From: Micromonospora inyonensis | GTDB lineage: Bacteria; Actinomycetota; Actinomycetes; Mycobacteriales; Micromonosporaceae | Direction: 5' to 3' | Assembly (NCBI RefSeq): GCF_900091415.1 | Contig: NZ_FMHU01000002.1 | Location: forward strand, 2,728,001-2,792,000 | Length of the DNA: 64,000 nucleotides | Program-made: the position numbers and the translations under genes | The notes under the pieces: generated by a model | What the model was told of the DNA's origin: nothing | Databases searched by the model: none | What the model saw: only the letters and a program-made list of their open reading frames with translations | Shown here: piece after piece, positions 1 through 64,000 of the stretch | How positions within the stretch are numbered: position 1 is the stretch's first letter | How the letters are laid out: every line of letters begins with the position of its first letter

Positions 1-69
1 GGGCACGGCAACCACTACGCGCTCGGACCCGAGACGGACGTGGCGCCGCGACGAGCGCGGTGACGTCGG

Positions 70-459
70 TCAGGAGCGCGCGTCGCCGGTGCCTGCCGGG
101 CCGCCGGCGCCGCCGTCCGGGGCGGGCGGGGCCGACCTGCGCTCCCGCCGGCCCCGGGCCAACTCGGTACCGAGGGCGTCCAGCCGTTGCTCCCAGAACC
201 CTCGGTAACGCGCCAGCCACCGGTCGACCTCGGCCAGCGGGGTCGGATCGACCGCGTAGAGCCGCCGGGTCCCCTGGGCGCGGACGGTGGCGAAGCCGTT
301 CTCCCGCAGCACCCGCAGATGCTGGGAGACCGCCGGCTGGGAGATGCCGAACTCCGCCTGGACGACCGCACCGACCTCGCCCGCCGGGCGCTCGCCGTCG
401 GCGAGCAACTCCAGGATCCGCCGGCGGACCGGGTCGCCCAGGACGTCGAAAGCGTGCAC
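70..459 (-). CDS. ArsR-family winged-helix transcriptional regulator
   Basis: Predicted dimeric DNA-binding repressor. Residues 5-85 carry the family fold: LGDPVRRRILELL, then the recognition helix around ISQPAVSQHLRVLREN, then the beta-wing VRAQGTRRLYAVDP. No Cys/His metal site is visible, so it resembles ArsR members that control glyoxalase-type or SRPBCC enzymes rather than metal sensors. The GTG start was chosen because GGAGGTGGAGG lies just upstream. It sits 46 bases downstream of the VOC gene on the same strand, so the two are probably co-transcribed and the regulator probably controls the pair (inference). The last 30 residues are an Arg/Gly/Pro-rich tail without a recognisable domain. 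The ligand is unknown. Confidence 0.88.
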   Translation of the reverse strand: MHAFDVLGDPVRRRILELLADGERPAGEVGAVVQAEFGISQPAVSQHLRVLRENGFATVRAQGTRRLYAVDPTPLAEVDRWLARYRGFWEQRLDALGTELARGRRERRSAPPAPDGGAGGPAGTGDARS

Positions 460-505
460 GACACCTCCACCTCCCTGACGCGCGCCCGACGACGGTACCG
501 GGTGG

Positions 506-901
506 TCAGCCGGCCGGCTGCTGGAGGCTGACCAGGTTGCCGCAGGTGTCGTCGAAGATCGCCGAGACCACCGGGCCGGTCGGCGTCGGGGGCATGGTGA
601 ACCGCACGCCGAGAGCGGCGAGCCGGTCGTGTTCCCGCTGGATGTCGTCGGTGCGCATGATGAGCACGGGTAGCCCGGCCTCCCGCAGCCCCTCCTGGTA
701 GGTCTTCGCGATCGGGTTGCCGTTCGGTTCCAGCAGCAACTCGACCCCGTCGGGCTGGTCGGGGGCGACCACGGTCAGCCAGCGCGCCCCGCCGCCCAGG
801 GGGACGTCGTGGCGGACCGCGAAGCCCAGCAGGTCGGTGTAGAACCGCAGCGCCTTCTCCTGGTCGTCGACGAAAATACTGGTCACGGCGACTTTGATCA
901 C
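506..901 (-). CDS. VOC-fold (glyoxalase/bleomycin-resistance superfamily) protein
   Basis: A 131-residue single-unit protein made of two beta-alpha-beta-beta-beta modules, the usual size of a vicinal-oxygen-chelate half-enzyme that works as a dimer. Visible family marks are the opening KVAVTSIFVDDQEKALRFYTD, the middle ELLLEPNG strand and the closing FDDTCGNLVSLQQP strand. The substrate cannot be read from sequence; members include glyoxalases, dioxygenases and drug-binding proteins. The GTG at 901 is preferred over the GTG at 907 because the AGAGGA site then sits about 8 bases away. It is followed by an ArsR gene, a common pairing in which the regulator controls the VOC protein. The upstream region (902-1000) is unusually AT-rich for this genome and holds TATAAT-like hexamers. 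Confidence 0.85.
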   Translation of the reverse strand: MIKVAVTSIFVDDQEKALRFYTDLLGFAVRHDVPLGGGARWLTVVAPDQPDGVELLLEPNGNPIAKTYQEGLREAGLPVLIMRTDDIQREHDRLAALGVRFTMPPTPTGPVVSAIFDDTCGNLVSLQQPAG

Positions 902-986
902 TGGCACGTCCTCTCGTCGGGATGACTCGGGGAAGCCTTTCAGCCATTGATTATATAAGTCAAGGGTTATAGCGATGAACATTTCG

Positions 987-1022
987 TTGACAACATCGTA
1001 TTGCCATGCTGGTATGGCGGCA
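987..1022 (+). promoter_or_regulatory. Promoter of the 1022 gene, apparently leaderless
   Basis: TTGACA at 987-992 and TGGTAT at 1010-1015 are separated by 17 bases, and the ATG at 1022 lies 7 bases past the -10, where transcription should begin. No Shine-Dalgarno sequence precedes the ATG, so the mRNA is predicted to be leaderless. On the other strand the same AT-rich patch (941-975) offers TATAAT and the imperfect inverted arms TATAA/TTATA 8 bases apart, a possible ArsR operator for the VOC-ArsR pair. Confidence 0.55.
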
Positions 1023-1450
1023 TGACCGACAAGCCGTCCCCGTTCCGTCCCCCGCACCCCGGTGCCGAGCGCGCCCGCCGCGACCACACCGCACTCTTCC
1101 GGATCACCGAGCGGCACGCCGACACCGACGAGCGGCGACGGCGACATGCCCACGCCTACGTGCCCGAGCCCTACGAGGCGGTCAGCCTGGTGCTCGCGCT
1201 GGCCGTCGGCGCGGCCGAGGCGGCACCCGGCGAGGAACCGGTCGACCACGCCGACCTGATGGCCGCGCTGACCCTCGTGCCGCGCGTCCGCGCCGACGTC
1301 GACACCCTGGAGGCCGGACTGCTCTCGCTGGCCCGCAGCCGGGGGATGACCTGGCAGGAGATCGCCTTCGGCCTCGGCCTCGGCAGCGCCCAGGCGGCCC
1401 GGCAACGCTTCGAGCGGGTCGCCGGCCGGACCGGGACCTCCGCCGGCTGA
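1022..1450 (+). CDS. Small HTH-containing protein, function unknown
   Basis: A 142-residue acidic protein. The central part (about residues 40-100) is helical. The C-terminal 40 residues, with MTWQEIAFGLGLGSAQAARQ, read as a sigma-factor-like or MerR-like helix-turn-helix, the 'TWQEIA-LG' pattern seen in actinobacterial DNA-binding proteins of this size. The start ATG at 1022 was preferred to an earlier in-frame TTG because a good promoter places the transcript start there. It diverges from the VOC-ArsR pair across an AT-rich spacer of 120 bases. I do not recognise a characterised homologue; a DNA-binding role is inferred from the helix-turn-helix only. Confidence 0.7.
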   Translation: MTDKPSPFRPPHPGAERARRDHTALFRITERHADTDERRRRHAHAYVPEPYEAVSLVLALAVGAAEAAPGEEPVDHADLMAALTLVPRVRADVDTLEAGLLSLARSRGMTWQEIAFGLGLGSAQAARQRFERVAGRTGTSAG

Positions 1451-1537
1451 CCGCCGGATGTCACCCCGGCGTGGTAGGCATGCCGGTGTCCCCTCGCACA
1501 CACGTGAGGCGGGGACGGGCCGGGAGGGAGCGACGCG

Positions 1538-1891
1538 GTGACCCGCGACGAGATGCTGGCGTACTGCCTGGGAAAACCGGGCGCCTGGGAGGACCACCCC
1601 TGGGAGGACGACACGGTGGTCAAGGTCGGCAGCCGGATCTTCGCCTTCCTCGGGAGCCCGGACGCGGCGACCGTCGGGGTCAAGTGCGGTCCGGACCGTG
1701 ACGTCGCCGACGAGTGGCTGCACCGGTACCCGGAGGACGCCCGGCCCTCCGCCTACATCGGCCGGTCCGGCTGGAACACGCTGCGCCTCGACGGCGCGAT
1801 CGCCGACGACGAGCTACGCGAAGCGGTCGACGCCTCGTACGACACGATCGTGGCCAAGCTGCCGAAACGCGAGCGGCCGACCGCGTCCTGA
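1538..1891 (+). CDS. MmcQ/YjbR family protein
   Basis: A 117-residue protein of the MmcQ/YjbR family (CyaY-like fold). The family's signatures are visible: the opening 'LAYCLGKPGAWEDHPW', the VKVGSRIFAFL strand, VGVKCGPD, and the late 'YIGRSGWNTLRLDGAI..ELRE..DASYD' block. Members are often annotated as DNA-binding, but the biochemical role is not established. The GTG start has GGGAGGGAG about 10 bases upstream. It ends 47 bases before the convergent argH stop, with a perfect inverted repeat between them. Confidence 0.85.
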   Translation: MTRDEMLAYCLGKPGAWEDHPWEDDTVVKVGSRIFAFLGSPDAATVGVKCGPDRDVADEWLHRYPEDARPSAYIGRSGWNTLRLDGAIADDELREAVDASYDTIVAKLPKRERPTAS

Positions 1892-1896
1892 CCGAC

Positions 1897-1930
1897 GTCG
1901 CGGCGTACGGGTGTCCCCGCACGCCGCGAC
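1897..1930. terminator. Bidirectional terminator hairpin
   Basis: Perfect 10-base inverted arms (1897-1906 and 1921-1930) around a 14-base loop, exactly between the convergent MmcQ/YjbR gene and argH. There is no T-run, as is usual for high-GC actinobacterial terminators. Confidence 0.6.
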
Positions 1931-1938
1931 GGCCACGC

Positions 1939-3402
1939 TCAGCGGGGGACGACCGTCTCGGCGGCCCACTCCCGCCAGCCGGCCAGTTGGTCGGCGGCGG
2001 CGGCGAGCTGGTCGGCGACCGGGCCGGGCCCGGTCGAGCCGGGCGTGGTCCGGGCCGCCAGCGCCGAGCGGACCGAGAGCACGTCCCGCACCGACGGGTC
2101 GAGGTGCCCGCTGACCGCCGCCAGGTCGGCGTCGGAGACCTCGTCGAGGGCGCAGTCCCGGGCCACGCAGAGCGCCACGAGCCGGCCGGTGATCTCGTGT
2201 GCCTCGCGGAACGGCACGTTGCGCCGGACCAGCCAGTCGGCGACCTCGGTGGCCAGCGAGAAACCGACCGGCGCGGCGGCGACCAGCCGGTCCACCCGCA
2301 CCGTCATGGTGGAAATCATCCCGGCGAGGGCGGGCAGCAGCAGCTCCAGGGTGTCGACCGCGTCGAAGGCCGGCTCCTTGTCCTCCTGCATGTCCCGGTC
2401 GTAGGTCATCGGCAGGCCCTTGAGCATGGTCAGCACGCTCATCAGCCCGCCGACCAGACGACCGGACTTGCCCCGGGCCAGCTCGGCGACGTCCGCGTTC
2501 TTCTTCTGCGGCATGATCGACGACCCGGTGGCGAAGGCGTCGTCCAGCTCGACCCAGCCGAACTCGTGCGACGTCCAGAGCACCACCTCCTCGCCGAGGC
2601 GGGACAGGTGCACCCCGATCATCGCGGTGACGAAGAGGAACTCGGCGACGAAGTCCCGGTCGGCGACCGCGTCCATCGAGTTCGCGAACGAGGTGCGGAA
2701 ACCCAGCTCCTTGGAGACGGCCACCGGGTCCAGCGGCAGGCCGGAACCGGCGAGCGCACCCGCGCCGAGCGGGCTCACCGCGGTGCGGTGGTCCCAGTCG
2801 CGCAGCCGCTCCAGGTCCCTCAGCAGCGGGTGCACGTGCGCCAGCAGCCAGTGGCCGAAGGTGACCGGCTGGGCGTGCTGGAGGTGGGTCATCCCCGGCG
2901 CGGCGGTGTCGACGTGCCGTCCGGCCTGCTCCACCAGGGCCTCGGCCAGCTCGACCAGCCGGGCGGCCACCCCCCGGGCGTGGTCGCGCAGGTAGAGCCG
3001 CAGGTCGGTGGCGACCTGGTCGTTGCGGGACCGGCCGGCGCGCAGCTTGCCGCCCAGGGTGCCCAGGCGTTCCAGCAGACCCCGCTCCAGGGCGGTGTGC
3101 ACGTCCTCGTCGTCGACGGTGGGGCGGAACGCCCCGGAGGCGCAGGCCGCCTCCAGGTCGTCGAGGGCGGCGAGGATCCGGCCCAGTTCGTCCGGGTCGA
3201 GCAGGCCGGCGCCGGCCAGGACCCGGGCGTGCGCCCGGGAGCCGGCGATGTCGTACGGGGCCAGGCGCCAGTCGAACTGCACGCTCACCGACAGTCGGGC
3301 CAGGGCCTCCGACGGGCCACCGGCGAACCGGCCACCCCAGAGGCTCGTCCGGTTGGTCGCGGCACTGTTCTCGGTCAGACTCTTGTCGTCCACCCCGCCC
3401 AT
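1939..3402 (-). CDS. argH: Argininosuccinate lyase
   Basis: Cleaves argininosuccinate to arginine and fumarate, the last step of arginine synthesis; cytosolic homotetramer of the fumarase/aspartase superfamily. About 487 residues, normal length. The superfamily signature GSSIMPQKKNADVAELARG is present; most family members have Pro where this one has Ala after KKN. N-terminal LWGGRFAGGP, typical of ArgH, is near residue 20. The ATG at 3402 was chosen; a GTG at 3414, in the same frame and closer to the argG stop, is an alternative. It is the last gene of the arg operon and is followed by a convergent terminator hairpin. Confidence 0.96.
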   Translation of the reverse strand: MGGVDDKSLTENSAATNRTSLWGGRFAGGPSEALARLSVSVQFDWRLAPYDIAGSRAHARVLAGAGLLDPDELGRILAALDDLEAACASGAFRPTVDDEDVHTALERGLLERLGTLGGKLRAGRSRNDQVATDLRLYLRDHARGVAARLVELAEALVEQAGRHVDTAAPGMTHLQHAQPVTFGHWLLAHVHPLLRDLERLRDWDHRTAVSPLGAGALAGSGLPLDPVAVSKELGFRTSFANSMDAVADRDFVAEFLFVTAMIGVHLSRLGEEVVLWTSHEFGWVELDDAFATGSSIMPQKKNADVAELARGKSGRLVGGLMSVLTMLKGLPMTYDRDMQEDKEPAFDAVDTLELLLPALAGMISTMTVRVDRLVAAAPVGFSLATEVADWLVRRNVPFREAHEITGRLVALCVARDCALDEVSDADLAAVSGHLDPSVRDVLSVRSALAARTTPGSTGPGPVADQLAAAADQLAGWREWAAETVVPR

Positions 3403-3419
3403 TGTGGTGGTCACCGCCG

Positions 3420-4618
3420 TCAGCCGCCCAGCCGGGCGTCCCGGGCCGCGGCCATCTTGCTCGGCAGGCCCCACAGCTGCACGAAGCCCTTGGCCAGGGA
3501 CTGGTCGAAGGTGTCCCCGGTGTCGTAGGTGGCCAGGCCGAAGTCGTAGAGGCTGGCCTCGGAACGCCGGCCGGTGACGGTGGCCCGCCCGCCGTGCAGG
3601 GTCAGCCGCACCTCGCCGGAGACCTGCTGCTGGGCGTCGTCGATGAAGGCGTCCAGCGCCCGCTTGAGCGGGGAGAACCAGAGGCCGTCGTAGACCAGCT
3701 CGCCCCAGCGCTGGTCGACGCCGCGCTTGAACCGGGCCAGGTCCCGCTCGACGGTGACCGCCTCCAGTTCCTGGTGGGCGGTGATCAGGGCGATCGCGCC
3801 CGGGGCCTCGTACACCTCGCGGCTCTTGATGCCGACGAGCCGGTCCTCGACCATGTCCAGCCGGCCGACCCCCTGCGCACCGGCCCGCCGGTTCAGCTCA
3901 CCGATCGCCTGGTACGGGGTGACGGTCTCCCCGTCGATCGCCACGGGCACACCGGCGTCGAAGGTGATGACCACCTCGTCGGCGTCGCGCGGCTCCGCCG
4001 GGTCGGACGTGTACGAGTAGAGGTCCTCGATCGGACCGTTCCAGATGTCCTCCAGGAAGCCGGTCTCCACCGCCCGGCCCCAGAGGTTCTGGTCGATCGA
4101 GTACGGCGACTTCGCCGACACGTCGATCGGCAGTCCCTTCTCCTCGGCGAAGGCGATCGCCTTGTCCCGGGTCCAGGCGAAGTCCCGGGCCGGGGCGATG
4201 ATCTTCAGGTCCGGGGCGAGCGCGGCCAGGCCGACCTCGAAGCGGACCTGGTCGTTGCCCTTGCCGGTGCAGCCGTGCGAGACGATGGTGCCGCCGTGCG
4301 TGCGGGCCGCCGCGACCAGGTGCTTGACGATCAGCGGCCGGCTGAGCGCGGACACCAGCGGGTAGCGGTCCATGTAGAGGGCGTTGGCCCGCATCGCGGG
4401 CAGGCAGTACTCGGCGGCGAACTCGTCGCGCGCGTCGACCACCTCGGACTCCACCGCGCCGCAGTCCAGCGCGCGCTGCCGGATGGCGTCGAGGTCCTCG
4501 CCGCCCTGCCCGACGTCGACCGCGACCGCGATCACCTCGGCGCCGGTCTGCTCGGCCAGGTAGGGAATGGCGACGGAGGTGTCCAGCCCTCCGGAGTACG
4601 CCAGGACGACCCGCTCGG

Positions 4619-4622
<4 letters not shown>
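3420..4622 (-). CDS. argG: Argininosuccinate synthase
   Basis: Joins citrulline and aspartate with ATP to give argininosuccinate. 400 residues, the usual length. The ATP-pyrophosphatase loop SGGLDTS is at residues 10-16, followed by the typical [15 protein letters not shown] segment near residue 116. Its ATG overlaps the argR stop by 4 bases (ATGA), and argH starts shortly downstream, so translation coupling is likely. Expected to be controlled by ArgR at the argC promoter. Confidence 0.98.
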
Positions 4623-7279
<2,657 letters not shown>

Positions 7280-7283
<4 letters not shown>

Positions 7284-8167
7284 GACGGGATCACCATCGT
7301 TCCGAACCCTTCCGAGGTGAACACCTCGAGCAGTGTGGAGTGGGCGACGCGGCCGTCCACCACGTGCGCGGCGGGGACGCCGCCGCGCACCGCCCGCAGG
7401 CACGCCTCCATCTTCGGGACCATGCCGGACTCCAGCCGGGGCAGCAGCTCCGCCAGGTCGTCGACGGTGATCTCGCTGACCAGGCTGGTGGTGTCCGGCC
7501 AGTCCGTGTAGAGACCGGGCACGTCGGTGAGGACGACGAGCTTGCGGGCCCGCAGGGCGACGGCGAGCGCGGCGGCGGCGGTGTCGGCGTTGAGGTTGTG
7601 CAGCACCCCGTCGGCGTCCGGCGCGACGGTCGAGATCACCGGGATCCGGCCGGCGGCGACCAGGTCGGTCACCGCGGAGACGTCGACCGACCCGACGTCC
7701 CCGACCAGGCCGATGTCGACCGGCTTCCCGTCAACGTAGGCGGGCCGGCGCACGGCGGTGAAGAGCCGGGCGTCCTCGCCGGAGAGGCCGACCGCGAACG
7801 GGCCGTGGGCGTTGATCAGGCCGACGAGTTCCCGGCCGACCTGGCCGACCAGGACCATCCGGACGACCTCCATCGCCTCGCCGGTGGTGACCCGCAGGCC
7901 GCCCCGGAACTCGCTGGTGATGCCGAGCCGGTCGAGCATCGCGGAGATCTGCGGCCCCCCGCCGTGCACCACCACCGGCTTCAGGCCGGCGTGGCGGAGG
8001 AACACCATGTCGGTGGCGAAGGCCCGCTGGAGTGCCGGGTCGATCATCGCGTTGCCGCCGTACTTGACGACCACGGTGGCCCCGGCGAAGCGGGCCAGCC
8101 AGGGCAGCGCCTCGATCAGCGTGGCGGCCTTGGCCTGGGCGCGGGTGAGATCGCTGGTCAGGGTCAT
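7280..8167 (-). CDS. argB: Acetylglutamate kinase
   Basis: Phosphorylates N-acetylglutamate, usually the arginine-inhibited step of the pathway. 295 residues of the amino-acid kinase fold: [10 protein letters not shown] near residue 33, [11 protein letters not shown] near residue 70, and the C-terminal [22 protein letters not shown] block. The N-terminal helix ([17 protein letters not shown]) is the kind found in hexameric, arginine-sensitive enzymes. It is coupled by ATGA overlaps to argJ upstream and argD downstream. Confidence 0.97.
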
Positions 8168-9336
8168 GAGGAGTAGGCCGAGTTCTCGTGCACGTACGCG
8201 TGGGACAGGTCGTTGGTCCAGACGGTGGCCTGGTCGCCGCCGGCGTGCAGGTCGATCCGGATGGTGACGTCCCGACCGGTCAGGTCGACCTTCGAGCGGT
8301 CCTCGGCGGCGGCCCCGCCCCGGCACACCCAGACGCCGTTGACGGCGACGTCGACGCCGTCCGGCTCGAAGGCGGCGGCGGTGGTGCCGACGGCGGCGAG
8401 GATCCGTCCCCAGTTCGGGTCGTTGCCGAAGAGCGCGGTCTTGACCAGGTTGTTCCGCGCGACCGCGCGACCCACCTCGACCGCGTCGTCGGCGTCGGCC
8501 GCGCCGACCACCTCGATGGCGATCTGCTTGGTGGCGCCCTCGGCGTCGGCGAGGAGCTGCTGGGCCAGGTCGTGGCAGGCGGCGGTGACCGCGGCGGTCA
8601 GCTCCGCTTCGGTCGGCTCGATACCGGAAGCGCCGCTGGCCAGCAGAAGCACGGTGTCGTTGGTGGACATGCAGCCGTCCGAGTCGATCCGGTCGAAGGT
8701 GACCCGGCAGGCGGCGCGCAGCGCGGCGTCGAGCGCGGCGGGGCCGGCGACCGCGTCGGTGGTGAGCACGCAGAGCATGGTCGCCATGGCCGGGGCGAGC
8801 ATGCCCGCGCCCTTGGCCATCCCGCCGACGGTCCAGCCGGTGCCCCGGACGAGGGTGGTCTTCGGTCGGGTGTCGGTGGTCATGATCGCCTCGGCGGCGT
8901 CGTCCCCACCGTCCCGGGAGAGTCCCCGGATCGCCGCCCGCACGCCGGTGAGCAGCTTCGGCATCGGCAGCCGCTCGCCGATCAGCCCGGTGGAGCAGAT
9001 CGCCACGTCGCCCGCGCCGAGCCGCAGGCGAGGGCTGGCCGAGGTGAGCGCGGCGGCGGTGTGCTCGGCGGTGGCGTGGGTGTCCTGGAAGCCGGCCGGG
9101 CCGGTGCACGCGTTCGCGCCGCCCGAGTTGAGCACCACCGCGCGGACCACGCCGCCCCGGACGACCTGCTGGGTCCAGAGCACGGGGGCGGCCTTGACCC
9201 GGTTTGCGGTGAACACCCCGGCCACGGTGGCGTCGGGACCGTCGTTGACGACGAGGGCGATGTCGGAGGCGCCGCTGGTCTTGAGCCCGGCGGCGACGCC
9301 GGACGCCCGGAACCCCCGGGGCGCGGTGACGGTCAC
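8164..9336 (-). CDS. argJ: Bifunctional ornithine acetyltransferase / N-acetylglutamate synthase
   Basis: Recycles the acetyl group from acetylornithine to glutamate. 390 residues, normal. The self-cleavage motif [18 protein letters not shown], whose Thr becomes the new N-terminal nucleophile of the beta chain, is near residue 185, preceded by MAKGAG. The GTG start at 9336 was chosen because AAAGGAGGA lies 5-6 bases upstream; that ribosome binding site is the end of a repeated intergenic element. Longer upstream readings in this frame only translate the repeat. The stop overlaps argB. Confidence 0.96.
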
Positions 9337-9342
9337 CGTGTC

Positions 9343-9459
9343 CTCCTTTCGTTCGCGACTGCGGGGCTCCGCTGCGCTGCACTCCTCACGCTCACGGGGC
9401 TCTCCTTTCGTTCGCGACTGCGGGGCTCCGCTGCGCTGCACTCCTCACGCTCACGGGGC
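9343..9459 (-). repeat. Two tandem copies of a 58-base intergenic repeat
   Basis: Bases 9343-9400 and 9402-9459 are identical over 58 bases, with a period of 59. Read on the minus strand each copy starts GCCCCGTGAGCGTGAGGAG and ends CGAACGAAAGGAG. The TGA of argC is formed by the first bases of the upstream copy (9451-9453), and the ribosome binding site of argJ by the last bases of the downstream copy. I recall this element as dispersed in Micromonospora and Salinispora genomes, often mistaken for the N-terminus of proteins; that is from memory, not shown here. Confidence 0.85.
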
Positions 9460-10455
9460 GATCCCCCAGACGGAGAGGCCGGTGGTCTCGGGCAGGCCGA
9501 GCATCAGGTTGGCGCACTGCACCGCCTGGCTGGCCGCGCCCTTGCCGAGGTTGTCGATCGCGCTGACCACGATCACCCGACCGCTGTCGGCGTCCCGGGT
9601 GGCCTGGAGGTGACAGGAGTTGGAGCCGAGCGTGGCGGCGGTGTGCGGCCAGCGCCCCTCGGGCAGCAGATGCACGAAGGGCTCGTCCGCGTACGCCTCG
9701 GCGAGCACCGCGCGCGGGTCCACGTCGGCAGTGGCCGGTACGGCGGTGACCGTGGCGAGGATGCCGCGCGGCATCGGCGCGAGGACCGGGGTGAAGCTCA
9801 GCCCGGTCGCGCCGCTGGCCTGCTTGATCTCGGGCACGTGCTGGTGCGCGCCGACCTTGTAGGGCGAGAGGTCGCCCATCACCTCGCTGCCCAGCAGGTG
9901 CGACTTGGCCGTCCGGCCGGCGCCGGAGGTGCCGGAGGCGGCGACCACGACCACGTCGGCGGGCGAGACCGCCCCGGCGGCGACCAGCGGCGCGAGCGCG
10001 AGGGTGGTGGCCACCGCGTAGCAGCCGGTGGCGGCGACCCGGTCGGCGGCGGCGATCGCCGCGCGCTGGCCGGCCAGCTCGGGCAGGCCGTAGGTCCAGG
10101 TCCCGGCGTGCGGGCCCTCGTAGTACCGCTGCCAGGCGGCGGCGTCGGCCAGTCGGTGGTCGGCCCCGAGGTCGACCACCCGCACCGTCGGGGGAAGCGT
10201 GGCGGCGAGCGCCGCCGACTCGCCGTGCGGCAGGGCCAGGAAGACCAGGTCCGCGTCGGCCAGGGCCGCCGGGTCGGTGACGGCGAAGGTCAGGTCCAGC
10301 CCGGCCAACTGCGGATGTACGGCGGCGACCGGCTGGCCCGCCTGGCTGTGCGCGGTGGCGGCGACGAGGTCGAACTCCGGGTGCCCCGCGATCAGGCGCA
10401 GCAGCTCGCCCCCGGCGTAGCCGCTCGCCCCCGCGACCGCGATTCGGATACCCAT
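9451..10455 (-). CDS. argC: N-acetyl-gamma-glutamyl-phosphate reductase
   Basis: NADPH-dependent reduction of acetylglutamyl phosphate to the semialdehyde. 334 residues. The N-terminal GASGYAGGELLRL nucleotide-binding loop and the active-site Cys in ATGCYAVATTL (near residue 143) are present, as are HQHVPEIKQ and the late AIDNLGKGAASQAVQ. The ATG at 10455 has GGAGG 5 bases upstream; a GTG two codons earlier is too close to it. First gene of the arg operon. Its stop codon lies inside an intergenic repeat element. Confidence 0.97.
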   Translation of the reverse strand: MGIRIAVAGASGYAGGELLRLIAGHPEFDLVAATAHSQAGQPVAAVHPQLAGLDLTFAVTDPAALADADLVFLALPHGESAALAATLPPTVRVVDLGADHRLADAAAWQRYYEGPHAGTWTYGLPELAGQRAAIAAADRVAATGCYAVATTLALAPLVAAGAVSPADVVVVAASGTSGAGRTAKSHLLGSEVMGDLSPYKVGAHQHVPEIKQASGATGLSFTPVLAPMPRGILATVTAVPATADVDPRAVLAEAYADEPFVHLLPEGRWPHTAATLGSNSCHLQATRDADSGRVIVVSAIDNLGKGAASQAVQCANLMLGLPETTGLSVWGIAP

Positions 10456-10464
10456 ACCCACCTC

Positions 10465-10539
10465 CGCATGACTATGCAGTCAGGCTAGCAGGAGCGAGAT
10501 CCGAACCGCAAATTCCTACGGAGCACTGCATGACGATGG
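10465..10539 (-). promoter_or_regulatory. arg operon promoter with two ArgR-type boxes
   Basis: On the minus strand TTGCGG (10511-10506) and TAGCCT (10487-10482) are 18 bases apart, a good actinobacterial promoter about 30 bases before argC. The sequence CATAGTCATGC overlaps the expected start of transcription (10467-10477). A near copy, CATCGTCATGC, lies about 62 bases upstream (10529-10539). Their fit to the partly palindromic TGCAT-rich ARG boxes of actinobacteria and the argR gene in the operon suggest ArgR-mediated repression, perhaps by looping (inference). Confidence 0.6.
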
Positions 10540-10607
10540 ATTGGGTGTGCGGTACAGCCGTATCGACTTCGGCGCGGACAGCACCGGCACACCCAACACG
10601 GCAACGG

Positions 10608-11426
10608 TCAGGTCGGCTCCACGGCCAGCCCGTACTGACGCTGGTGGGCGCGGATCGCCGCATCCCATGCCTCGGTGTACTCCGACGGGCCGAGCCCCAG
10701 GTCATGGTGCCCCTTCAGAGCATCCCGAAGCAGATCGGCCAGCTCCATGGGCACCCGTCGGCGCTCTTCGGCGTACTCGCCGAAGACCTGGGCGAACTGC
10801 TTCTCTGTCAGGCGTGCCGCATGTCGGGTGACCGGATCGTCGTGCAGGTTGCAGAGCACTTCGCGCCATCGACTGGTCAGCTCCTCCGCCTGCCGGGTAC
10901 GCAGAGTGGCCAGCTCGTGTGCACACTCAAGACTGATCCGCTCCTCCCAGTACGGCCGCAGGCGCTCGCGGATCCGCTGATCGGGCAGTACGCGTACCTG
11001 GACGGTGAACCGCGGGCCCTCACCCGTGCGGGGCCAGGACTTGCCGGCGAAGTGGGCGTTCAAGTCCTGTTCCAGCTGGTGCGACCGGTGCGGTTCGCGT
11101 CGCCGGGCGAGGTCGGCCGACTGGTCCCGGACGAGGTGGCCGGCCCAGCCGAGGTAACCGTCGATCCGCTCGCGAAACTCACTGAAAGACCCGCCCTTCC
11201 CCGTCCAGGTGTAGGCGGGGTGCACGTGGAAGTCAAAGGCGTCCCCCATGGCCGGCACGCGCAACGGTTCCGGCGCCTCCCGGCGTAGCACCAGGTTTGC
11301 GAGCGGCGGCGGGGCCGGCGCAGTGATGAGCACCTCCGGCGCGGTCGTGTGGGTGGAGTCCCGCCACCAGCGGCTGAACCGCGCACAGAGCGACGTGACG
11401 GATCGATCGGACGAGAAGACGGTCAT
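10608..11426 (-). CDS. Unknown protein, third gene of the cyclase-like/NTPase operon
   Basis: 272 residues. No signal peptide or membrane segment. Residues about 30-150 look like a beta-rich domain (LRVPAMGDAFDFHVHPAYTW, then FTVQVRVLPDQ). Residues 150-225 are a long charged helical stretch (RERLRPYWEERISLECAHEL and onward) likely to form a coiled coil. The layout, a beta domain then a long helix, loosely recalls SPFH-type proteins, but no signature supports that. The ATG overlaps the stop of the large NTPase gene by 4 bases (ATGA), so it is translationally coupled and presumably works with it. Codon use is less extreme in GC than in the neighbouring arg genes. Function unknown. Confidence 0.75.
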   Translation of the reverse strand: MTVFSSDRSVTSLCARFSRWWRDSTHTTAPEVLITAPAPPPLANLVLRREAPEPLRVPAMGDAFDFHVHPAYTWTGKGGSFSEFRERIDGYLGWAGHLVRDQSADLARRREPHRSHQLEQDLNAHFAGKSWPRTGEGPRFTVQVRVLPDQRIRERLRPYWEERISLECAHELATLRTRQAEELTSRWREVLCNLHDDPVTRHAARLTEKQFAQVFGEYAEERRRVPMELADLLRDALKGHHDLGLGPSEYTEAWDAAIRAHQRQYGLAVEPT

Positions 11427-13660
11427 GTCAGGTCCTCGACAGCGAGTTGGGCGACAGCGGGGAGCAGGCGGTTCTGGGGCATGATCGGGCGCCACACATG
11501 ACGTACCTGGTGGCGGAGGCGACGCCGGAGTTGGGGTGTCGTGATGACGGCCCGTAGCAACTCCAGGCATGCGTCCGCGACTCCGAGACGACCGTCGGCT
11601 TGGTTGATCCAGTAGCCGACGATCCGCCAGGACCGGTAGGCCGTCGCAGGCAGGCACAAAGCGGTGCGCAGGAGCACCACCAGGTCGAACAATGGGACGG
11701 CGTTCGCACGCAGCAGGTCGAGCAGTTCGGGCCAGTGGTCGTCGGGAGCCGGCGACCACCGTTCGGCGAGTAGCCGGAACGTCCGCGCCGCGTGCAGACA
11801 CAGTTCCGGCTCGCCGCTGACCGCCCACCGGGCCAGCTCGTGCAACATCAGGGCGCTCTGGCCGCTCTCGTGAATGTCGACGAGGGCCCGACCCACCGAG
11901 TTGTGCCAGCGCTGCGACCGGAACTGCGCGGCCAGCCGGAGCTGGGCCAATGCCACGTCCGGCCACAGTCGGGCGAGTCCCAACGCGTACGCCCGGGCGA
12001 CCGTGTCACGCTGGTAGGCCCTTCCGCTCGCCCAGCGGGACAACTGGGTCCGTACCCGGTGCCGCAAGGGACGCTGCATGGCCATGGCGACGAGGGCGAT
12101 GCCGGCCGCCTGGCGCACCCTGGCCCGCTGGGCCCGGGCGAGATCATCCACCAGTGCCAGCGCCGCGTCGACATCCCGGCCGGCAGCCCAGCCGATCGCC
12201 GCTGCCCCAGCCTGCCGTATCGCCGAGTCGGTGGAGCGGGCGAGGGCGCCGAACCAGCCGAGTAACCGCTCTGGCGCCCACTCGGACCAGGCCACGTCGA
12301 GCAGGTTCCGCCGAAGTTCTTCCTCCGTGGGACGGAAACGCAACCGACGACGGCTCGACGCCACGTCGTCGGGTTCGATCACGACTGCCTGGGACAGCAC
12401 GCCACCCAGCAACGCATCCAGATCCGGTCCCCGGAGTCCGGCGTCGGGGCCGGATACCGGCTCGTCAAGGTACGGGCGGAGCAGCCGGTGCGCCGCGTCG
12501 TGAATCTCCGTCACGGTCTGTCCGGCCAGCACCGCGCACGAGAGCCGGAATGCCCGTAGGTGATCTGCGCCACCGGGATACGTGTCCGCCGACGGGGCCA
12601 GGATTTCCCGGGCCCGTTGGCGCACCTGCTGCGGCAGCAACTGGTCGAGCGCCCGGGCGAGTCGGTTGCCGGACGGGGTACGTTCCGCGATCGCCGCGAC
12701 CACCTGCACCACCTCCCAGGGTCGTGGCGTTCCGGCCAGGTATGCCTTCAGGGCAGGCTGGGAGAGGCACTCGTCGTCCAGGTAGGACTGCACGCAGTCA
12801 CCCTGGCACTCCCCAGCGCAAGCGCCGAGGCAGTCGCCGCGCAGGTGCCGCCACAGCTGTGCCGCGAACACATCCACCGGGGCGGGCGCCCTGTGGACGA
12901 CGGTCGGCACCGACAACCCGTACTCGGTCCCGCCTGCGGTCAGCAGGATGACGGTGCAGCGACGGTTCGCAGCGCGGGTGGCGAGGCCGGCGAGGACCAG
13001 GCCGTCGACACCCGGCGGCCCCGGGTCCGGGACGACGTAACCGACACCGCTCGTGAACAGCCCGTCGACCCCGGCCAGGTCAGCCAGGTCGGCCGCCGTG
13101 AGGACGGCGACGCGGTCCGGGCCGTACCGTCGAGCCAGAGCCAGACACGCGGTGGAGTGGCGCCCGCTTCCGTCCGCTCCGGCCAGCCGCACCAACGGGT
13201 CCCGATTGATCGCCTGGTCGAGCAGTTCGTCGGTGGCCGTCGGCGCGTACCCGTCCCCCATCTGGCGTACCTGCGTGGCGGTCAGTTCCTCACACCACAC
13301 CCGCTCACTGCCATCGGCACCGGTCCGTACAGTGAGGGTGTTGATCGCGACCGCCCTGTGTCCGGTGGCGTTGGCACCCCGGACCCGCACGTTCCCGGTG
13401 CGGACGGCGCCGAGCCGACCGAACAGGTCCTCGATGCCGGAGATGACGACGCGCGGATCGGGTGCCTCGACCTCCTCCTCGATCAGGGCCTCGTCGTCGG
13501 CCGGCGTCTCGGTCGGGTCCGGGGCATGCTCGGCCTCCGGCGCCTGGCCCGCCGCAGCGCCGTCGTCTGACGGCCATGGTCGCCCGGTAGTCGCGTCGAA
13601 GCCGGCCCCCTCAGCGGAGACCCACTCCTCATCCTCGATGGGATACCCGTCCTCACTCAA
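11423..13660 (-). CDS. Large P-loop/helical-repeat protein with shared signalling motif and Cys array
   Basis: 745 residues from the TTG at 13660, chosen because GGGGGGAG lies 7 bases upstream and the start overlaps the previous stop; GTG codons further in are alternatives. Order of parts: acidic disordered N-terminus (1-75); motif AVRTGNVRVRGANATGH at about 85-101, matching the C-terminus of the upstream protein; P-loop-like GADGSGRHST at 161-170, with Arg-His where Lys is usual, followed by an NTPase-like alpha/beta region to about 270; four Cys every fourth residue (277, 281, 285, 289) plus Cys298; then about 440 mostly helical residues, HEAT-like around 480-640 (AIRQAGAAAIGWAAG, ARVRQAAGIALVAMA). 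I know GR-type P-loops in actinobacterial NTPases of possible conflict systems, but no named family fits with certainty. Confidence 0.8.
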   Translation of the reverse strand: MSEDGYPIEDEEWVSAEGAGFDATTGRPWPSDDGAAAGQAPEAEHAPDPTETPADDEALIEEEVEAPDPRVVISGIEDLFGRLGAVRTGNVRVRGANATGHRAVAINTLTVRTGADGSERVWCEELTATQVRQMGDGYAPTATDELLDQAINRDPLVRLAGADGSGRHSTACLALARRYGPDRVAVLTAADLADLAGVDGLFTSGVGYVVPDPGPPGVDGLVLAGLATRAANRRCTVILLTAGGTEYGLSVPTVVHRAPAPVDVFAAQLWRHLRGDCLGACAGECQGDCVQSYLDDECLSQPALKAYLAGTPRPWEVVQVVAAIAERTPSGNRLARALDQLLPQQVRQRAREILAPSADTYPGGADHLRAFRLSCAVLAGQTVTEIHDAAHRLLRPYLDEPVSGPDAGLRGPDLDALLGGVLSQAVVIEPDDVASSRRRLRFRPTEEELRRNLLDVAWSEWAPERLLGWFGALARSTDSAIRQAGAAAIGWAAGRDVDAALALVDDLARAQRARVRQAAGIALVAMAMQRPLRHRVRTQLSRWASGRAYQRDTVARAYALGLARLWPDVALAQLRLAAQFRSQRWHNSVGRALVDIHESGQSALMLHELARWAVSGEPELCLHAARTFRLLAERWSPAPDDHWPELLDLLRANAVPLFDLVVLLRTALCLPATAYRSWRIVGYWINQADGRLGVADACLELLRAVITTPQLRRRLRHQVRHVWRPIMPQNRLLPAVAQLAVEDLT

Positions 13661-14465
13661 GGCCGGCTCCCCCCGAAATGGGCGTCGCCCCGACGGATCC
13701 GATCGCGGTCGTGCCGTGACCGATCGCGTTGGCACCGTCCACTCGCACGTCCCCGGTGTGGATCGCACCATTGCCGGGACCCGACGGGTTACGCGGGTTG
13801 CGTGGCCCACGCCGGCGCGCCGGAGATCCTCCGTCCGGGCGGTCCTCGCCCCCTTCGACGAGTCCGGTACGCGACGGACGCAGGTCCTCGTCCACCACAC
13901 AGATCCACGCCGACTCCCGGAACTCCTTGTCCGGGTGGCGCACCTCGACCCGCCGGAACCGGTCCGGCCGCAGCTCCTCCGGATACTCGGTGACGACATC
14001 CCGGTAGATGTCCGAGGAGACGATCAATCCGACCCCGGCGTTCGGAAACTGCGCAAGCGCCTGCTTCAGCGGCTTCGCCTCACAGAGCCGGCACACCTCG
14101 ATGACCGCGTGGCCGGGAAAGCCGTTCGCCCCGTCGAGGTGCACCAGCCCCTGGTGGATGGAGACGCGCAGCCGGATCCGCGCCTCTGGGATCCGGCTGC
14201 TGTTGTAGGCCCGCAGTATCCGGTTCAGCTCCGGCACGAAACGTCCGAGCAGCAACGGCTCACGGACGTCCGGAGGCAGGATCGCCAGTTCCCCGTCACC
14301 GGCCTGCTGGGTCTTCCACTGGACCCGGTCCAGTCCGACGGCGTTGGCCGCCTCGTGCAGCACCTGCTGGAACGCTTGCTGCGCCTCGTACTGGTGCCGG
14401 TTTCCCCGACGGCTGTAACGCTCCATGTCGACGGCGATCAGCAGCCGTCGTTCGGGATGGTTCAT
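13653..14465 (-). CDS. Class III cyclase-homology protein with C-terminal signalling motif
   Basis: 270 residues from the ATG at 14465. Residues 7-165 fit the class III nucleotidyl cyclase fold: metal-site Asp in LLIAVDMERYS (D13), AGDGELAILP (D57), RIRLRVSIHQGLVHLDG, and the GHAVIEVCRLCEA helix. The transition-state Asn of true cyclases is replaced (VIEVCR), though Arg126 remains, so it may bind rather than cyclise nucleotides. Residues 195-232 are a flexible linker. Residues 234-258 hold AIHTGDVRVDGANAIGHG, repeated in the next protein. The stop lies 8 bases inside the next gene (TTGAGTGA). Such domains are common in actinobacteria next to NTPases; the exact role is unknown. Confidence 0.78.
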   Translation of the reverse strand: MNHPERRLLIAVDMERYSRRGNRHQYEAQQAFQQVLHEAANAVGLDRVQWKTQQAGDGELAILPPDVREPLLLGRFVPELNRILRAYNSSRIPEARIRLRVSIHQGLVHLDGANGFPGHAVIEVCRLCEAKPLKQALAQFPNAGVGLIVSSDIYRDVVTEYPEELRPDRFRRVEVRHPDKEFRESAWICVVDEDLRPSRTGLVEGGEDRPDGGSPARRRGPRNPRNPSGPGNGAIHTGDVRVDGANAIGHGTTAIGSVGATPISGGAGLE

Positions 14466-14794
14466 CTCCCATGTCCTCCATCGCTGACGCACCGGGTGGC
14501 GCGTCACCCGGACATGAGATCGCCAGCACAGCGGCGAGACCCCGTACTAGTACGGTTTGTCGCCCCGCCGTCAACCCGTTCCATGAGGGGGTTTTCCGCA
14601 GCGGTCCGGGGTCTGCTCGACTCATGACCGCACACCTCGTCGAGGCACTGCTCGATGCCGGGATCTCCCCGGCGGCCCTGATCCTCCTGGTGGCCCTGGC
14701 GGCACTCACGGAGTCACTCCACCTTGTACGTTCATCACGAGGCGCACCAGCGTGGTTACGCTTGGTCACGACCAGATTTGGGAGGAGAGCGCAC
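14466..14794. other. Divergent intergenic region of the accessory island
   Basis: 329 bases between the cyclase-like gene and the original Crp/Fnr start. It holds the palindromic promoter listed separately and a GGAGGAG ribosome site at 14781-14787 for the Crp gene. A plus-strand reading frame from 14624 is open and would encode a hydrophobic stretch, but it has no good ribosome site and simply runs in frame into the Crp gene, so no extra gene is called. Confidence 0.6.
14542..14574 (-). promoter_or_regulatory. Promoter of the cyclase-like/NTPase operon with palindromic operator
   Basis: Minus-strand TTGACG (14574-14569) is followed after 16 bases by TACTAG (14552-14547). The -10 lies inside a perfect 14-base palindrome, CCGTACTAGTACGG (14542-14555). 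A regulator bound there would block RNA polymerase. The start codon is about 75 bases downstream. The nearby, now broken, Crp/Fnr protein is one possible ligand, but its half-site (usually TGTGA-like) is not seen. Confidence 0.5.
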
Positions 14795-14858
14795 GTGCCG
14801 ATGCCGCGACATGGGGACAAGGGCGACTGGCCGTACGGCACATTCCTGCAACGCCTTA

Positions 14859-15827
14859 GAGGTCGCGCGGAATGGTTGTTGATCATCGGCGGCGGGCGGG
14901 TCGGTTGTTCCACCGGTAGAGGGTCCATGCACGCCGGATGAGGCTGCGGACGGTGATGATCGCGTCGGCGAGGTCGAAGAAGGCGTCGATGACCTTCTCT
15001 GTTCGTTCGTAGCAGCGTTGCAGCCGGTTGAACGCGTTGTGCCAGCTGTTCGTCCGTTCGACGTGCCACCGTTGGCTCGCCTGGATGGGCGCCTTGTCGC
15101 CCTTGTGGGCGATCTCACCGGTCAGGCCGCGCTCGGCCAGCAGGGCGCGGGTGACCTGGGAGTCGTATCCGGCGTCGAGGTGCACCGTGATGGCCTGGGG
15201 TAGTGGGCCGAGGTCGTCGAGGTGGTCGAGGGTGGGGCCGAGCAGGGGTGAGTCGTGTCGGTTCGCGCCGGCCAGGACCCGGCCGAGGGGGATGCCGTAG
15301 CCGTCGACCATCAACGAGCGTTTCATGCCCTGCTTGCCCCGGTCGACCGGTGAGCGTCCGGCGGCCTCGCCGCCGCCGGGAGCCTTGGTGATGCAGCCGT
15401 CCACGGCGATGTCGTCGAGGACCAGGCCGACGAGCCGGTCGTAGGCGTCCAGGGCGATCTGTTTGAGCTGGGCGAACACCCCAAGCTCTATCCACTCGTC
15501 ACGGCGGCCGCGGATCGTGGTGGCCGAACAGGTGGCATCGGCGATCGCCTCGTAGGCGCAGCCGAACCGCAACACCTGGACCAGCTTGTCGAACACGATG
15601 CGGTCATCGATCCGCTTGCGGTGACAGCCCAGCGGATGTGTCGGTTGGTAGGTCGGCCGATCGGGGAGCAGCGCGGCGAACTGGACCCACAACGGCTCGA
15701 TCAGCCATGCTGGGATGGCAGGCACAGAACCTCCCGTGATCACGGAGCGTCAGCAACTTCATGATCACCAGTTCTGTGTCTGCATCCGTTCAGGCGCGCC
15801 GATCAACCCACCATTCCGCGCGACCTC
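14859..15827 (-). mobile_element. IS5-family insertion sequence, 969 bp
   Basis: Ends are inverted repeats: 14859 onward GAGGTCGCGCGGAATGGT, and the same 18 bases inward from 15827 on the other strand, with weaker similarity to TTGATC. A TTA triplet flanks both sides (14856-14858 and 15828-15830), fitting the TNA target duplication of IS5-type elements. It carries one transposase gene on the minus strand. Both ends and the open reading frame are intact, suggesting a recent insertion. Confidence 0.9.
14883..15743 (-). CDS. IS5-family transposase (DDE)
   Basis: 286 residues. The N-terminal part (PAWLIEPLWVQFAALLPDRP, then CHRKRIDDRIVFDKLVQVL) matches the IS5 N-terminal helix-turn-helix region. 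The DDE core shows Asp115 in LDDIAVDGCITKAP, Asp190/194 in ITVHLDAGYDSQ, and Glu229 in WHVERTNSWHNAFNRL. Full length, no frameshift. It is the only gene in the element, reading towards the left end. The insertion split a Crp/Fnr gene. Confidence 0.95.
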   Translation of the reverse strand: MITGGSVPAIPAWLIEPLWVQFAALLPDRPTYQPTHPLGCHRKRIDDRIVFDKLVQVLRFGCAYEAIADATCSATTIRGRRDEWIELGVFAQLKQIALDAYDRLVGLVLDDIAVDGCITKAPGGGEAAGRSPVDRGKQGMKRSLMVDGYGIPLGRVLAGANRHDSPLLGPTLDHLDDLGPLPQAITVHLDAGYDSQVTRALLAERGLTGEIAHKGDKAPIQASQRWHVERTNSWHNAFNRLQRCYERTEKVIDAFFDLADAIITVRSLIRRAWTLYRWNNRPARRR

Positions 15828-16511
15828 TTACTCCATCGGCCCGGACCGCGCTGTTCGATCTCGGCGTACGCCGACAGGTCGACGCCGGGCAGATCGTCAT
15901 CCACGAGGGGTTCCGGGAGTCACACCTGGTCCTGCTGGAGGAGGGGCTCACCAAGGTGACCGCGAACCTGCCCGACGGGCGTACCGCGCTCCTCGCCCTA
16001 CGGATTGGCGGAGACCTGGTTGGCGAGATGTCCGCGCTGAACGGCGAGCCCCGCTCGGCGACCATCACCACCTGCCGACCGACCCGTTACAGCGTCATCC
16101 GGCCCGACCGCTTCAAACTGTTCCTGCGGAACCATCCCGACGCCGCATTGGAACTGGCGGCGATGGTCTCGGACCGCCTTCGCTGGTCAAACCGCCGCCG
16201 GATCGACTTCACGGGCTACGGGGTCAAGGAGCGGGTGGCCCGAGTCATCGCGGAGATGTGCCGCACTCACGGTCGGCAGCAACGGGACGGCGTGGTGATC
16301 GACGTCCGGCTCACCCAGCCGGAACTGGCCACCATCTGCGGTGCCGCCGAGACATCGGTCCACAAGGCGCTCCGCGAGCTCCGTGGTGACGGCCTTGTAG
16401 AGACGGACTACCGACGGATCACCGTCCGGGATCTGCCAGGCCTGCAGAAGGCGGGGAAGCTCGACCCCGCCGCCGGATGAGCACCGCAGCAACGGGCCGG
16501 CTCGGGTGTCT

Positions 16512-16557
16512 GCAGGGGCCCCCTGCTCCACAGAAAGCGGTAACAAGGGACCCCTGC
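16512..16557. terminator. Inverted repeat between convergent Crp and pheT genes
   Basis: Arms GCAGGGGCCCC (16512-16522) and GGGACCCCTGC (16547-16557) pair with one mismatch around 24 bases. It lies between two convergent genes and is suited to end transcription from both sides. I recall similar GGGGCCCC-type palindromes scattered in Micromonospora genomes; this is memory, not demonstrated here. Confidence 0.55.
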
Positions 16558-16564
16558 TACCACC

Positions 16565-19111
16565 TCAGGCGCCGCGCAGGGTCGCGCCGAAGCGGGAGGC
16601 TGCCGTGGCGACCGCCGCGTCACGGGCGGCCACCGCCTCCTCGACGGTCAGGGTGCGGTCGGGGGCGCGGAAGGTGAGCTTGTACGCCAGCGACTTGCGC
16701 CCCGCACCGAGCTGTGCCGAGGCGTACACGTCGAACAGCCGGACCGACTCCAGCAGCTCGCCGGCCCCCTCGACGAGGGCTCGGCGCACCTCGTCGGCGG
16801 GGACGGCGTCGTCCACCACCAGCGCCACGTCGATCAGCGCGGGCGGGAATCCGGAAACGGTCGGCGCCGGGACGATCCCGGCCGCCGGCACCGCGTCCAG
16901 GTTCAGCTCCATCGCGGCGGTCCGCCGGGGCAGTTCCAGCGTGGCCAGCACCGACGGGTGCAGCTCACCGGCGTACCCGACGACGGTGTCGTCGACCAGC
17001 AGCTGCGCGCAGCGCCCCGGGTGCCAGGGGGCGTACCCGGCGGCGCGCACGCCGACCCGGTGCGCGTCGATCCCGGCGGCGGCGAGCACCGTCCGGCCGG
17101 CCTCGACGGCGTCCGCCCAGCTCGCCGGTCGCCCGGCCCCCCACCAGCCGGCCGGTTCGACGTCCCCGGCCAGCACGACGGCCACATGCCGGGGCTGTGC
17201 CGGCAGGGTCGCGTCAGCGGCGGCGAACTCGGTGTCGGAGGGACGCTGGTCCACGCCCATCACCGGCGACGGGCCGGCTTCCGGACGCGGGTGGAAGACC
17301 AGCCCGGTCTCGTAGAGGGCCAGGTCCCGGTGACCCCGGCCGATGTTGCGCTTCAGGATGCCCAGCAGCGGGCCGAGCAGCGTGGTGCGCAGCAGCGGCT
17401 CCTCCTCCGACAGCGGGTTGGCCAGCCGCACCGCGACCCGACGCGGGTCGTCGGCGGGCAGGCCGAGCTGGTCGGCGAGGTCGGGGGCGACGAACGGGTG
17501 CGCGAGCACCTCGACGTACCCCTGCTCGGCCAGGGCCCGGGCGACCGCCCGGTGCCGCCGCTGCGCGGGGGTGAGCCCTCGACCGGGCGGAGCGGGCGGC
17601 AGGACCGACGGGACGCGGTCGTACCCGTCGAGGCGGACCACCTCCTCGACCAGGTCCGCCGGGTCGGTCAGGTCCGGTCGCCAGGTCGGCGGGACGACGC
17701 TGAGCACGGCTGCGCCACCGGCGGCCACCCCGACCGTGCCCGGGTCCTCCCCGAGCCGGTCGACGCCCTGGGTCACGGTGCAGCCGACCTGCTCCAGCAG
17801 GGCGACCACCCGGGCCGGCGGGTAGTCCACACCGACCCGCCGGGTCGGCAGGTCGGCCGGCAGGCTCACCGGGGTGGACGGCCGGACGTGGTCGATGTCG
17901 AGGATCTCCGCGTCGGCGGTGCCGCCACCGTGTTCGGTGAGCAGCCGCACCGCCCGCTCGATGGCGACCAGCGGCAGCGCCGGGTCGACGCCGCGTTCCC
18001 ACCGCTTCGCCGCCTCGCTGAACAGCTTGTGCCGGCGGGCGGTGCGCCCGACCATCACCGCGTCCCAGTGCGCGGCCTCGAAGAGCACGGTGGTGGTGCC
18101 GGCGACCACCTCGCTGGTCTCGCCGCCCATCACCGCGGCGAGGGAGATCGGACCGGTCTCGTCGCAGATGACCATGTCCTCCCCGGCCAGGCTGCGGGTC
18201 GCCCCGTCCAGCGTGGTGAGCTTCTCCCCCGGCTCGGCCCGGCGTACCACCAGTGGGCCGACGAGCCGGTCGGCGTCGAAGGCGTGCATCGGCTGGCCCA
18301 GCTCGAGCATCACGTAGTTGGTGATGTCGACCGGCAGCGAGATGCTGCGGATGCCGGCGACGGCGAGCCGGCGGCCCATCCACTCCGGGGTCCGGGCGGT
18401 CGGGTCGACGCCCCGGACCATCCGGGCGACGAACCGGTCGCAGCCCACCGGGTCACGCACCTCCACCGGGTACGCCGGACGTGACGTCCCGCCGGGCGCG
18501 GGCACCAGCCCCGGATCGCGGAACGGCACCCCGAAGGCGTGCGACAGCTCGCGGGCGACGCCCCGGACCGACATCTGGTAGCCCCGGTCAGGGGTGATCT
18601 CCAGCTCGACGACCACGTCGTCGAGCCCGACCGCCGGGCGCGCGTCGTCGCCGGGCTTGGCCGGGTTGTCGGCGTCCAGCACGATGATGCCCGAGTGGTC
18701 GTCGCCGAGGCCCAGTTCCCGCGCCGAGCAGATCATGCCGTGGGAGTTGCGCCCGTACGTCTTCCGGGCGCCGATGGCGAACCCACCGGGGAGCACGCCA
18801 CCGGGGAGGATCACCACCACCCGGTCGCCCGGGGCGAAGTTGCGCGCCCCGCAGACGATCTCCTGCAACTCGCCGGTGCCGTTGGCGTCGCCGACGTCGA
18901 CCAGACAGAACCGGATCGGCTTCTTGAAGCCGGTGAGCTCCTCGATCTCACGGACCTCACCGACGACCAGCGACCCGGTGACCGTGGCCCGCAGGTCCAC
19001 CAGGGACTCGACCTCGATGCCGAGGTCGACCAGGGCCCGCTCCAGGTCGGCCGGGTCGAGGTCGGCGGGCAGGTCGACGTACTCCCGCAGCCAACTGACT
19101 GAAACTCGCAT
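16565..19111 (-). CDS. pheT: Phenylalanyl-tRNA synthetase beta subunit
   Basis: 848 residues, normal for the bacterial beta chain of the alpha2-beta2 enzyme that charges tRNA-Phe. Order: start [21 protein letters not shown]-like tRNA-binding domain at about 40-160 ([20 protein letters not shown]); B3/B4 editing domain at about 210-400 ([20 protein letters not shown]); B5 domain at about 420-500; core lacking catalytic residues; and the C-terminal anticodon-binding FDX-ACB domain ([14 protein letters not shown]). It follows pheS by 42 bases on the same strand. Confidence 0.98.
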
Positions 19112-19153
19112 GCCTCTAGACCACCGTCTCCGTGTCTCGTTCCCGCATTCCCG

Positions 19154-20395
<1,242 letters not shown>

Positions 20396-21277
20396 TCACG
20401 GGCGGACGCTCTCCTTCGCGGAGGATCCCCGCACGGGGGATCGCTGTGCTTTCGCTGAAGCGTACAGGCAGACGGCAGCCGCCGCAGCCAGGTTCAGGCT
20501 CTCCGCGCGGCCGTGCAGCGGCACCCGGACCCGGGCGTCGGCGGCGTCGGTCAGCTCCCCGGGCAGGCCGTGCGCCTCGGAGCCGAAGAGCCATGCGGTG
20601 GGGGCGGCGAGCCGGCCGGCGTCGGCAAGGTCGTCGAGGTCGCTGTCGCCGTACCCGGTGGTGGCCAGGACGGTGAGTCCGGCGGCGCGGAGCGCGCCGA
20701 CCACCTCGCCGGGGTCGGTGGCGCGGACCACGTCGACGTGGAAGAGGCTCCCGGCGGAGGCCCGCACGCACTTGCCGTTGTACGGGTCGACGGTGTCCCC
20801 GGCGAAGACCACCGCCTGCGCCCCGGCGGCGTCGGCGGTGCGCAGCACGGTGCCGGCGTTCCCGGGATCCCGGATGCCGGCGAGCACCGCGACCAGCCGG
20901 GGAGCCGTGGCGAGCGCCCGGTCGAGGGGGACGTCCAGGTGGCGGCAGACCGCGACCAGCCCCTGCGGGGCGACGGTCTCGGCGAGGGCGGCGAGCGCCT
21001 CGTCGGTGACCTCGGAGACCGGTACGTCGGCCGTGGCGGCACGGGCCGCGAGGTCGCGGTGGCGGTCGAGGGCGGCCGGGGTGCCGAAGAGTTCGACCAC
21101 CAGGCCGGGCCGGGTCAGGGCCTCCCGGACGGCCTGCGGCCCCTCGGCGAGGAAGCGTCCGGTGGCGTCTCGGTCACGGCGGCGGTGCAGCCGACGGGCG
21201 GCGGCCACCCGGGGGGTGCGTGGGGTGAACGGGCCCGGGACGGCGTCGAGGCGCCTCCCGTGCGCAGGTGACGGCAT
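20396..21277 (-). CDS. TrmH/SpoU-family RNA 2'-O-ribose methyltransferase
   Basis: 293 residues. An N-terminal L30e-like RNA-binding part (to about 115) is followed by the SPOUT knot domain. The three SpoU motifs are visible: IRDPGNAGTVLRTADAAG near residue 140, WLFGSEAHGLPGE near 225, and RAESLNLAAAAAVCLY near 257. The target is probably a 23S rRNA or tRNA ribose and is not determinable. ATG 21277 has GAGG at 8 bases. It follows rplT closely, as in other actinobacteria, so it is likely part of the infC operon. Confidence 0.92.
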   Translation of the reverse strand: MPSPAHGRRLDAVPGPFTPRTPRVAAARRLHRRRDRDATGRFLAEGPQAVREALTRPGLVVELFGTPAALDRHRDLAARAATADVPVSEVTDEALAALAETVAPQGLVAVCRHLDVPLDRALATAPRLVAVLAGIRDPGNAGTVLRTADAAGAQAVVFAGDTVDPYNGKCVRASAGSLFHVDVVRATDPGEVVGALRAAGLTVLATTGYGDSDLDDLADAGRLAAPTAWLFGSEAHGLPGELTDAADARVRVPLHGRAESLNLAAAAAVCLYASAKAQRSPVRGSSAKESVRP

Positions 21278-21308
21278 GGGAGACGCCTCGATGACCGGAT
21301 GCGGTGGG

Positions 21309-21701
21309 TCAGGCGGCCTGAGCCGCCGCGCCACCGGTGCCCTCGGCCGCCACGGCGGCGCGGGCGACCTCGACGATGGCGGCGAACGCCGTCGCGTCGT
21401 TGACGGCCAGGTCGGCCAGGATCTTGCGGTCGACCTCGACGCCGGCCAGCCGGAGCCCCTGGATCAGCCGGTTGTAGGTCATCCCGTTGGCACGGGCACC
21501 GGCGTTGATCCGCTGGATCCAGAGCTGCCGGAAGTCGCCCTTGCGGTCACGACGGTCCCGGTAGGCGTACTGCATCGAGTGCAGCACCTGCTCCTTGGCC
21601 TTGCGGTACAGGCGGGAGCGCTGGCCGCGGTAACCGCTCGCGGTCTCCAGCAGGGTACGACGCTTCTTCTGGGCGTTCACAGCCCGCTTGACGCGTGCCA
21701 T
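21309..21701 (-). CDS. rplT: 50S ribosomal protein L20
   Basis: 130 residues. Basic N-terminal extension [20 protein letters not shown] and the globular 23S rRNA-binding part with [19 protein letters not shown] and [12 protein letters not shown]. The C-terminus ends in an Ala/Gly-rich tail of about 15 residues beyond the usual length. Third gene of infC-rpmI-rplT; in other bacteria L20 feeds back on this operon, but no L20 pseudoknot was identified here. Confidence 0.98.
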
Positions 21702-21736
21702 TCAACTACTCCTTACTAGTGGTCAAGTGGCGCGCG

Positions 21737-21931
21737 TCAGCGGCCGAGCAGCTTCTTGATTCGCTTGACGTCAGCCTTGGCCAGCTCGACCGTGCCGGTC
21801 AGCCGCCGGGTCTGGGTGGAGGGCTTCTTCTCCAGGTTGTGGCGCAGCCCGGCCTGCTGGGCAACGACCTTGCCCTTGCCGGTCACCTTGACCCGCTTGC
21901 CCATACCCGTGTGGCTCTTCATCTTCGGCAT
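21737..21931 (-). CDS. rpmI: 50S ribosomal protein L35
   Basis: 64 residues, normal. MPKMKSHTGMGKRVKVTGKG is the typical L35 start, and the gene ends in IKKLLGR. It lies between infC and rplT in the conserved order. GGGAGAGA precedes the ATG. Confidence 0.98.
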   Translation of the reverse strand: MPKMKSHTGMGKRVKVTGKGKVVAQQAGLRHNLEKKPSTQTRRLTGTVELAKADVKRIKKLLGR

Positions 21932-21950
21932 GTGAAACGTCTCTCCCCTG

Positions 21951-22574
21951 TTACTCGCCGGTCGTGCCGGCGGGCTCGGCCGCTTCGGCCGGTGGTGCCT
22001 CGGCGGCACCGGCCTCCCGCTCCCGCGGTGCGCCGGTCCGGGCTGCCGTGGCGGCGGCCTTGGTGGCACGGTGCGGAGCGAGAACCATGATCATGTTTCG
22101 ACCGTCCTGCTTCGGAGCGGCCTCGACGTACCCCAGTTCCGAGATCTCCGACTCGAGCCGGCGCAGGAGCCGGTAACCCAGCTCCGGGCGGCTCTGCTCG
22201 CGACCACGGAACATGATCGTCACCTTGACCTTGTCGCCGGCCTTGAGGAACCGCACCACGTGACCCTTCTTGGTCTCGTAGTCGTGCGGATCGATCTTGG
22301 GCCGGAGCTTCATCTCCTTGATGACGGTCTGCTGCTGGTTACGCCGCGCTTCGCGCGCCTTGAGTGCGCTCTCGTACTTGAACTTGCCGAAGTCCATGAG
22401 CTTGCACACCGGCGGGCGCGCCATGGGCGCAACCTCGACCAGGTCCAGGTCGACGTCCGCGGCCAGCTGCAGGGCGCGCTCCAGCGGGACGATGCCCACC
22501 TGCTCACCCTCAGGGCCGACCAGTCGGACCTCACGTGCCCGGATCTGCTCGTTCACGCGTGGTTCGACGCTGAT
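21951..22574 (-). CDS. infC: Translation initiation factor IF-3 (ATC start)
   Basis: Binds the 30S subunit and checks the start codon. The homologous region begins [20 protein letters not shown]. The best start is an ATC at 22574: AGGAGG lies 4 bases upstream and the frame reads [10 protein letters not shown] as in relatives. A GTG six codons later (22556) has no ribosome site. Use of a rare start codon for infC is known (AUU in E. coli) and lets IF-3 limit its own synthesis. N-domain about residues 10-80, C-domain 90-175, then an Ala/Glu-rich tail of about 30 residues typical of actinobacteria. A structured leader precedes it. Confidence 0.93.
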
Positions 22575-22578
22575 GGGG

Positions 22579-22671
22579 CCTCCTCGAGTCGGTTCTCCTA
22601 CGTGGCCGACCCCGCGGTTCCCGGGTGGGAACCGACTCGGAAAGCAGAAGGCCCCGGCGCATGCCAGGGCC
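22579..22671 (-). promoter_or_regulatory. infC leader with attenuator-like hairpin and switching stems
   Basis: In the RNA, a hairpin (22671-22650, 8 base pairs with one G-U) is followed by the U-rich TTCTGCTTT, like an intrinsic terminator. Next, the segment 22639-22627 can pair in two exclusive ways: locally with 22622-22615 (8 base pairs, GGGAACCG type), or over a distance with 22595-22585 (11 perfect pairs), which abuts the AGGAGG at 22585-22579. The second fold would occlude the edge of the ribosome site. This suggests attenuation and/or translational control of infC-rpmI-rplT. Confidence 0.6.
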
Positions 22672-22833
22672 CGCTCGACCGGTCGGCACGATCACATGAT
22701 CGCGCATCCGGCACCGGGATGCACCCGGAACCGGTGACCGGACCCGGCCGCCGTCGCGGGCGACTCGGGTGGGAGCAGGCGCTCCACTTCAGGGCTGCTC
22801 ACATTTGCACACGGCAGCCTGGTCGACAGAGTC

Positions 22834-22863
22834 ACACTACACCCCCGTCGGGGTACCGCCCAA
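22834..22863 (-). promoter_or_regulatory. Candidate promoter of the infC operon
   Basis: Minus-strand TTGGGC (22863-22858) and TAGTGT (22839-22834) are 18 bases apart, in the gap after the PH-domain gene. Transcription would start near 22827 and give a leader of about 250 bases. Confidence 0.5.
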
Positions 22864-22883
22864 ATCGCCCCGCCGACCGGGGC

Positions 22884-23345
22884 TCAGCCCTGGGCCAGGG
22901 TGGCCTGGCGGGCCCGGTGCAGCCGCCGCAGGGCGCGCACCCCGTCCACCGCCAGCTCCTTGTCCGCCGCCTGGAGGGCCACCATCGGCAGCAGGTCGTC
23001 GTCGTACAGCTCCAGGCTCGCCCAGGGCGCCCCGCGATCGAACCGGACGTTGCGGACGACGTCCCAGGGCAGCTCGTACGAGCCGATGATGTTGCGCACC
23101 CGGACGCCGTGCGCGTCGGCCTCGACCCGTGGCCGGGTGAAGAGCAGGGCACCGAGCGCGAAGAGAACACCCAGGCCGACCATGGCCAGCTGGTCACCCC
23201 GCTGGAAGGTTCCGTAGCCGAACCCGGTCGGGCCGCGCAGCGAGGTGGCCACCAGGCTGAAGACCACCACCAGGGCGACGGCCGAGGACCAGCAGACCAC
23301 CCGGATCCGGCGGGGACGCAGGCGTACCAGGTCGGGATCGCTCAC
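22884..23345 (-). CDS. Membrane-anchored PH-domain protein
   Basis: 153 residues. Two membrane segments near the N-terminus (about 12-32 VVCWSSAVALVVVFSLVAT and 50-68 LAMVGLGVLFALGALLF) are followed by a bacterial PH-like domain: PRVEADAHGVRVRNIIGSYE, then LPWDVVRNVRFDRG and ASLELYDDDLLPMVALQ. The function of this small actinobacterial family is unknown. It is often found next to hisG, as here (one transporter gene apart). The GTG at 23345 was chosen as the first start before the conserved SDPDLVRLRPRR. Confidence 0.85.
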   Translation of the reverse strand: MSDPDLVRLRPRRIRVVCWSSAVALVVVFSLVATSLRGPTGFGYGTFQRGDQLAMVGLGVLFALGALLFTRPRVEADAHGVRVRNIIGSYELPWDVVRNVRFDRGAPWASLELYDDDLLPMVALQAADKELAVDGVRALRRLHRARQATLAQG

Positions 23346-23405
23346 CCCACCAGTCTGCCATCCGACCGCGGCGCCACCCGCACAGCCGTGCACCGCGTCG
23401 GGCGA

Positions 23406-24404
23406 TCAGTGTCCCCGGTCCGTCGCCGGGGGACGGTCCCCGGCGGCCACGGCACCGGTCCCGGGCTCCGCACCCACCGTCGGCCGCGTCCCGCGCACTC
23501 GCCCACCCCGGCCGGCCAGCACGGCGGCGAGCAGGGTGAGCACCGCGCCGGCCAGCACCGGCAGCCGCAGCCCCGCGCCGCCGGGCAGCAGCGCGTCGAG
23601 CAGCAGGGAACCGCCGAGCTGCCCGCCGACCAGCACCAGACCGGTGCGCAGCACGCCGACCGACCGCACCCCGACCAGCAGGGCGACCACGATGGTCACC
23701 CCGAGCAGCCCGCCGGTCCAGAGATACCAATCGGCGGGCCAGCTCGCCGGGGGTCGGAGGAGGCTGCCGGCGACCGCCGCGGCGGTGAACACCCCCGCCG
23801 TGCTCACCGCGAAGTTGACCGCGGTGCTGGCGCCGGTACCGACGGCGGCGGCGACCCGGCCGTTGAGCGCGGACTGGAGAGCCACCCCCAGGCCACCGGC
23901 CACGGCGAGCAGGACCGGACCGACGGCCAGCTCCCCCACCGGACGGCCGAGCTGGGCCAGGGTGACCGCCGCCAGGCCGAGCAGCGCGCCGGCCACCCGG
24001 GGGCCGGTCAACGACAGCCGCCCCACCGGGGCGAGACCGGCCCGGTCCGCGGCGAGCCCACCGAGGCTGCCCCCGGCGACCTGGGCGATGGTGAAGGCCG
24101 CCAACCCGAGCACCGGTACGACGTACGTGGCGACCACGACGATCGTCGCGCCCCCCAACCCGCCCAGGTACGACCACCAGGGGAGCCGGGCGGCGCGCAG
24201 GCCACGCAGCCCGGTCCGGATCGACGGCCAGGTCAGCAGGGCGAGCAGGACGAGCGCGCTGCCGCCGACGTTGTTGACGACCGCGCCGAGCACCGGGTCA
24301 CCGGCCCGCTCCCCGAACTCGGCGTTGATCACGCCCTGGGCCGCCGAGGCCACCCCGCCCAGCGCCACCAGGGCGAGGGCGACCGTCGGCGGCAGCGGTC
24401 TCAC
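23406..24404 (-). CDS. DMT-superfamily membrane transporter (YdcZ/DUF606-like)
   Basis: 332 residues with about ten hydrophobic helices in two repeats of five, each repeat opening with an 'ALGGVASAAQGVINAEFG' or 'GLGVALQSALNGRVAAAVG' helix. The duplicated pattern and these helices fit the YdcZ branch of drug/metabolite transporters. The C-terminal 45 residues are a polar Gly/Arg/Pro tail. The substrate is unknown. The GTG start overlaps the hisG stop by 4 bases, so it is read with hisG, though no link to histidine is otherwise known. Confidence 0.85.
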   Translation of the reverse strand: MRPLPPTVALALVALGGVASAAQGVINAEFGERAGDPVLGAVVNNVGGSALVLLALLTWPSIRTGLRGLRAARLPWWSYLGGLGGATIVVVATYVVPVLGLAAFTIAQVAGGSLGGLAADRAGLAPVGRLSLTGPRVAGALLGLAAVTLAQLGRPVGELAVGPVLLAVAGGLGVALQSALNGRVAAAVGTGASTAVNFAVSTAGVFTAAAVAGSLLRPPASWPADWYLWTGGLLGVTIVVALLVGVRSVGVLRTGLVLVGGQLGGSLLLDALLPGGAGLRLPVLAGAVLTLLAAVLAGRGGRVRGTRPTVGAEPGTGAVAAGDRPPATDRGH

Positions 24405-25246
24405 AACCGGCAGGCGTGGATGTTGGTGACCAGGATGGCCCGCGCGCCCACCTCGTACAGCTCGTCCATGATCCGGTGCACCTCGTCGCGGGCCACCATG
24501 GCCTGCACGGCGACCCAGCCCTCCCGGTGCAGCGGGGAGATGGTCGGCGACTCGATGCCCGGGGTGAGCGCACTGGCCCGCTCCAGCAGGTTCGCCGGCA
24601 CGTCGTAGGCGAGCATCACGTACCGGCGGGCGACCAGGACCCCGTGCAGCCGGTGCAGCAGCTGGTCGGCCTGGGCGCAGCCGGGAGCCCCGGTGCGGCG
24701 GACCAGCACCGCCGCCGAGCGCAGCAGCGGCTCTCCGAAGACCACCAGCCCGGCCTGGCGCAGGGTGGCCCCGGTGGAGACGACGTCGGCGACCACGTCG
24801 GCGACCCCCAGCCGGACGGCGTTCTCCACCGCCCCGTCGAGGCGGATCACCTCGGCCTGCACACCCAGGTCGGCGAGGTACCGCTCGACCAGGCCCGGGT
24901 AGGCGGTGGCGACGCGGTGCCCGCCCAGCTTCTGCACCGAGTCGATGTCGTCGGGGCGGGCGGCGAACCGGAAGGTGGCCCGGCCGAAGTTCAGGTCGAC
25001 CACCTCCTCGGCTGGCGCGCCGGAGTCGATCAGCAAGTCCCGGCCGGTGATGCCGAGGTCGAGGTCACCGGAACCGACGTAGGTGGCGATGTCCTTCGGA
25101 CGCAGGTAGAAGAATTCGACGTCGTTGCCCTCGTCCCGGCAGACCAGGTCCTTGGCGTCGGTACGCTGGCGGTAGCCCGCCTCGCGCAGCATCTGGGCAG
25201 CCGGCTCGGCCAGGGTGCCCTTGTTGGGTACGGCGACACGCAGCAT
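24401..25246 (-). CDS. hisG: ATP phosphoribosyltransferase (long form)
   Basis: First and feedback-controlled step of histidine synthesis: ATP plus PRPP to phosphoribosyl-ATP. 281 residues, the long form with a C-terminal ACT-like histidine-binding domain (about 205-281), so no hisZ is required. N-terminal MLRVAVPNKGTLAEPAAQML and the GITGRDLLIDSG loop are typical, and the PRPP site is in the DVVSTGATLRQAGL segment near residue 155. The ATG has AGGAG at 9 bases. It follows hisE by 51 bases; the rest of the his pathway is not in this window. Confidence 0.97.
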   Translation of the reverse strand: MLRVAVPNKGTLAEPAAQMLREAGYRQRTDAKDLVCRDEGNDVEFFYLRPKDIATYVGSGDLDLGITGRDLLIDSGAPAEEVVDLNFGRATFRFAARPDDIDSVQKLGGHRVATAYPGLVERYLADLGVQAEVIRLDGAVENAVRLGVADVVADVVSTGATLRQAGLVVFGEPLLRSAAVLVRRTGAPGCAQADQLLHRLHGVLVARRYVMLAYDVPANLLERASALTPGIESPTISPLHREGWVAVQAMVARDEVHRIMDELYEVGARAILVTNIHACRL

Positions 25247-25297
25247 GACGGAGTGCTCCTTTATCTCGATCGTGACGCAACCGGTCGGGTGAGGCAC

Positions 25298-25561
25298 TCA
25301 CAGATGTCGGTAGACGTCCTCGAGGTCGAGACCACTGGCGAGCATCAGCACCTGGACCTGGTAGAGCAGCTGGGAGATCTCCTCGGCGGTTCGCTCCGGC
25401 CCCTCGTGCTCGGCGGCCATCCACGACTCGGCCGCCTCCTCGACGACCTTCTTGCCGATGAAGTGGACACCCCGCTCGAGCGCGGCGACCGTGCCCGACC
25501 CCGGGGTGCCAGCGGCGGCCTTGGCCTGCAGCTCGGCGAACAACTCCTCGAACGTCTTCAC
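25298..25561 (-). CDS. hisE: Phosphoribosyl-ATP pyrophosphatase
   Basis: Second step of histidine synthesis. 87 residues, all-alpha MazG-like fold: [12 protein letters not shown] start, [19 protein letters not shown] with the metal-binding Glu residues, and [16 protein letters not shown]. Start GTG at 25561, as in relatives; the preceding in-frame codons are Pro/Gly-rich and unlikely to be translated. Same strand and just upstream of hisG, the usual actinobacterial pair. Confidence 0.96.
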
Positions 25562-25684
25562 GGGAGCCGATTCTTCCAGCCGCGCCGGGCGACCCGGTGG
25601 CCCGGGTCCCGGGCGGGTCGGGTCGGCCACGCCGGAACCCGTACCGCCGTCAGCCGGGCGGGGTCAGCCGCCGGCCCCGAGCCG

Positions 25685-26185
25685 TCAGCGGCCGAACCCG
25701 AGCCGGTGACCGTTGGCGGCGTCCAGCCCCCGGATGGCCAGCGCCGCGTCCAGGGCGGCGACCGTGGCCGACCAGCCCTTGTCCTCCGCCGAGCCGGGCA
25801 GCCCGGCCCGGTCCCGGGCCTGCTCGACGGTGTCGACGGTGAGCACCCCGTGGGCGACCGGCTTCCCCTCGTCCAGGGCGACCCGGGTCAGCCCGTCGGT
25901 GACCGACCGGCAGACGTAGTCGAAGTGGGCGGTCGCGCCGCGCACCACCACGCCGAGGGCGACCACCACGTCGCAGCGGCGGGCCAGCGCCTGCGCCACC
26001 ACCGGCAGTTCGACCGAGCCGGCGACCCGGGCGACCACGGCCCGGGCCCCGCACGCCTCGGCGGCCGCCACCGCCCGGTCGCACATGTGGTCGGTGAGGT
26101 CGCCGTGCCAGCGGGCCGCGACCACGCCCACGGTCAGGCCGGTCGCGTCCACCGCGCTCGCCCCGGGTTCGCCGAATCCCGCCAT
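25685..26185 (-). CDS. ribH: 6,7-dimethyl-8-ribityllumazine synthase
   Basis: Condenses the pyrimidine amine with dihydroxybutanone phosphate to lumazine. 166 residues. LTVGVVAARWHGDLTDHM, RVAGSVELPVVAQAL, VVALGVVVRGATAHFDYVC with the catalytic His, and the KPVAHGVLTVDTVEQA block are all in order. Last gene of the rib operon, one base after the ribBA stop (TGAGATG). Confidence 0.97.
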   Translation of the reverse strand: MAGFGEPGASAVDATGLTVGVVAARWHGDLTDHMCDRAVAAAEACGARAVVARVAGSVELPVVAQALARRCDVVVALGVVVRGATAHFDYVCRSVTDGLTRVALDEGKPVAHGVLTVDTVEQARDRAGLPGSAEDKGWSATVAALDAALAIRGLDAANGHRLGFGR

Positions 26186-26186
26186 C

Positions 26187-27452
26187 TCAGACTCCGATCT
26201 CGTCGGCCGTGGCCACCCGGCGCAGCGGCGTCTCGGTGACCTCGTCCAGTTCGTCGAGGAGGTGTCCCATCCGGTCCCGCTTGGTCCGCAGGTAACGCAC
26301 GTTCTCCGGGTGCGGACGGATGGGCAGTCCCTCCCGGCCGGAGATGGTCAGGCCGTAGCCCTCCAGCCCGGCCCGCTTGGCCGGGTTGTTGGTCAGCAGC
26401 CGCATCGAGCGGACCCCGAGGTCGTAGAGGACCTGCGCGCCGGTGCCGTAGTCGCGGGCGTCGGCCGGCAGCCCCAGGTCGAGGTTGGCGTCGACGGTGT
26501 CCCGCCCGAGGTCCTGGAGCTGGTACGCCCGGAGCTTGTGCAGCAGGCCGATGCCGCGCCCCTCGTGGCCCCGGACGTAGAGCACCACGCCCCGCCCCTC
26601 CTGCGCGACCCGGGCCAGGGCCGCGTCGAGCTGCGGACCGCAGTCGCAGCGCAACGAGCCGAGGACGTCCCCGGTCAGGCACTCCGAGTGCACCCGCACC
26701 AGCACGTCCCGGCCGTCGCCGATCTCGCCCATGACCAGGGCGACGTGCTCCGCGCCGTCGTGCTCGCTGCGGTAGCCCAGCGCCCGGAAGACTCCGTGCG
26801 TGGTGGGCATCCGGGCCTCGGCGACCCGCTCCACCTGCTTCTCCGTCCGCCGCCGGTGGGCGATCAGGTCGGCGATGGTGATCAGGGTGAGGGAGTGCTC
26901 CGCGCAGAACTTCTCCAGGTCCGGCAGACGCATCATGGTGCCGTCGTCGTTGACCAGCTCGCAGAGGACCCCGGCCGGGCGCAGCCCGGCCAGTCGGGTC
27001 AAGTCGACGGCCGCCTCGGTGTGCCCGGGTCGGCGCAGCACCCCGCCCTCCCGCGCGCGCAGCGGCACCACGTGCCCGGGGCGGGCCAGGTCGGCCGGGC
27101 TGGTCGCGGCGTCGGCGAGCAGCCGGATGGTGTGTGCGCGGTCGGCCGCGGAGATCCCGGTGCTGACCCCCTCCCGGGCGTCCACGGTGACCGTGTAGGC
27201 GGTGCCGCGCCGGTCCTGGTTGGTGTGGTGCATCGGCGGCAGGTCCAGCCGGTCGCACTCGCCCTCGGTCAGCGGCACGCAGATGTAGCCGGAGGTGTGG
27301 CGGACCATGAACGCGATCAGTTCCGGGGTGGCCTTCTCGGCCGCGAAGATCAGGTCGCCCTCGTTCTCCCGGTCGGCGTCGTCCACCACGACGACCGGCC
27401 GGCCGGCGGCGACATCCGCCACCGCCTGCTCGATGGTTCCGAACGTGGTCAT
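26187..27452 (-). CDS. ribBA: Bifunctional dihydroxybutanone-phosphate synthase / GTP cyclohydrolase II
   Basis: Supplies both precursors of riboflavin. 421 residues. Residues 1-205: RibB, with [16 protein letters not shown] and [19 protein letters not shown]. Residues 206-405: RibA, with the zinc cysteines in [17 protein letters not shown] and the GTP-site [18 protein letters not shown]. Both halves look active. Its ATG overlaps the ribM stop by 4 bases. Confidence 0.97.
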
Positions 27453-28150
27453 ACCGCAGCCTCCAGGTAGCTGTGCGGAACGGGATCGTGAGGCGCCCGC
27501 GCGGTCCTCGCCGAGGTGCGCCACCAGCTGGCGAAGCCCCAGGCGCAGAAGAGCCCGTAGAACAGGTACATCGCGGCGGAGGGGTAGAAGCCGCCGCGCA
27601 GCAGCAGGGGCACACCCACCGCGTCCACCGCGATCCAGACCAGCCAGAACTCCACCCAGCCACGGGCCATGCCGTAGGTGGCGAGCAGGCTGCCGACCAG
27701 GATCCAGGCGTCCGGCAGCGGCCCCCAGGAACCGAGCGCGGCGAGCACCGGGTACGCCACGGCGGTGCCGAGCACGGCCACCGCCAGCATCCGCAGCCGC
27801 TCCCGGCCGGTGGCCCAGCGGGGGACGACCGCCGCGCCGTCCGGCGCGCCGCCGAGCCGGCGGGTACGCGACCACCGCCACCAGCCGTAGCAGCTCACCG
27901 CGAAGAAGAAGACCTGCCGGCCGGCCTGCCCGTAGAGGTCGTGCGCCTGCGGGGTGGTGAAGACCCCGCCGAGGAAGACGGTCAGCAGCAGGGCGTTGCC
28001 GACCATGCCGACCGGCCAGGCCCAGACCAGTCGGCGCAGCCCCAGAAGCGCCGAGGCCAGCCCGAAGACGTTGCCGACGATCTCCCGGACCAGCACCGGT
28101 GAGCCGGCCACCTCGACCTGGGCGGTGAGCAGCCACGCCAGCGGCCCCAT
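27449..28150 (-). CDS. ribM: PnuC-type riboflavin transporter RibM
   Basis: 233 residues with about seven membrane helices. The PnuC-family hallmarks are present: the [21 protein letters not shown] start and [20 protein letters not shown], with the conserved W and Y near the middle. PnuC members import nicotinamide riboside, but the position between ribE and ribBA under an FMN riboswitch matches RibM, the facilitated riboflavin importer known in Streptomyces davawensis and Corynebacterium. Its start shares one base with the ribE stop (TGATG). Confidence 0.88.
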
Positions 28151-28761
28151 CAGCGGGCTCCGCCGGTGAGCCGGTCGCCGAGCAGCCGCTCGACGTACTT
28201 GGCGAGCACGTCCACCTCGAGGTTGACCGGGTCGCCGGGGCGCCGTACCCCGAGGGTGGTCAACGCGAGGGTGGTCGGGATCAGCCCGACGGCGAACCAG
28301 TCGTCGCCGACGGACGCGACGGTCAGCGACACCCCGTCGATGGTGATCGAGCCCTTCTCGACCACGTACCGGGCCAGGCCGGCGGGGAGGTGGAACCGGA
28401 CCGTCTCCCACTTCTCGGCCGGTTCCCGGTCGAGCAGCTCGCCGACCCCGTCGACGTGCCCCTGCACCAGGTGTCCGCCGAGCCGGCTGCCGAGCGCGGC
28501 GGCCCGCTCCAGGTTGACCCGGTCCCCGGGGCGCAGCGCGCCCAGCGCGGAGCGACGTAGGGTCTCCCCCATCACGTCGGCGGTGAAGACGTCCCCGTCG
28601 ACCTCGACCACGGTCAGGCAGACGCCGTTGACCGCGATGGAGTCGCCGTGCCGGGCGTCGGAGACGACCAGCGGGCCACGGACGGCGACCAGCGCCGAGT
28701 CGTCCCCGGTCTCGGTCACCCCGACGACCTCGCCCAGCTCCTCGACGATGCCGGTGAACAT
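28150..28761 (-). CDS. ribE: Riboflavin synthase alpha chain
   Basis: Dismutates two lumazine molecules into riboflavin. 203 residues, two lumazine-binding barrels: [12 protein letters not shown] and [11 protein letters not shown] in the first half, [15 protein letters not shown] and [16 protein letters not shown] in the second. ATG at 28761, one base after the ribD stop (28763). Normal length. Confidence 0.97.
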
Positions 28762-28762
28762 G

Positions 28763-29824
28763 TCAGCCCTCCCTCTTCCGGGGCAGCGCGGTGATCCGCA
28801 GGTCGGCTCCGACCTGCGTGCTGTCGACGATCTCCAGGTCGATCGCCTCGTCGATGGTGTGCACGCCGGCGTCGCGGACCGCGGTCGGCCCCGCGCCGAG
28901 CAGCCGGGGCGCGAGGTAGCCGACGACCCGGTCGACCAGGCCGGCGGCGAGGAACCCACCGGCGAGGCGGGGTCCCCCCTCCAGCAGGACCGCCCGGACC
29001 CCGCGCCGGTGCAGCGTGGTGAGCAGCGCCGGCAGGTCGACCCGGCCGTCCGGGCCCGCGCCGACCTCGGCGGCGGTGGCGATCCAGGTGTCGGCGGCGG
29101 CGTCGCGGACCCGGGCGTCGAGGGGGGTACGCCCCGCGCTGTCCACCACCACCCGCAGCGGCTGCCGGATGGCGAGGGTGCCGTCGCGCAGGTTGCGCAC
29201 GGTCAGCCGGGGGTCGTCGGCCAGTACGGTGCCGACCCCGACGACGATCGCGTCCACGGTGCCGCGCAGCGCGTGCACGTCCATCCGGGCCGCCTCGGAG
29301 GTGATCCACATGCTGGTGCCGTCCTCGGCGGCCGAGCGGCCGTCGAGCGTGGCGGCGTACTTCCAGATCACGTACGGCCGGCCCCGGCGCGTCGAGGTGA
29401 GCCAGGCGATGTTGCCGGCCTCGGCCTCGTCGGCGCGTACCCCCAGCTCGACGGAGACACCGGCGGCGCGCAACGTGCTCGCGCCGCCGGAGGCGACCGG
29501 GTTGGGGTCGGGCACGGCGACGACCACCCGGGCCACCCCGGCCCGGATCAGCGCGTGGGTGCAGGGGCCGGTGCGGCCGGTGTGGTCGCAGGGTTCCAGG
29601 GTCACCACGGCGGTGCCGCCCTTCGCCCGGTCGCCGGCCTGCGCCAGCGCGACGATCTCGGCGTGCGGCCCCCCGGCGTAGGCGTGGAAGCCCTCCCCGA
29701 CGATCTCGCCGTCCGGGTCGAGCAACACGCACCCGACCACCGGATTGGGGCTGGTGGTGCCCAGGCCCCGGGCGGCCAACGTGATCGCGCGTCGCATCGC
29801 CTCGTCGGTGGAGACGCTGGCCAT
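28763..29824 (-). CDS. ribD: Riboflavin deaminase/reductase RibD
   Basis: Second and third steps of riboflavin synthesis. 353 residues. The deaminase domain (1-145) has the zinc site PHAEIVAL and EPCDHTGRTGPCTHAL. The reductase domain (150-353) has KYAATLDGRSA, DAIVVGVGTVLADDPRLTVR and VLLEGGPRLAGGFL. First gene of the operon; the ATG at 29824 lies about 150 bases below the FMN riboswitch. Confidence 0.97.
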   Translation of the reverse strand: MASVSTDEAMRRAITLAARGLGTTSPNPVVGCVLLDPDGEIVGEGFHAYAGGPHAEIVALAQAGDRAKGGTAVVTLEPCDHTGRTGPCTHALIRAGVARVVVAVPDPNPVASGGASTLRAAGVSVELGVRADEAEAGNIAWLTSTRRGRPYVIWKYAATLDGRSAAEDGTSMWITSEAARMDVHALRGTVDAIVVGVGTVLADDPRLTVRNLRDGTLAIRQPLRVVVDSAGRTPLDARVRDAAADTWIATAAEVGAGPDGRVDLPALLTTLHRRGVRAVLLEGGPRLAGGFLAAGLVDRVVGYLAPRLLGAGPTAVRDAGVHTIDEAIDLEIVDSTQVGADLRITALPRKREG

Positions 29825-29971
29825 CGCCTGCCCCTGCTCTCTCGCGCGGATCGACACGCGGGCGGGGTGGGAGGCGGGCATGCGGCGGCGGAGCCGGGAA
29901 CGGCGGAGCCGACCCGGCAGGCCCGGAGGGCAGCCGACAGCGATGGCCGGCACCGGGGCCTGTCCGTCCCG

Positions 29972-30143
29972 CGCGCTGTCTCCCATCCGGACTGTCTGGG
30001 CGCGGGATTGCCCGCCCCCAACCGTCGGCCCCGGAATCTCACCAGGTCCACCGGGCGGCCGAGGCCGACCGGGTCGCGGGCTGACCACGGCTCGGGCCGT
30101 GGATCACCGCCGGTTCGGAATTACACCGAGTCCCGCCAGCGCG
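29972..30143 (-). promoter_or_regulatory. FMN riboswitch (RFN element)
   Basis: On the minus strand the RFN core is clear: GCGGGACTCGGTGTAATTCC, GAACCGGCGGTGAT, AGCCCGCGA, GACCTGGTGAGATTCCG, GGCCGACGGT and AGTCCGGATGGGAGA. The closing stem P1 is a perfect 7-base pair (30137-30143 with 29972-29978). About 147 bases of expression platform, without an obvious terminator, separate it from ribD, so control may be translational or Rho-linked. FMN binding is expected to turn off ribD-E-M-BA-H. Confidence 0.95.
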
Positions 30144-30160
30144 TGGTGGGTACGTGGGAA

Positions 30161-30190
30161 GTCTTACACGTCGACCGGGGGTGTCCGCCA
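30161..30190 (-). promoter_or_regulatory. Candidate promoter of the riboflavin operon
   Basis: Minus-strand TGGCGG (30190-30185) and TAAGAC (30166-30161), 18 bases apart, with transcription expected to start about ten bases before the riboswitch P1 stem. Confidence 0.4.
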
Positions 30191-30205
30191 CCCCGGCGAG
30201 CTACC

Positions 30206-31192
30206 TCACAGCTTCGGGGGGTTTCCCGTGGGGCGGTCGGGGAGGCCCCGCCGCCGGTCCACCGCCACGTACGAACCCGGCTGGCTCTTGGCCACCGTCT
30301 TCATCTCTGAGGCGACCGCGATCGCCTCGAGGGGGTCGGTGAAGCGCTTCCGGCTGTCGGAGAGGGAGACCCCGATGGAGAGGGTGACCAGGGCGGCCCT
30401 ACGGATGTTGCCGCGCCGGTCCTTCAGTTCGACGTAGCCGCGTTCGGCGTCGACGGGGTCGTACAACTTGTCGGCGGAGGTCTCGAAGTCGACCACCGCG
30501 CGGGAGGTGAGCGGGCGTACCTGCTCGGGGGTGCAGACGATCACGAAGTCGTCGCCGCCGACGTGGCCGAGGAAGGCCGGCGGGAGTCCGAGCGACACCA
30601 CCGCCCGGTGCAGGCTGCGGGCCAGCGCCGAGATGAAGTCGTCACCGCGGACGAAACCGTACCGGTCGTTGACGCTCTTGAACCGGTCGATGTCGATGTA
30701 GCCGACGGCGTAGTCGGTGCCGCTGCGCACCCGGTCGCTGATCTCCCGGCGGATCCGGCTGTTGCCCGGCAGCCCGGTCAGCGGGGAGACCTCGCGGAAC
30801 TCCTTGTTGCGGCGCAGGGTGGAGCTGACCCGGGCCACCAGCTCGGCGGTGTCGAAGGGCTTGACCAGGTAGTCGTCGGCCCCGGCGCTGAGGCCGTGCA
30901 CCTTGTCGACGGTCATCCCCTTGGCGGTCAGCATGATCACCGGCAGGGCGGAGGTCATCGGGTCGGCGCGCAGGCGTCGGGTCAGCTCCAGGCCGTCGAT
31001 GCGGGGCATCATCAGGTCCACCACGGCCAGGTCGGGACGGGCCCGCTCGATCACCTCGAGCGCCTCCTGCCCGTCGGCGGCGTGGATCACCTCGAAGCCG
31101 TGCAGCCGGAGGTTGAACTCGACGAACCGGGCGATGTCCTCGTCGTCGTCGACGACGAGGATGACGTCGGGGCGCTCACCGGCGGGCTCCAC
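30206..31192 (-). CDS. Response regulator with GGDEF-type domain (GGDDF)
   Basis: 328 residues, PleD-like order. Receiver domain at about 8-125: acidic VDDDEDIA, phospho-acceptor Asp in VVDLMMPRIDG, LTAKG and the YLVKPF lysine. GGDEF-type domain at about 140-320: YIDIDRFKSVNDRYG, the active-site loop reading HVGGDDFVIV instead of GG(D/E)EF, and the closing SEMKTVAKSQPGS helix. The Glu-to-Asp change leaves cyclase activity uncertain. No EAL domain. The GTG start is 3 bases after the rpe stop, so it shares the rpe transcript. c-di-GMP is relevant here because BldD, encoded at 55.7 kb, is its receptor. Confidence 0.9.
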   Translation of the reverse strand: MEPAGERPDVILVVDDDEDIARFVEFNLRLHGFEVIHAADGQEALEVIERARPDLAVVDLMMPRIDGLELTRRLRADPMTSALPVIMLTAKGMTVDKVHGLSAGADDYLVKPFDTAELVARVSSTLRRNKEFREVSPLTGLPGNSRIRREISDRVRSGTDYAVGYIDIDRFKSVNDRYGFVRGDDFISALARSLHRAVVSLGLPPAFLGHVGGDDFVIVCTPEQVRPLTSRAVVDFETSADKLYDPVDAERGYVELKDRRGNIRRAALVTLSIGVSLSDSRKRFTDPLEAIAVASEMKTVAKSQPGSYVAVDRRRGLPDRPTGNPPKL

Positions 31193-31195
31193 GGG

Positions 31196-31876
31196 TCAGA
31201 CCCCGGCTGCCGCGCGTCCCGCCAGGGCACGCAGGCGACGTACCGCCTCGGCCGGGTCGTCGGCGCCGTAGACGGCGGTGCCGGCGACGAACGCGTCCGC
31301 GCCCGCCTCGGCGGCCTGCGCGATGGTGTCCGCGGCGATCCCCCCGTCCACCTCGATGCGCAGTTCCAGGTGACCGGCGGCGACGTGCCGGCGGGCGGTG
31401 CGGACCTTGTCGAGCAGCTGCGGGATGAACCGCTGACCGCCGAACCCGGCCTTGATCGTCATGATCAGCAGGGTGTCGAAGCTGGGCAGGATCTCCAGGT
31501 ACGGCTCGATCGGGGTGTCCCGGTCGATGGCCAGGCCGGCCTTCGCCCCGGCCGAGCGCAGGTCCCGCGCCAGCTCGACCGGGTTGTCGCAGGCCTCGGC
31601 GTGGAAGGTGACGTTGTACGCCCCGGCGTCGGCGTACCCGGGGGCCCAGCGCCGTGGATCGGTGATCATGAGGTGCACGTCGAACGGCAGCGCGGTCACC
31701 GCCCGCAGGCTCTGCACCACGGGCAGCCCGATGGTCAGGTTGGGCACGAAGTGGTTGTCCATCACGTCCACGTGCAGCCAGTCCGCGGCGTCTTCCACGG
31801 CGCGCACCTCGTCGGCGAGGCGGGCGAAATCAGCGGCGAGGATGCTGGGCGCGACGATCGGGGGCGGTACGGTCAC
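31196..31876 (-). CDS. rpe: Ribulose-phosphate 3-epimerase
   Basis: Interconverts ribulose-5-phosphate and xylulose-5-phosphate in the pentose phosphate pathway. 226 residues, TIM barrel: [13 protein letters not shown], the [17 protein letters not shown] metal site, [22 protein letters not shown], and the phosphate loop RIEVDGGI...[12 protein letters not shown] at 31876; TACACT ends 7 bases before it with no ribosome site, so the message may be leaderless. Divergent from the lipoprotein genes. Confidence 0.97.
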
Positions 31877-31964
31877 CCGGCCAGTGTACGAACGCACCCG
31901 ACACTCCCTGGCACCGCGCCACCACCGACCACCTCGCGGGACCGGCCGGCAACCACCCGCCATC

Positions 31965-32133
31965 CGACGGGACGGTCGGTAGGCGCGGCCGAGAACGGTG
32001 CCGTAGGCTGCCGCGCCGTGGCCCGCCCGGCACCGGGACACGGGCGGAGGGCCGGAAGGACGGATCGATGCGGCGGTGGTGGAGGGCGTGCGCCCTGGGC
32101 GGGGTGGTGGCACTCGCCCTGGCCGGCTGCGGA
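31965..32133 (+). repeat. Duplicated promoter and signal-peptide segment, copy 1
   Basis: About 170 bases resembling 32280-32458. Shared blocks are the -10 region (GCCGTAGGCT versus GCCGTATGCT), the GCGCCGTGGCCCGCC stretch and the signal-peptide coding part. Divergence is moderate, so the duplication is not recent. Confidence 0.65.
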
Positions 32134-32199
32134 ACGGCCGAGAAGGCCACCGCTGGCGACCAGACGAACCAGAAGGCCCTCCCCGTCCAGTTCGGCTGA
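32068..32199 (+). CDS. Very small lipoprotein (43 residues)
   Basis: ATG at 32068, with GGAAGGA about 10 bases upstream. The protein starts [22 protein letters not shown], a full lipoprotein signal peptide with lipobox LAGC; Cys20-21 region cleavage would leave a lipid-anchored peptide of about 23 residues ending QKALPVQFG. The signal part is nearly identical to that of the next gene (32393), and the upstream DNA is also similar, so it arose from a partial duplication. Too short for most gene finders. Whether the peptide has a function is unknown. Confidence 0.6.
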
Positions 32200-32392
32200 G
32201 CCGCCCGGTCATCCCGCACCGTCCCGCCCCACGTGGTGACCGCTCGTCACCTCGTTCCCGGGCCGGCGTCACCGACCGTCCCACGGGGACGGTCGGTCCC
32301 CGCGCGGCTGGTACGGGTGCCGTATGCTCCTGCGCCGTGGCCCGCCCCGAACGCCGGGGCGGCGTCGACGGACGGTACGGGGAGGACGGGTC

Positions 32393-33289
32393 ATGCGACG
32401 GTGGTTGAGGGCGTGCGCTCTGGGTGGGGTGGCGGCGCTGGCGCTGGCCGGCTGCGGCGTGCCGGAGGGCACCGACGGCAACCTCGTCGACGACTGGGCG
32501 GGCCTCGCCGCGCCGAAGATCTTCCAGCCGGCACCCGAGACCTGCCACCCGGACGAGACGGAGGTCGGCTACCTCAGCTCGTACGGCCCGGTGCCCTGCG
32601 ACCAGTCCCACGAGACGGAGACGGTGCACGTGGGCGCGCTGCCCGCCGAGCACAGCGACCGCGCCACGCCCCCACCGGCCGGATCACCGGCCCGGCTGGC
32701 CGCGTACGGCGAGTGCGAGAAGGCGGCGAACCGGACGCTCGGCGCGGACTGGCGCTCGGGCCGGATCGCCCTGCACACCATCTTGCCGTCCGAGTACGGC
32801 TGGAAGGGCGGCGCGCGGTGGTTCCGCTGCGACGTCGCCGAGGTCAACCGCCTCGACGGACCGGTCGTGAAGCCCCGGACGGGCAGCCTCAAGGGCGCGC
32901 TGGCCGCCGACTCCCCGCTCGCCCACCGCTGCTTCAACGTCAAGCTGGCCAACGACAAGGTCGACGACATGGCCGAGGTGGCCTGCACGACCCGGCACGA
33001 CGCCGAGTTCGTCGGCGTCTACCCGGACACCGTCGACGACCACGCCGAACTGGTCAAGGGCAGCACGCGCGTCCACCGGCGGTGCCAGGCGATGGTCGCC
33101 ACGTACGCGAAGGTGCCCGACGACAGCAACCTCAAGTACCGGACCGGGACCATCTACTACCACCCCTCCCAGGAGGAGTGGAAGGACGGCAACCGCGGGG
33201 TCCAGTGCTTCCTCTGGCTCAGTGACCGCAGCCTGAAGCGCTCGGTCAAGGGCGGCGGCACCAAGGCCCTGCCGATCCGCTACGCCTGA
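32393..33289 (+). CDS. Septum-formation-like secreted lipoprotein
   Basis: 298 residues. Lipoprotein signal peptide [21 protein letters not shown] (lipobox LAGC). The mature part has six or more cysteines in two similar halves: CHPDETEV...[14 protein letters not shown], then RCFNVKL...[15 protein letters not shown]. This is the pattern of the actinobacterial 'septum formation' domain, named from one protein; a direct role in division is not established. ATG at 32393 with GGAGGA upstream. A perfect hairpin follows the stop. Confidence 0.85.
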
Positions 33290-33298
33290 CCGGGCACC

Positions 33299-33339
33299 GC
33301 CGGCCCGACGCTCCCCGCGATCCGGAGCGTCGGGCCGGC
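33299..33339. terminator. Strong bidirectional terminator
   Basis: Perfect 16-base inverted arms (33299-33314 and 33324-33339) around a 9-base loop, 10 bases past the lipoprotein stop and facing the convergent rsmB. Confidence 0.75.
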
Positions 33340-33409
33340 ACAGCCGTTCCGGCACACGGACCGACACACCCGACCCGGCGCCGGTCCGCCGGGGGCGTTC
33401 CCGGAAGCC

Positions 33410-33434
33410 GGGGTGGGACCGTCGGCCCCACCCC
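33410..33434 (-). terminator. Hairpin just past rsmB
   Basis: Arms GGGGTGGG (33410-33417) and CCCACCCC (33427-33434), 15 bases beyond the rsmB stop. It probably ends the long fmt-rsmB transcript. Confidence 0.5.
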
Positions 33435-33448
33435 GACCGAGGACCGGG

Positions 33449-34954
33449 TCAGCCGCGCCGCAGCACCGCGAGGAACATCGCGTCCGTGCCGTGCCGGTGC
33501 GGCCAGAGCTGCACCGTCGGCCCGGCCCCCAGGCCCGGCATGCCCGCCGGCAGGAGCGCGCGGGCGTCGACGAAGTCCACCGGTGCCCCGCAGCGCCGGG
33601 CCGCCTCGGTGACCGTCACGTGCGTCTCCACCACGTGCGGCGAGCAGGTGACGTAGGCGACCAGCCCGCCGGGACGCGTCGCGCGCAGGCCGGCGGTGAG
33701 CAGCTCCCGCTGGAGCCGGGTCAGCGGCGGCAGGTCCGAAGGCTGACGGCGCCAGCGCGACTCCGGCCGGCGGCGCAGCGATCCGAGGCCGGTGCAGGGG
33801 GCGTCCACCAGCACCCGGTCGAAGTGCTCCTCGGGCAGCTTCGAGTCGGAGCCGACCGTCCGGCCGTCGGTGTGCAGCACGCTCACCGGCAGTCCGCGGG
33901 TGGCCTGTTCGACCAGACGGGCCCGGTGCTCGGCCACCTCGACCGCGGTCACCCGCGCGTCGCGCTGCGCCGCGAGCGCGCCCAGCAGGCCGGTCTTGCC
34001 GCCCGGACCGGCGCAGAGATCCAGCCAGCGGCCGTCCGGCCCGTCCAACGGGGCGGCGGTCAGCGCCGCCGCCACGAGCTGTGAGCCCTCGTCCTGCACG
34101 TGCGCCCGGCCCTGCGCCAACGCCGGCAGGTCACCCGGCGCGCCGCCGGAGAGGTACACCGCGTACGGCGAGAAGGCTCCCGGCGCGCCCCCGACCTCGT
34201 CGGCCAGCTCCGGCGGGTCGGCCCGCCCCGGCCGGGCGCACAGGTGCACCGGCGGGGGTTGGTTGTCCTCGATCAGCAGCCGGGTCGTCTCACCCAGGTC
34301 ACCGCCGAGCGCCTCGGAGAAGGCCCGGACGATCCACTGCGGGTGACTGTGGGCCAGCGCCAGGTGCCCGACCGGGTCGTCCGCCATCGACGGGGCGATC
34401 CGGTCGATCCAGGTGTCGGCGTCCCGGCCGGCGACCTCGCGCAACACCGCGTTGGCGAACCCGGTCGCGCCCGGACCGACCGCCCGGACCAGGTCCACCG
34501 TGGCGGAGACCGCCGCGTGGGCCGGCACCCGGGTGTGCAGGAGCTGGTACGCGCCGAGCCGCAGCGCGTCGCGCACCGGCGGGTCGATACGGTCCACGTC
34601 CCGGCCGGCGGCGTCGGTGAGGATGGCGTCCAGGGTGCCCAGCGCGCGCAGGGTGCCGTAGGTCAGCTCGGTGGCGAAGGCCGCGTCCCGGCCGTACAGC
34701 CCCGCGTCCCGCAGGATGGCCGGCAACACCAGGTTGGCGTACGCGTCGTCGCGGTGCACCGCCGCCACCGCCTCGTACGCGGCGTGACGTGGCCGGTCCA
34801 CGACGTCGTGGCGGCCGGTCCGCCCGCCACCGCGCCGGTCGGCCCCGCCCCGGCCGTCCCGTGGATCACGTCGGCGGTCGCCGCGCCCGGGCTCGACGCC
34901 CGGACCCGACCGGCGCGGCCGTGGGTACTCGGCCCGTTCCTCCGGCCCGGTCAC
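33449..34954 (-). CDS. rsmB: 16S rRNA m5C methyltransferase RsmB
   Basis: Methylates cytosine 967 (E. coli numbering) of 16S rRNA. 501 residues from the GTG at 34954, which overlaps the fmt stop (GTGA). The first 55 residues are an Arg/Gly-rich actinobacterial extension. The NusB-like domain is at about 56-195 ([20 protein letters not shown]). The Rossmann methylase domain is at about 220-501: [19 protein letters not shown] for SAM, the [15 protein letters not shown] motif, and the catalytic Cys in [12 protein letters not shown]. Confidence 0.95.
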
Positions 34955-35877
34955 GCGAACTGCTCGCCGGTGTCGACCCGGACGCCCCGCGCCCAGTCGG
35001 TGGCCGGCATCGGCTTCTTGCCGGCGGCGCGTACCTCGCCGAGCGACACCGGGGTGGTGGCCGTGCCGGCCAGCACCCGCTTGCGTTCCACGAGTAGTTC
35101 GCCGGGCTTCAGCTCCGGAGCGTCGGGCACCGGCCGCACCGGGCCGAGTTTGACCCGGTCGCCCCGGAAGGTCGTCCACGCGCCGGGGGCCGGGGTGCAG
35201 GCCCGGATCCGCCGGTCCACCGCGAACGCCGGCTCGGCCCAGCGGACCTGGGCGTCCTCGACGGTCAGCTTCGGGGCCAGGGACACGCCGTCGGCCGGCT
35301 GCGCAACCGCACGGGCGGTGCCGTCGGCGATCGCGTCGAGCACCGCCACCAGCAGGCCCGCGCCCGACACGGCGAGCCGCTCCAGCAGGTCGCCGGAGGT
35401 GTCCTGCGGCCCGATCCGGTCGGTGAGGGTGCCGTAGACCGGGCCGGTGTCCAGCCCCTCCTCCAGTTGGAAGACGCTCGCGCCGGTCAGCTCGTCGCCG
35501 TGCAGCACCGCGTGCTGCACGGGGGCCGCGCCCCGCCAGGCGGGCAGCAGCGAGAAGTGCAGGTTGATCCAGCCGTGCCGGGGGATCTCCAGCGCGGCCG
35601 GCGGCACCAGCGCCCCGTAGGCGACCACCGGGACGCAGTCCGGGGCGAGTGCGCGGAGCCGGTCGAGGAACTCCGGTTCGCGCGGGCGGGCCGGGGTGAG
35701 CACCTCGACGCCGTGCGCGTCGGCCCACGCGCCGACCGGGGAGCGGGACAGCCCGCGTCCGCGTCCGGCCGGGGCGTCCGGGCGGGTGACCACGGCGACC
35801 AGCTCGTGCCCGGAGGCGGCGACCGCCTCCAGGGCGGGGACGGCGACGGCCGGCGTGCCGGCGAAGACCAGGCGCAC
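34951..35877 (-). CDS. fmt: Methionyl-tRNA formyltransferase
   Basis: Formylates initiator Met-tRNA. 308 residues. [17 protein letters not shown] start; catalytic Asn-His in [22 protein letters not shown] near residue 110; DTGPVY; C-terminal OB-like tRNA domain. The GTG at 35877 is preferred (GGGG 8 bases upstream) over a GTG two codons earlier that overlaps the def stop. Works with def, directly upstream. Confidence 0.97.
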
Positions 35878-35879
35878 GG

Positions 35880-36440
35880 TCACCGCCCCAGACCGAACGG
35901 GCTGGCGGCCCCGTGCGGGTTCACCTTGACCACCGGCGGCGCGGCGGCGTCGTACCACTCGGCCTGGCGGATCGCCTTCATCGCCTCCTTGCGCCCGGCG
36001 GCGTCCAGCCGGTCGATGAAGAGGACGCCGTCGAGGTGGTCGGTCTCGTGCTGCACACAGCGCGCCATCAGGCCGGTGCCGACGATCTGCATCGGGTCGC
36101 CGTAGGCGTTGAACCCCTTGGCGATCACGTTCTGCCGGCGCTTGGTGTCGAAGTAGAGCCCGGGGATGGAGAGGCAGCCCTCGGGGCCGTCCTGCTCCTC
36201 GGAATCCGGGAACTCCAGCACCGGGTTGACCAGGTGCCCGAGCACGTCGTCGACGTCGAAGGTGAACACGCGCAGGCCCACCCCGAGCTGCGGGGCGGCG
36301 AGACCGGCCCCGCCCTTCTCCCGCATCGTGTCGGTCAGGTCGGCGACGAGCTTGCGCAGCTCGACGTCGAAGTCGACCACCGGATCGGCCGGCGTGCGCA
36401 GCACCGGATCCCCGAACAGACGGATGGGCTGGACGGTCAC
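35880..36440 (-). CDS. def: Peptide deformylase
   Basis: Removes the N-terminal formyl group. 186 residues. The three metal-site motifs are present: [19 protein letters not shown] and [12 protein letters not shown] start at 36440 with AAGGAGCC upstream. Its stop lies at the fmt start, the usual def-fmt pair. Confidence 0.97.
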
Positions 36441-36487
36441 GCGGGGTGGCTCCTTCGTCGACGGGACGGAACTCGTGCCGTACCAGT

Positions 36488-37641
36488 CTACGGAGTGCCC
36501 GAGCCGGCTCCGGTCGGCGTACCGCGTTCCCCGGCCGGCACGGGCACCACCACCCGGCGATGCCGATCGGCGTTCACGGTCATCGGCAGCGTGGCGTAGC
36601 CGCGCAGGGTCAGTCGGGTCCGGTGCCGGGGCTCGCCGGCCAGGGCCAGACCGGGCAGCTCGCGCAGCAGCAGCGGGAAGGCGACCTGCGCCTCCAGTCG
36701 GGCCAGCGCCGCCCCCAGGCAGTAGTGCGGTCCCCCGCCGAAGGAGAGGGGCTGGTTGTGCGGCCGGGTCGGGTCGAAGCGGCCCGGCTCGGCGAACCGC
36801 TCCGGATCGCGGTTGCCCGCGCCGAGGAGCAGCAGCACCCGGCCACCGGCCGGCACCGGCACCCCGCCCGGGGTGACCGGGACGGTGGCCTTCCGGCTGG
36901 TGACCTGCACCGGGGAGTCGATGCGCAGCAGTTCCTCCACGTACTCCCCGGCGAAGGCGGGGTCGTCACGCAGGGCGGCGGCGTGCCGGGGGTGTCGCAG
37001 CAGCACCACCAGCCCGTTGCCAAGCAGGTTGGTGGTGGTCTCGAAGCCGGCGGCCAGGAGGATAACCAGGTTGGCCAGGAGTTCGTCGCCGGTGAGCCGC
37101 CCGGCCTCGGCGTCGTGCGCCTGGACCAGCGCGGTGGTCAGGTCGTCGGCGGGGGCCCGGCGACGGGCCTCGACCAGGTCTCGGAAGTAGTCGCGCAGCG
37201 CCACCGCGCCCCGGTCGGCGACGGCCAGCTCCGCCTCCGAGATCTCCGGCTCCAGAACGGCGGCGAAGTCGACGGTCCACCCCCGGAAGGCCTCCCGGTC
37301 AGCCTCCGGTACGCCGAGCAGGGCGCAGATCACCCCGATCGGCAGCGGATAGGCGAATTCGTCCATCAGGTCGAGGGTCGCGCCGTCCCGGCGGCCACCG
37401 GGTGCTGCGTCAACTCCTCGTGGGTCACCTCGTAGCGGGGATCGCGGAGCACCTCGTCGATGGCGGTGTACCCGGTGGCCACGTACAGGCCCGGGGCGAT
37501 CTCGACGACCGGCCCGTGGGCGCGCAGCCGTTCGTACGCCGGATAGGGGTCGACACGTCCCTGCGGGGAGAACAGATGAGCCATCGCACCGGCAGCGTCC
37601 ACGGCGAACCTCCATCGACGGGCGTACGGGAGATCCATCAT
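36488..37641 (-). pseudogene. Cytochrome P450 gene with internal deletion and frameshift
   Basis: The N-terminal part reads in one frame from ATG 37641 (HLFSPQGRVDPYPAYERLRA, then YVATGYTAIDEVLRDPRYEV) to about 37385. The rest reads in another frame from about 37395 to 36488. Missing between them are roughly 60 residues, including the usual substrate-lid and 'PP-HTR-RR' heme-propionate segment. The later part keeps the I-helix LAAGFETTTN, the EELLR ExxR helix and the heme-Cys loop FGGGPHYCLG. Since residues are lost as well as the frame, a sequencing error alone does not explain it. CDS of a once secondary-metabolism-type CYP. Confidence 0.85.
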
Positions 37642-37692
37642 GCCCCGATCACCCTCGGCGGCGATACCGTGACGCGCCGCGAACGGCCCCCG

Positions 37693-38676
37693 TCAGTGCC
37701 CCGCGACCGCGTCGCCGGCCAGCACCGCGTCGGGGGCCCGCAGGACGTGCTCCGGCAGCGCAAGCTCGATCTTGTGGGCCGCCTCCCAGTCGTGCACCGT
37801 GCCGGCCCGGACCTGCCGGGTGAAGTACTCGGCCGCGGTGAGGCCGCCGACGACCGGCTCGTCGGCCTCGGCCACCAGCCGGCCGGGCACCAGGGTGAAG
37901 CCGTTCTGGAGCGCGGCGCTGAGCCGGCGATGACCGTCGACGACGAAGAAGTACTCCCCGGAGTACCCGATGCTCAGCGGCTCCAGCGCCTGGTCACCGG
38001 CGGCACCGACCGCCTCGACGAGGTCGCTCTCCCAGAGCCCGCGCAGGTTGTGCACGTCCTCCGTGGGGTAGACCCGGGCCGGGTCCAGCATCAGCAGCGG
38101 CGGGGCGTCGCGGAGCACGTCGGTGGCGAGGCGTCCCTCGTACGCGTCGATGATGTGCGCGATCACCTCGGTCGGAGCAGCCCGGGTGGTGTCGCAGACC
38201 AGGTCGTAGTTGCGCAGCCGGGCCTTGTCCACGCCGTAGCGGACCAGGAAGCGGTTCCGTTCGCTGTCGCTGCGCTCCTTGAGCCTGGCCTTCGCCTCCT
38301 CCAGCGAGGCGTAGCTCTCGGCCGGACCGGAGGGGCGCAGCAGCACACGTCGGGCCGCCTCCCCCGGTTCGGTGATCATGTGCACCTTGAGCGCGTCGGT
38401 GAAGAAGTGCCAGGCCAGCCGGGAGTCCATCACCAGCGGCTCGCCGGAGGCGGCGATGTCCCGCTGGAGCTGGTCGACGTAGCCGTCGACGGCCTGGTCC
38501 AGCTCGGCGTGCAGGTTGAGCTGGAGCGCGGTCATCTGCCGCTCCTGGGCCATCTGCCGGTAGAGGTCCCCGACGCTGACCCGCCGCATGCCGAGCCGCT
38601 CGGCGATCTCGACGGAGACGGTGCTCTTGCCGCTGCCGAGATCACCGTTGAAGACGATCGATTGACGGACGGTCAC
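37693..38676 (-). CDS. CMP-kinase-like / ParB-like fusion protein
   Basis: 327 residues. Residues 7-185 are a small nucleoside-kinase-type P-loop domain: Walker A GDLGSGKST at 11-19, RRVSVGDLYRQMAQERQM like cytidylate kinases, and VMDSRLAWHFF. Residues 190-310 contain EYFFVVDGHRRLSAALQNG (VDGHRRL at 246-252), the signature of the ParB/sulfiredoxin fold, in which relatives use the pocket to bind and cut NTPs or phosphorylate serine. The pairing suggests a nucleotide- or small-molecule-kinase; the function is unknown to me. The GTG start has AGAGGTGG 8 bases upstream. It lies between the broken P450 and priA. Confidence 0.75.
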   Translation of the reverse strand: MTVRQSIVFNGDLGSGKSTVSVEIAERLGMRRVSVGDLYRQMAQERQMTALQLNLHAELDQAVDGYVDQLQRDIAASGEPLVMDSRLAWHFFTDALKVHMITEPGEAARRVLLRPSGPAESYASLEEAKARLKERSDSERNRFLVRYGVDKARLRNYDLVCDTTRAAPTEVIAHIIDAYEGRLATDVLRDAPPLLMLDPARVYPTEDVHNLRGLWESDLVEAVGAAGDQALEPLSIGYSGEYFFVVDGHRRLSAALQNGFTLVPGRLVAEADEPVVGGLTAAEYFTRQVRAGTVHDWEAAHKIELALPEHVLRAPDAVLAGDAVAGH

Positions 38677-38837
38677 GACTGATCCACCTCTGATCACCGG
38701 CTGGTTGACATCATCGATTCGGCGTCGCCTCGACGCGCTCCGGCCGTCGTCGCGCCGCGCCGGCACGGGCAGTGAGGGGCGATGCTACCACGGGCCCGTC
38801 AGGACTTTCCCGGCGAACACCCCCGTACCGGCGGAGG

Positions 38838-40808
38838 TCAGAACAGCTCCAGCGGATCGACCTGCACCCGCACCGGGTCGGCGGCCTTGCGGGCGGCGCG
38901 GACCCCGGCCGCGGCGTGCAGCGCCTCCGCGAGCGCGGCCGCCCGCGACCGGGGCACCCGGACCAGCATCCGTTCCCGGTCGTCGGCGGCCGGGACCGGG
39001 CCGAGCACCTCGGCCTGGTCGGGGAGGTGGGCCTCGGCGAGCAGCTCGGCCACGGCCGGCGCGGTACCGGTCACGCTGGCCATCCGTACCGCCGGGGGGA
39101 ATCCCAGGTCCCGCCGCTCGGCCAACTCCCGCGCGGCGAACCAGACCGGGTCCCAGCGCAGCAGGGCCTGCACCGGGGCGAGCCCGCCGTCGGCGACCAC
39201 CACCACCCGTCCGCCGTCCGTCGCCGGCCGGGCCAGCGCCGCCGCGCGGAGCCACCGCCGCAGCGCCTCCTCCCCGGCCCGCAGGTCGGCCCGGGTGAGC
39301 AGGGCCCAGGAGTCCAGCAGCAGCACCGCACCGAAGCCGCCCTCGGCGACCGGCTCGGCACCGGGGGTCGCCACCACCACTGACGCATCGCCGGGCACCC
39401 GGGCGAGTACCTCCTCGCGCCCGGAGGTGCGTACCGGCACCCCGGGGAAGGCGCGGCCCAGTTCCTCGGCGGTCCGTCGGGCGCCGACCACCGCGGCCCG
39501 CAGCCGCCGGCCGCCGCACTCCGGGCAGGCGTACGCGGCGCTGACCCGGCCGCACCAGCGGCAGGCCGGCATCCCCCGGGCCGACGGCAGCGCGAGCGGC
39601 CCGGCGCAGTGTGGGCACCGCGCCGGGGCCCGGCAGTCGGCGCAGGAGACCGCCGGCAGGTAGCCACGCCGGGGCACCTGGACCAACACCGGGGTGTCGG
39701 CCCGCAACGCGTCCCGCGCGGTGGTCCAGGCCAGGCTGGGCAGCCGGGCGGTCGCGGCGGCCGGGTCGCGGGCCAGCTGCGGGTCGTCGCCGGTCGGCGC
39801 GACGCCCGGGGTACGCGCCCGGAGGGTGGCCCGGTCCGCGACCACCTCCCGCGCCCAGCCGGTCTCCACCAGCAGTTGCGCCTCGGCGGTCCGGGTGTAT
39901 CCACCGACCAGGGCGGCGGCCCCGCCGAGCTGGGCGCGGGTGAGCAGCACCTCGCGGGCGTGCGGGTACGGCGCCCGGGGCTCGGCGTGCAGGTCGTCGC
40001 CGTCGTCCCAGATCGCCACCAGACCGAGCCGCTCCACCGGGGCGAACATCGCCGCGCGGGTGCCGATGACCACCGGTACCCGGCCCCGGCGGGCGGCGAG
40101 GAAGGCCCGGTAGCGGCGGGCCGGACCGAGGGCGGCGGAGAGCCGGACGTGCCGGTCCGGGCCGAGCACCCCGGTCAGCGCCGCGTCGAGCCGGTCCAGG
40201 TCGCGGGCGTCGGCGACCACCGCGACCACGCCGCGTCCGCCGCGTACCGTGGCCGCCGCGGCCTCGGCGATGCGGGCCGGCCAGTCCTCTCCCGGCAGCG
40301 CCGACCAGACCGCCCGGGGGGCGCGACCGTCGGTGAGCGCCCGCAGCAGGCCCGGCCCGGCCGGGTACGCCCCCCAACCGTTCGCCGGGTCCGGCTCCGT
40401 CGGGGTCGTACCGGCCGCCACCTCGTCGACCGGGGCGCTCCCGGCGCGGGCCGTGTCGGCCGCGACGGCGACGGGTTCGTCGGGCCGGGCCTCCTTCTCG
40501 ACCCGGGCGTGCCGGGGCGGTACGGCGAGGCGGAGCACGTCGGCGAGGCTGCCGGCGTACCGGTCGGCGACCGCCCGGGCCAGGTTGGCGATCTCGGGGG
40601 CCAGCACCGGTTCGGGCGAGACGACCTTCTCCAGGTACGCCAGCCGGCCGGCGTGCCCGGACCGCTCGGTCCGTTCCAGCAGCCAGCCGTCGACGAGTTG
40701 CCCGGCGAAGCGCACCTTGACCCGGGTACCGGGCACCGCCGACGCGGCCAGTTCGGCGGGGACCAGGTAGTCGAAGGGCCGGTCCAGGTGGGCCAGGGGC
40801 ACGTCCAC
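38838..40808 (-). CDS. priA: Primosomal protein N' (PriA), actinobacterial type
   Basis: 656 residues. N-terminal DNA-binding domain VDVPLAHLDRPFDYLVP, typical of PriA. The helicase core is degenerate: no proper GKT P-loop, and DDGDD where DEEH is usual, as noted for actinobacterial PriA, which is thought to lack helicase activity. The zinc-binding region is present near residue 390-440 (CADCRAPARCPHCAG and CRWCGRVSAAYACPECG). Role: restart of stalled replication forks. Start GTG 40808; the frame is open a little further upstream but has no better codon. Confidence 0.93.
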   Translation of the reverse strand: MDVPLAHLDRPFDYLVPAELAASAVPGTRVKVRFAGQLVDGWLLERTERSGHAGRLAYLEKVVSPEPVLAPEIANLARAVADRYAGSLADVLRLAVPPRHARVEKEARPDEPVAVAADTARAGSAPVDEVAAGTTPTEPDPANGWGAYPAGPGLLRALTDGRAPRAVWSALPGEDWPARIAEAAAATVRGGRGVVAVVADARDLDRLDAALTGVLGPDRHVRLSAALGPARRYRAFLAARRGRVPVVIGTRAAMFAPVERLGLVAIWDDGDDLHAEPRAPYPHAREVLLTRAQLGGAAALVGGYTRTAEAQLLVETGWAREVVADRATLRARTPGVAPTGDDPQLARDPAAATARLPSLAWTTARDALRADTPVLVQVPRRGYLPAVSCADCRAPARCPHCAGPLALPSARGMPACRWCGRVSAAYACPECGGRRLRAAVVGARRTAEELGRAFPGVPVRTSGREEVLARVPGDASVVVATPGAEPVAEGGFGAVLLLDSWALLTRADLRAGEEALRRWLRAAALARPATDGGRVVVVADGGLAPVQALLRWDPVWFAARELAERRDLGFPPAVRMASVTGTAPAVAELLAEAHLPDQAEVLGPVPAADDRERMLVRVPRSRAAALAEALHAAAGVRAARKAADPVRVQVDPLELF

Positions 40809-40867
40809 GCAGACACGAGCGACCGGCGACCCGTCAGCGGGTCGCCGGTCGGTGTGCCTGCTGGGGG

Positions 40868-42061
40868 TCAGGCTCCTGCGGCCGACTTGAGGTCGGCGGC
40901 CCGGTCGGTGCTCTCCCAGGTCAGCTCGGGCAGTTCCCGGCCGAAGTGGCCGTAGGCTGCGGTCTGCCGGTAGATCGGGCGGAGCAGGTTCAGGTCCCGG
41001 ATGATCGCCGCGGGACGCAGGTCGAACACCTCGTTGACGGCCTGCTCGATCCGCTCGACCGGCACGTTCTCCGTCCCGAACGTCTCGATGAACAGGCTCA
41101 CCGGGTGGGCCTTGCCGATCGCGTACGCGACCTGCGTCTCACAGCGCTCCGCGAGACCGGCGGCGACGACGTTCTTCGCCACCCACCGCATCGCATAGGC
41201 GGCGGACCGGTCGACCTTCGAGGGGTCCTTACCGGAGAACGCCCCACCACCGTGCCGGGCGTACCCACCGTAGGTGTCCACGATGATCTTCCGACCCGTC
41301 AGGCCGGCGTCGCCCATCGGTCCACCGATCTCGAACCGACCCGTCGGGTTCACCAACAACCGGTACCCGTCGGTGTCCAGACCGAGACCCTCGACCTCCG
41401 GGGCGATCACATGCTCCCGCACGTCCGGCGTCAACAACGACTCCAGACTGATGTCCGCCGCGTGCTGCGAGGAGACCACCACCGTGTTCAGGCGGACCGG
41501 ACGCAGACCCTCGTACTCGATGGTCACCTGCGTCTTACCATCCGGACGCAGATACGGAATCGTGCCGTCCTTCCGCACCGCCGACAACCGCCGCGCCAGG
41601 CGGTGCGCCAAAGCGATCGGCAACGGCATCAGCTCCGGCGTCTCCGAACACGCGAACCCGAACATCATGCCCTGATCCCCGGCACCCTGCGCATCCAACG
41701 CCGACTCCGACGACCCCGTCCGCAACTCGAACGCGTTGTCCACACCCTGCGCGATGTCCGGCGACTGCGCCCCGATCGACACACTCACCCCACACGACGC
41801 CCCGTCGAACCCCTTACGCGACGAGTCGTACCCGATCCCCAGGATCGTCTCCCGCACGATCGACGGGATATCCGCATACGCCTTCGTGGTCACCTCACCC
41901 GCGACGTGCACCTGCCCCGTCGTGATCAACGTCTCCACCGCGACCCGCGAACGCGGATCCTGACTCAACAACGCGTCCAGAATCCCATCACTGATCTGAT
42001 CAGCGATCTTGTCCGGGTGGCCCTCCGTGACCGACTCGGACGTGAACAGGCGGCGTGTCAC
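40868..42061 (-). CDS. metK: S-adenosylmethionine synthetase, complete copy
   Basis: Makes SAM from methionine and ATP. 397 residues. [20 protein letters not shown] start, [37 protein letters not shown] and the late [18 protein letters not shown] sits 5 bases before the GTG. It occupies the conserved place between coaBC and priA. Its codons use more T and fewer C/G third positions than neighbours. Bases 42052-41478 are almost identical to a second metK at the right end of the window. Confidence 0.98.
41478..42052 (-). repeat. metK repeat, copy 1 (inverted relative to copy 2)
   Basis: 575 bases matching 63341-63915 in the opposite orientation with a single mismatch that I could find (a GAC/GAT codon near the start). 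Similarity falls off sharply on the 3' side after 41478. Confidence 0.92.
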
Positions 42062-42137
42062 GGTACTCCTAAGATGTGAAGGGTCGTTCCGCGGCAGTGT
42101 AATCACTACCGCCCGGCCGTGTGGGTGCTCTCCCGGG

Positions 42138-43346
42138 TCACGCAGGGGTGGTGAGACGGGGCACCACGAGGTCCCAGACGTCGTCGGCCAGGTCTTCCTT
42201 CGTCCGTTCCGGAATGACCCGGGTCGAACCGTCCGCGCCGACGACGGTCGCCGCGTTCGTCTCGGCACCGAAGACCTTGTCCGCGCCGACCTCGTTGATC
42301 ACGATGAGGTCCGCCCGCTTGCGGGCGAGCTTCGCCCGCCCGTTGGCCTCCGCGTCACCGGTCTCGGCGGCGAACACCACCAGCACCTGTCCCGGCCGGC
42401 GGCGCCCACCCAGCTCCGCGGCGATGTCCGGGTTCGTCACCAGCTCGATGGTGGGCGCGCCGCCGTCCTCCGACTTCTTGATTTTGCCAGGCGCGTAGGT
42501 CGCCGGACGGAAATCGGCCGGAGCCGCCGCCATCACCACCACGTCGGCCGTCTCTGCCGCCGCCAGGGTGGCCGTGCGCAGCTCCTCGGTGGTGCCGACG
42601 CGGACCAGGTCCACCCCGGCGGGATCGGGCAGCGAGACGTTGGCGGCGATCAGGGTCACCCGGGCACCCCGGCCGACCGCGGCGCGCGCGAAGGCGTACC
42701 CCTGTTTGCCGGAGGACCGGTTGCCGAGGAAGCGCACCGGGTCGAGCGGTTCCCGGGTGCCGCCGGCGGTCACCACCACCCGGCGTCCGGTCAGGTCGGC
42801 GGGGGCGTCGGGGCCCCGGCGCAGCGCGCGCCGCGCCACCGCGAAGATCTCCGCCGGGTCGGGGAGACGGCCCTTGCCGCTGTCCGCGCCGGTCAGCCGG
42901 CCGACCGCCGGCTCGATCACCAGGACGCCCCGGGCCCGCAGGGTGGCCACGTTCGCCACGGTGGCCGGGTGCTCCCACATCTCGGTGTGCATCGCCGGGG
43001 CGAGCACCACCGGGCAGCGGGCGGTCAGCAGGGTGTTGGTGAGGAGGTCGTCGGCGAGCCCGTGGGCCGCCTTGGCCAGCAGGTCGGCGGTGGTCGGTGC
43101 GACCACGACCAGGTCGGCCCGCTGACCGAGCCGGACGTGCGGCACCTCGTGCACGTCGGTCCAGACGTCGTCGGCCACCGGTTGACCCGAGAGCGCCGCC
43201 CAGGTCGGCGCTCCGACGAAGCGGAGCGCCGACGCGGTCGGCACGACCCGGACCCGGTGGCCCGACTCGGTGAAGAGCCTCAGCAGCTCACATGCCTTGT
43301 AGGCGGCGATGCCGCCGCCGACCCCGAGGACGATCCCGGCGGACAT
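42138..43346 (-). CDS. coaBC: Phosphopantothenoylcysteine decarboxylase/synthetase
   Basis: Coenzyme A synthesis. 402 residues. CoaC half (1-185): [28 protein letters not shown], and [12 protein letters not shown] (usual PAMNxxMW; His for Asn here). CoaB half (186-402): [30 protein letters not shown], the NPDI and VVFAAETGD motifs. ATG 43346. It follows rpoZ by 12 bases. Confidence 0.96.
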
Positions 43347-43358
43347 CGGCGGGGTGGG

Positions 43359-43622
43359 TTACGGCTGGTCGGTCGGCTCGGCGGTGAGCAGACCGGCGTT
43401 GATCTCGCGCATCGCGATCGAGAGGGGCTTCTCCTGCGGGGTGGTCTCCACGAGCGGGCCGACGTACTCCAGCAGGCCCTCACCGAGCTGGCTGTAGTAG
43501 GCGTTGACCTGGCGGGCGCGCTTGGCGGCGAAGATCACCAGCGCGTACTTCGAGGAGGTCTTCTCCAGCAGCTCGTCGATCGGCGGGTTGGTGATGCCCT
43601 CGGGGTTGGCGATGGATCCCAC
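43359..43622 (-). CDS. rpoZ: RNA polymerase omega subunit
   Basis: 87 residues. [20 protein letters not shown] and [20 protein letters not shown] are the omega signature. It aids RNA polymerase assembly and, in many bacteria, ppGpp binding. GTG start. Follows the gmk-position gene, as in other actinobacteria. Confidence 0.97.
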
Positions 43623-43671
43623 GAATTTGAACCTCTGCGTCTGAGTGGACCGGCCGCGGCGCGGCGGGCGG

Positions 43672-44205
43672 TCAACCGCGCGGTCGCGGCTGGACCGGTG
43701 CCGGAAAGGACGAACCGAGCAATCCTACCAGCTCGGCCACGACCCGTTCGAGCAGGTCGTGCCGGAGGGTCAGCTCGAACGTGGCTGCGGTCCGCGCGTC
43801 GGGACGGAAGCCGGGCGGGGCCAGCAGGACCAGTCGGGCGTCCGGTTCGACCTCGCGGACGCGCAACGCGCCGTCCGGGTCGATCGGGAGGAGGACCGGA
43901 CGCCCGGCGAGGAGCCGGGCCCGTACCGGGCGGCGCGGTGTCCCCCGCCGGTACGGTCCGACCCGGCTCCACTCGAGCAGTCGCCCCTCGGCGACCAGGC
44001 GCTCGAATCCGGCCGGGTCCAGGAAGATCCGGTCCACCCCGTGCAGTTCGTGCCCGCGACGCGGCCGGGTGGTGGCCGGTACGGGCGTCCACGTCGCCGG
44101 GAAACGCGCCCGGACCGCCTCGACCACACTGGCCCGACCGGCCCCGGAGGGGCCGGCCAGGACAGTGAGCCGAGCCGCCGGGCGCGTCTCGTCAGCCGTG
44201 CTCAC
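43672..44205 (-). CDS. Degenerate guanylate kinase-like protein at the gmk locus
   Basis: 177 residues, shorter than the usual 190-210. The opening [20 protein letters not shown] is Gmk-like, but the P-loop lysine is Arg and the following Ser/Thr is Ala (GAGRAS instead of GxGKS/T). GMP-binding tyrosines are replaced (HGVDRIF and GPYRRGTPR), and the arginine-rich lid and much of the C-terminal region are missing. TTRPRRG and the PIDPDGA strand remain. The position between mihF and rpoZ is that of gmk in actinobacteria. Guanylate kinase is essential, so a working copy should exist elsewhere. It may be a pseudoenzyme or an eroding gene; the frame is intact. Confidence 0.8.
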
Positions 44206-44230
44206 CGCTTGTTTGTACCCGAATCACGGG

Positions 44231-44548
44231 TCAGTTCCCGGCGAACTCTCCAAGCAGAGCCTTGCGCTGCTGGTCACCGAGGCCACGCAGCCGGCGGCTG
44301 TCGGCGATCTTGAGCTTCTCCATGATCTGGTTCGCCCGGATCTTGCCGATGCCCGGCATGGCCTGGAGGACGGCCGAGACCTTCAGCTTGCCCACGACGT
44401 CGTCGGACTCGGCCCGCTCGAGGACGGAGGCGAGGGTGGTCTTGCCCTGCTTGAGCTGCTCCTTCAGCTCAGCACGGGCCTTGCGGATCTCCGCGGCCTT
44501 CTCCAGCGCGGCCGCGCGCTGCTCAGGGGTAAGTGACGGGAGCGGCAC
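44231..44548 (-). CDS. mihF: Actinobacterial integration host factor mIHF
   Basis: 105 residues. A long N-terminal helix (EQRAAALEKAAEIRKARAEL) followed by a helix-two-turn-helix DNA-binding part with LQAMPGIGKIRANQIMEKL and RRLRGLGDQQRKALL. A nucleoid protein essential in mycobacteria and involved in development in Streptomyces. GTG start 44548. Own promoter upstream. Confidence 0.96.
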   Translation of the reverse strand: MPLPSLTPEQRAAALEKAAEIRKARAELKEQLKQGKTTLASVLERAESDDVVGKLKVSAVLQAMPGIGKIRANQIMEKLKIADSRRLRGLGDQQRKALLGEFAGN

Positions 44549-44612
44549 CAGTTCTCCTCAGGTCCCTATCGCGGCGGGCGGGACGCACCGCCGCTTCTGT
44601 GAAACGTGGTGT

Positions 44613-44681
44613 CGCTGGAAACCAAAGGGGTCCGTGGTTCCCAGCGCCGGGAAAACTAGCGGTCAGCGGAGCTTTCGGCAA
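44613..44681 (-). promoter_or_regulatory. mihF: mihF promoter and leader hairpin
   Basis: Minus-strand TTGCCG (44681-44676) and TAGTTT (44658-44653) are 17 bases apart, a strong match. Right at the expected start lies a 12-base-pair hairpin (44635-44646 with 44613-44624, one G-U) in a leader of about 95 bases. It separates mihF-gmk-rpoZ from the pyr operon. Confidence 0.65.
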
Positions 44682-44697
44682 CGTGGACGCGCGCTCG

Positions 44698-45564
44698 TCA
44701 CCCCGTGGTGACCGACCCGTCAGTCAGTTTCGCCGCGTCCAGGACCCGTCGACAGTCGGTCAGAACCTGTTCGGTCGCCGCCCGCAGAGCGTCCGGATCG
44801 GGACCGGCGGAGAGCACCTGACGGGAGTACGACGGAAGCACCGCAGAGAGTGCGGAACCGAAGACGGTACGCAGATCCGCCGCCGTGCCGCCCTGCGCGC
44901 CGAGCCCCGGAGCGAGCAGCGGTCCGCCCACCCGGGAGAGGTCGTGACCGGTGTCGCCGACCGTCGCCCCGACCACCAGACCGATGCTGCCGAGCGGCTC
45001 CGCACCGGCGTTGAGCTGGGAAATCTCATCGACGACAGCCTGCGCGACGGTTCGCCCGTCAGCGCCCCGCGCGCGCTGCACCGCACTGCCCTCCGGGTTG
45101 GAGGTCAGCGCCAGCACGAAGACGCCGCCGCCGTGCCGGGCCGCCGTGTCGAACATCGGGGCCAGCGAACCTACTCCCAGGTAGGGGCTCGCCGTCATCG
45201 CATCGACATACAGCGGACTGGATGGATTGAGGTACGCGTCGGCGTACGCGGCGACGGTCGACCCGATGTCGCCACGCTTGACGTCGAGAAGAACGAGCGC
45301 GCCGGCTTCCCGCAACTGTCGGATAGTTGACTCAAGCACGGCCACGCCCCGGGAGCCGTACCGCTCGAAGAAGGCCGACTGGGGCTTGACCACCGCAACC
45401 CGGTCACCGAGGGCTTCCGTGACGGTCCGGGTGAACCGGTCAAGGCCCGAGACGTCGTCCGGCAGGCCCCAGCGGGCCAGCAGGCCCGGGTGCGGGTCGA
45501 TTCCCACACAGAGCGGCCCGCGTTCCCGCATCGCCCGGTGCAGCCGGGCTCCGAAACTCTCCAT
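44698..45564 (-). CDS. pyrF: Orotidine 5'-phosphate decarboxylase (type 2)
   Basis: Last step of UMP synthesis. 288 residues, the longer actinobacterial type. LCVGIDPHPGLLARWG, the catalytic VLLDVKRGDIGSTVAAYADA, LTSNPEGSAVQ, VVGATVG and LLAPGLGAQGG are in order. ATG at 45564 with AGAGGGAGAG upstream. It lies downstream of bioA, 80 bases away, last in the pyr cluster. Confidence 0.97.
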   Translation of the reverse strand: MESFGARLHRAMRERGPLCVGIDPHPGLLARWGLPDDVSGLDRFTRTVTEALGDRVAVVKPQSAFFERYGSRGVAVLESTIRQLREAGALVLLDVKRGDIGSTVAAYADAYLNPSSPLYVDAMTASPYLGVGSLAPMFDTAARHGGGVFVLALTSNPEGSAVQRARGADGRTVAQAVVDEISQLNAGAEPLGSIGLVVGATVGDTGHDLSRVGGPLLAPGLGAQGGTAADLRTVFGSALSAVLPSYSRQVLSAGPDPDALRAATEQVLTDCRRVLDAAKLTDGSVTTG

Positions 45565-45644
45565 CTGCTCTCTCCCTCTCGTGTCCCGCCCTGCGGCCAC
45601 CCACCGGGCCGTCGGGCCTCCGGTGTCCACTGCGGACGGTGGCG

Positions 45645-46919
45645 TCAGCCCGCCGCCACCGCGGCGGCGATACCCGCGGTTATCCGGACCAGGTCCGCGT
45701 CGTCGGTCAGGTAGGGCGGCATGGTGTAGACCAGGTCGCGGAACGGCCGCAGCCAGACCCCCTCCGCGACCGCGGCCGCGGTCGCCGCCGGCAGGTCCAC
45801 CTCGTGGTCGAGCTGCACCACGCCGATCGCGCCGAGCACCCGGACGTCCCGCACCCCGACCGCGCCCCGCAACGGTGCCAGACCGGTCCGTAACGCCCGT
45901 TCCACCCTGGACACCTCGGTGGCCCAGTCTCCGGCCCGCAGCAGCCCGATGGAGGCGTTCGCGACGGCACAGGCGAGCGGGTTGCCCATGAACGTCGGGC
46001 CGTGCGCCAGCACCCCGTCGGCGGAGATGCCCCGGGCGATCTCGGCGGTGCAGAGCGCGGCGGCCAGGCTCAGGTAGCCACCGGTGAGCGCCTTGCCCAC
46101 GCAGAGCACATCCGGGGCGATCCCGGCGTGCTCGGCGGCGAACATCGTCCCGGTCCGGCCGAAGCCGGTGGCGATCTCGTCGAAGACGAGCAGGATCCCG
46201 TGGGCGCGGGTCACCTCGCGCAGCACCCGCAGGTAGTGCGGGTGGTGGAAACGCATCCCGCCGGCCCCCTGCACCACCGGCTCGACGATCACCGCCGCCA
46301 GCTCGTGCGCGTGCCGCTCGACCGCGTCGACCAGCGCCGCCTCGTACGCCGGGTCGACCGGGCCGTCGAAGCCGCCCGGCGGGGCCGGGGCGAAGACCTG
46401 ACGGGGCAGCACGTCGGCCCAGAGATGGTGCATACCCCCCTCCGGGTCGCAGACGCTCATCGGGTGGAAGGTGTCCCCGTGGTAGCCGCCCCGCCAGGTG
46501 CCGAGCCGGTGTCGTTGCGGTCGGCCGGTGGCCCGCTGGTACTGCAGGCACATCTTGACCGCGACCTCGACGGCGACCGATCCGGAGTCGCAGAGGAAGA
46601 CCCGTTCCAGGCCGGGTGGGGCCAGTTCGACCAGGGTGCCCGCCAGCCGGACGGCCGGCTCGTGGGTCAGCCCGCCGAACATCACGTGGCTCATCCGGCC
46701 GAGCTGGTCGACCACCGCCGCGTCGAGCACCGGGTGCCGGTAGCCGTGGATGGCCGCCCACCAGGACGACATCCCGTCGACCAGCTCCCGCCCGTCGGCC
46801 AGGCACAGCCGCACCCCCCGCGCGCTCCGGACCACGTACGGCGGCACGGCCGGCGGCAGCGGCGCGTACGGGTGCCACACGTGTTCCCGGTCCCCCGCCA
46901 GGATCTCCTCGGGCGTCAC
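45645..46919 (-). CDS. bioA: Adenosylmethionine-8-amino-7-oxononanoate aminotransferase
   Basis: Biotin synthesis: makes diaminopelargonic acid using SAM as amino donor. 424 residues. [19 protein letters not shown] is the typical BioA N-terminus (the HxWHPY motif); [51 protein letters not shown] Lys in [14 protein letters not shown]. It sits between pyrD and pyrF, where other actinobacteria have no biotin gene, and no other bio gene is in the window. Start GTG 46919. Confidence 0.95.
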
Positions 46920-46958
46920 GGCCCTGTCCGCCTCTCCGGCTTCTCGCCTCGTGCCCCC

Positions 46959-46976
46959 GCCGGTGGATCCACCGGC
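46959..46976. repeat. Perfect 18-base palindrome upstream of bioA
   Basis: GCCGGTGGATCCACCGGC, 40 bases before the bioA start. It could be an operator for bioA or a weak hairpin after pyrD. It does not resemble the BioQ or BirA sites I know. Confidence 0.4.
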
Positions 46977-47045
46977 ACCCGTCGTCCTGTCGGTCCACCG
47001 TGCCGGGCCCCGGACCACCCGCCCGGCAAGGTGGTCGGCACGCGG

Positions 47046-48086
47046 CTAGACCGTCCGGGCCGCGCCGCGGTCCGCCCGGGCGACGGCCCGGACGGCGGCG
47101 CGCACCAGGGCCGGGCCGCGGTAGATGAAGCCCGTGTAGAGCTGCACCAGGCTCGCCCCCGCGTCGACCATCCGGGCCGCGTCGTCCGGATCGACGATGC
47201 CGCCAACCCCGACCACCGGCAGCCGGCCGCCGGTCTCCCGGTGCACGAAGGCGACCACCTCGCGCGCCCGGGCGGCGAGCGGACGGCCGGAGAGCCCACC
47301 GGTCTCCGCCCCCCGGGCACGGTCGCCCGGGGCCAGCCCGTCGCGGGCCAGCGTGGTGTTGGTGGCGATCACCCCGGCCGCGCCCCGGTCCAGGCACACC
47401 TCCAGCAGTTCGGCGACGGCCGGCTCGGTCAGGTCCGGGGCGATCTTCACCAGCACGGGCTTCTCCCCCACCAGGGCGGCGAGCAGCGCGTCGAGGTGCT
47501 CCCGGTCCTGGAGGGCCCGCAGGCCCGGGGTGTTCGGCGAGGAGACGTTGACCGCGAAGTAGTCGCCGTGGTCCCGCAGCGCCCGGTAGGAGGCGAGGTA
47601 GTCCTCCACCGCCTCCGCCAGCGGGGTCACCTTGGACTTGCCGAGCGAGATGCCCAGCGGTACGCCGAGCGGGCGGGGCAGCGCGGCCAGGCGGGCGGCG
47701 AGCGCCCCGGCCCCGGCGTTGTTGAAGCCCATCCGGTTGACCACCGCCTCGCTGTCATGCAACCGGAACAACCGGGGCCGGGGGTTGCCCGGCTGTGGGC
47801 GGGCGGTCACCGTGCCGACCTCGACGAACCCGAAGCCCAGCGCCGGCCAGGCCGGCAGCGCCACCCCGTTCTTGTCCATGCCGGCGGCCAGCCCGACCGG
47901 GTTCGGGAACCGGACGCCGAAGACGGTGCGCGGCGCGGACACCGCGTACCGCGACCGCACCCCGGCGAGCAGGGCCGGCCGCCCGGCCAGTGCGGTGAGC
48001 CGCCGCAACGTCCACTCGTGCGCCGTCTCGGCGTCGCCGCCCCCGATCCGGAACAGCCCCGGCCGCACCACCCGCTCGAACATCAC
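47046..48086 (-). CDS. pyrD: Dihydroorotate dehydrogenase (quinone, class 2)
   Basis: Fourth step of UMP synthesis, membrane-associated and linked to the quinone pool. 346 residues. N-terminal amphipathic helices ([20 protein letters not shown]), [38 protein letters not shown], the catalytic Ser in [11 protein letters not shown], and [11 protein letters not shown] 48086 has GGGAGG at 7 bases; an ATG follows directly. Confidence 0.97.
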
Positions 48087-48111
48087 GCGGTCGCCTCCCG
48101 CCGGTCGGCGG

Positions 48112-51451
<3,340 letters not shown>

Positions 51452-51459
<8 letters not shown>

Positions 51460-52627
51460 TCTTCCCGCCTCCACTGTGCTTCCGGTCGGAGCCGCGGCCC
51501 TCGATCAGTTCCGCGAAGCGGTCGAAGAGGTAGTCCGCGTCGTGCGGACCGGCCGCCGCCTCCGGGTGGTACTGGACGGTGAACGCGGGCACGTCCTTCG
51601 CCCGCAGGCCCTCGACTACGTTGTCGTTGAGGCAGACGTGACTGACCTCGACACCACCGAACTCGGTGTCGACGATCCGGTCCGGGACCACGGCCCCCGG
51701 CTCGGCTCCGGGGAACTGCACCGCGAAGCCGTGGTTGTGGCTGGTCACCTCGACCTTGCCGGTGGCGCGGTCCAGCACCGGCTGGTTGATGCCCCGGTGG
51801 CCGTACCCGAGTTTGTAGGTGCCGAACCCGAGCGCCCGGCCGAGCAGCTGACTGCCGAAGCAGATGCCGAACAGGGGCACCCGGCGGCGCAGCACCTCGC
51901 GGGCCAGGGCCACCGGGACGTCGGCGGTGGCCGGGTCGCCGGGGCCGGGCGAGAGGAAGACCGCGTCCGCGCCGGTGGCCAGCACCTCCTCGATGGTCGA
52001 GGAGGCCGGCAGCACGTGGGTGGTGACGCCCCGCGCGGCGAGCCGACGCGGCACGTTGCGCTTGATGCCCAGATCGAGCGCGGCGACGGTGAACCGGTGC
52101 TCGCCCTGGGCCGGGACCACGTACGGCTCGGCGGTGGTCACCTCGGCGGAGAGGTCCGCGCCGACCATCGGCGGCGTCTGGCGGACCCGGGCCAGCAGGG
52201 CGCGGGGGTCGTCGGAGACACTGGAGACGCCGACCCGCATCGCGCCGCGCTCGCGCAGGTGCCGGGTGAGCGCCCGGGTGTCCACCCCGCTGATACCGAC
52301 CACGCCCTCGGCTTCCAGGCGCTCCTCCAGCCCGCCGGTGGACCGCCAGTTCGAGGCGGTCCGGGCCGGGTCGCGGACCACGTACCCGGCGACCCAGATC
52401 CGGCCCGACTCGTCGTCGTCGCCGTTGACCCCGGTGTTGCCGATGTGCGGGGCGGTCTGCACCACCACCTGCCGGTGGTAGGAGGGGTCGGTCAGGGTCT
52501 CCTGGTAGCCGGTCATGCCGGTGGTGAAGACCGCCTCGCCGAAGGTCTCGCCGACGCTACCGTACGCCTCGCCGTGGAACGTGCGCCCGTCCTCGAGGAC
52601 CAGGATCGCGGGCCTGTGTTGGGACAT
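51452..52627 (-). CDS. carA: Carbamoyl-phosphate synthase small subunit
   Basis: Glutaminase chain, 391 residues. N-terminal carA domain ([18 protein letters not shown], then [14 protein letters not shown]). Class I glutamine amidotransferase domain: SPGPGDP, nucleophile Cys in [15 protein letters not shown] (GHQ is usual; Ser for His here), and [15 protein letters not shown] with the catalytic His. Its ATG shares one base with the pyrC stop (TAATG). Confidence 0.97.
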
Positions 52628-53904
52628 TATTTGACAGCCTTTCCGTCCAGGACCGTCGGCTCGCCGCGCAGGAAGGTCGCCACGATGCGACCGGGCAGCG
52701 TCATGCGGGCGTACGGGGTGTTGCGACTACGGCTGGCCAGGTCCGCCGGCTCGATCACGCGTCGGGCGGCCGGGTCGACCAGGGTGAGGTTCGCCGGCAC
52801 GCCCGCGGCCGGGTCGAGACCGTGGCCGTCCAGGCCGGCGATGCGCGCCGGGGTCCGGGACATCCGCTCGGCGATCAGGTGCCACTCCGGGCCGAGCACG
52901 TCGAGCACGATCGACAGCGCCGTCTCCAGTCCGAGCATGCCCGGCCGGGCGTACGCCCACTCGCACTCCTTGTCCTCCACCGCGTGCGGGGCGTGGTCGG
53001 TGGCAACGATGTCGATCACGCCCTCGACCAGGGCCGCCCGCAGGGCGGCGATGTCGGTGGCGGTGCGCAGCGGCGGGTTGACCTTGTAGACCGGGTCGTA
53101 CGTCTCGGCGCGGGCGTCGGTGAGCAGCAGGTGGTGCGGGGTGACCTCGGCGGTGACCCGGACTCCGCGCGCCTTGGCCTGGCGCAGCACCTCGACGCTG
53201 CCGGCCGTCGAGACGTGGCAGACGTGCAGCCGACCGCCGACGTGCTCGGTGAGCAGCACGTCCCGGGCGATGATCGCCTCCTCGGCGACCGCCGGCCAGC
53301 CGGTCAGCCCGAGCCGGGTGGAGACCTCGCCCTCGTGCATCTGGGCGCCCTCGGTGAGCCGGGGCTCCTCGGCGTGCTGGGCGATGATCCCGTCGAACGC
53401 CTTGACGTACTCCAGCGCCCGGCGCATCAGCTTCGGATCCGCGACGCAGTGCCCGTCGTCGGAGAAGATCCGCACCCGGGCCGCCGAGTCGGCCATCGCG
53501 CCCAGCTCCGCCAGGCGCTCGCCGGCCAGGCCGACGGTGACCGCGCCGATCGGCTGGACGTCGACCAGCCCGGCCTCCCGGCCGAGTCGCCAGACCTGCT
53601 CGACCACGCCGGCGGTGTCGGCGACCGGGGAGGTGTTCGCCATCGCACAGACCGCGGTGTAGCCGCCGAGGGCCGCCGCACGGGAGCCGGTCTCGACCGT
53701 CTCGGCGTCCTCCCGGCCCGGCTCGCGCAGGTGGGTGTGCAGGTCGACCAGCCCGGGAAGAGCGACGAGGCCGTCCGCGTCGAGCACGGTGGCGCCCGGC
53801 GCGGACAGGCCCCGGCCGGTCTCGGCCACGACGCCGTCGCGCACCAGCAGGTCGGTGGGGGCGCCGCCGACGACGCTGACCCCCTTGATCAGGTACGTGG
53901 TCAC
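52627..53904 (-). CDS. pyrC: Dihydroorotase
   Basis: Third step of UMP synthesis. 425 residues, class I type of the amidohydrolase superfamily: metal site [47 protein letters not shown], and the catalytic Asp in [17 protein letters not shown] start overlaps the pyrB stop (GTGA). Confidence 0.97.
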
Positions 53905-54827
53905 TGGTTGTTCCCCCCGAGCAGCAGGTAGAGGACGGCCATCCGGACGGAGACCCCGTTGGTGACCTGTTCGACGATGGTGGAGCGGGGTGAGTCGGCC
54001 ACCTCGGGCGTGATCTCCATGCCCCGGTTCATCGGGCCGGGGTGCATGACGATCGCGTGCTCCGGCAGGCGGCGCATGCGGGGGCCGTCGAGGCCGTAGC
54101 GGCGGGCGTACTCGCGGGCCGAGGGGAAGTAGGAGTCGGTCATCCGCTCCCGCTGCACCCGCAGCATCATCACCACGTCCGCCCCGGGCAGCACGGCGTC
54201 GAGGTCGTACGAGACGTCGGTACCGGGTGCGAGGGCCGCCGCGATGTCCACCGGGATGAGGGTCGGCGGCCCGACCAGGGTCACCTTCGCGCCGAGGGTG
54301 GACAGCAGCAGGACGTTGGAGCGGGCCACCCGGCTGTGCAGCACGTCCCCGACCACGGCGACGTGCAGGCCGGCGATCCGACCCAGCCGGGAGCGCATCG
54401 TGTACGCGTCCAGCAGCGCCTGGGTGGGGTGCTCGTGGGTGCCGTCCCCGGCGTTGACCACACTGCCGTCGACCCAGTTCGCCAGCCGGTGCGGGGCACC
54501 GGAGGCCGGGTGGCGGACCACCACCGCGTCCGCCCCCATCGCCTGGAGGGTGAGGGCGGTGTCCTTCAGGCTCTCGCCCTTGGCGACGCTGGACCCCTTC
54601 GCCGAGAAGTTGATCACATCGGCGCTGAGCCGCTTCGCCGCGGCCTCGAAGGAGATCCGGGTCCGGGTGGAGTCCTCGTAGAAGAGGTTGACCACGGTCC
54701 GGCCACGCAGGGCCGGCAGTTTCTTGACCTCCCGACCGGCCACGGTGGCCATCTGGGCGGCGGTGTCCAGGACCAGGGTGGCGGTGGACGCGTCCAGGTC
54801 CGCGCCGGAGAGCAGGTGCCGGATCAT
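53901..54827 (-). CDS. pyrB: Aspartate carbamoyltransferase
   Basis: Commits carbamoyl phosphate to pyrimidines. 308 residues. [19 protein letters not shown] (the STRTR loop intact, unlike argF here), [15 protein letters not shown], the [16 protein letters not shown] aspartate-side loop, and [14 protein letters not shown] overlaps the pyrR stop (ATGA). No regulatory chain (pyrI) is nearby. Confidence 0.98.
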
Positions 54828-55408
54828 GAGGGGGTACCCCCGTAGAGCTTGACCTCGTCGGTGCCGTCCACCTCGGCGAGGGTGACCCGCACGCTCTCGG
54901 CGAGCGCGGTCGGGATGTTCTTGCCGACGTAGTCGGCCCGGATGGGCAGTTCCCGGTGTCCCCGGTCGACCAGGACGGCGAGTTGCACGGAGGCGGGGCG
55001 GCCGACGTCGTTGAGCGCGTCCAGGGCGGCCCGGACGGTGCGGCCGGAGAAGAGCACGTCGTCGACGAGGACGACCCGCTTGCCGTCGATGCCGCCGGGC
55101 GGCACCTCGGTCGGGCCGACCGCCCGGACGGCGTGCCGGCGCAGGTCGTCGCGGTAGAGGGTGATGTCGAGCACACCGACCGGTACAGCGACGTCCTCGA
55201 AGGCGCTGATCCGGGCGGCGAGCCGGCGGGCCAACGGCGCTCCCCGGGTCGGGATGCCGAGCAGGACGGTGTCGGCGGCGCCCTGGGTCTTCTCCAGGAT
55301 CTGGTGGGCGATGCGGTCGACCACGCGCTGCACGTCAGCGCTGGCGAGGATCACCTTTACCGAGGGTTGCCTCGGCACCGGGGATCGGGCAGCCGACGGG
55401 TAGGCCAC
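54824..55408 (-). CDS. pyrR: Pyrimidine operon regulator / uracil phosphoribosyltransferase PyrR
   Basis: 194 residues. RNA-binding regulator with a phosphoribosyltransferase fold: [23 protein letters not shown], and the PRPP loop [21 protein letters not shown]-bound PyrR binds the leader of its own operon. The GTG at 55408 has AAGGAGGT 5 bases upstream; that site lies in the predicted PyrR-binding hairpin. First gene of the pyr operon, divergent from bldD. Confidence 0.97.
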
Positions 55409-55414
55409 GGCGGA

Positions 55415-55450
55415 CCTCCTTCCCCGCCTCACGGGACGGGTCGTTAAAGG
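55415..55450 (-). promoter_or_regulatory. PyrR-binding RNA hairpin over the pyrR ribosome site
   Basis: Minus-strand RNA: CCTT (55450-55447) pairs with AAGG (55421-55418), CCCG (55440-55437) with CGGG (55426-55423), leaving the loop TCCCGTGAGG, which fits the PyrR-loop consensus UCCnGnGAGG. The closing AAGG is part of the AAGGAGGT ribosome site, so binding should block translation, as described for mycobacteria. A -10-like TAACGT (55510-55505) would start the transcript about 50 bases upstream. Confidence 0.75.
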
Positions 55451-55460
55451 ACGTCTGACT

Positions 55461-55495
55461 CCCCCGACACCGGCCGCGAACGGCCCCGGCGGGGG
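55461..55495 (-). other. Large hairpin in the pyrR leader
   Basis: CCCCCG/CGGGGG outer arms and GGCCG/CGGCC inner arms, with a TTCG tetraloop on the minus strand. It sits between the presumed start and the PyrR element. Possible RNA stabiliser or attenuator part. Confidence 0.5.
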
Positions 55496-55613
55496 CTTCA
55501 GGCCACGTTACCAGTGGTCACCGCTGCCCCGGTCGGGCGGCTGCTGATTGGCAGATCAGTCCCGAAATATGGATGGATCGCCCCCGCGTTGCGAACAGGT
55601 GGGTCACGAGCAC

Positions 55614-55642
55614 TTGACCACGTGTCGCAATCCCCGTACCGT
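55614..55642 (+). promoter_or_regulatory. bldD promoter with candidate autoregulatory site
   Basis: TTGACC (55614-55619) and TACCGT (55637-55642), 17 bases apart. The -35 is part of GTCA-N8-TGAC (55603-55618), a partly palindromic arrangement that could be a BldD operator, since BldD represses its own gene in Streptomyces. The match to the known BldD box is loose. Confidence 0.5.
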
Positions 55643-55695
55643 CACGCTCCGTAGCGATAGCTGGGAGAACCCCGAGCAGCACTGGGAGTGTCCGA

Positions 55696-56184
55696 ATGCC
55701 CTCTGAATACGCCAAGTCGCTGGGCGCCCGCCTGCGCTCCATCCGCCAGCAGCAGGGCCTGTCCCTGCAGGGCGTGGAGGAGAAGTCCAACGGCCGGTGG
55801 AAGGCCGTCGTGGTCGGGTCGTACGAGCGTGGTGACCGGGCCGTCACCGTGTCCCGCCTGGCGGAGCTGGCCGACTTCTACCGCGTACCCGTCTCCGAGC
55901 TGCTGCCCGACGGCAGCGGCGTCCGGCACGAGCCGACCAGCAAGATCGTGCTGGACCTGGAGCGGCTCTACGACGAGGCGTCGGAGGAGCTGGCGTACGT
56001 GGCCCGGTACGCCCGCGCCATCCAGCAGCAGCGCGGTGACTACAACGGCCGCGTGCTCTCGATCCGCGCCGACGACCTGCGGGCCCTGGCCATCGTCTAC
56101 GATGCCTCGCCCTCCGGGCTGATCGAGCGGCTCAACGAGCACGGTGTGCTGGTCGCCGACCCCCGGGCGTTCTTCGCGTCCTGA
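55696..56184 (+). CDS. bldD: Developmental master regulator BldD
   Basis: 162 residues. N-terminal XRE-type helix-turn-helix (residues 1-75: LGARLRSIRQQQGLSLQGVE, then GSYERGDRAVTVSRLAELA). The C-terminal domain has the c-di-GMP signature RGD-x8-RxxD: RGDYNGRVLSIRADD. In Streptomyces, tetrameric c-di-GMP glues two BldD chains together to repress sporulation genes. ATG with GGGAG 8 bases upstream. Next to pyrR as in Streptomyces. A very strong terminator follows. Confidence 0.97.
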   Translation: MPSEYAKSLGARLRSIRQQQGLSLQGVEEKSNGRWKAVVVGSYERGDRAVTVSRLAELADFYRVPVSELLPDGSGVRHEPTSKIVLDLERLYDEASEELAYVARYARAIQQQRGDYNGRVLSIRADDLRALAIVYDASPSGLIERLNEHGVLVADPRAFFAS

Positions 56185-56194
56185 CAACCGCATC

Positions 56195-56238
56195 GTGCCC
56201 GAGGGGCCCGCGCCGGTCGGCGCGGGCCCCTCGGGCAC
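56195..56238. terminator. Perfect 20-base-pair hairpin between bldD and nusB
   Basis: Arms 56195-56214 and 56219-56238 are perfectly complementary around the loop GGTC. It lies 10 bases beyond the bldD stop and 58 bases from the convergent nusB stop, suited to both directions. No T-run. Confidence 0.8.
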
Positions 56239-56296
56239 GTACGGTGTGCGCGACGCCCCGGCGAAACGGCGCGGCGCGGACGGGCTGCCGCGCGGT

Positions 56297-56731
56297 TCAG
56301 CGGCTGGCGTAGTCGGCGATCCGGCCGAGGATGCCGTTGAGGAAGCGCGGCGAGTCGTCGGTCGACATCTGTCGGGCCAGCTCGACGGCCTCGCTGATGG
56401 CCACCGCGTCGTCGATGTCGTCGTGGTAGAGCAGCTCGCAGACGGCGATCCGGGCGAGGTTGCGATCGATCACCGGCATCCGCTCCAGCGTCCACCCCTC
56501 GGCGTAGCTGGCGATCAGCTCGTCGATCCGGTCGAGGTGCGCCGCCACCCCCTCGACCAGGCTGACGGCGTAGCCGAGGTGCTCCGGGCGGGGCTTCTCG
56601 ATCCGCTCGATGTAGCCGGCGAGCACCTCCACCGGCGGCCGGCCACGCAGGTCGGCCTCGTAGAGCACGTCCAGTGCCCGCTTACGCGCCTTCCGGCGCG
56701 CGGGCATCTGCTGCTTGGGAGCCTCGGCCAT
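56297..56731 (-). CDS. nusB: Transcription antitermination factor NusB
   Basis: 144 residues. RKARKRALDVLYEADLRGRP, VEGVAAHLDRIDELIASYAEGW, MPVIDRNLARIAVCELL and the closing DDSPRFLNGILGRIADY are the NusB pattern. Aids rRNA transcription with NusE/S10. The ATG shares one base with the efp stop (TGATG). Confidence 0.97.
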   Translation of the reverse strand: MAEAPKQQMPARRKARKRALDVLYEADLRGRPPVEVLAGYIERIEKPRPEHLGYAVSLVEGVAAHLDRIDELIASYAEGWTLERMPVIDRNLARIAVCELLYHDDIDDAVAISEAVELARQMSTDDSPRFLNGILGRIADYASR

Positions 56732-57288
56732 CAGGCGCGGCCGAGGTAACGGCCGTCTCGGGTGTCCACCTTGATCTTCTCGCCGGTGGTGATGAAGAGC
56801 GGCACCTGCACGGTCGCGCCGGTCTCGACGGTGGCCGGCTTGTTGCCGCCGGTGGAGCGGTCGCCCTGCAGGCCCGGCTCGGTGTAGGTGACCTCGAGCA
56901 CGACGCTGGTCGCCAGCTCGACGTAGAGCGGCACACCCTCGTGGGTGGCCACGATCGCCTCCGCCTCGGGGAGGAGGTAGTTCGCCGCGTCGCCCACGGT
57001 CGCACCGGGGACGGTGATCTGGTCGAACGTCTCCAGGTCCATGAAGACGTAGTCCTCGCCGTCGGCGTAGAGGTACTGCATGGTGCGCTTGTCGACGGTC
57101 GCGGTCTCGACCTTGGTGCCCGCGTTGAAGGTCTTGTCGACGACCTTGCCGGAGAGCACGTTCTTCAGCGTGGTGCGGACGAAGGCCCCGCCCTTGCCGG
57201 GCTTGACGTGCTGGAACTCCACGACAGCCCAGAGCCCCCCGTCGAGGTTGAGTACCAGGCCGTTCTTGAGGTCGTTGGTGGTGGCCAT
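56731..57288 (-). CDS. efp: Elongation factor P
   Basis: Rescues ribosomes stalled at polyproline. 185 residues, three beta-barrel domains. The loop that contacts the P-site tRNA reads [12 protein letters not shown], with Lys32 at the tip, the site modified in some bacteria; the actinobacterial loop is usually unmodified. C-terminal [19 protein letters not shown] at 57288 with GGCAGGAA upstream. A TAGACT -10-like box lies near 57330 on the minus strand. Confidence 0.97.
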
Positions 57289-57661
57289 TTCCTGCCTTGA
57301 TCATCAATTGGCGGACGGACCTGGCAAGTCTACTAGCTGCGCCGGAGAGCGCCCGTCGCCGTCCGGGCCGATCCGTCGACGCGGTCCGCTCCCCTCGCGG
57401 CCGGTCACTCTCCGGCGTCGACAACGCCCCGTCGATGTCACCGGGTCGACGCTGGCTCTGCACCCCGGCACGCGACAACCACGCGGAGTGAGGGGCCCAG
57501 CCATCGGCTTCCTCGCGCACGCGGACAAGATCCCAGCTCAGCGCGGTGCGTCCGTGGGTGCAGAGCAAAGGACGGCAGGGCCAGGTCGGACCCGAGGCGA
57601 ACGACAACCCACCGTGACGACGGCCTCGCAGACACTCAGCGTGACCGTTCGGCGATGGCGT
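57289..57661. other. Intergenic region between aroQ and efp
   Basis: 373 bases without a convincing gene. In Streptomyces a peptidase gene often lies at this place; no remnant of one was recognised. It contains a TAGACT -10-like box for efp and a few short, weakly supported frames. Confidence 0.6.
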
Positions 57662-58093
57662 TCAGCCGGAAAGCGTGGCCAGGTGGTGCAGCGCCAGGCG
57701 GTAACCGTCCAGGCCCAGGCCGCAGATCACCCCGGTCGCCACCGCCGAGACCACCGAGTGGTGCCGGAACTCCTCCCGGGCGTGGATGTTGGAGATGTGC
57801 ACCTCGACCAGCGGCCCGCGCAGCATCGCGCAGGCATCCCGCACCGCGATCGAGTAGTGCGACCAGGCCGCCGGGTTGAGCACCACCGCGGCACCCTCGT
57901 CGGCGGCGTCGTGCAGCCAACCGATCAGCTCGTGCTCGGCGTCGGTCTGCCGCACCGTCACCTCCAGCCCGAGGTCGGCGCCGGTGCGTTCGCAGAGCGC
58001 CACCAGGTCGGCGTAGCCGGTCGCGCCGTAGACGTCGACCTGCCGGGTACCCAGCCGACCCAGGTTCACCCCGTTCAGCACGTACACCCTCAC
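57662..58093 (-). CDS. aroQ: 3-dehydroquinate dehydratase, type II
   Basis: Third shikimate step. 143 residues, dodecameric type II enzyme: [21 protein letters not shown] with the catalytic Tyr, [17 protein letters not shown], and [18 protein letters not shown] with the catalytic His. GTG start overlaps the aroB stop (GTGA). Confidence 0.96.
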
Positions 58094-59169
58094 GCCGCCA
58101 CCCCCTCGCGGAAGGCCGCGTGCAGCAGCTCGTCGTCCGGATCCTCGAGGATCGCCGGGCGGGCCAGTCCGTCGAGCACCACGAACCGCAGCCGGGATCC
58201 GCGCGCCTTCTTGTCCACCCGCATCGTGGCGAGCAGGTCCGGCCACGCCGCCGCCGGGTAGCGCGTCGGCAGGCCAAGGGCCGTCACGACCGTGCGGTGC
58301 CGCTCGGCGGTCGCCGCGTCCAGCCGACCGGCCAGCCGACCGAGCGTGCCGGCGTAGACCAGCCCGACCGAGACGGCGTGCCCGTGCCGCCAGCGGTAGC
58401 CCTCCACCTTCTCGATGGCATGGGCCAGGGTGTGGCCGTAGTTGAGCACCTCCCGGACGCCCGACTCGCGCAGGTCACCGGAGACCACGTCGGCCTTGAC
58501 CCGGATCGCCCGCTCGATCAGCTCACGGGTCACCGCGCCGGCCGGGTCGGTCGCCGCGGCCGGATCCCGCAGGATCAGGTCCAGGATCACCGGGTCGGCG
58601 ATGAAACCGCACTTGACCACCTCGGCGAGCCCGGCGGTCAGGTCGACGGCGGGGAGCGTGTCCAGCACGGTCAGGTCACAGAGAACGCCGGCCGGCGGGT
58701 GGAACGCGCCGACCAGGTTCTTGCCGGCAGCGGTGTTGATCCCGGTCTTACCGCCCACCGCCGCGTCGACCATCCCGAGCAACGAGGTCGCCACCGGCAC
58801 CCAGCGCACCCCGCGCAGCCAACTCGCGGCGACGAACCCGGCCAGGTCGGTCACCGCGCCGCCGCCCACCCCGACCACCGCGTCGTTGCGGGTGACGTTC
58901 GCCGCTCCCAGCCGGTCCCAGCAGTGGGCGGCCACGTCGATCTGCTTGCCGGCCTCGGCGTCCGGCACCTCCATCGGCAGGGGCTCCACGCCGGCCGCCC
59001 GCAGCCGGTCGCCGAGCGCGTCGGCCAACTGTCGCAGCGGCCGGGCGTACAGCACCGCCGCGCGGGTCACGCCGGGAAGCAGGCCGGGCAGCGCCTCCCA
59101 CAGGCCGCGTCCCACGAGTACGTCGTACGGGCGCTCGCCGCCGACCGGGATCCGGGTCATCTCGTCCAT
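58090..59169 (-). CDS. aroB: 3-dehydroquinate synthase
   Basis: Second shikimate step, NAD-dependent. 359 residues. [66 protein letters not shown], and the zinc site [12 protein letters not shown] and [10 protein letters not shown]. The start at ATG 59169 follows a TAGGCT -10-like box by only 8 bases, so translation may be leaderless; an ATG three codons later is possible. Confidence 0.96.
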
Positions 59170-59309
59170 CGCTGCGGAGCCTAGCCGAGCGGCGGTCCGA
59201 TCCGGCCCGACCGTCCACCTGGTGACCGCATACCGGACAACGGCGTTTAACCCGAGAGGGACCGGGCAGGGCCCGAGCCGGTCCGAATCGACGACGGTGG
59301 AGGTCCCGC

Positions 59310-59825
59310 ATGGCAACCCGCACGATCGAGGACGCCGACATCCGGCTTCCCGCCATCCTGCTCGGGGTCGGACTGGGCGGGTTCTTCGACGGCATCCTGC
59401 TGCACCAGGTGCTCCAGTGGCACCACATGCTCAGCGCCACCGGCAGCGACAACGCCGGCATCCGGGAGTACCCGGTGGACACCGTCCCCGGCCTGCGGAT
59501 GAACACCCTCTGGGACGGGATCTTCCACGTGGTGACCTGGGTGGCGGTGCTGGCCGGTCTGGCCCTGCTGCACGCCCGGGTGACCCGCTCCCGGAGCCGG
59601 CTGTGGCGCTCCCCCACCCTCTGGGGCTGGGCGCTGGTCGGCTGGGGACTGTTCAACCTGGTGGAGGGGGTCGTCGACCACCACCTGCTCGGCATCCACC
59701 ACGTCCGGGAGGGCGCGCACCGGCTCTGGTGGGACCTCGGCTTCCTCGCGCTCGGCGCGGTCCTGGTCGCCGGCGGCTGGCTGCTCCAGCGCGGTGGCGA
59801 CGGGTCGCGGGGCGACCTGCCGTGA
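59310..59825 (+). CDS. DUF2243 membrane protein
   Basis: 171 residues with four membrane helices. The DUF2243 signature is present: GVGLGGFFDGILLHQVLQWHH, the WDGIFHVVTWVAVLAG helix, and LVEGVVDHHLLGIHHVRE. The many conserved His suggest metal or heme contact. Function unknown. ATG has GGAGGT 6 bases upstream. Its stop overlaps the following caa3_CtaG gene, so the two form a pair. Confidence 0.9.
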   Translation: MATRTIEDADIRLPAILLGVGLGGFFDGILLHQVLQWHHMLSATGSDNAGIREYPVDTVPGLRMNTLWDGIFHVVTWVAVLAGLALLHARVTRSRSRLWRSPTLWGWALVGWGLFNLVEGVVDHHLLGIHHVREGAHRLWWDLGFLALGAVLVAGGWLLQRGGDGSRGDLP

Positions 59826-60637
59826 ACGTCCTGGCCCATGCCGACGGACACACCGCACCGCCCGGCGTGGACCCGACGCTGGTCGTACCGCTGCTGCTGG
59901 TCGGGGTCTACCTGGCCGGAGTGGTCCGGCAACACCGCGCCGGCCGGGCCTGGAGCACCTGGCGGACCACGGCGTTCGGGACCGGGACGCTGCTGCTCGG
60001 CGTCGGCCTGGCCGTGCCCGCGCACGACCTCGTCGGGCACATGTGGCAGCACCTGCTGCTCGGCATGCTCGCGCCACTGGGGCTGGTGCTCGGGGCCCCC
60101 GGGACGCTGGCCCTGCGCGTCGTCGACCGGTCCGTCGGGCGGGCCGCGATCCGCTGGCTGGGCCACCCACTCCCCCGGCTACTCGCCCACCCGGCCACCG
60201 GTCTGCTGCTCACCGTCGGTGGACTCTGGGTGCTCTACCTGACCCCGCTCTACCGGGCGAGCCTCGACCAACCGGCGGTGCACCACCTGCTCCAGTTGCA
60301 CTTCCTGCTCAGCGGATACCTCTTCGCCTGGTCGATCGCCGGCCCGGACCCGGGCCCCCACCGTCCCCGGGTGCCGGTGCGCCTGGTCGTGGTCGGGTTC
60401 GCGGTCGCCGGGCACGCCGCCCTCGCCCAACTCCTCTACGCCGGGCTGCTGGTCGACGTCCCGGCCTCCGCCGCCCAGCTGCGGGCCGGTGCGACGGTCA
60501 TGTACTACGGCGGCGACCTGGCCGAGATCCTGCTGGCGCTGGCGCTGCTGGCCACCTGGCGACCGGAGGCGCGACCCGCCCGCCGGCCCCGCCCGGCGAC
60601 GGCGGTGCCGGGCGAGCCGGCCGGCACCCACCCGTAG
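59822..60637 (+). CDS. Cytochrome c oxidase assembly factor CtaG-type
   Basis: 271 residues, about seven membrane helices. Family marks: AHDLVGHMWQHLLLGMLAPLG with conserved His/Met, LTPLYRASLDQPAVHHLLQL, FLLSGYLFAWSIAGPDP, and GGDLAEILLALALLATW. caa3_CtaG proteins are linked to copper delivery to oxidase. GTG overlaps the DUF2243 stop (GTGA). These two genes are commonly adjacent in actinobacteria. Confidence 0.9.
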   Translation: MNVLAHADGHTAPPGVDPTLVVPLLLVGVYLAGVVRQHRAGRAWSTWRTTAFGTGTLLLGVGLAVPAHDLVGHMWQHLLLGMLAPLGLVLGAPGTLALRVVDRSVGRAAIRWLGHPLPRLLAHPATGLLLTVGGLWVLYLTPLYRASLDQPAVHHLLQLHFLLSGYLFAWSIAGPDPGPHRPRVPVRLVVVGFAVAGHAALAQLLYAGLLVDVPASAAQLRAGATVMYYGGDLAEILLALALLATWRPEARPARRPRPATAVPGEPAGTHP

Positions 60638-60644
60638 GGGTGGG
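60627..60644. terminator. Hairpin overlapping the CtaG stop codon
   Basis: CCCACCC (60627-60633) and GGGTGGG (60638-60644) pair around GTAG, which holds the stop codon. Convergent aroK ends 7 bases later. Confidence 0.45.
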
Positions 60645-60650
60645 CGGTCG

Positions 60651-61163
60651 TCAGCGGTCGAGCAGCGTCAGCACCTCGGTGACGATGTCGGCAGGGTCAC
60701 GCCCGTCGGTGACCACCGTGGCGGTCGCCACCTCCTGGTAGAACGGGCGGCGCTGGTCCAGCAGGTACCGCAGCGTCGCCCTCGGGTTGAGCGCCAGCAG
60801 CGGCCGGCCGACGCCCAGGTCGACCCGCTTGATCGCGTCGGTCAGCTCGACGCTGAGATACACCACGGTGTGCCCGACCAGTTCGGCGCGGTTCTCCTCG
60901 GCCAGGACCGCACCACCGCCGAGGGCGAGCACGCCGGGGCAGGACGCCAGCGCCGCCGCCACCGCCGCCCGCTCGAGGGCACGGAAGTGCGCCTCTCCCT
61001 CGTCGACGAAGATCTCCGGGATCGGCTTGCCGGCCATCCGCTCGATGTCCTCGTCCGTGTCGCGGAACTCCACCCCCAGCGCGCCGGCGAGTGCCCGCCC
61101 GACGGTGGTCTTACCCGCGCCCGGGGCCCCCACCAGCACGCAGACCGGCCGGTTCACCGTCAT
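60651..61163 (-). CDS. aroK: Shikimate kinase
   Basis: Fifth shikimate step. 170 residues. P-loop [14 protein letters not shown] near residue 12; [11 protein letters not shown] for shikimate binding; [17 protein letters not shown]; lid [12 protein letters not shown] overlaps the aroC stop (ATGA). Separated from aroB by the two membrane genes on the other strand. Confidence 0.97.
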
Positions 61164-62338
61164 CTGATCACCAGGGCGTCGAGGTAACCGGCGAGGTTGC
61201 GGCGGATCTCGGCCACCGAGTCGCCGCCGAACTTCTCCAGGGTGGCCTCGGCGAGCACCAGGGCCACCATGGCCTCGGCGACCACCGCCGCGGCCGGTAC
61301 GGCACAGACGTCCGACCGCTGGTTGATCGCGGTGGCCGGCTCGCCGGTGGTCACGTCCACCGTGGCGAGGGCCCGGTTCAGCGAGGAGATCGGCTTCATC
61401 GCGGCCCGCACCCGCAGCGGCTCACCGGTGGTGATGCCGCCCTCCAGGCCACCGGCCCGGTCGGTCACCCGGCGCACCCCGGTCGCGGTCGGCACCATCT
61501 CGTCGTGCGCCTCGGAGCCCCGGGAGCGCGCCTGCTGCCACCCGTCGCCGATCTCGACGCCCTTGATCGCCTGGATCGACATCAGCGCGGTGGCCAGCCG
61601 GGCGTCGAGCTTGCGGTCCCACTGCACGTGGCTGCCGAGACCCGGTGGCACCCCGTACGCCAGCACCTCGACCACGCCCCCGAGCGTGTCGGCGGCCTTC
61701 TTCGCGGCGTCGACCTCGGCGACCATCCGGGCGCTCGCCTCCGGGTCGAGGCAGCGCAGCGGGTCGGCGTCGATCCGCGCGGCGTCCTCCGGCCGGGGAC
61801 GCAGCCCCGGCGCGGCCGCGACCGGGCCCAGCTCCACCACGTGCGAGACGATCTCGACGCCCAGGGTCTGCTTCACCAGGGCCTTGGCGACGGTACCGAC
61901 GGCGACCCGGGCGGCGGTCTCCCGGGCGCTGGCGCGTTCCAGGATCGGCCGGGCGTCGGTGTGCCCGTACTTCTGCATGCCGGCCAGGTCGGCGTGACCG
62001 GGACGGGGGCGGGTCAGCGGCGCGTTGCGTGCCTGCCCGGCCAGTTCCTCGGCGTCGACCGGGTCGGCGGCCATCACGGTGCGCCACTTGGGCCACTCCG
62101 AGTTGCCGACCCGGATGGCCACCGGGCTGCCGATGGTCACGCCGTGCCGGAGCCCCCCGATGATCTCGATCTCGTCCTGCTCGAACGCCATCCGCGCGCC
62201 CCGGCCGTAGCCGAGTCGACGGCGGGCCAGCTCGGCGGAGATGTCCCCGGTGGTGACCTCCACCCCGGCGGGGACGCCCTCCAGGAGCGCGACCAGGGCG
62301 GGACCGTGCGATTCACCTGCAGTCAACCAGCGCAACAC
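61160..62338 (-). CDS. aroC: Chorismate synthase
   Basis: Makes chorismate with reduced FMN. 392 residues. [84 protein letters not shown] are all present. GTG at 62338. A CAGACT box ends 7 bases before it and no ribosome site is seen, so the message may be leaderless. Its flavin need links it to the rib operon. Confidence 0.97.
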
Positions 62339-62565
62339 CGGACCAGTCTGGCACGCCCCGCACCCGTCGCCCCGCACCGGCCACCGCGTCCCGCCCTGCG
62401 GACCACCGGAGTCACGAGAGGCGACGCGACGGGTCCGGCCCTCTGCGGTCCCGCCGGTCGAAAGCACGGTTCGAGTCAGCCTGGAGGAGCGCTCGTACCC
62501 GCTGGCCTAGCGTCGGGCCCGAACGACACCGGGGCCGGGCGACGGGCCCGGGGAACGGACGTGAC

Positions 62566-63310
62566 ATGACGAGCAGACGACACCGGACGGACGTGCTGGT
62601 GGTGGGCACCGGCCCGGTCGGGCTGACCCTGGAGGCGGAACTGGCCCGGTACGGCGTCGACGCCACCGTCACCGGACCGGAGGGTCGATGGCACGACCTG
62701 TCCTGCCGGGTCGACGCGGTCCGGCCGTACGACGACCGGGTGGAGGCCCGGCTCGTCGAATCCCGCGACGGCGCGGTGACCGTGGTGACCGCCGGCTGGC
62801 TGGTCGCCTGCGACGGTGCCACCGCGCCGCTGCGCCCCGTCCCGCGCCCGGCCGGCGCCGGTCACCCAGCCCCGGGCACCGGCCGGGTGTTCCGCTGCGG
62901 CGGCGACCGCCCCGGCGCGGGCGGGCACGACGGCGTCAGCGACGCGGTCAACCTCGGCTGGAAGCTCGCCGCCACCCTGCGGCGCTGGGCCGGGGCGGTG
63001 CTGCTCGACAGCTACCACGAGGAACGACGGCCGGCGGCCACGGACGGCCCCATCGGCCACCGCTACCACTCGTCGATCGCCGGGCGTGCCCGCGTTGCGG
63101 GCCGCGTTCGCCGCCGCCGGGGTGCCGTTCGCCGTCCACGACTACCGCGACGCGGTGGTCGCCCACCGGTACCGGCAACCGTTCGTCCTGCTACGGCCGG
63201 ACGGGTACGTGGCCTGGCGGGGCTGGCGCCCGCCGGCCGACCCGGTGGCCCTGTTGGATCTGGTCCGGGGCGCGACCCCACGTCCCGCCCCCGTTCCGGT
63301 AAGCGTCTGA
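62566..63310 (+). pseudogene. Degraded FAD-dependent aromatic hydroxylase
   Basis: Starts TDVLVVGTGPVGLTLEAELARYG (FAD loop). Fragments of the family follow: a shortened middle with TAGWLVACDGA, and GGHDGVSDAVNLGWKLAATL (the GMNTGIQDA-NLAWKL motif). The normal protein has about 500 residues; only about 245 are left. Near 63070-63090 the frame shifts, and the C-terminal thioredoxin-like end (PFVLLRPDGYVAWRGWRPPA) continues in another frame to 63310. Several internal deletions plus a frameshift mark a pseudogene. Confidence 0.85.
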
Positions 63311-63331
63311 GTCGAACCCGAGAGGAACACT

Positions 63332-64000
63332 GTGGCACGTCGCCTGTTCACGTCCGAGTCGGTCACGGAGGGCCACCCGGACAAGATCGCTGATCAGATC
63401 AGTGATGGGATTCTGGATGCGTTGTTGAGTCAGGATCCGCGTTCGCGGGTCGCGGTGGAGACGTTGATCACGACGGGGCAGGTGCACGTCGCGGGTGAGG
63501 TGACCACGAAGGCGTATGCGGATATCCCGTCGATCGTGCGGGAGACGATCCTGGGGATCGGGTACGACTCGTCGCGTAAGGGGTTCGACGGGGCGTCGTG
63601 TGGGGTGAGTGTGTCGATCGGGGCGCAGTCGCCGGACATCGCGCAGGGTGTGGACAACGCGTTCGAGTTGCGGACGGGGTCGTCGGAGTCGGCGTTGGAT
63701 GCGCAGGGTGCCGGGGATCAGGGCATGATGTTCGGGTTCGCGTGTTCGGAGACGCCGGAGCTGATGCCGTTGCCGATCGCTTTGGCGCACCGCCTGGCGC
63801 GGCGGTTGTCGGCGGTGCGGAAGGACGGCACGATTCCGTATCTGCGTCCGGATGGTAAGACGCAGGTGACCATCGAGTACGAGGGTCTGCGTCCGGTCCG
63901 CCTGAACACGGTGGTCGTGTCCTCGCAGCACGCGGCGGACATCTCGCTCGACGGACTCCTCGCCCCCGACGTGCGGGAACACGTCGTGGACCCCGAGCTG
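63332..64000 (+). CDS. metK: Second S-adenosylmethionine synthetase (runs off the window)
   Basis: First 223 residues of a MetK with AGAGGA before the GTG. The residues are nearly the same as in the complete copy up to QHAADISL, then differ ([17 protein letters not shown] against [17 protein letters not shown]). The first 580 bases carry the T-richer codons of copy 1; after 63916 the codons turn to the C/G-ending style of the rest of the genome (CTC, GCC, CCC). An extra metK often accompanies methylation-heavy secondary metabolism, but no such cluster is visible here. Confidence 0.95.
63341..63915 (+). repeat. metK repeat, copy 2
   Basis: Matches 41478-42052 in the opposite orientation over 575 bases, with a single mismatch that I could find. 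About 21 kb of core genes lie between the two copies. Confidence 0.92.

Follow-up and report, generated by a model that had tools for sequence, protein, structure and literature searches.

The closest described relatives of the locus reported here are the BASS Bell/NLR pairs of filamentous actinobacteria, in which adjacent genes encode an output protein and an NTPase carrying a matched motif, of one of many types, at the C-terminus of the former and the N-terminus of the latter; CHAT and TIR also occur as BASS-type outputs besides Bell (PMC7889193, PMC9815663 and PMC8086366; these and the papers below are cited in part). The NTP-dependent conflict systems of multicellular bacteria use cNMP cyclases, Band-7 proteins, STAND NTPases and CRP-like regulators as parts (PMC7159879, PMC8195603), and Pycsar joins a class III cyclase homolog with altered base-recognition positions to a cyclic-nucleotide-binding receptor (PMC11224242).

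The locus lies in a window of 64,000 nucleotides from the soil bacterium Micromonospora inyonensis (contig NZ_FMHU01000002.1, positions 2,728,001 to 2,792,000). Measured against the cited parts of those accounts, it differs from BASS in that the output protein is a cyclase homolog rather than Bell, and in having two further genes, one for a CRP-type regulator and one that is SPFH-like; an amyloid state is putative here. Its parts recall the NTP-dependent conflict systems, but here each part has a gene of its own and a short motif does the wiring, and, unlike the MoxR-vWA ternary system, it has no MoxR or vWA recognized among the profiled neighbor genes. Compared with Pycsar, the receptor is a CRP-type regulator instead of a TIR or membrane effector, an NLR-like sensor is present, and there is no PADLOC match. 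The likeness to NTP-dependent conflict systems that the first-pass annotation proposed is real, while membership in any published system is not.

Three open reading frames on the minus strand form the core of the locus. The first, g1 (13653-14465; 270 aa, ATG start), encodes a cyclase-homology domain, a disordered linker and a C-terminal motif; g2 (11423-13660; 745 aa, TTG start) encodes an N-terminal motif, an Arg-type P-loop NTPase and a HEAT-like helical tail; and g3 (10608-11426; 272 aa) encodes a distantly SPFH/Band-7-like protein. An 8-base overlap joins g1 to g2 and an ATGA joins g2 to g3, as expected of the tightly coupled genes first described. A sigma-70 scan at the locus returned 0 sites, and the single promoter of the first-pass annotation is putative. 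The first-pass annotation had called for a neighborhood survey, and would have counted it against its reading if the genes were never together elsewhere; we found all three, in the same order, in 12 of 12 fetched homologous loci. The proposed signaling unit stands, as a conserved but patchy one: of the 41 genomes that we searched, 7 have g2, all of them among the 25 of Micromonospora and none among the 16 others. A more distant survey gave 65 match rows, including our own, from which 40 neighborhoods were fetched; a g2-type partner was present in 17 and absent from 23. The third gene was detected in 14 of the 17 loci with g2, and a CRP-type gene lay upstream in 14 of those 17 versus 4 of the 23 without g2, the regulator, g2 and third-gene profiles having been built partly from the loci on which they were scanned. 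The motif shared by g1 and g2, the CRP-type fourth gene, its interruption by an insertion sequence and the SPFH-like kinship of g3 all lie beyond the first reading.

All 12 of the homologous loci have a gene for a CRP-type cyclic-nucleotide-binding regulator on the upstream side of g1. Among ten distant regulator genes tested with Pfam, the cyclic-nucleotide-binding domain and Crp HTH were confirmed in nine; the tenth, at L054, was the wrong neighbor, and a profile scan finds the regulator at that locus. In our window the gene is divergent from g1 and lies on the plus strand in two pieces, a 5' piece (14624..14857; tblastn matches to 8 of 12 homologous loci) and a 3' piece (15830..16480; 12 of 12) that contains the cyclic-nucleotide cassette GEMSALNGEPRSAT and matches solved CRP structures (E 1e-19). 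Between them sits an IS5-family element (14859..15827) with inverted ends and TTA on both flanks, whose transposase is encoded at 14883-15743 on the minus strand (NF033580, E 7e-48). Because the regulator gene is broken, regulation is probably altered in this strain; and because this element and the broken gene are immediately upstream of the trio, the earlier statement that the trio is the only clearly accessory cluster needs correction. A perfect palindrome, CCGTACTAGTACGG (14542..14555), between g1 and the regulator gene has a counterpart in most homologous loci and is a candidate operator. The regulator has Ser-Asn, and solved actinobacterial CRP proteins have Thr-Asn, at what we take to be the base-contact position in question. 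Because of those structures we dropped the idea, suggested by part of PMC11224242, that an Asn in the base-contact helix indicates cUMP specificity.

The cyclase homology of g1 is remote. No Pfam, NCBIfam or PADLOC model reached it, with Pfam run on all 38 rows of our alignment, and the profile from those 38 rows alone gave a probability of only 18.5 against PF00211 domains. A broader g1 profile, of 62 rows including repeats and of 47 once filtered, matched 28 PF00211 domains with a probability of 94.7 (E 6.3e-8). By this comparison g1 has the PF00211 homology and metal-binding aspartates of a class III nucleotide cyclase, and lacks the canonical residues at the Lys and Asn positions. Both metal Asp and the Arg position are retained in 38 of 38 rows; Gln stands in place of the base-recognition Lys in every row, and only 6 of the 38 have Asn at the Asn position. 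The first-pass description of a cyclase-fold protein with one catalytic residue replaced was accurate, and the Asn position can be added as mostly changed. Since both positions are altered, g1 may not be an active cyclase. It could be a pseudo-cyclase that binds nucleotide or nothing and, when clustered, has a switching or regulatory role instead of a catalytic one, a reading that several inactive cyclase domains reported in conflict systems would favor (PMC7159879). Yet the metal and Arg residues are kept without exception, a cyclic-nucleotide-binding regulator is the constant neighbor, and the pyrimidine cyclases of Pycsar likewise differ at base-recognition positions (PMC11224242). We regard a pseudo-cyclase as plausible, if somewhat short of probable.

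What the module is for is a separate question. In 14 Micromonospora genomes a pheT-like and an argC-like gene share a contig, and the interval between them holds the trio in 5, is empty in 3 (a gap of approximately 190 bp) and holds other cargo in 6. By eye, this cargo comprises nucleotide-sugar enzymes, transport and peptidase-like genes, a secreted enzyme-like protein and regulators; it does not look like defense, and a defense hotspot is unsupported. A housekeeping role was rejected because g2 is patchy and occupancy of the site varies. PADLOC-DB 2.0 returned 0 families for all three trio proteins at E values up to 1. Of the candidate undescribed defense or signaling system first proposed, signaling is supported and defense is so far unsupported. 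The lack of PADLOC matches and the nature of the other cargo would suit a module for development or stress signaling rather than immunity, but its patchy presence, the strains in which the site is empty and the strong divergence of motif types among operons all argue the other way, and we put this alternative, like the pseudo-cyclase, slightly below an even call.

The second protein has the STAND/NLR layout of a P-loop NTPase followed by helical repeats. Alignments place its Walker A (GADGSGRH) at 13157..13180 on the minus strand, with Arg at the Lys position; among 21 diverse relatives of g2, 15 have this replacement and all 21 keep the P-loop Gly166. The tail has a sub-threshold HEAT_2 match. 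These results agree with the 745-residue GR-type P-loop protein with a helical-repeat tail of the first-pass annotation. Of 10 g2 relatives, 6 match nSTAND3 or NACHT below threshold, the best at E 4.5e-5, which suggests kinship with nSTAND3-type STAND NTPases (PF20720). The cut-off of the curated STAND model was not passed (best nSTAND3 match 23.6 bits versus 27.2, in a distant relative), and, in contrast to that family, g2 of this window has no NTPase domain match and Arg commonly stands for the Walker A Lys. For g3, a direct comparison of its profile with Band_7 was negative (0.1). A chain of profiles leads from g3 to the distant third genes (96.2) and from these to Band_7 (88.8), indirectly suggesting an SPFH/Band-7-like protein. 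Resemblances to MukF, a virulence factor and DUF3243 were rejected as sub-threshold helix matches.

What pairs g1 with g2 is a motif of approximately 25 residues common to the g1 tail (13701..13769, minus strand) and the N-terminal region of g2 (13343..13411, minus strand). The two copies are marked by a 69-nt direct repeat (74%), the longest within 10400-16500. The g1 copy is kept in g1 relatives, and the g2 copy has residues invariant in 25 of 25 close homologs. A search of the genome with the motif part of g1 found g2 as the sole other credible match (E 0.05); the next (E 0.6) has a broken frame. Within Micromonospora, the residue before NA is Q in both copies in 15 operons and A in both in 3, a paired change among 18 operons. 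At the level of sequence, the motif architecture is that of the BASS pairs, a kind of wiring described for prion-like routes to cell death, with the cyclase-homology protein in the output slot.

Motifs differ widely from one operon to the next, and most g1 tails match best with the g2 of their own operon. In a set of 18 pairs chosen by eye, 16 tails place their own partner first. For the re-pairing test we used the 16 partners known at that point and five Micromonospora operons; 18 of 21 rank first, or 17 of 19 when one main-type operon is kept. With these 19 operons, none of 100,000 re-pairings reached the observed sum of motif match, and three control region pairs gave a null result in the same test. 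A second anchoring, with L083 added, repeated the outcome: 17 of 20 tails matched their own g2 best, and 0 of 100,000 re-pairings reached the observed value. In this run L010 and L056 could not be anchored. L051 has no g1-g2 match and is a genuine miss, and L053 has a weak one; L056 does match in the by-eye set and the re-pairing test, and the pair P0010/P0070, put together because their contigs are equally long and as long as that of L010, also shows a shared motif. In the survey of neighborhoods, L009, L010, L012, L014 and L092 were false misses: their stop-to-stop frames begin upstream of the gene, leaving the motif outside the compared stretch.

These data establish matching, not physical state, which leaves room for a short homotypic docking tag that keeps g1 bound to g2 in soluble form, with no amyloid. 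In the account of Kaur et al., conflict-system components carry adaptor domains (EADs) that match one another (PMC7159879, PMC8195603, in the parts cited). Against such a tag, a motif of this length in a Gly/Pro-rich linker fits the size and placement of amyloid signaling motifs, which span 20-40 residues (PMC8086366), and not a globular adaptor; in addition, the L083, L086 and L093 pairs are RHIM-like by eye. We consider the docking tag rather unlikely. That the likeness is mere low-complexity composition, or recent gene conversion of neighboring genes, is highly improbable: the tails and linkers are Gly/Pro-rich and 7 of 29 pairs fail to beat all 500 shuffles, but 22 of 29 do, non-cognate tails of like composition match worse in the re-pairings, and the g1 and g2 copies keep side-specific residues in Micromonospora, unlike a fresh conversion.

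We propose that the helical repeats of g2 would sense a trigger and g2 would oligomerize, its N-terminal motif then templating the matching motif on the g1 tail, very likely as a cross-beta amyloid. Class III cyclases function as dimers. Templating would cluster the cyclase domains of g1 and turn on the synthesis or binding of a nucleotide; the CRP-type regulator would read the cyclic nucleotide and change transcription, with g3 as a putative scaffold. The sequence itself shows the make-up and gene order of the module, the matching of the motifs, and the kept metal site of g1 and cyclic-nucleotide cassette of the regulator. We infer the oligomerization, amyloid state, cyclase activity, cyclic-nucleotide readout and any immune or stress role of the module. 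That the CRP-type regulator, cyclase-homology g1, STAND/NLR-like g2 and SPFH-like g3 form a four-gene signaling module acting as such a relay seems to us evenly balanced. Its most specific form is a prion-like receptor-to-enzyme relay: amyloid templated by an NLR-like sensor would cluster and so activate a non-canonical class III cyclase, whose product, a cyclic nucleotide with an unusual base, would be read by a dedicated CRP-type regulator. This form is a tentative and doubtful proposal. A literature search did not find the combination of a motif-paired sensor and cyclase-like protein with a CRP-type regulator.

If true, the relay would bring amyloid signalosomes and cyclic-nucleotide signaling together in a single pathway, for which actinomycetes would have many orthogonal motif specificities. 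The natural matched pairs are a ready specificity panel, making testable both the insulation among NLR-like sensors and the products of cyclase homologs with altered base-recognition residues. Bacterial amyloid-type signaling would then not only trigger killing proteins, but could also drive a nucleotide-signaling output with a built-in transcriptional reader.

The first-pass annotation had described three coupled genes, and all three are present as claimed, on the minus strand: g1 (13653-14465), a cyclase-homology protein with a motif tail; g2 (11423-13660), a P-loop NTPase; and g3 (10608-11426), joined by an 8-base overlap and an ATGA. The genome that contains them spans 6.9 Mb in 4 contigs, and the nearest named protein relatives belong to Micromonospora and, in some cases, to Plantactinospora. 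Scanned singly against Pfam, PADLOC and NCBIfam, none of the three proteins scored above cut-off.

The longest direct repeat between 10400 and 16500 (69 nt, 74%) encodes HTGDVRVDGANAIGHGTTAIG in the g1 tail and RTGNVRVRGANATGHRAVAIN ahead of the g2 P-loop. When the motif part of g1 is searched against the genome it comes from, g2 is the one further credible match (E 0.05); the next has an E of 0.6 and a broken frame. Of 197 genomes of the class, 33 contain relatives detected by a profile of 38 g1 proteins, and in 17 of the 40 neighbourhoods fetched from its 65 hit rows a g2-type gene directly follows the g1-type gene. The type of motif varies strongly between these operons, yet the g1 and g2 partners agree. 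For example, the pairs (g1/g2) read KVVGGDEINY/KVVGGDEITY in locus L052, SGAVDARGAVFGI/AGVQAQGAVFGM in L055, GGTVHGTQNNISGNRISGGFHLGG/GGTVRGDQNNIAGNQISGDVFLGG in L077 and GPTQFGNHNTM/GPTQFGTHNTM in L093.

We measured this agreement by scoring each g1 tail against every g2. For 17 of 19 tails, a set with a single main-type Micromonospora operon, the best match was the g2 of the same operon (the cognate), with a mean score of 64.6 for cognate and 31.8 for non-cognate pairs, and none of 100,000 random re-pairings reached the observed cognate sum. Three control region pairs were null, the observed value being reached in 19281, 3983 and 9014 of 20,000 permutations. Over all 21 pairs, 18 ranked first; a run that was anchored differently and included L083 placed 17 of 20 first, again with 0 of 100,000 re-pairings reaching the sum. 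Under the first anchoring the misses were L051, fifteenth of 19, and L053, third; under the second they were L051, L053 and L056. Under the latter, 22 of 29 pairs exceeded all 500 shuffles and seven (L010, L051, L056, L072, L083, L085 and L094) did not, L010 and L056 because the anchor was misplaced. Among 18 operons of the genus (two of 20 were dropped because the g2 pattern was unmatched), both partners carry the same residue before NA, Q/Q in 15 and A/A in 3, and they agree at a second variable site in 13; the three A/A operons are closely related, so the paired change may represent one event.

A fourth gene accompanies the trio. In distant loci a CRP/FNR-type gene lies upstream of g1, with cNMP_binding and HTH_Crp domains in 9 of 10 tested, and a profile scan placed it there in 14 of the 17 loci that have a g2 partner and in 4 of the 23 that lack one. 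The three exceptions among the 17 are L052 and L083, at contig ends, and L072, which has no regulator; L093 and L094 have a small gene between regulator and g1. In all 12 homologous loci of the genus the regulator is upstream and divergent, and its phosphate-binding cassette is kept in most loci. In the window, homologous genes show the regulator starting at 14624 on the plus strand and resuming at 15830 to 16480, interrupted by an IS5-family element (transposase at 14883-15743; NF033580, E 7e-48) with inverted ends and TTA on both flanks. The 3' piece shares 64-81% identity with ten homologous genes and about 53% with two others; solved CRP proteins match it at E 1e-19. The likely regulator of the module is therefore broken in this strain, unlike the intact gene of the homologous loci. 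A perfect palindrome, CCGTACTAGTACGG (14542-14555), between g1 and the regulator gene is a candidate operator; counterparts were recognisable, without a significance test, in most homologous loci. Four loci (L049, L050, L073 and L088, of which L073 runs to a contig end) have CRP-type and g1-type genes with no g2 partner detected, and are possibly orphan forms.

A diverse g1 profile (62 rows with repeats counted, of which filtering left 47) matched 28 PF00211 domains with probability 94.7 and E 6.3e-8; the narrower 38-row profile alone gave 18.5. Controls with g2 and g3 against a cyclase template containing one bad row gave 0.5 and 0.1, and g3 against the corrected template gave 0.2. D13, D57 and R126 are kept in all 38 rows; every row also has Gln at position 53, where the cyclase template has Lys, and Gly at position 115, and 6 of the 38 have Asn at position 122. 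Longer cyclase-homology proteins lacking a g2 partner or adjoining CRP-type gene (L060-L071, L074, L076 and L078) form a separate branch.

In g2, Gly166 of the Walker A motif is present in 21 of 21 diverse relatives and is followed by Arg in 15; six of 10 relatives matched nSTAND3 or NACHT below threshold, at best with E 4.5e-5, and the tail is HEAT-repeat-like. Two homologues, P0021 and P0022, have Leu at the Walker A Lys position (GSGL), which suggests that nucleotide hydrolysis is dispensable. A C-x3-C-x3-C-x3-C cluster (12794-12832), possibly a metal or Fe-S site, keeps all four Cys in each of 25 close homologues; the pattern occurs in only 4 of the 21 diverse relatives. Nine distant operons have third genes that the g3 family matches (probability 96.2, E 2.8e-9), and those third genes in turn match Band_7 (88.8, E 2.5e-6); five controls were all ≤1.3. 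Direct comparison of g3 with Band_7 was negative (0.1), so the SPFH link of g3 is transitive. Two distant operons are followed by a PP2C phosphatase and a DUF4407 protein (L052:4208-5410; L055:10830-12215), and those of L077, L080 and L082 lie near a gene that reads by eye as ribosomal protein S12 (rpsL), a conserved chromosomal context unlike that of the window.

A neighbourhood survey, which the first-pass annotation had named as a check, found the trio conserved together: g1, g2 and g3 occur in order in all 12 genomes searched by tblastn (13 homologous loci, L005 and L008 being from one genome), and each of the 12 homologous loci in a second table has g1 and g2 together with the third gene. 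Across 41 searched genomes g2 is present in 7, comprising 7 of 25 from Micromonospora and 0 of 16 others. The genes flanking the trio read as pheT and argC. Fourteen genomes of the genus have both such genes on one contig (G009 and G014 were unscored): the trio lies between them in five (G000, G001, G003, G006, G007), a gap of about 190 bp in three (G010, G013, G015) and other cargo in six (G002, G004, G005, G008, G011, G012). This interval (10462-16564; also L123-L131) is variable across the genus. Divergent versions of the trio occur in G015, at another site, and in G024.

The composition and gene order of the module, its matched motifs and its retained metal site and cyclic-nucleotide cassette are seen in the sequences. 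On sensing, g2 would oligomerise and its motif would template that of g1; the clustered cyclase domains would then bind or convert nucleotide, the CRP-type regulator would respond, and g3 may serve as a scaffold. Bell/NLR pairs with bacterial amyloid signalling sequences (BASS) are motif-wired in the same way according to the reviews PMC7889193 and PMC9815663, the former naming CHAT and TIR as further outputs. The word "cyclase" is absent from the main text of PMC9815663 and PMC8086366. New motif pairs have been accepted on comparable evidence (PMC12261475), the components of other conflict systems include cyclases, Band-7 domains, STAND NTPases and CRP-like regulators (PMC7159879, PMC8195603), and pyrimidine cyclases have different base-recognition residues (PMC11224242). 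A combination of amyloid/NLR, cyclase, CRP and Band 7 was not found in the literature covered, mostly listings and the openings of abstracts, with few subscription papers. Because its output protein differs from that of a Bell/NLR BASS pair and its amyloid state is putative, we class the module not with Bell/NLR BASS but as a new form of motif-wired NLR-type signalling.
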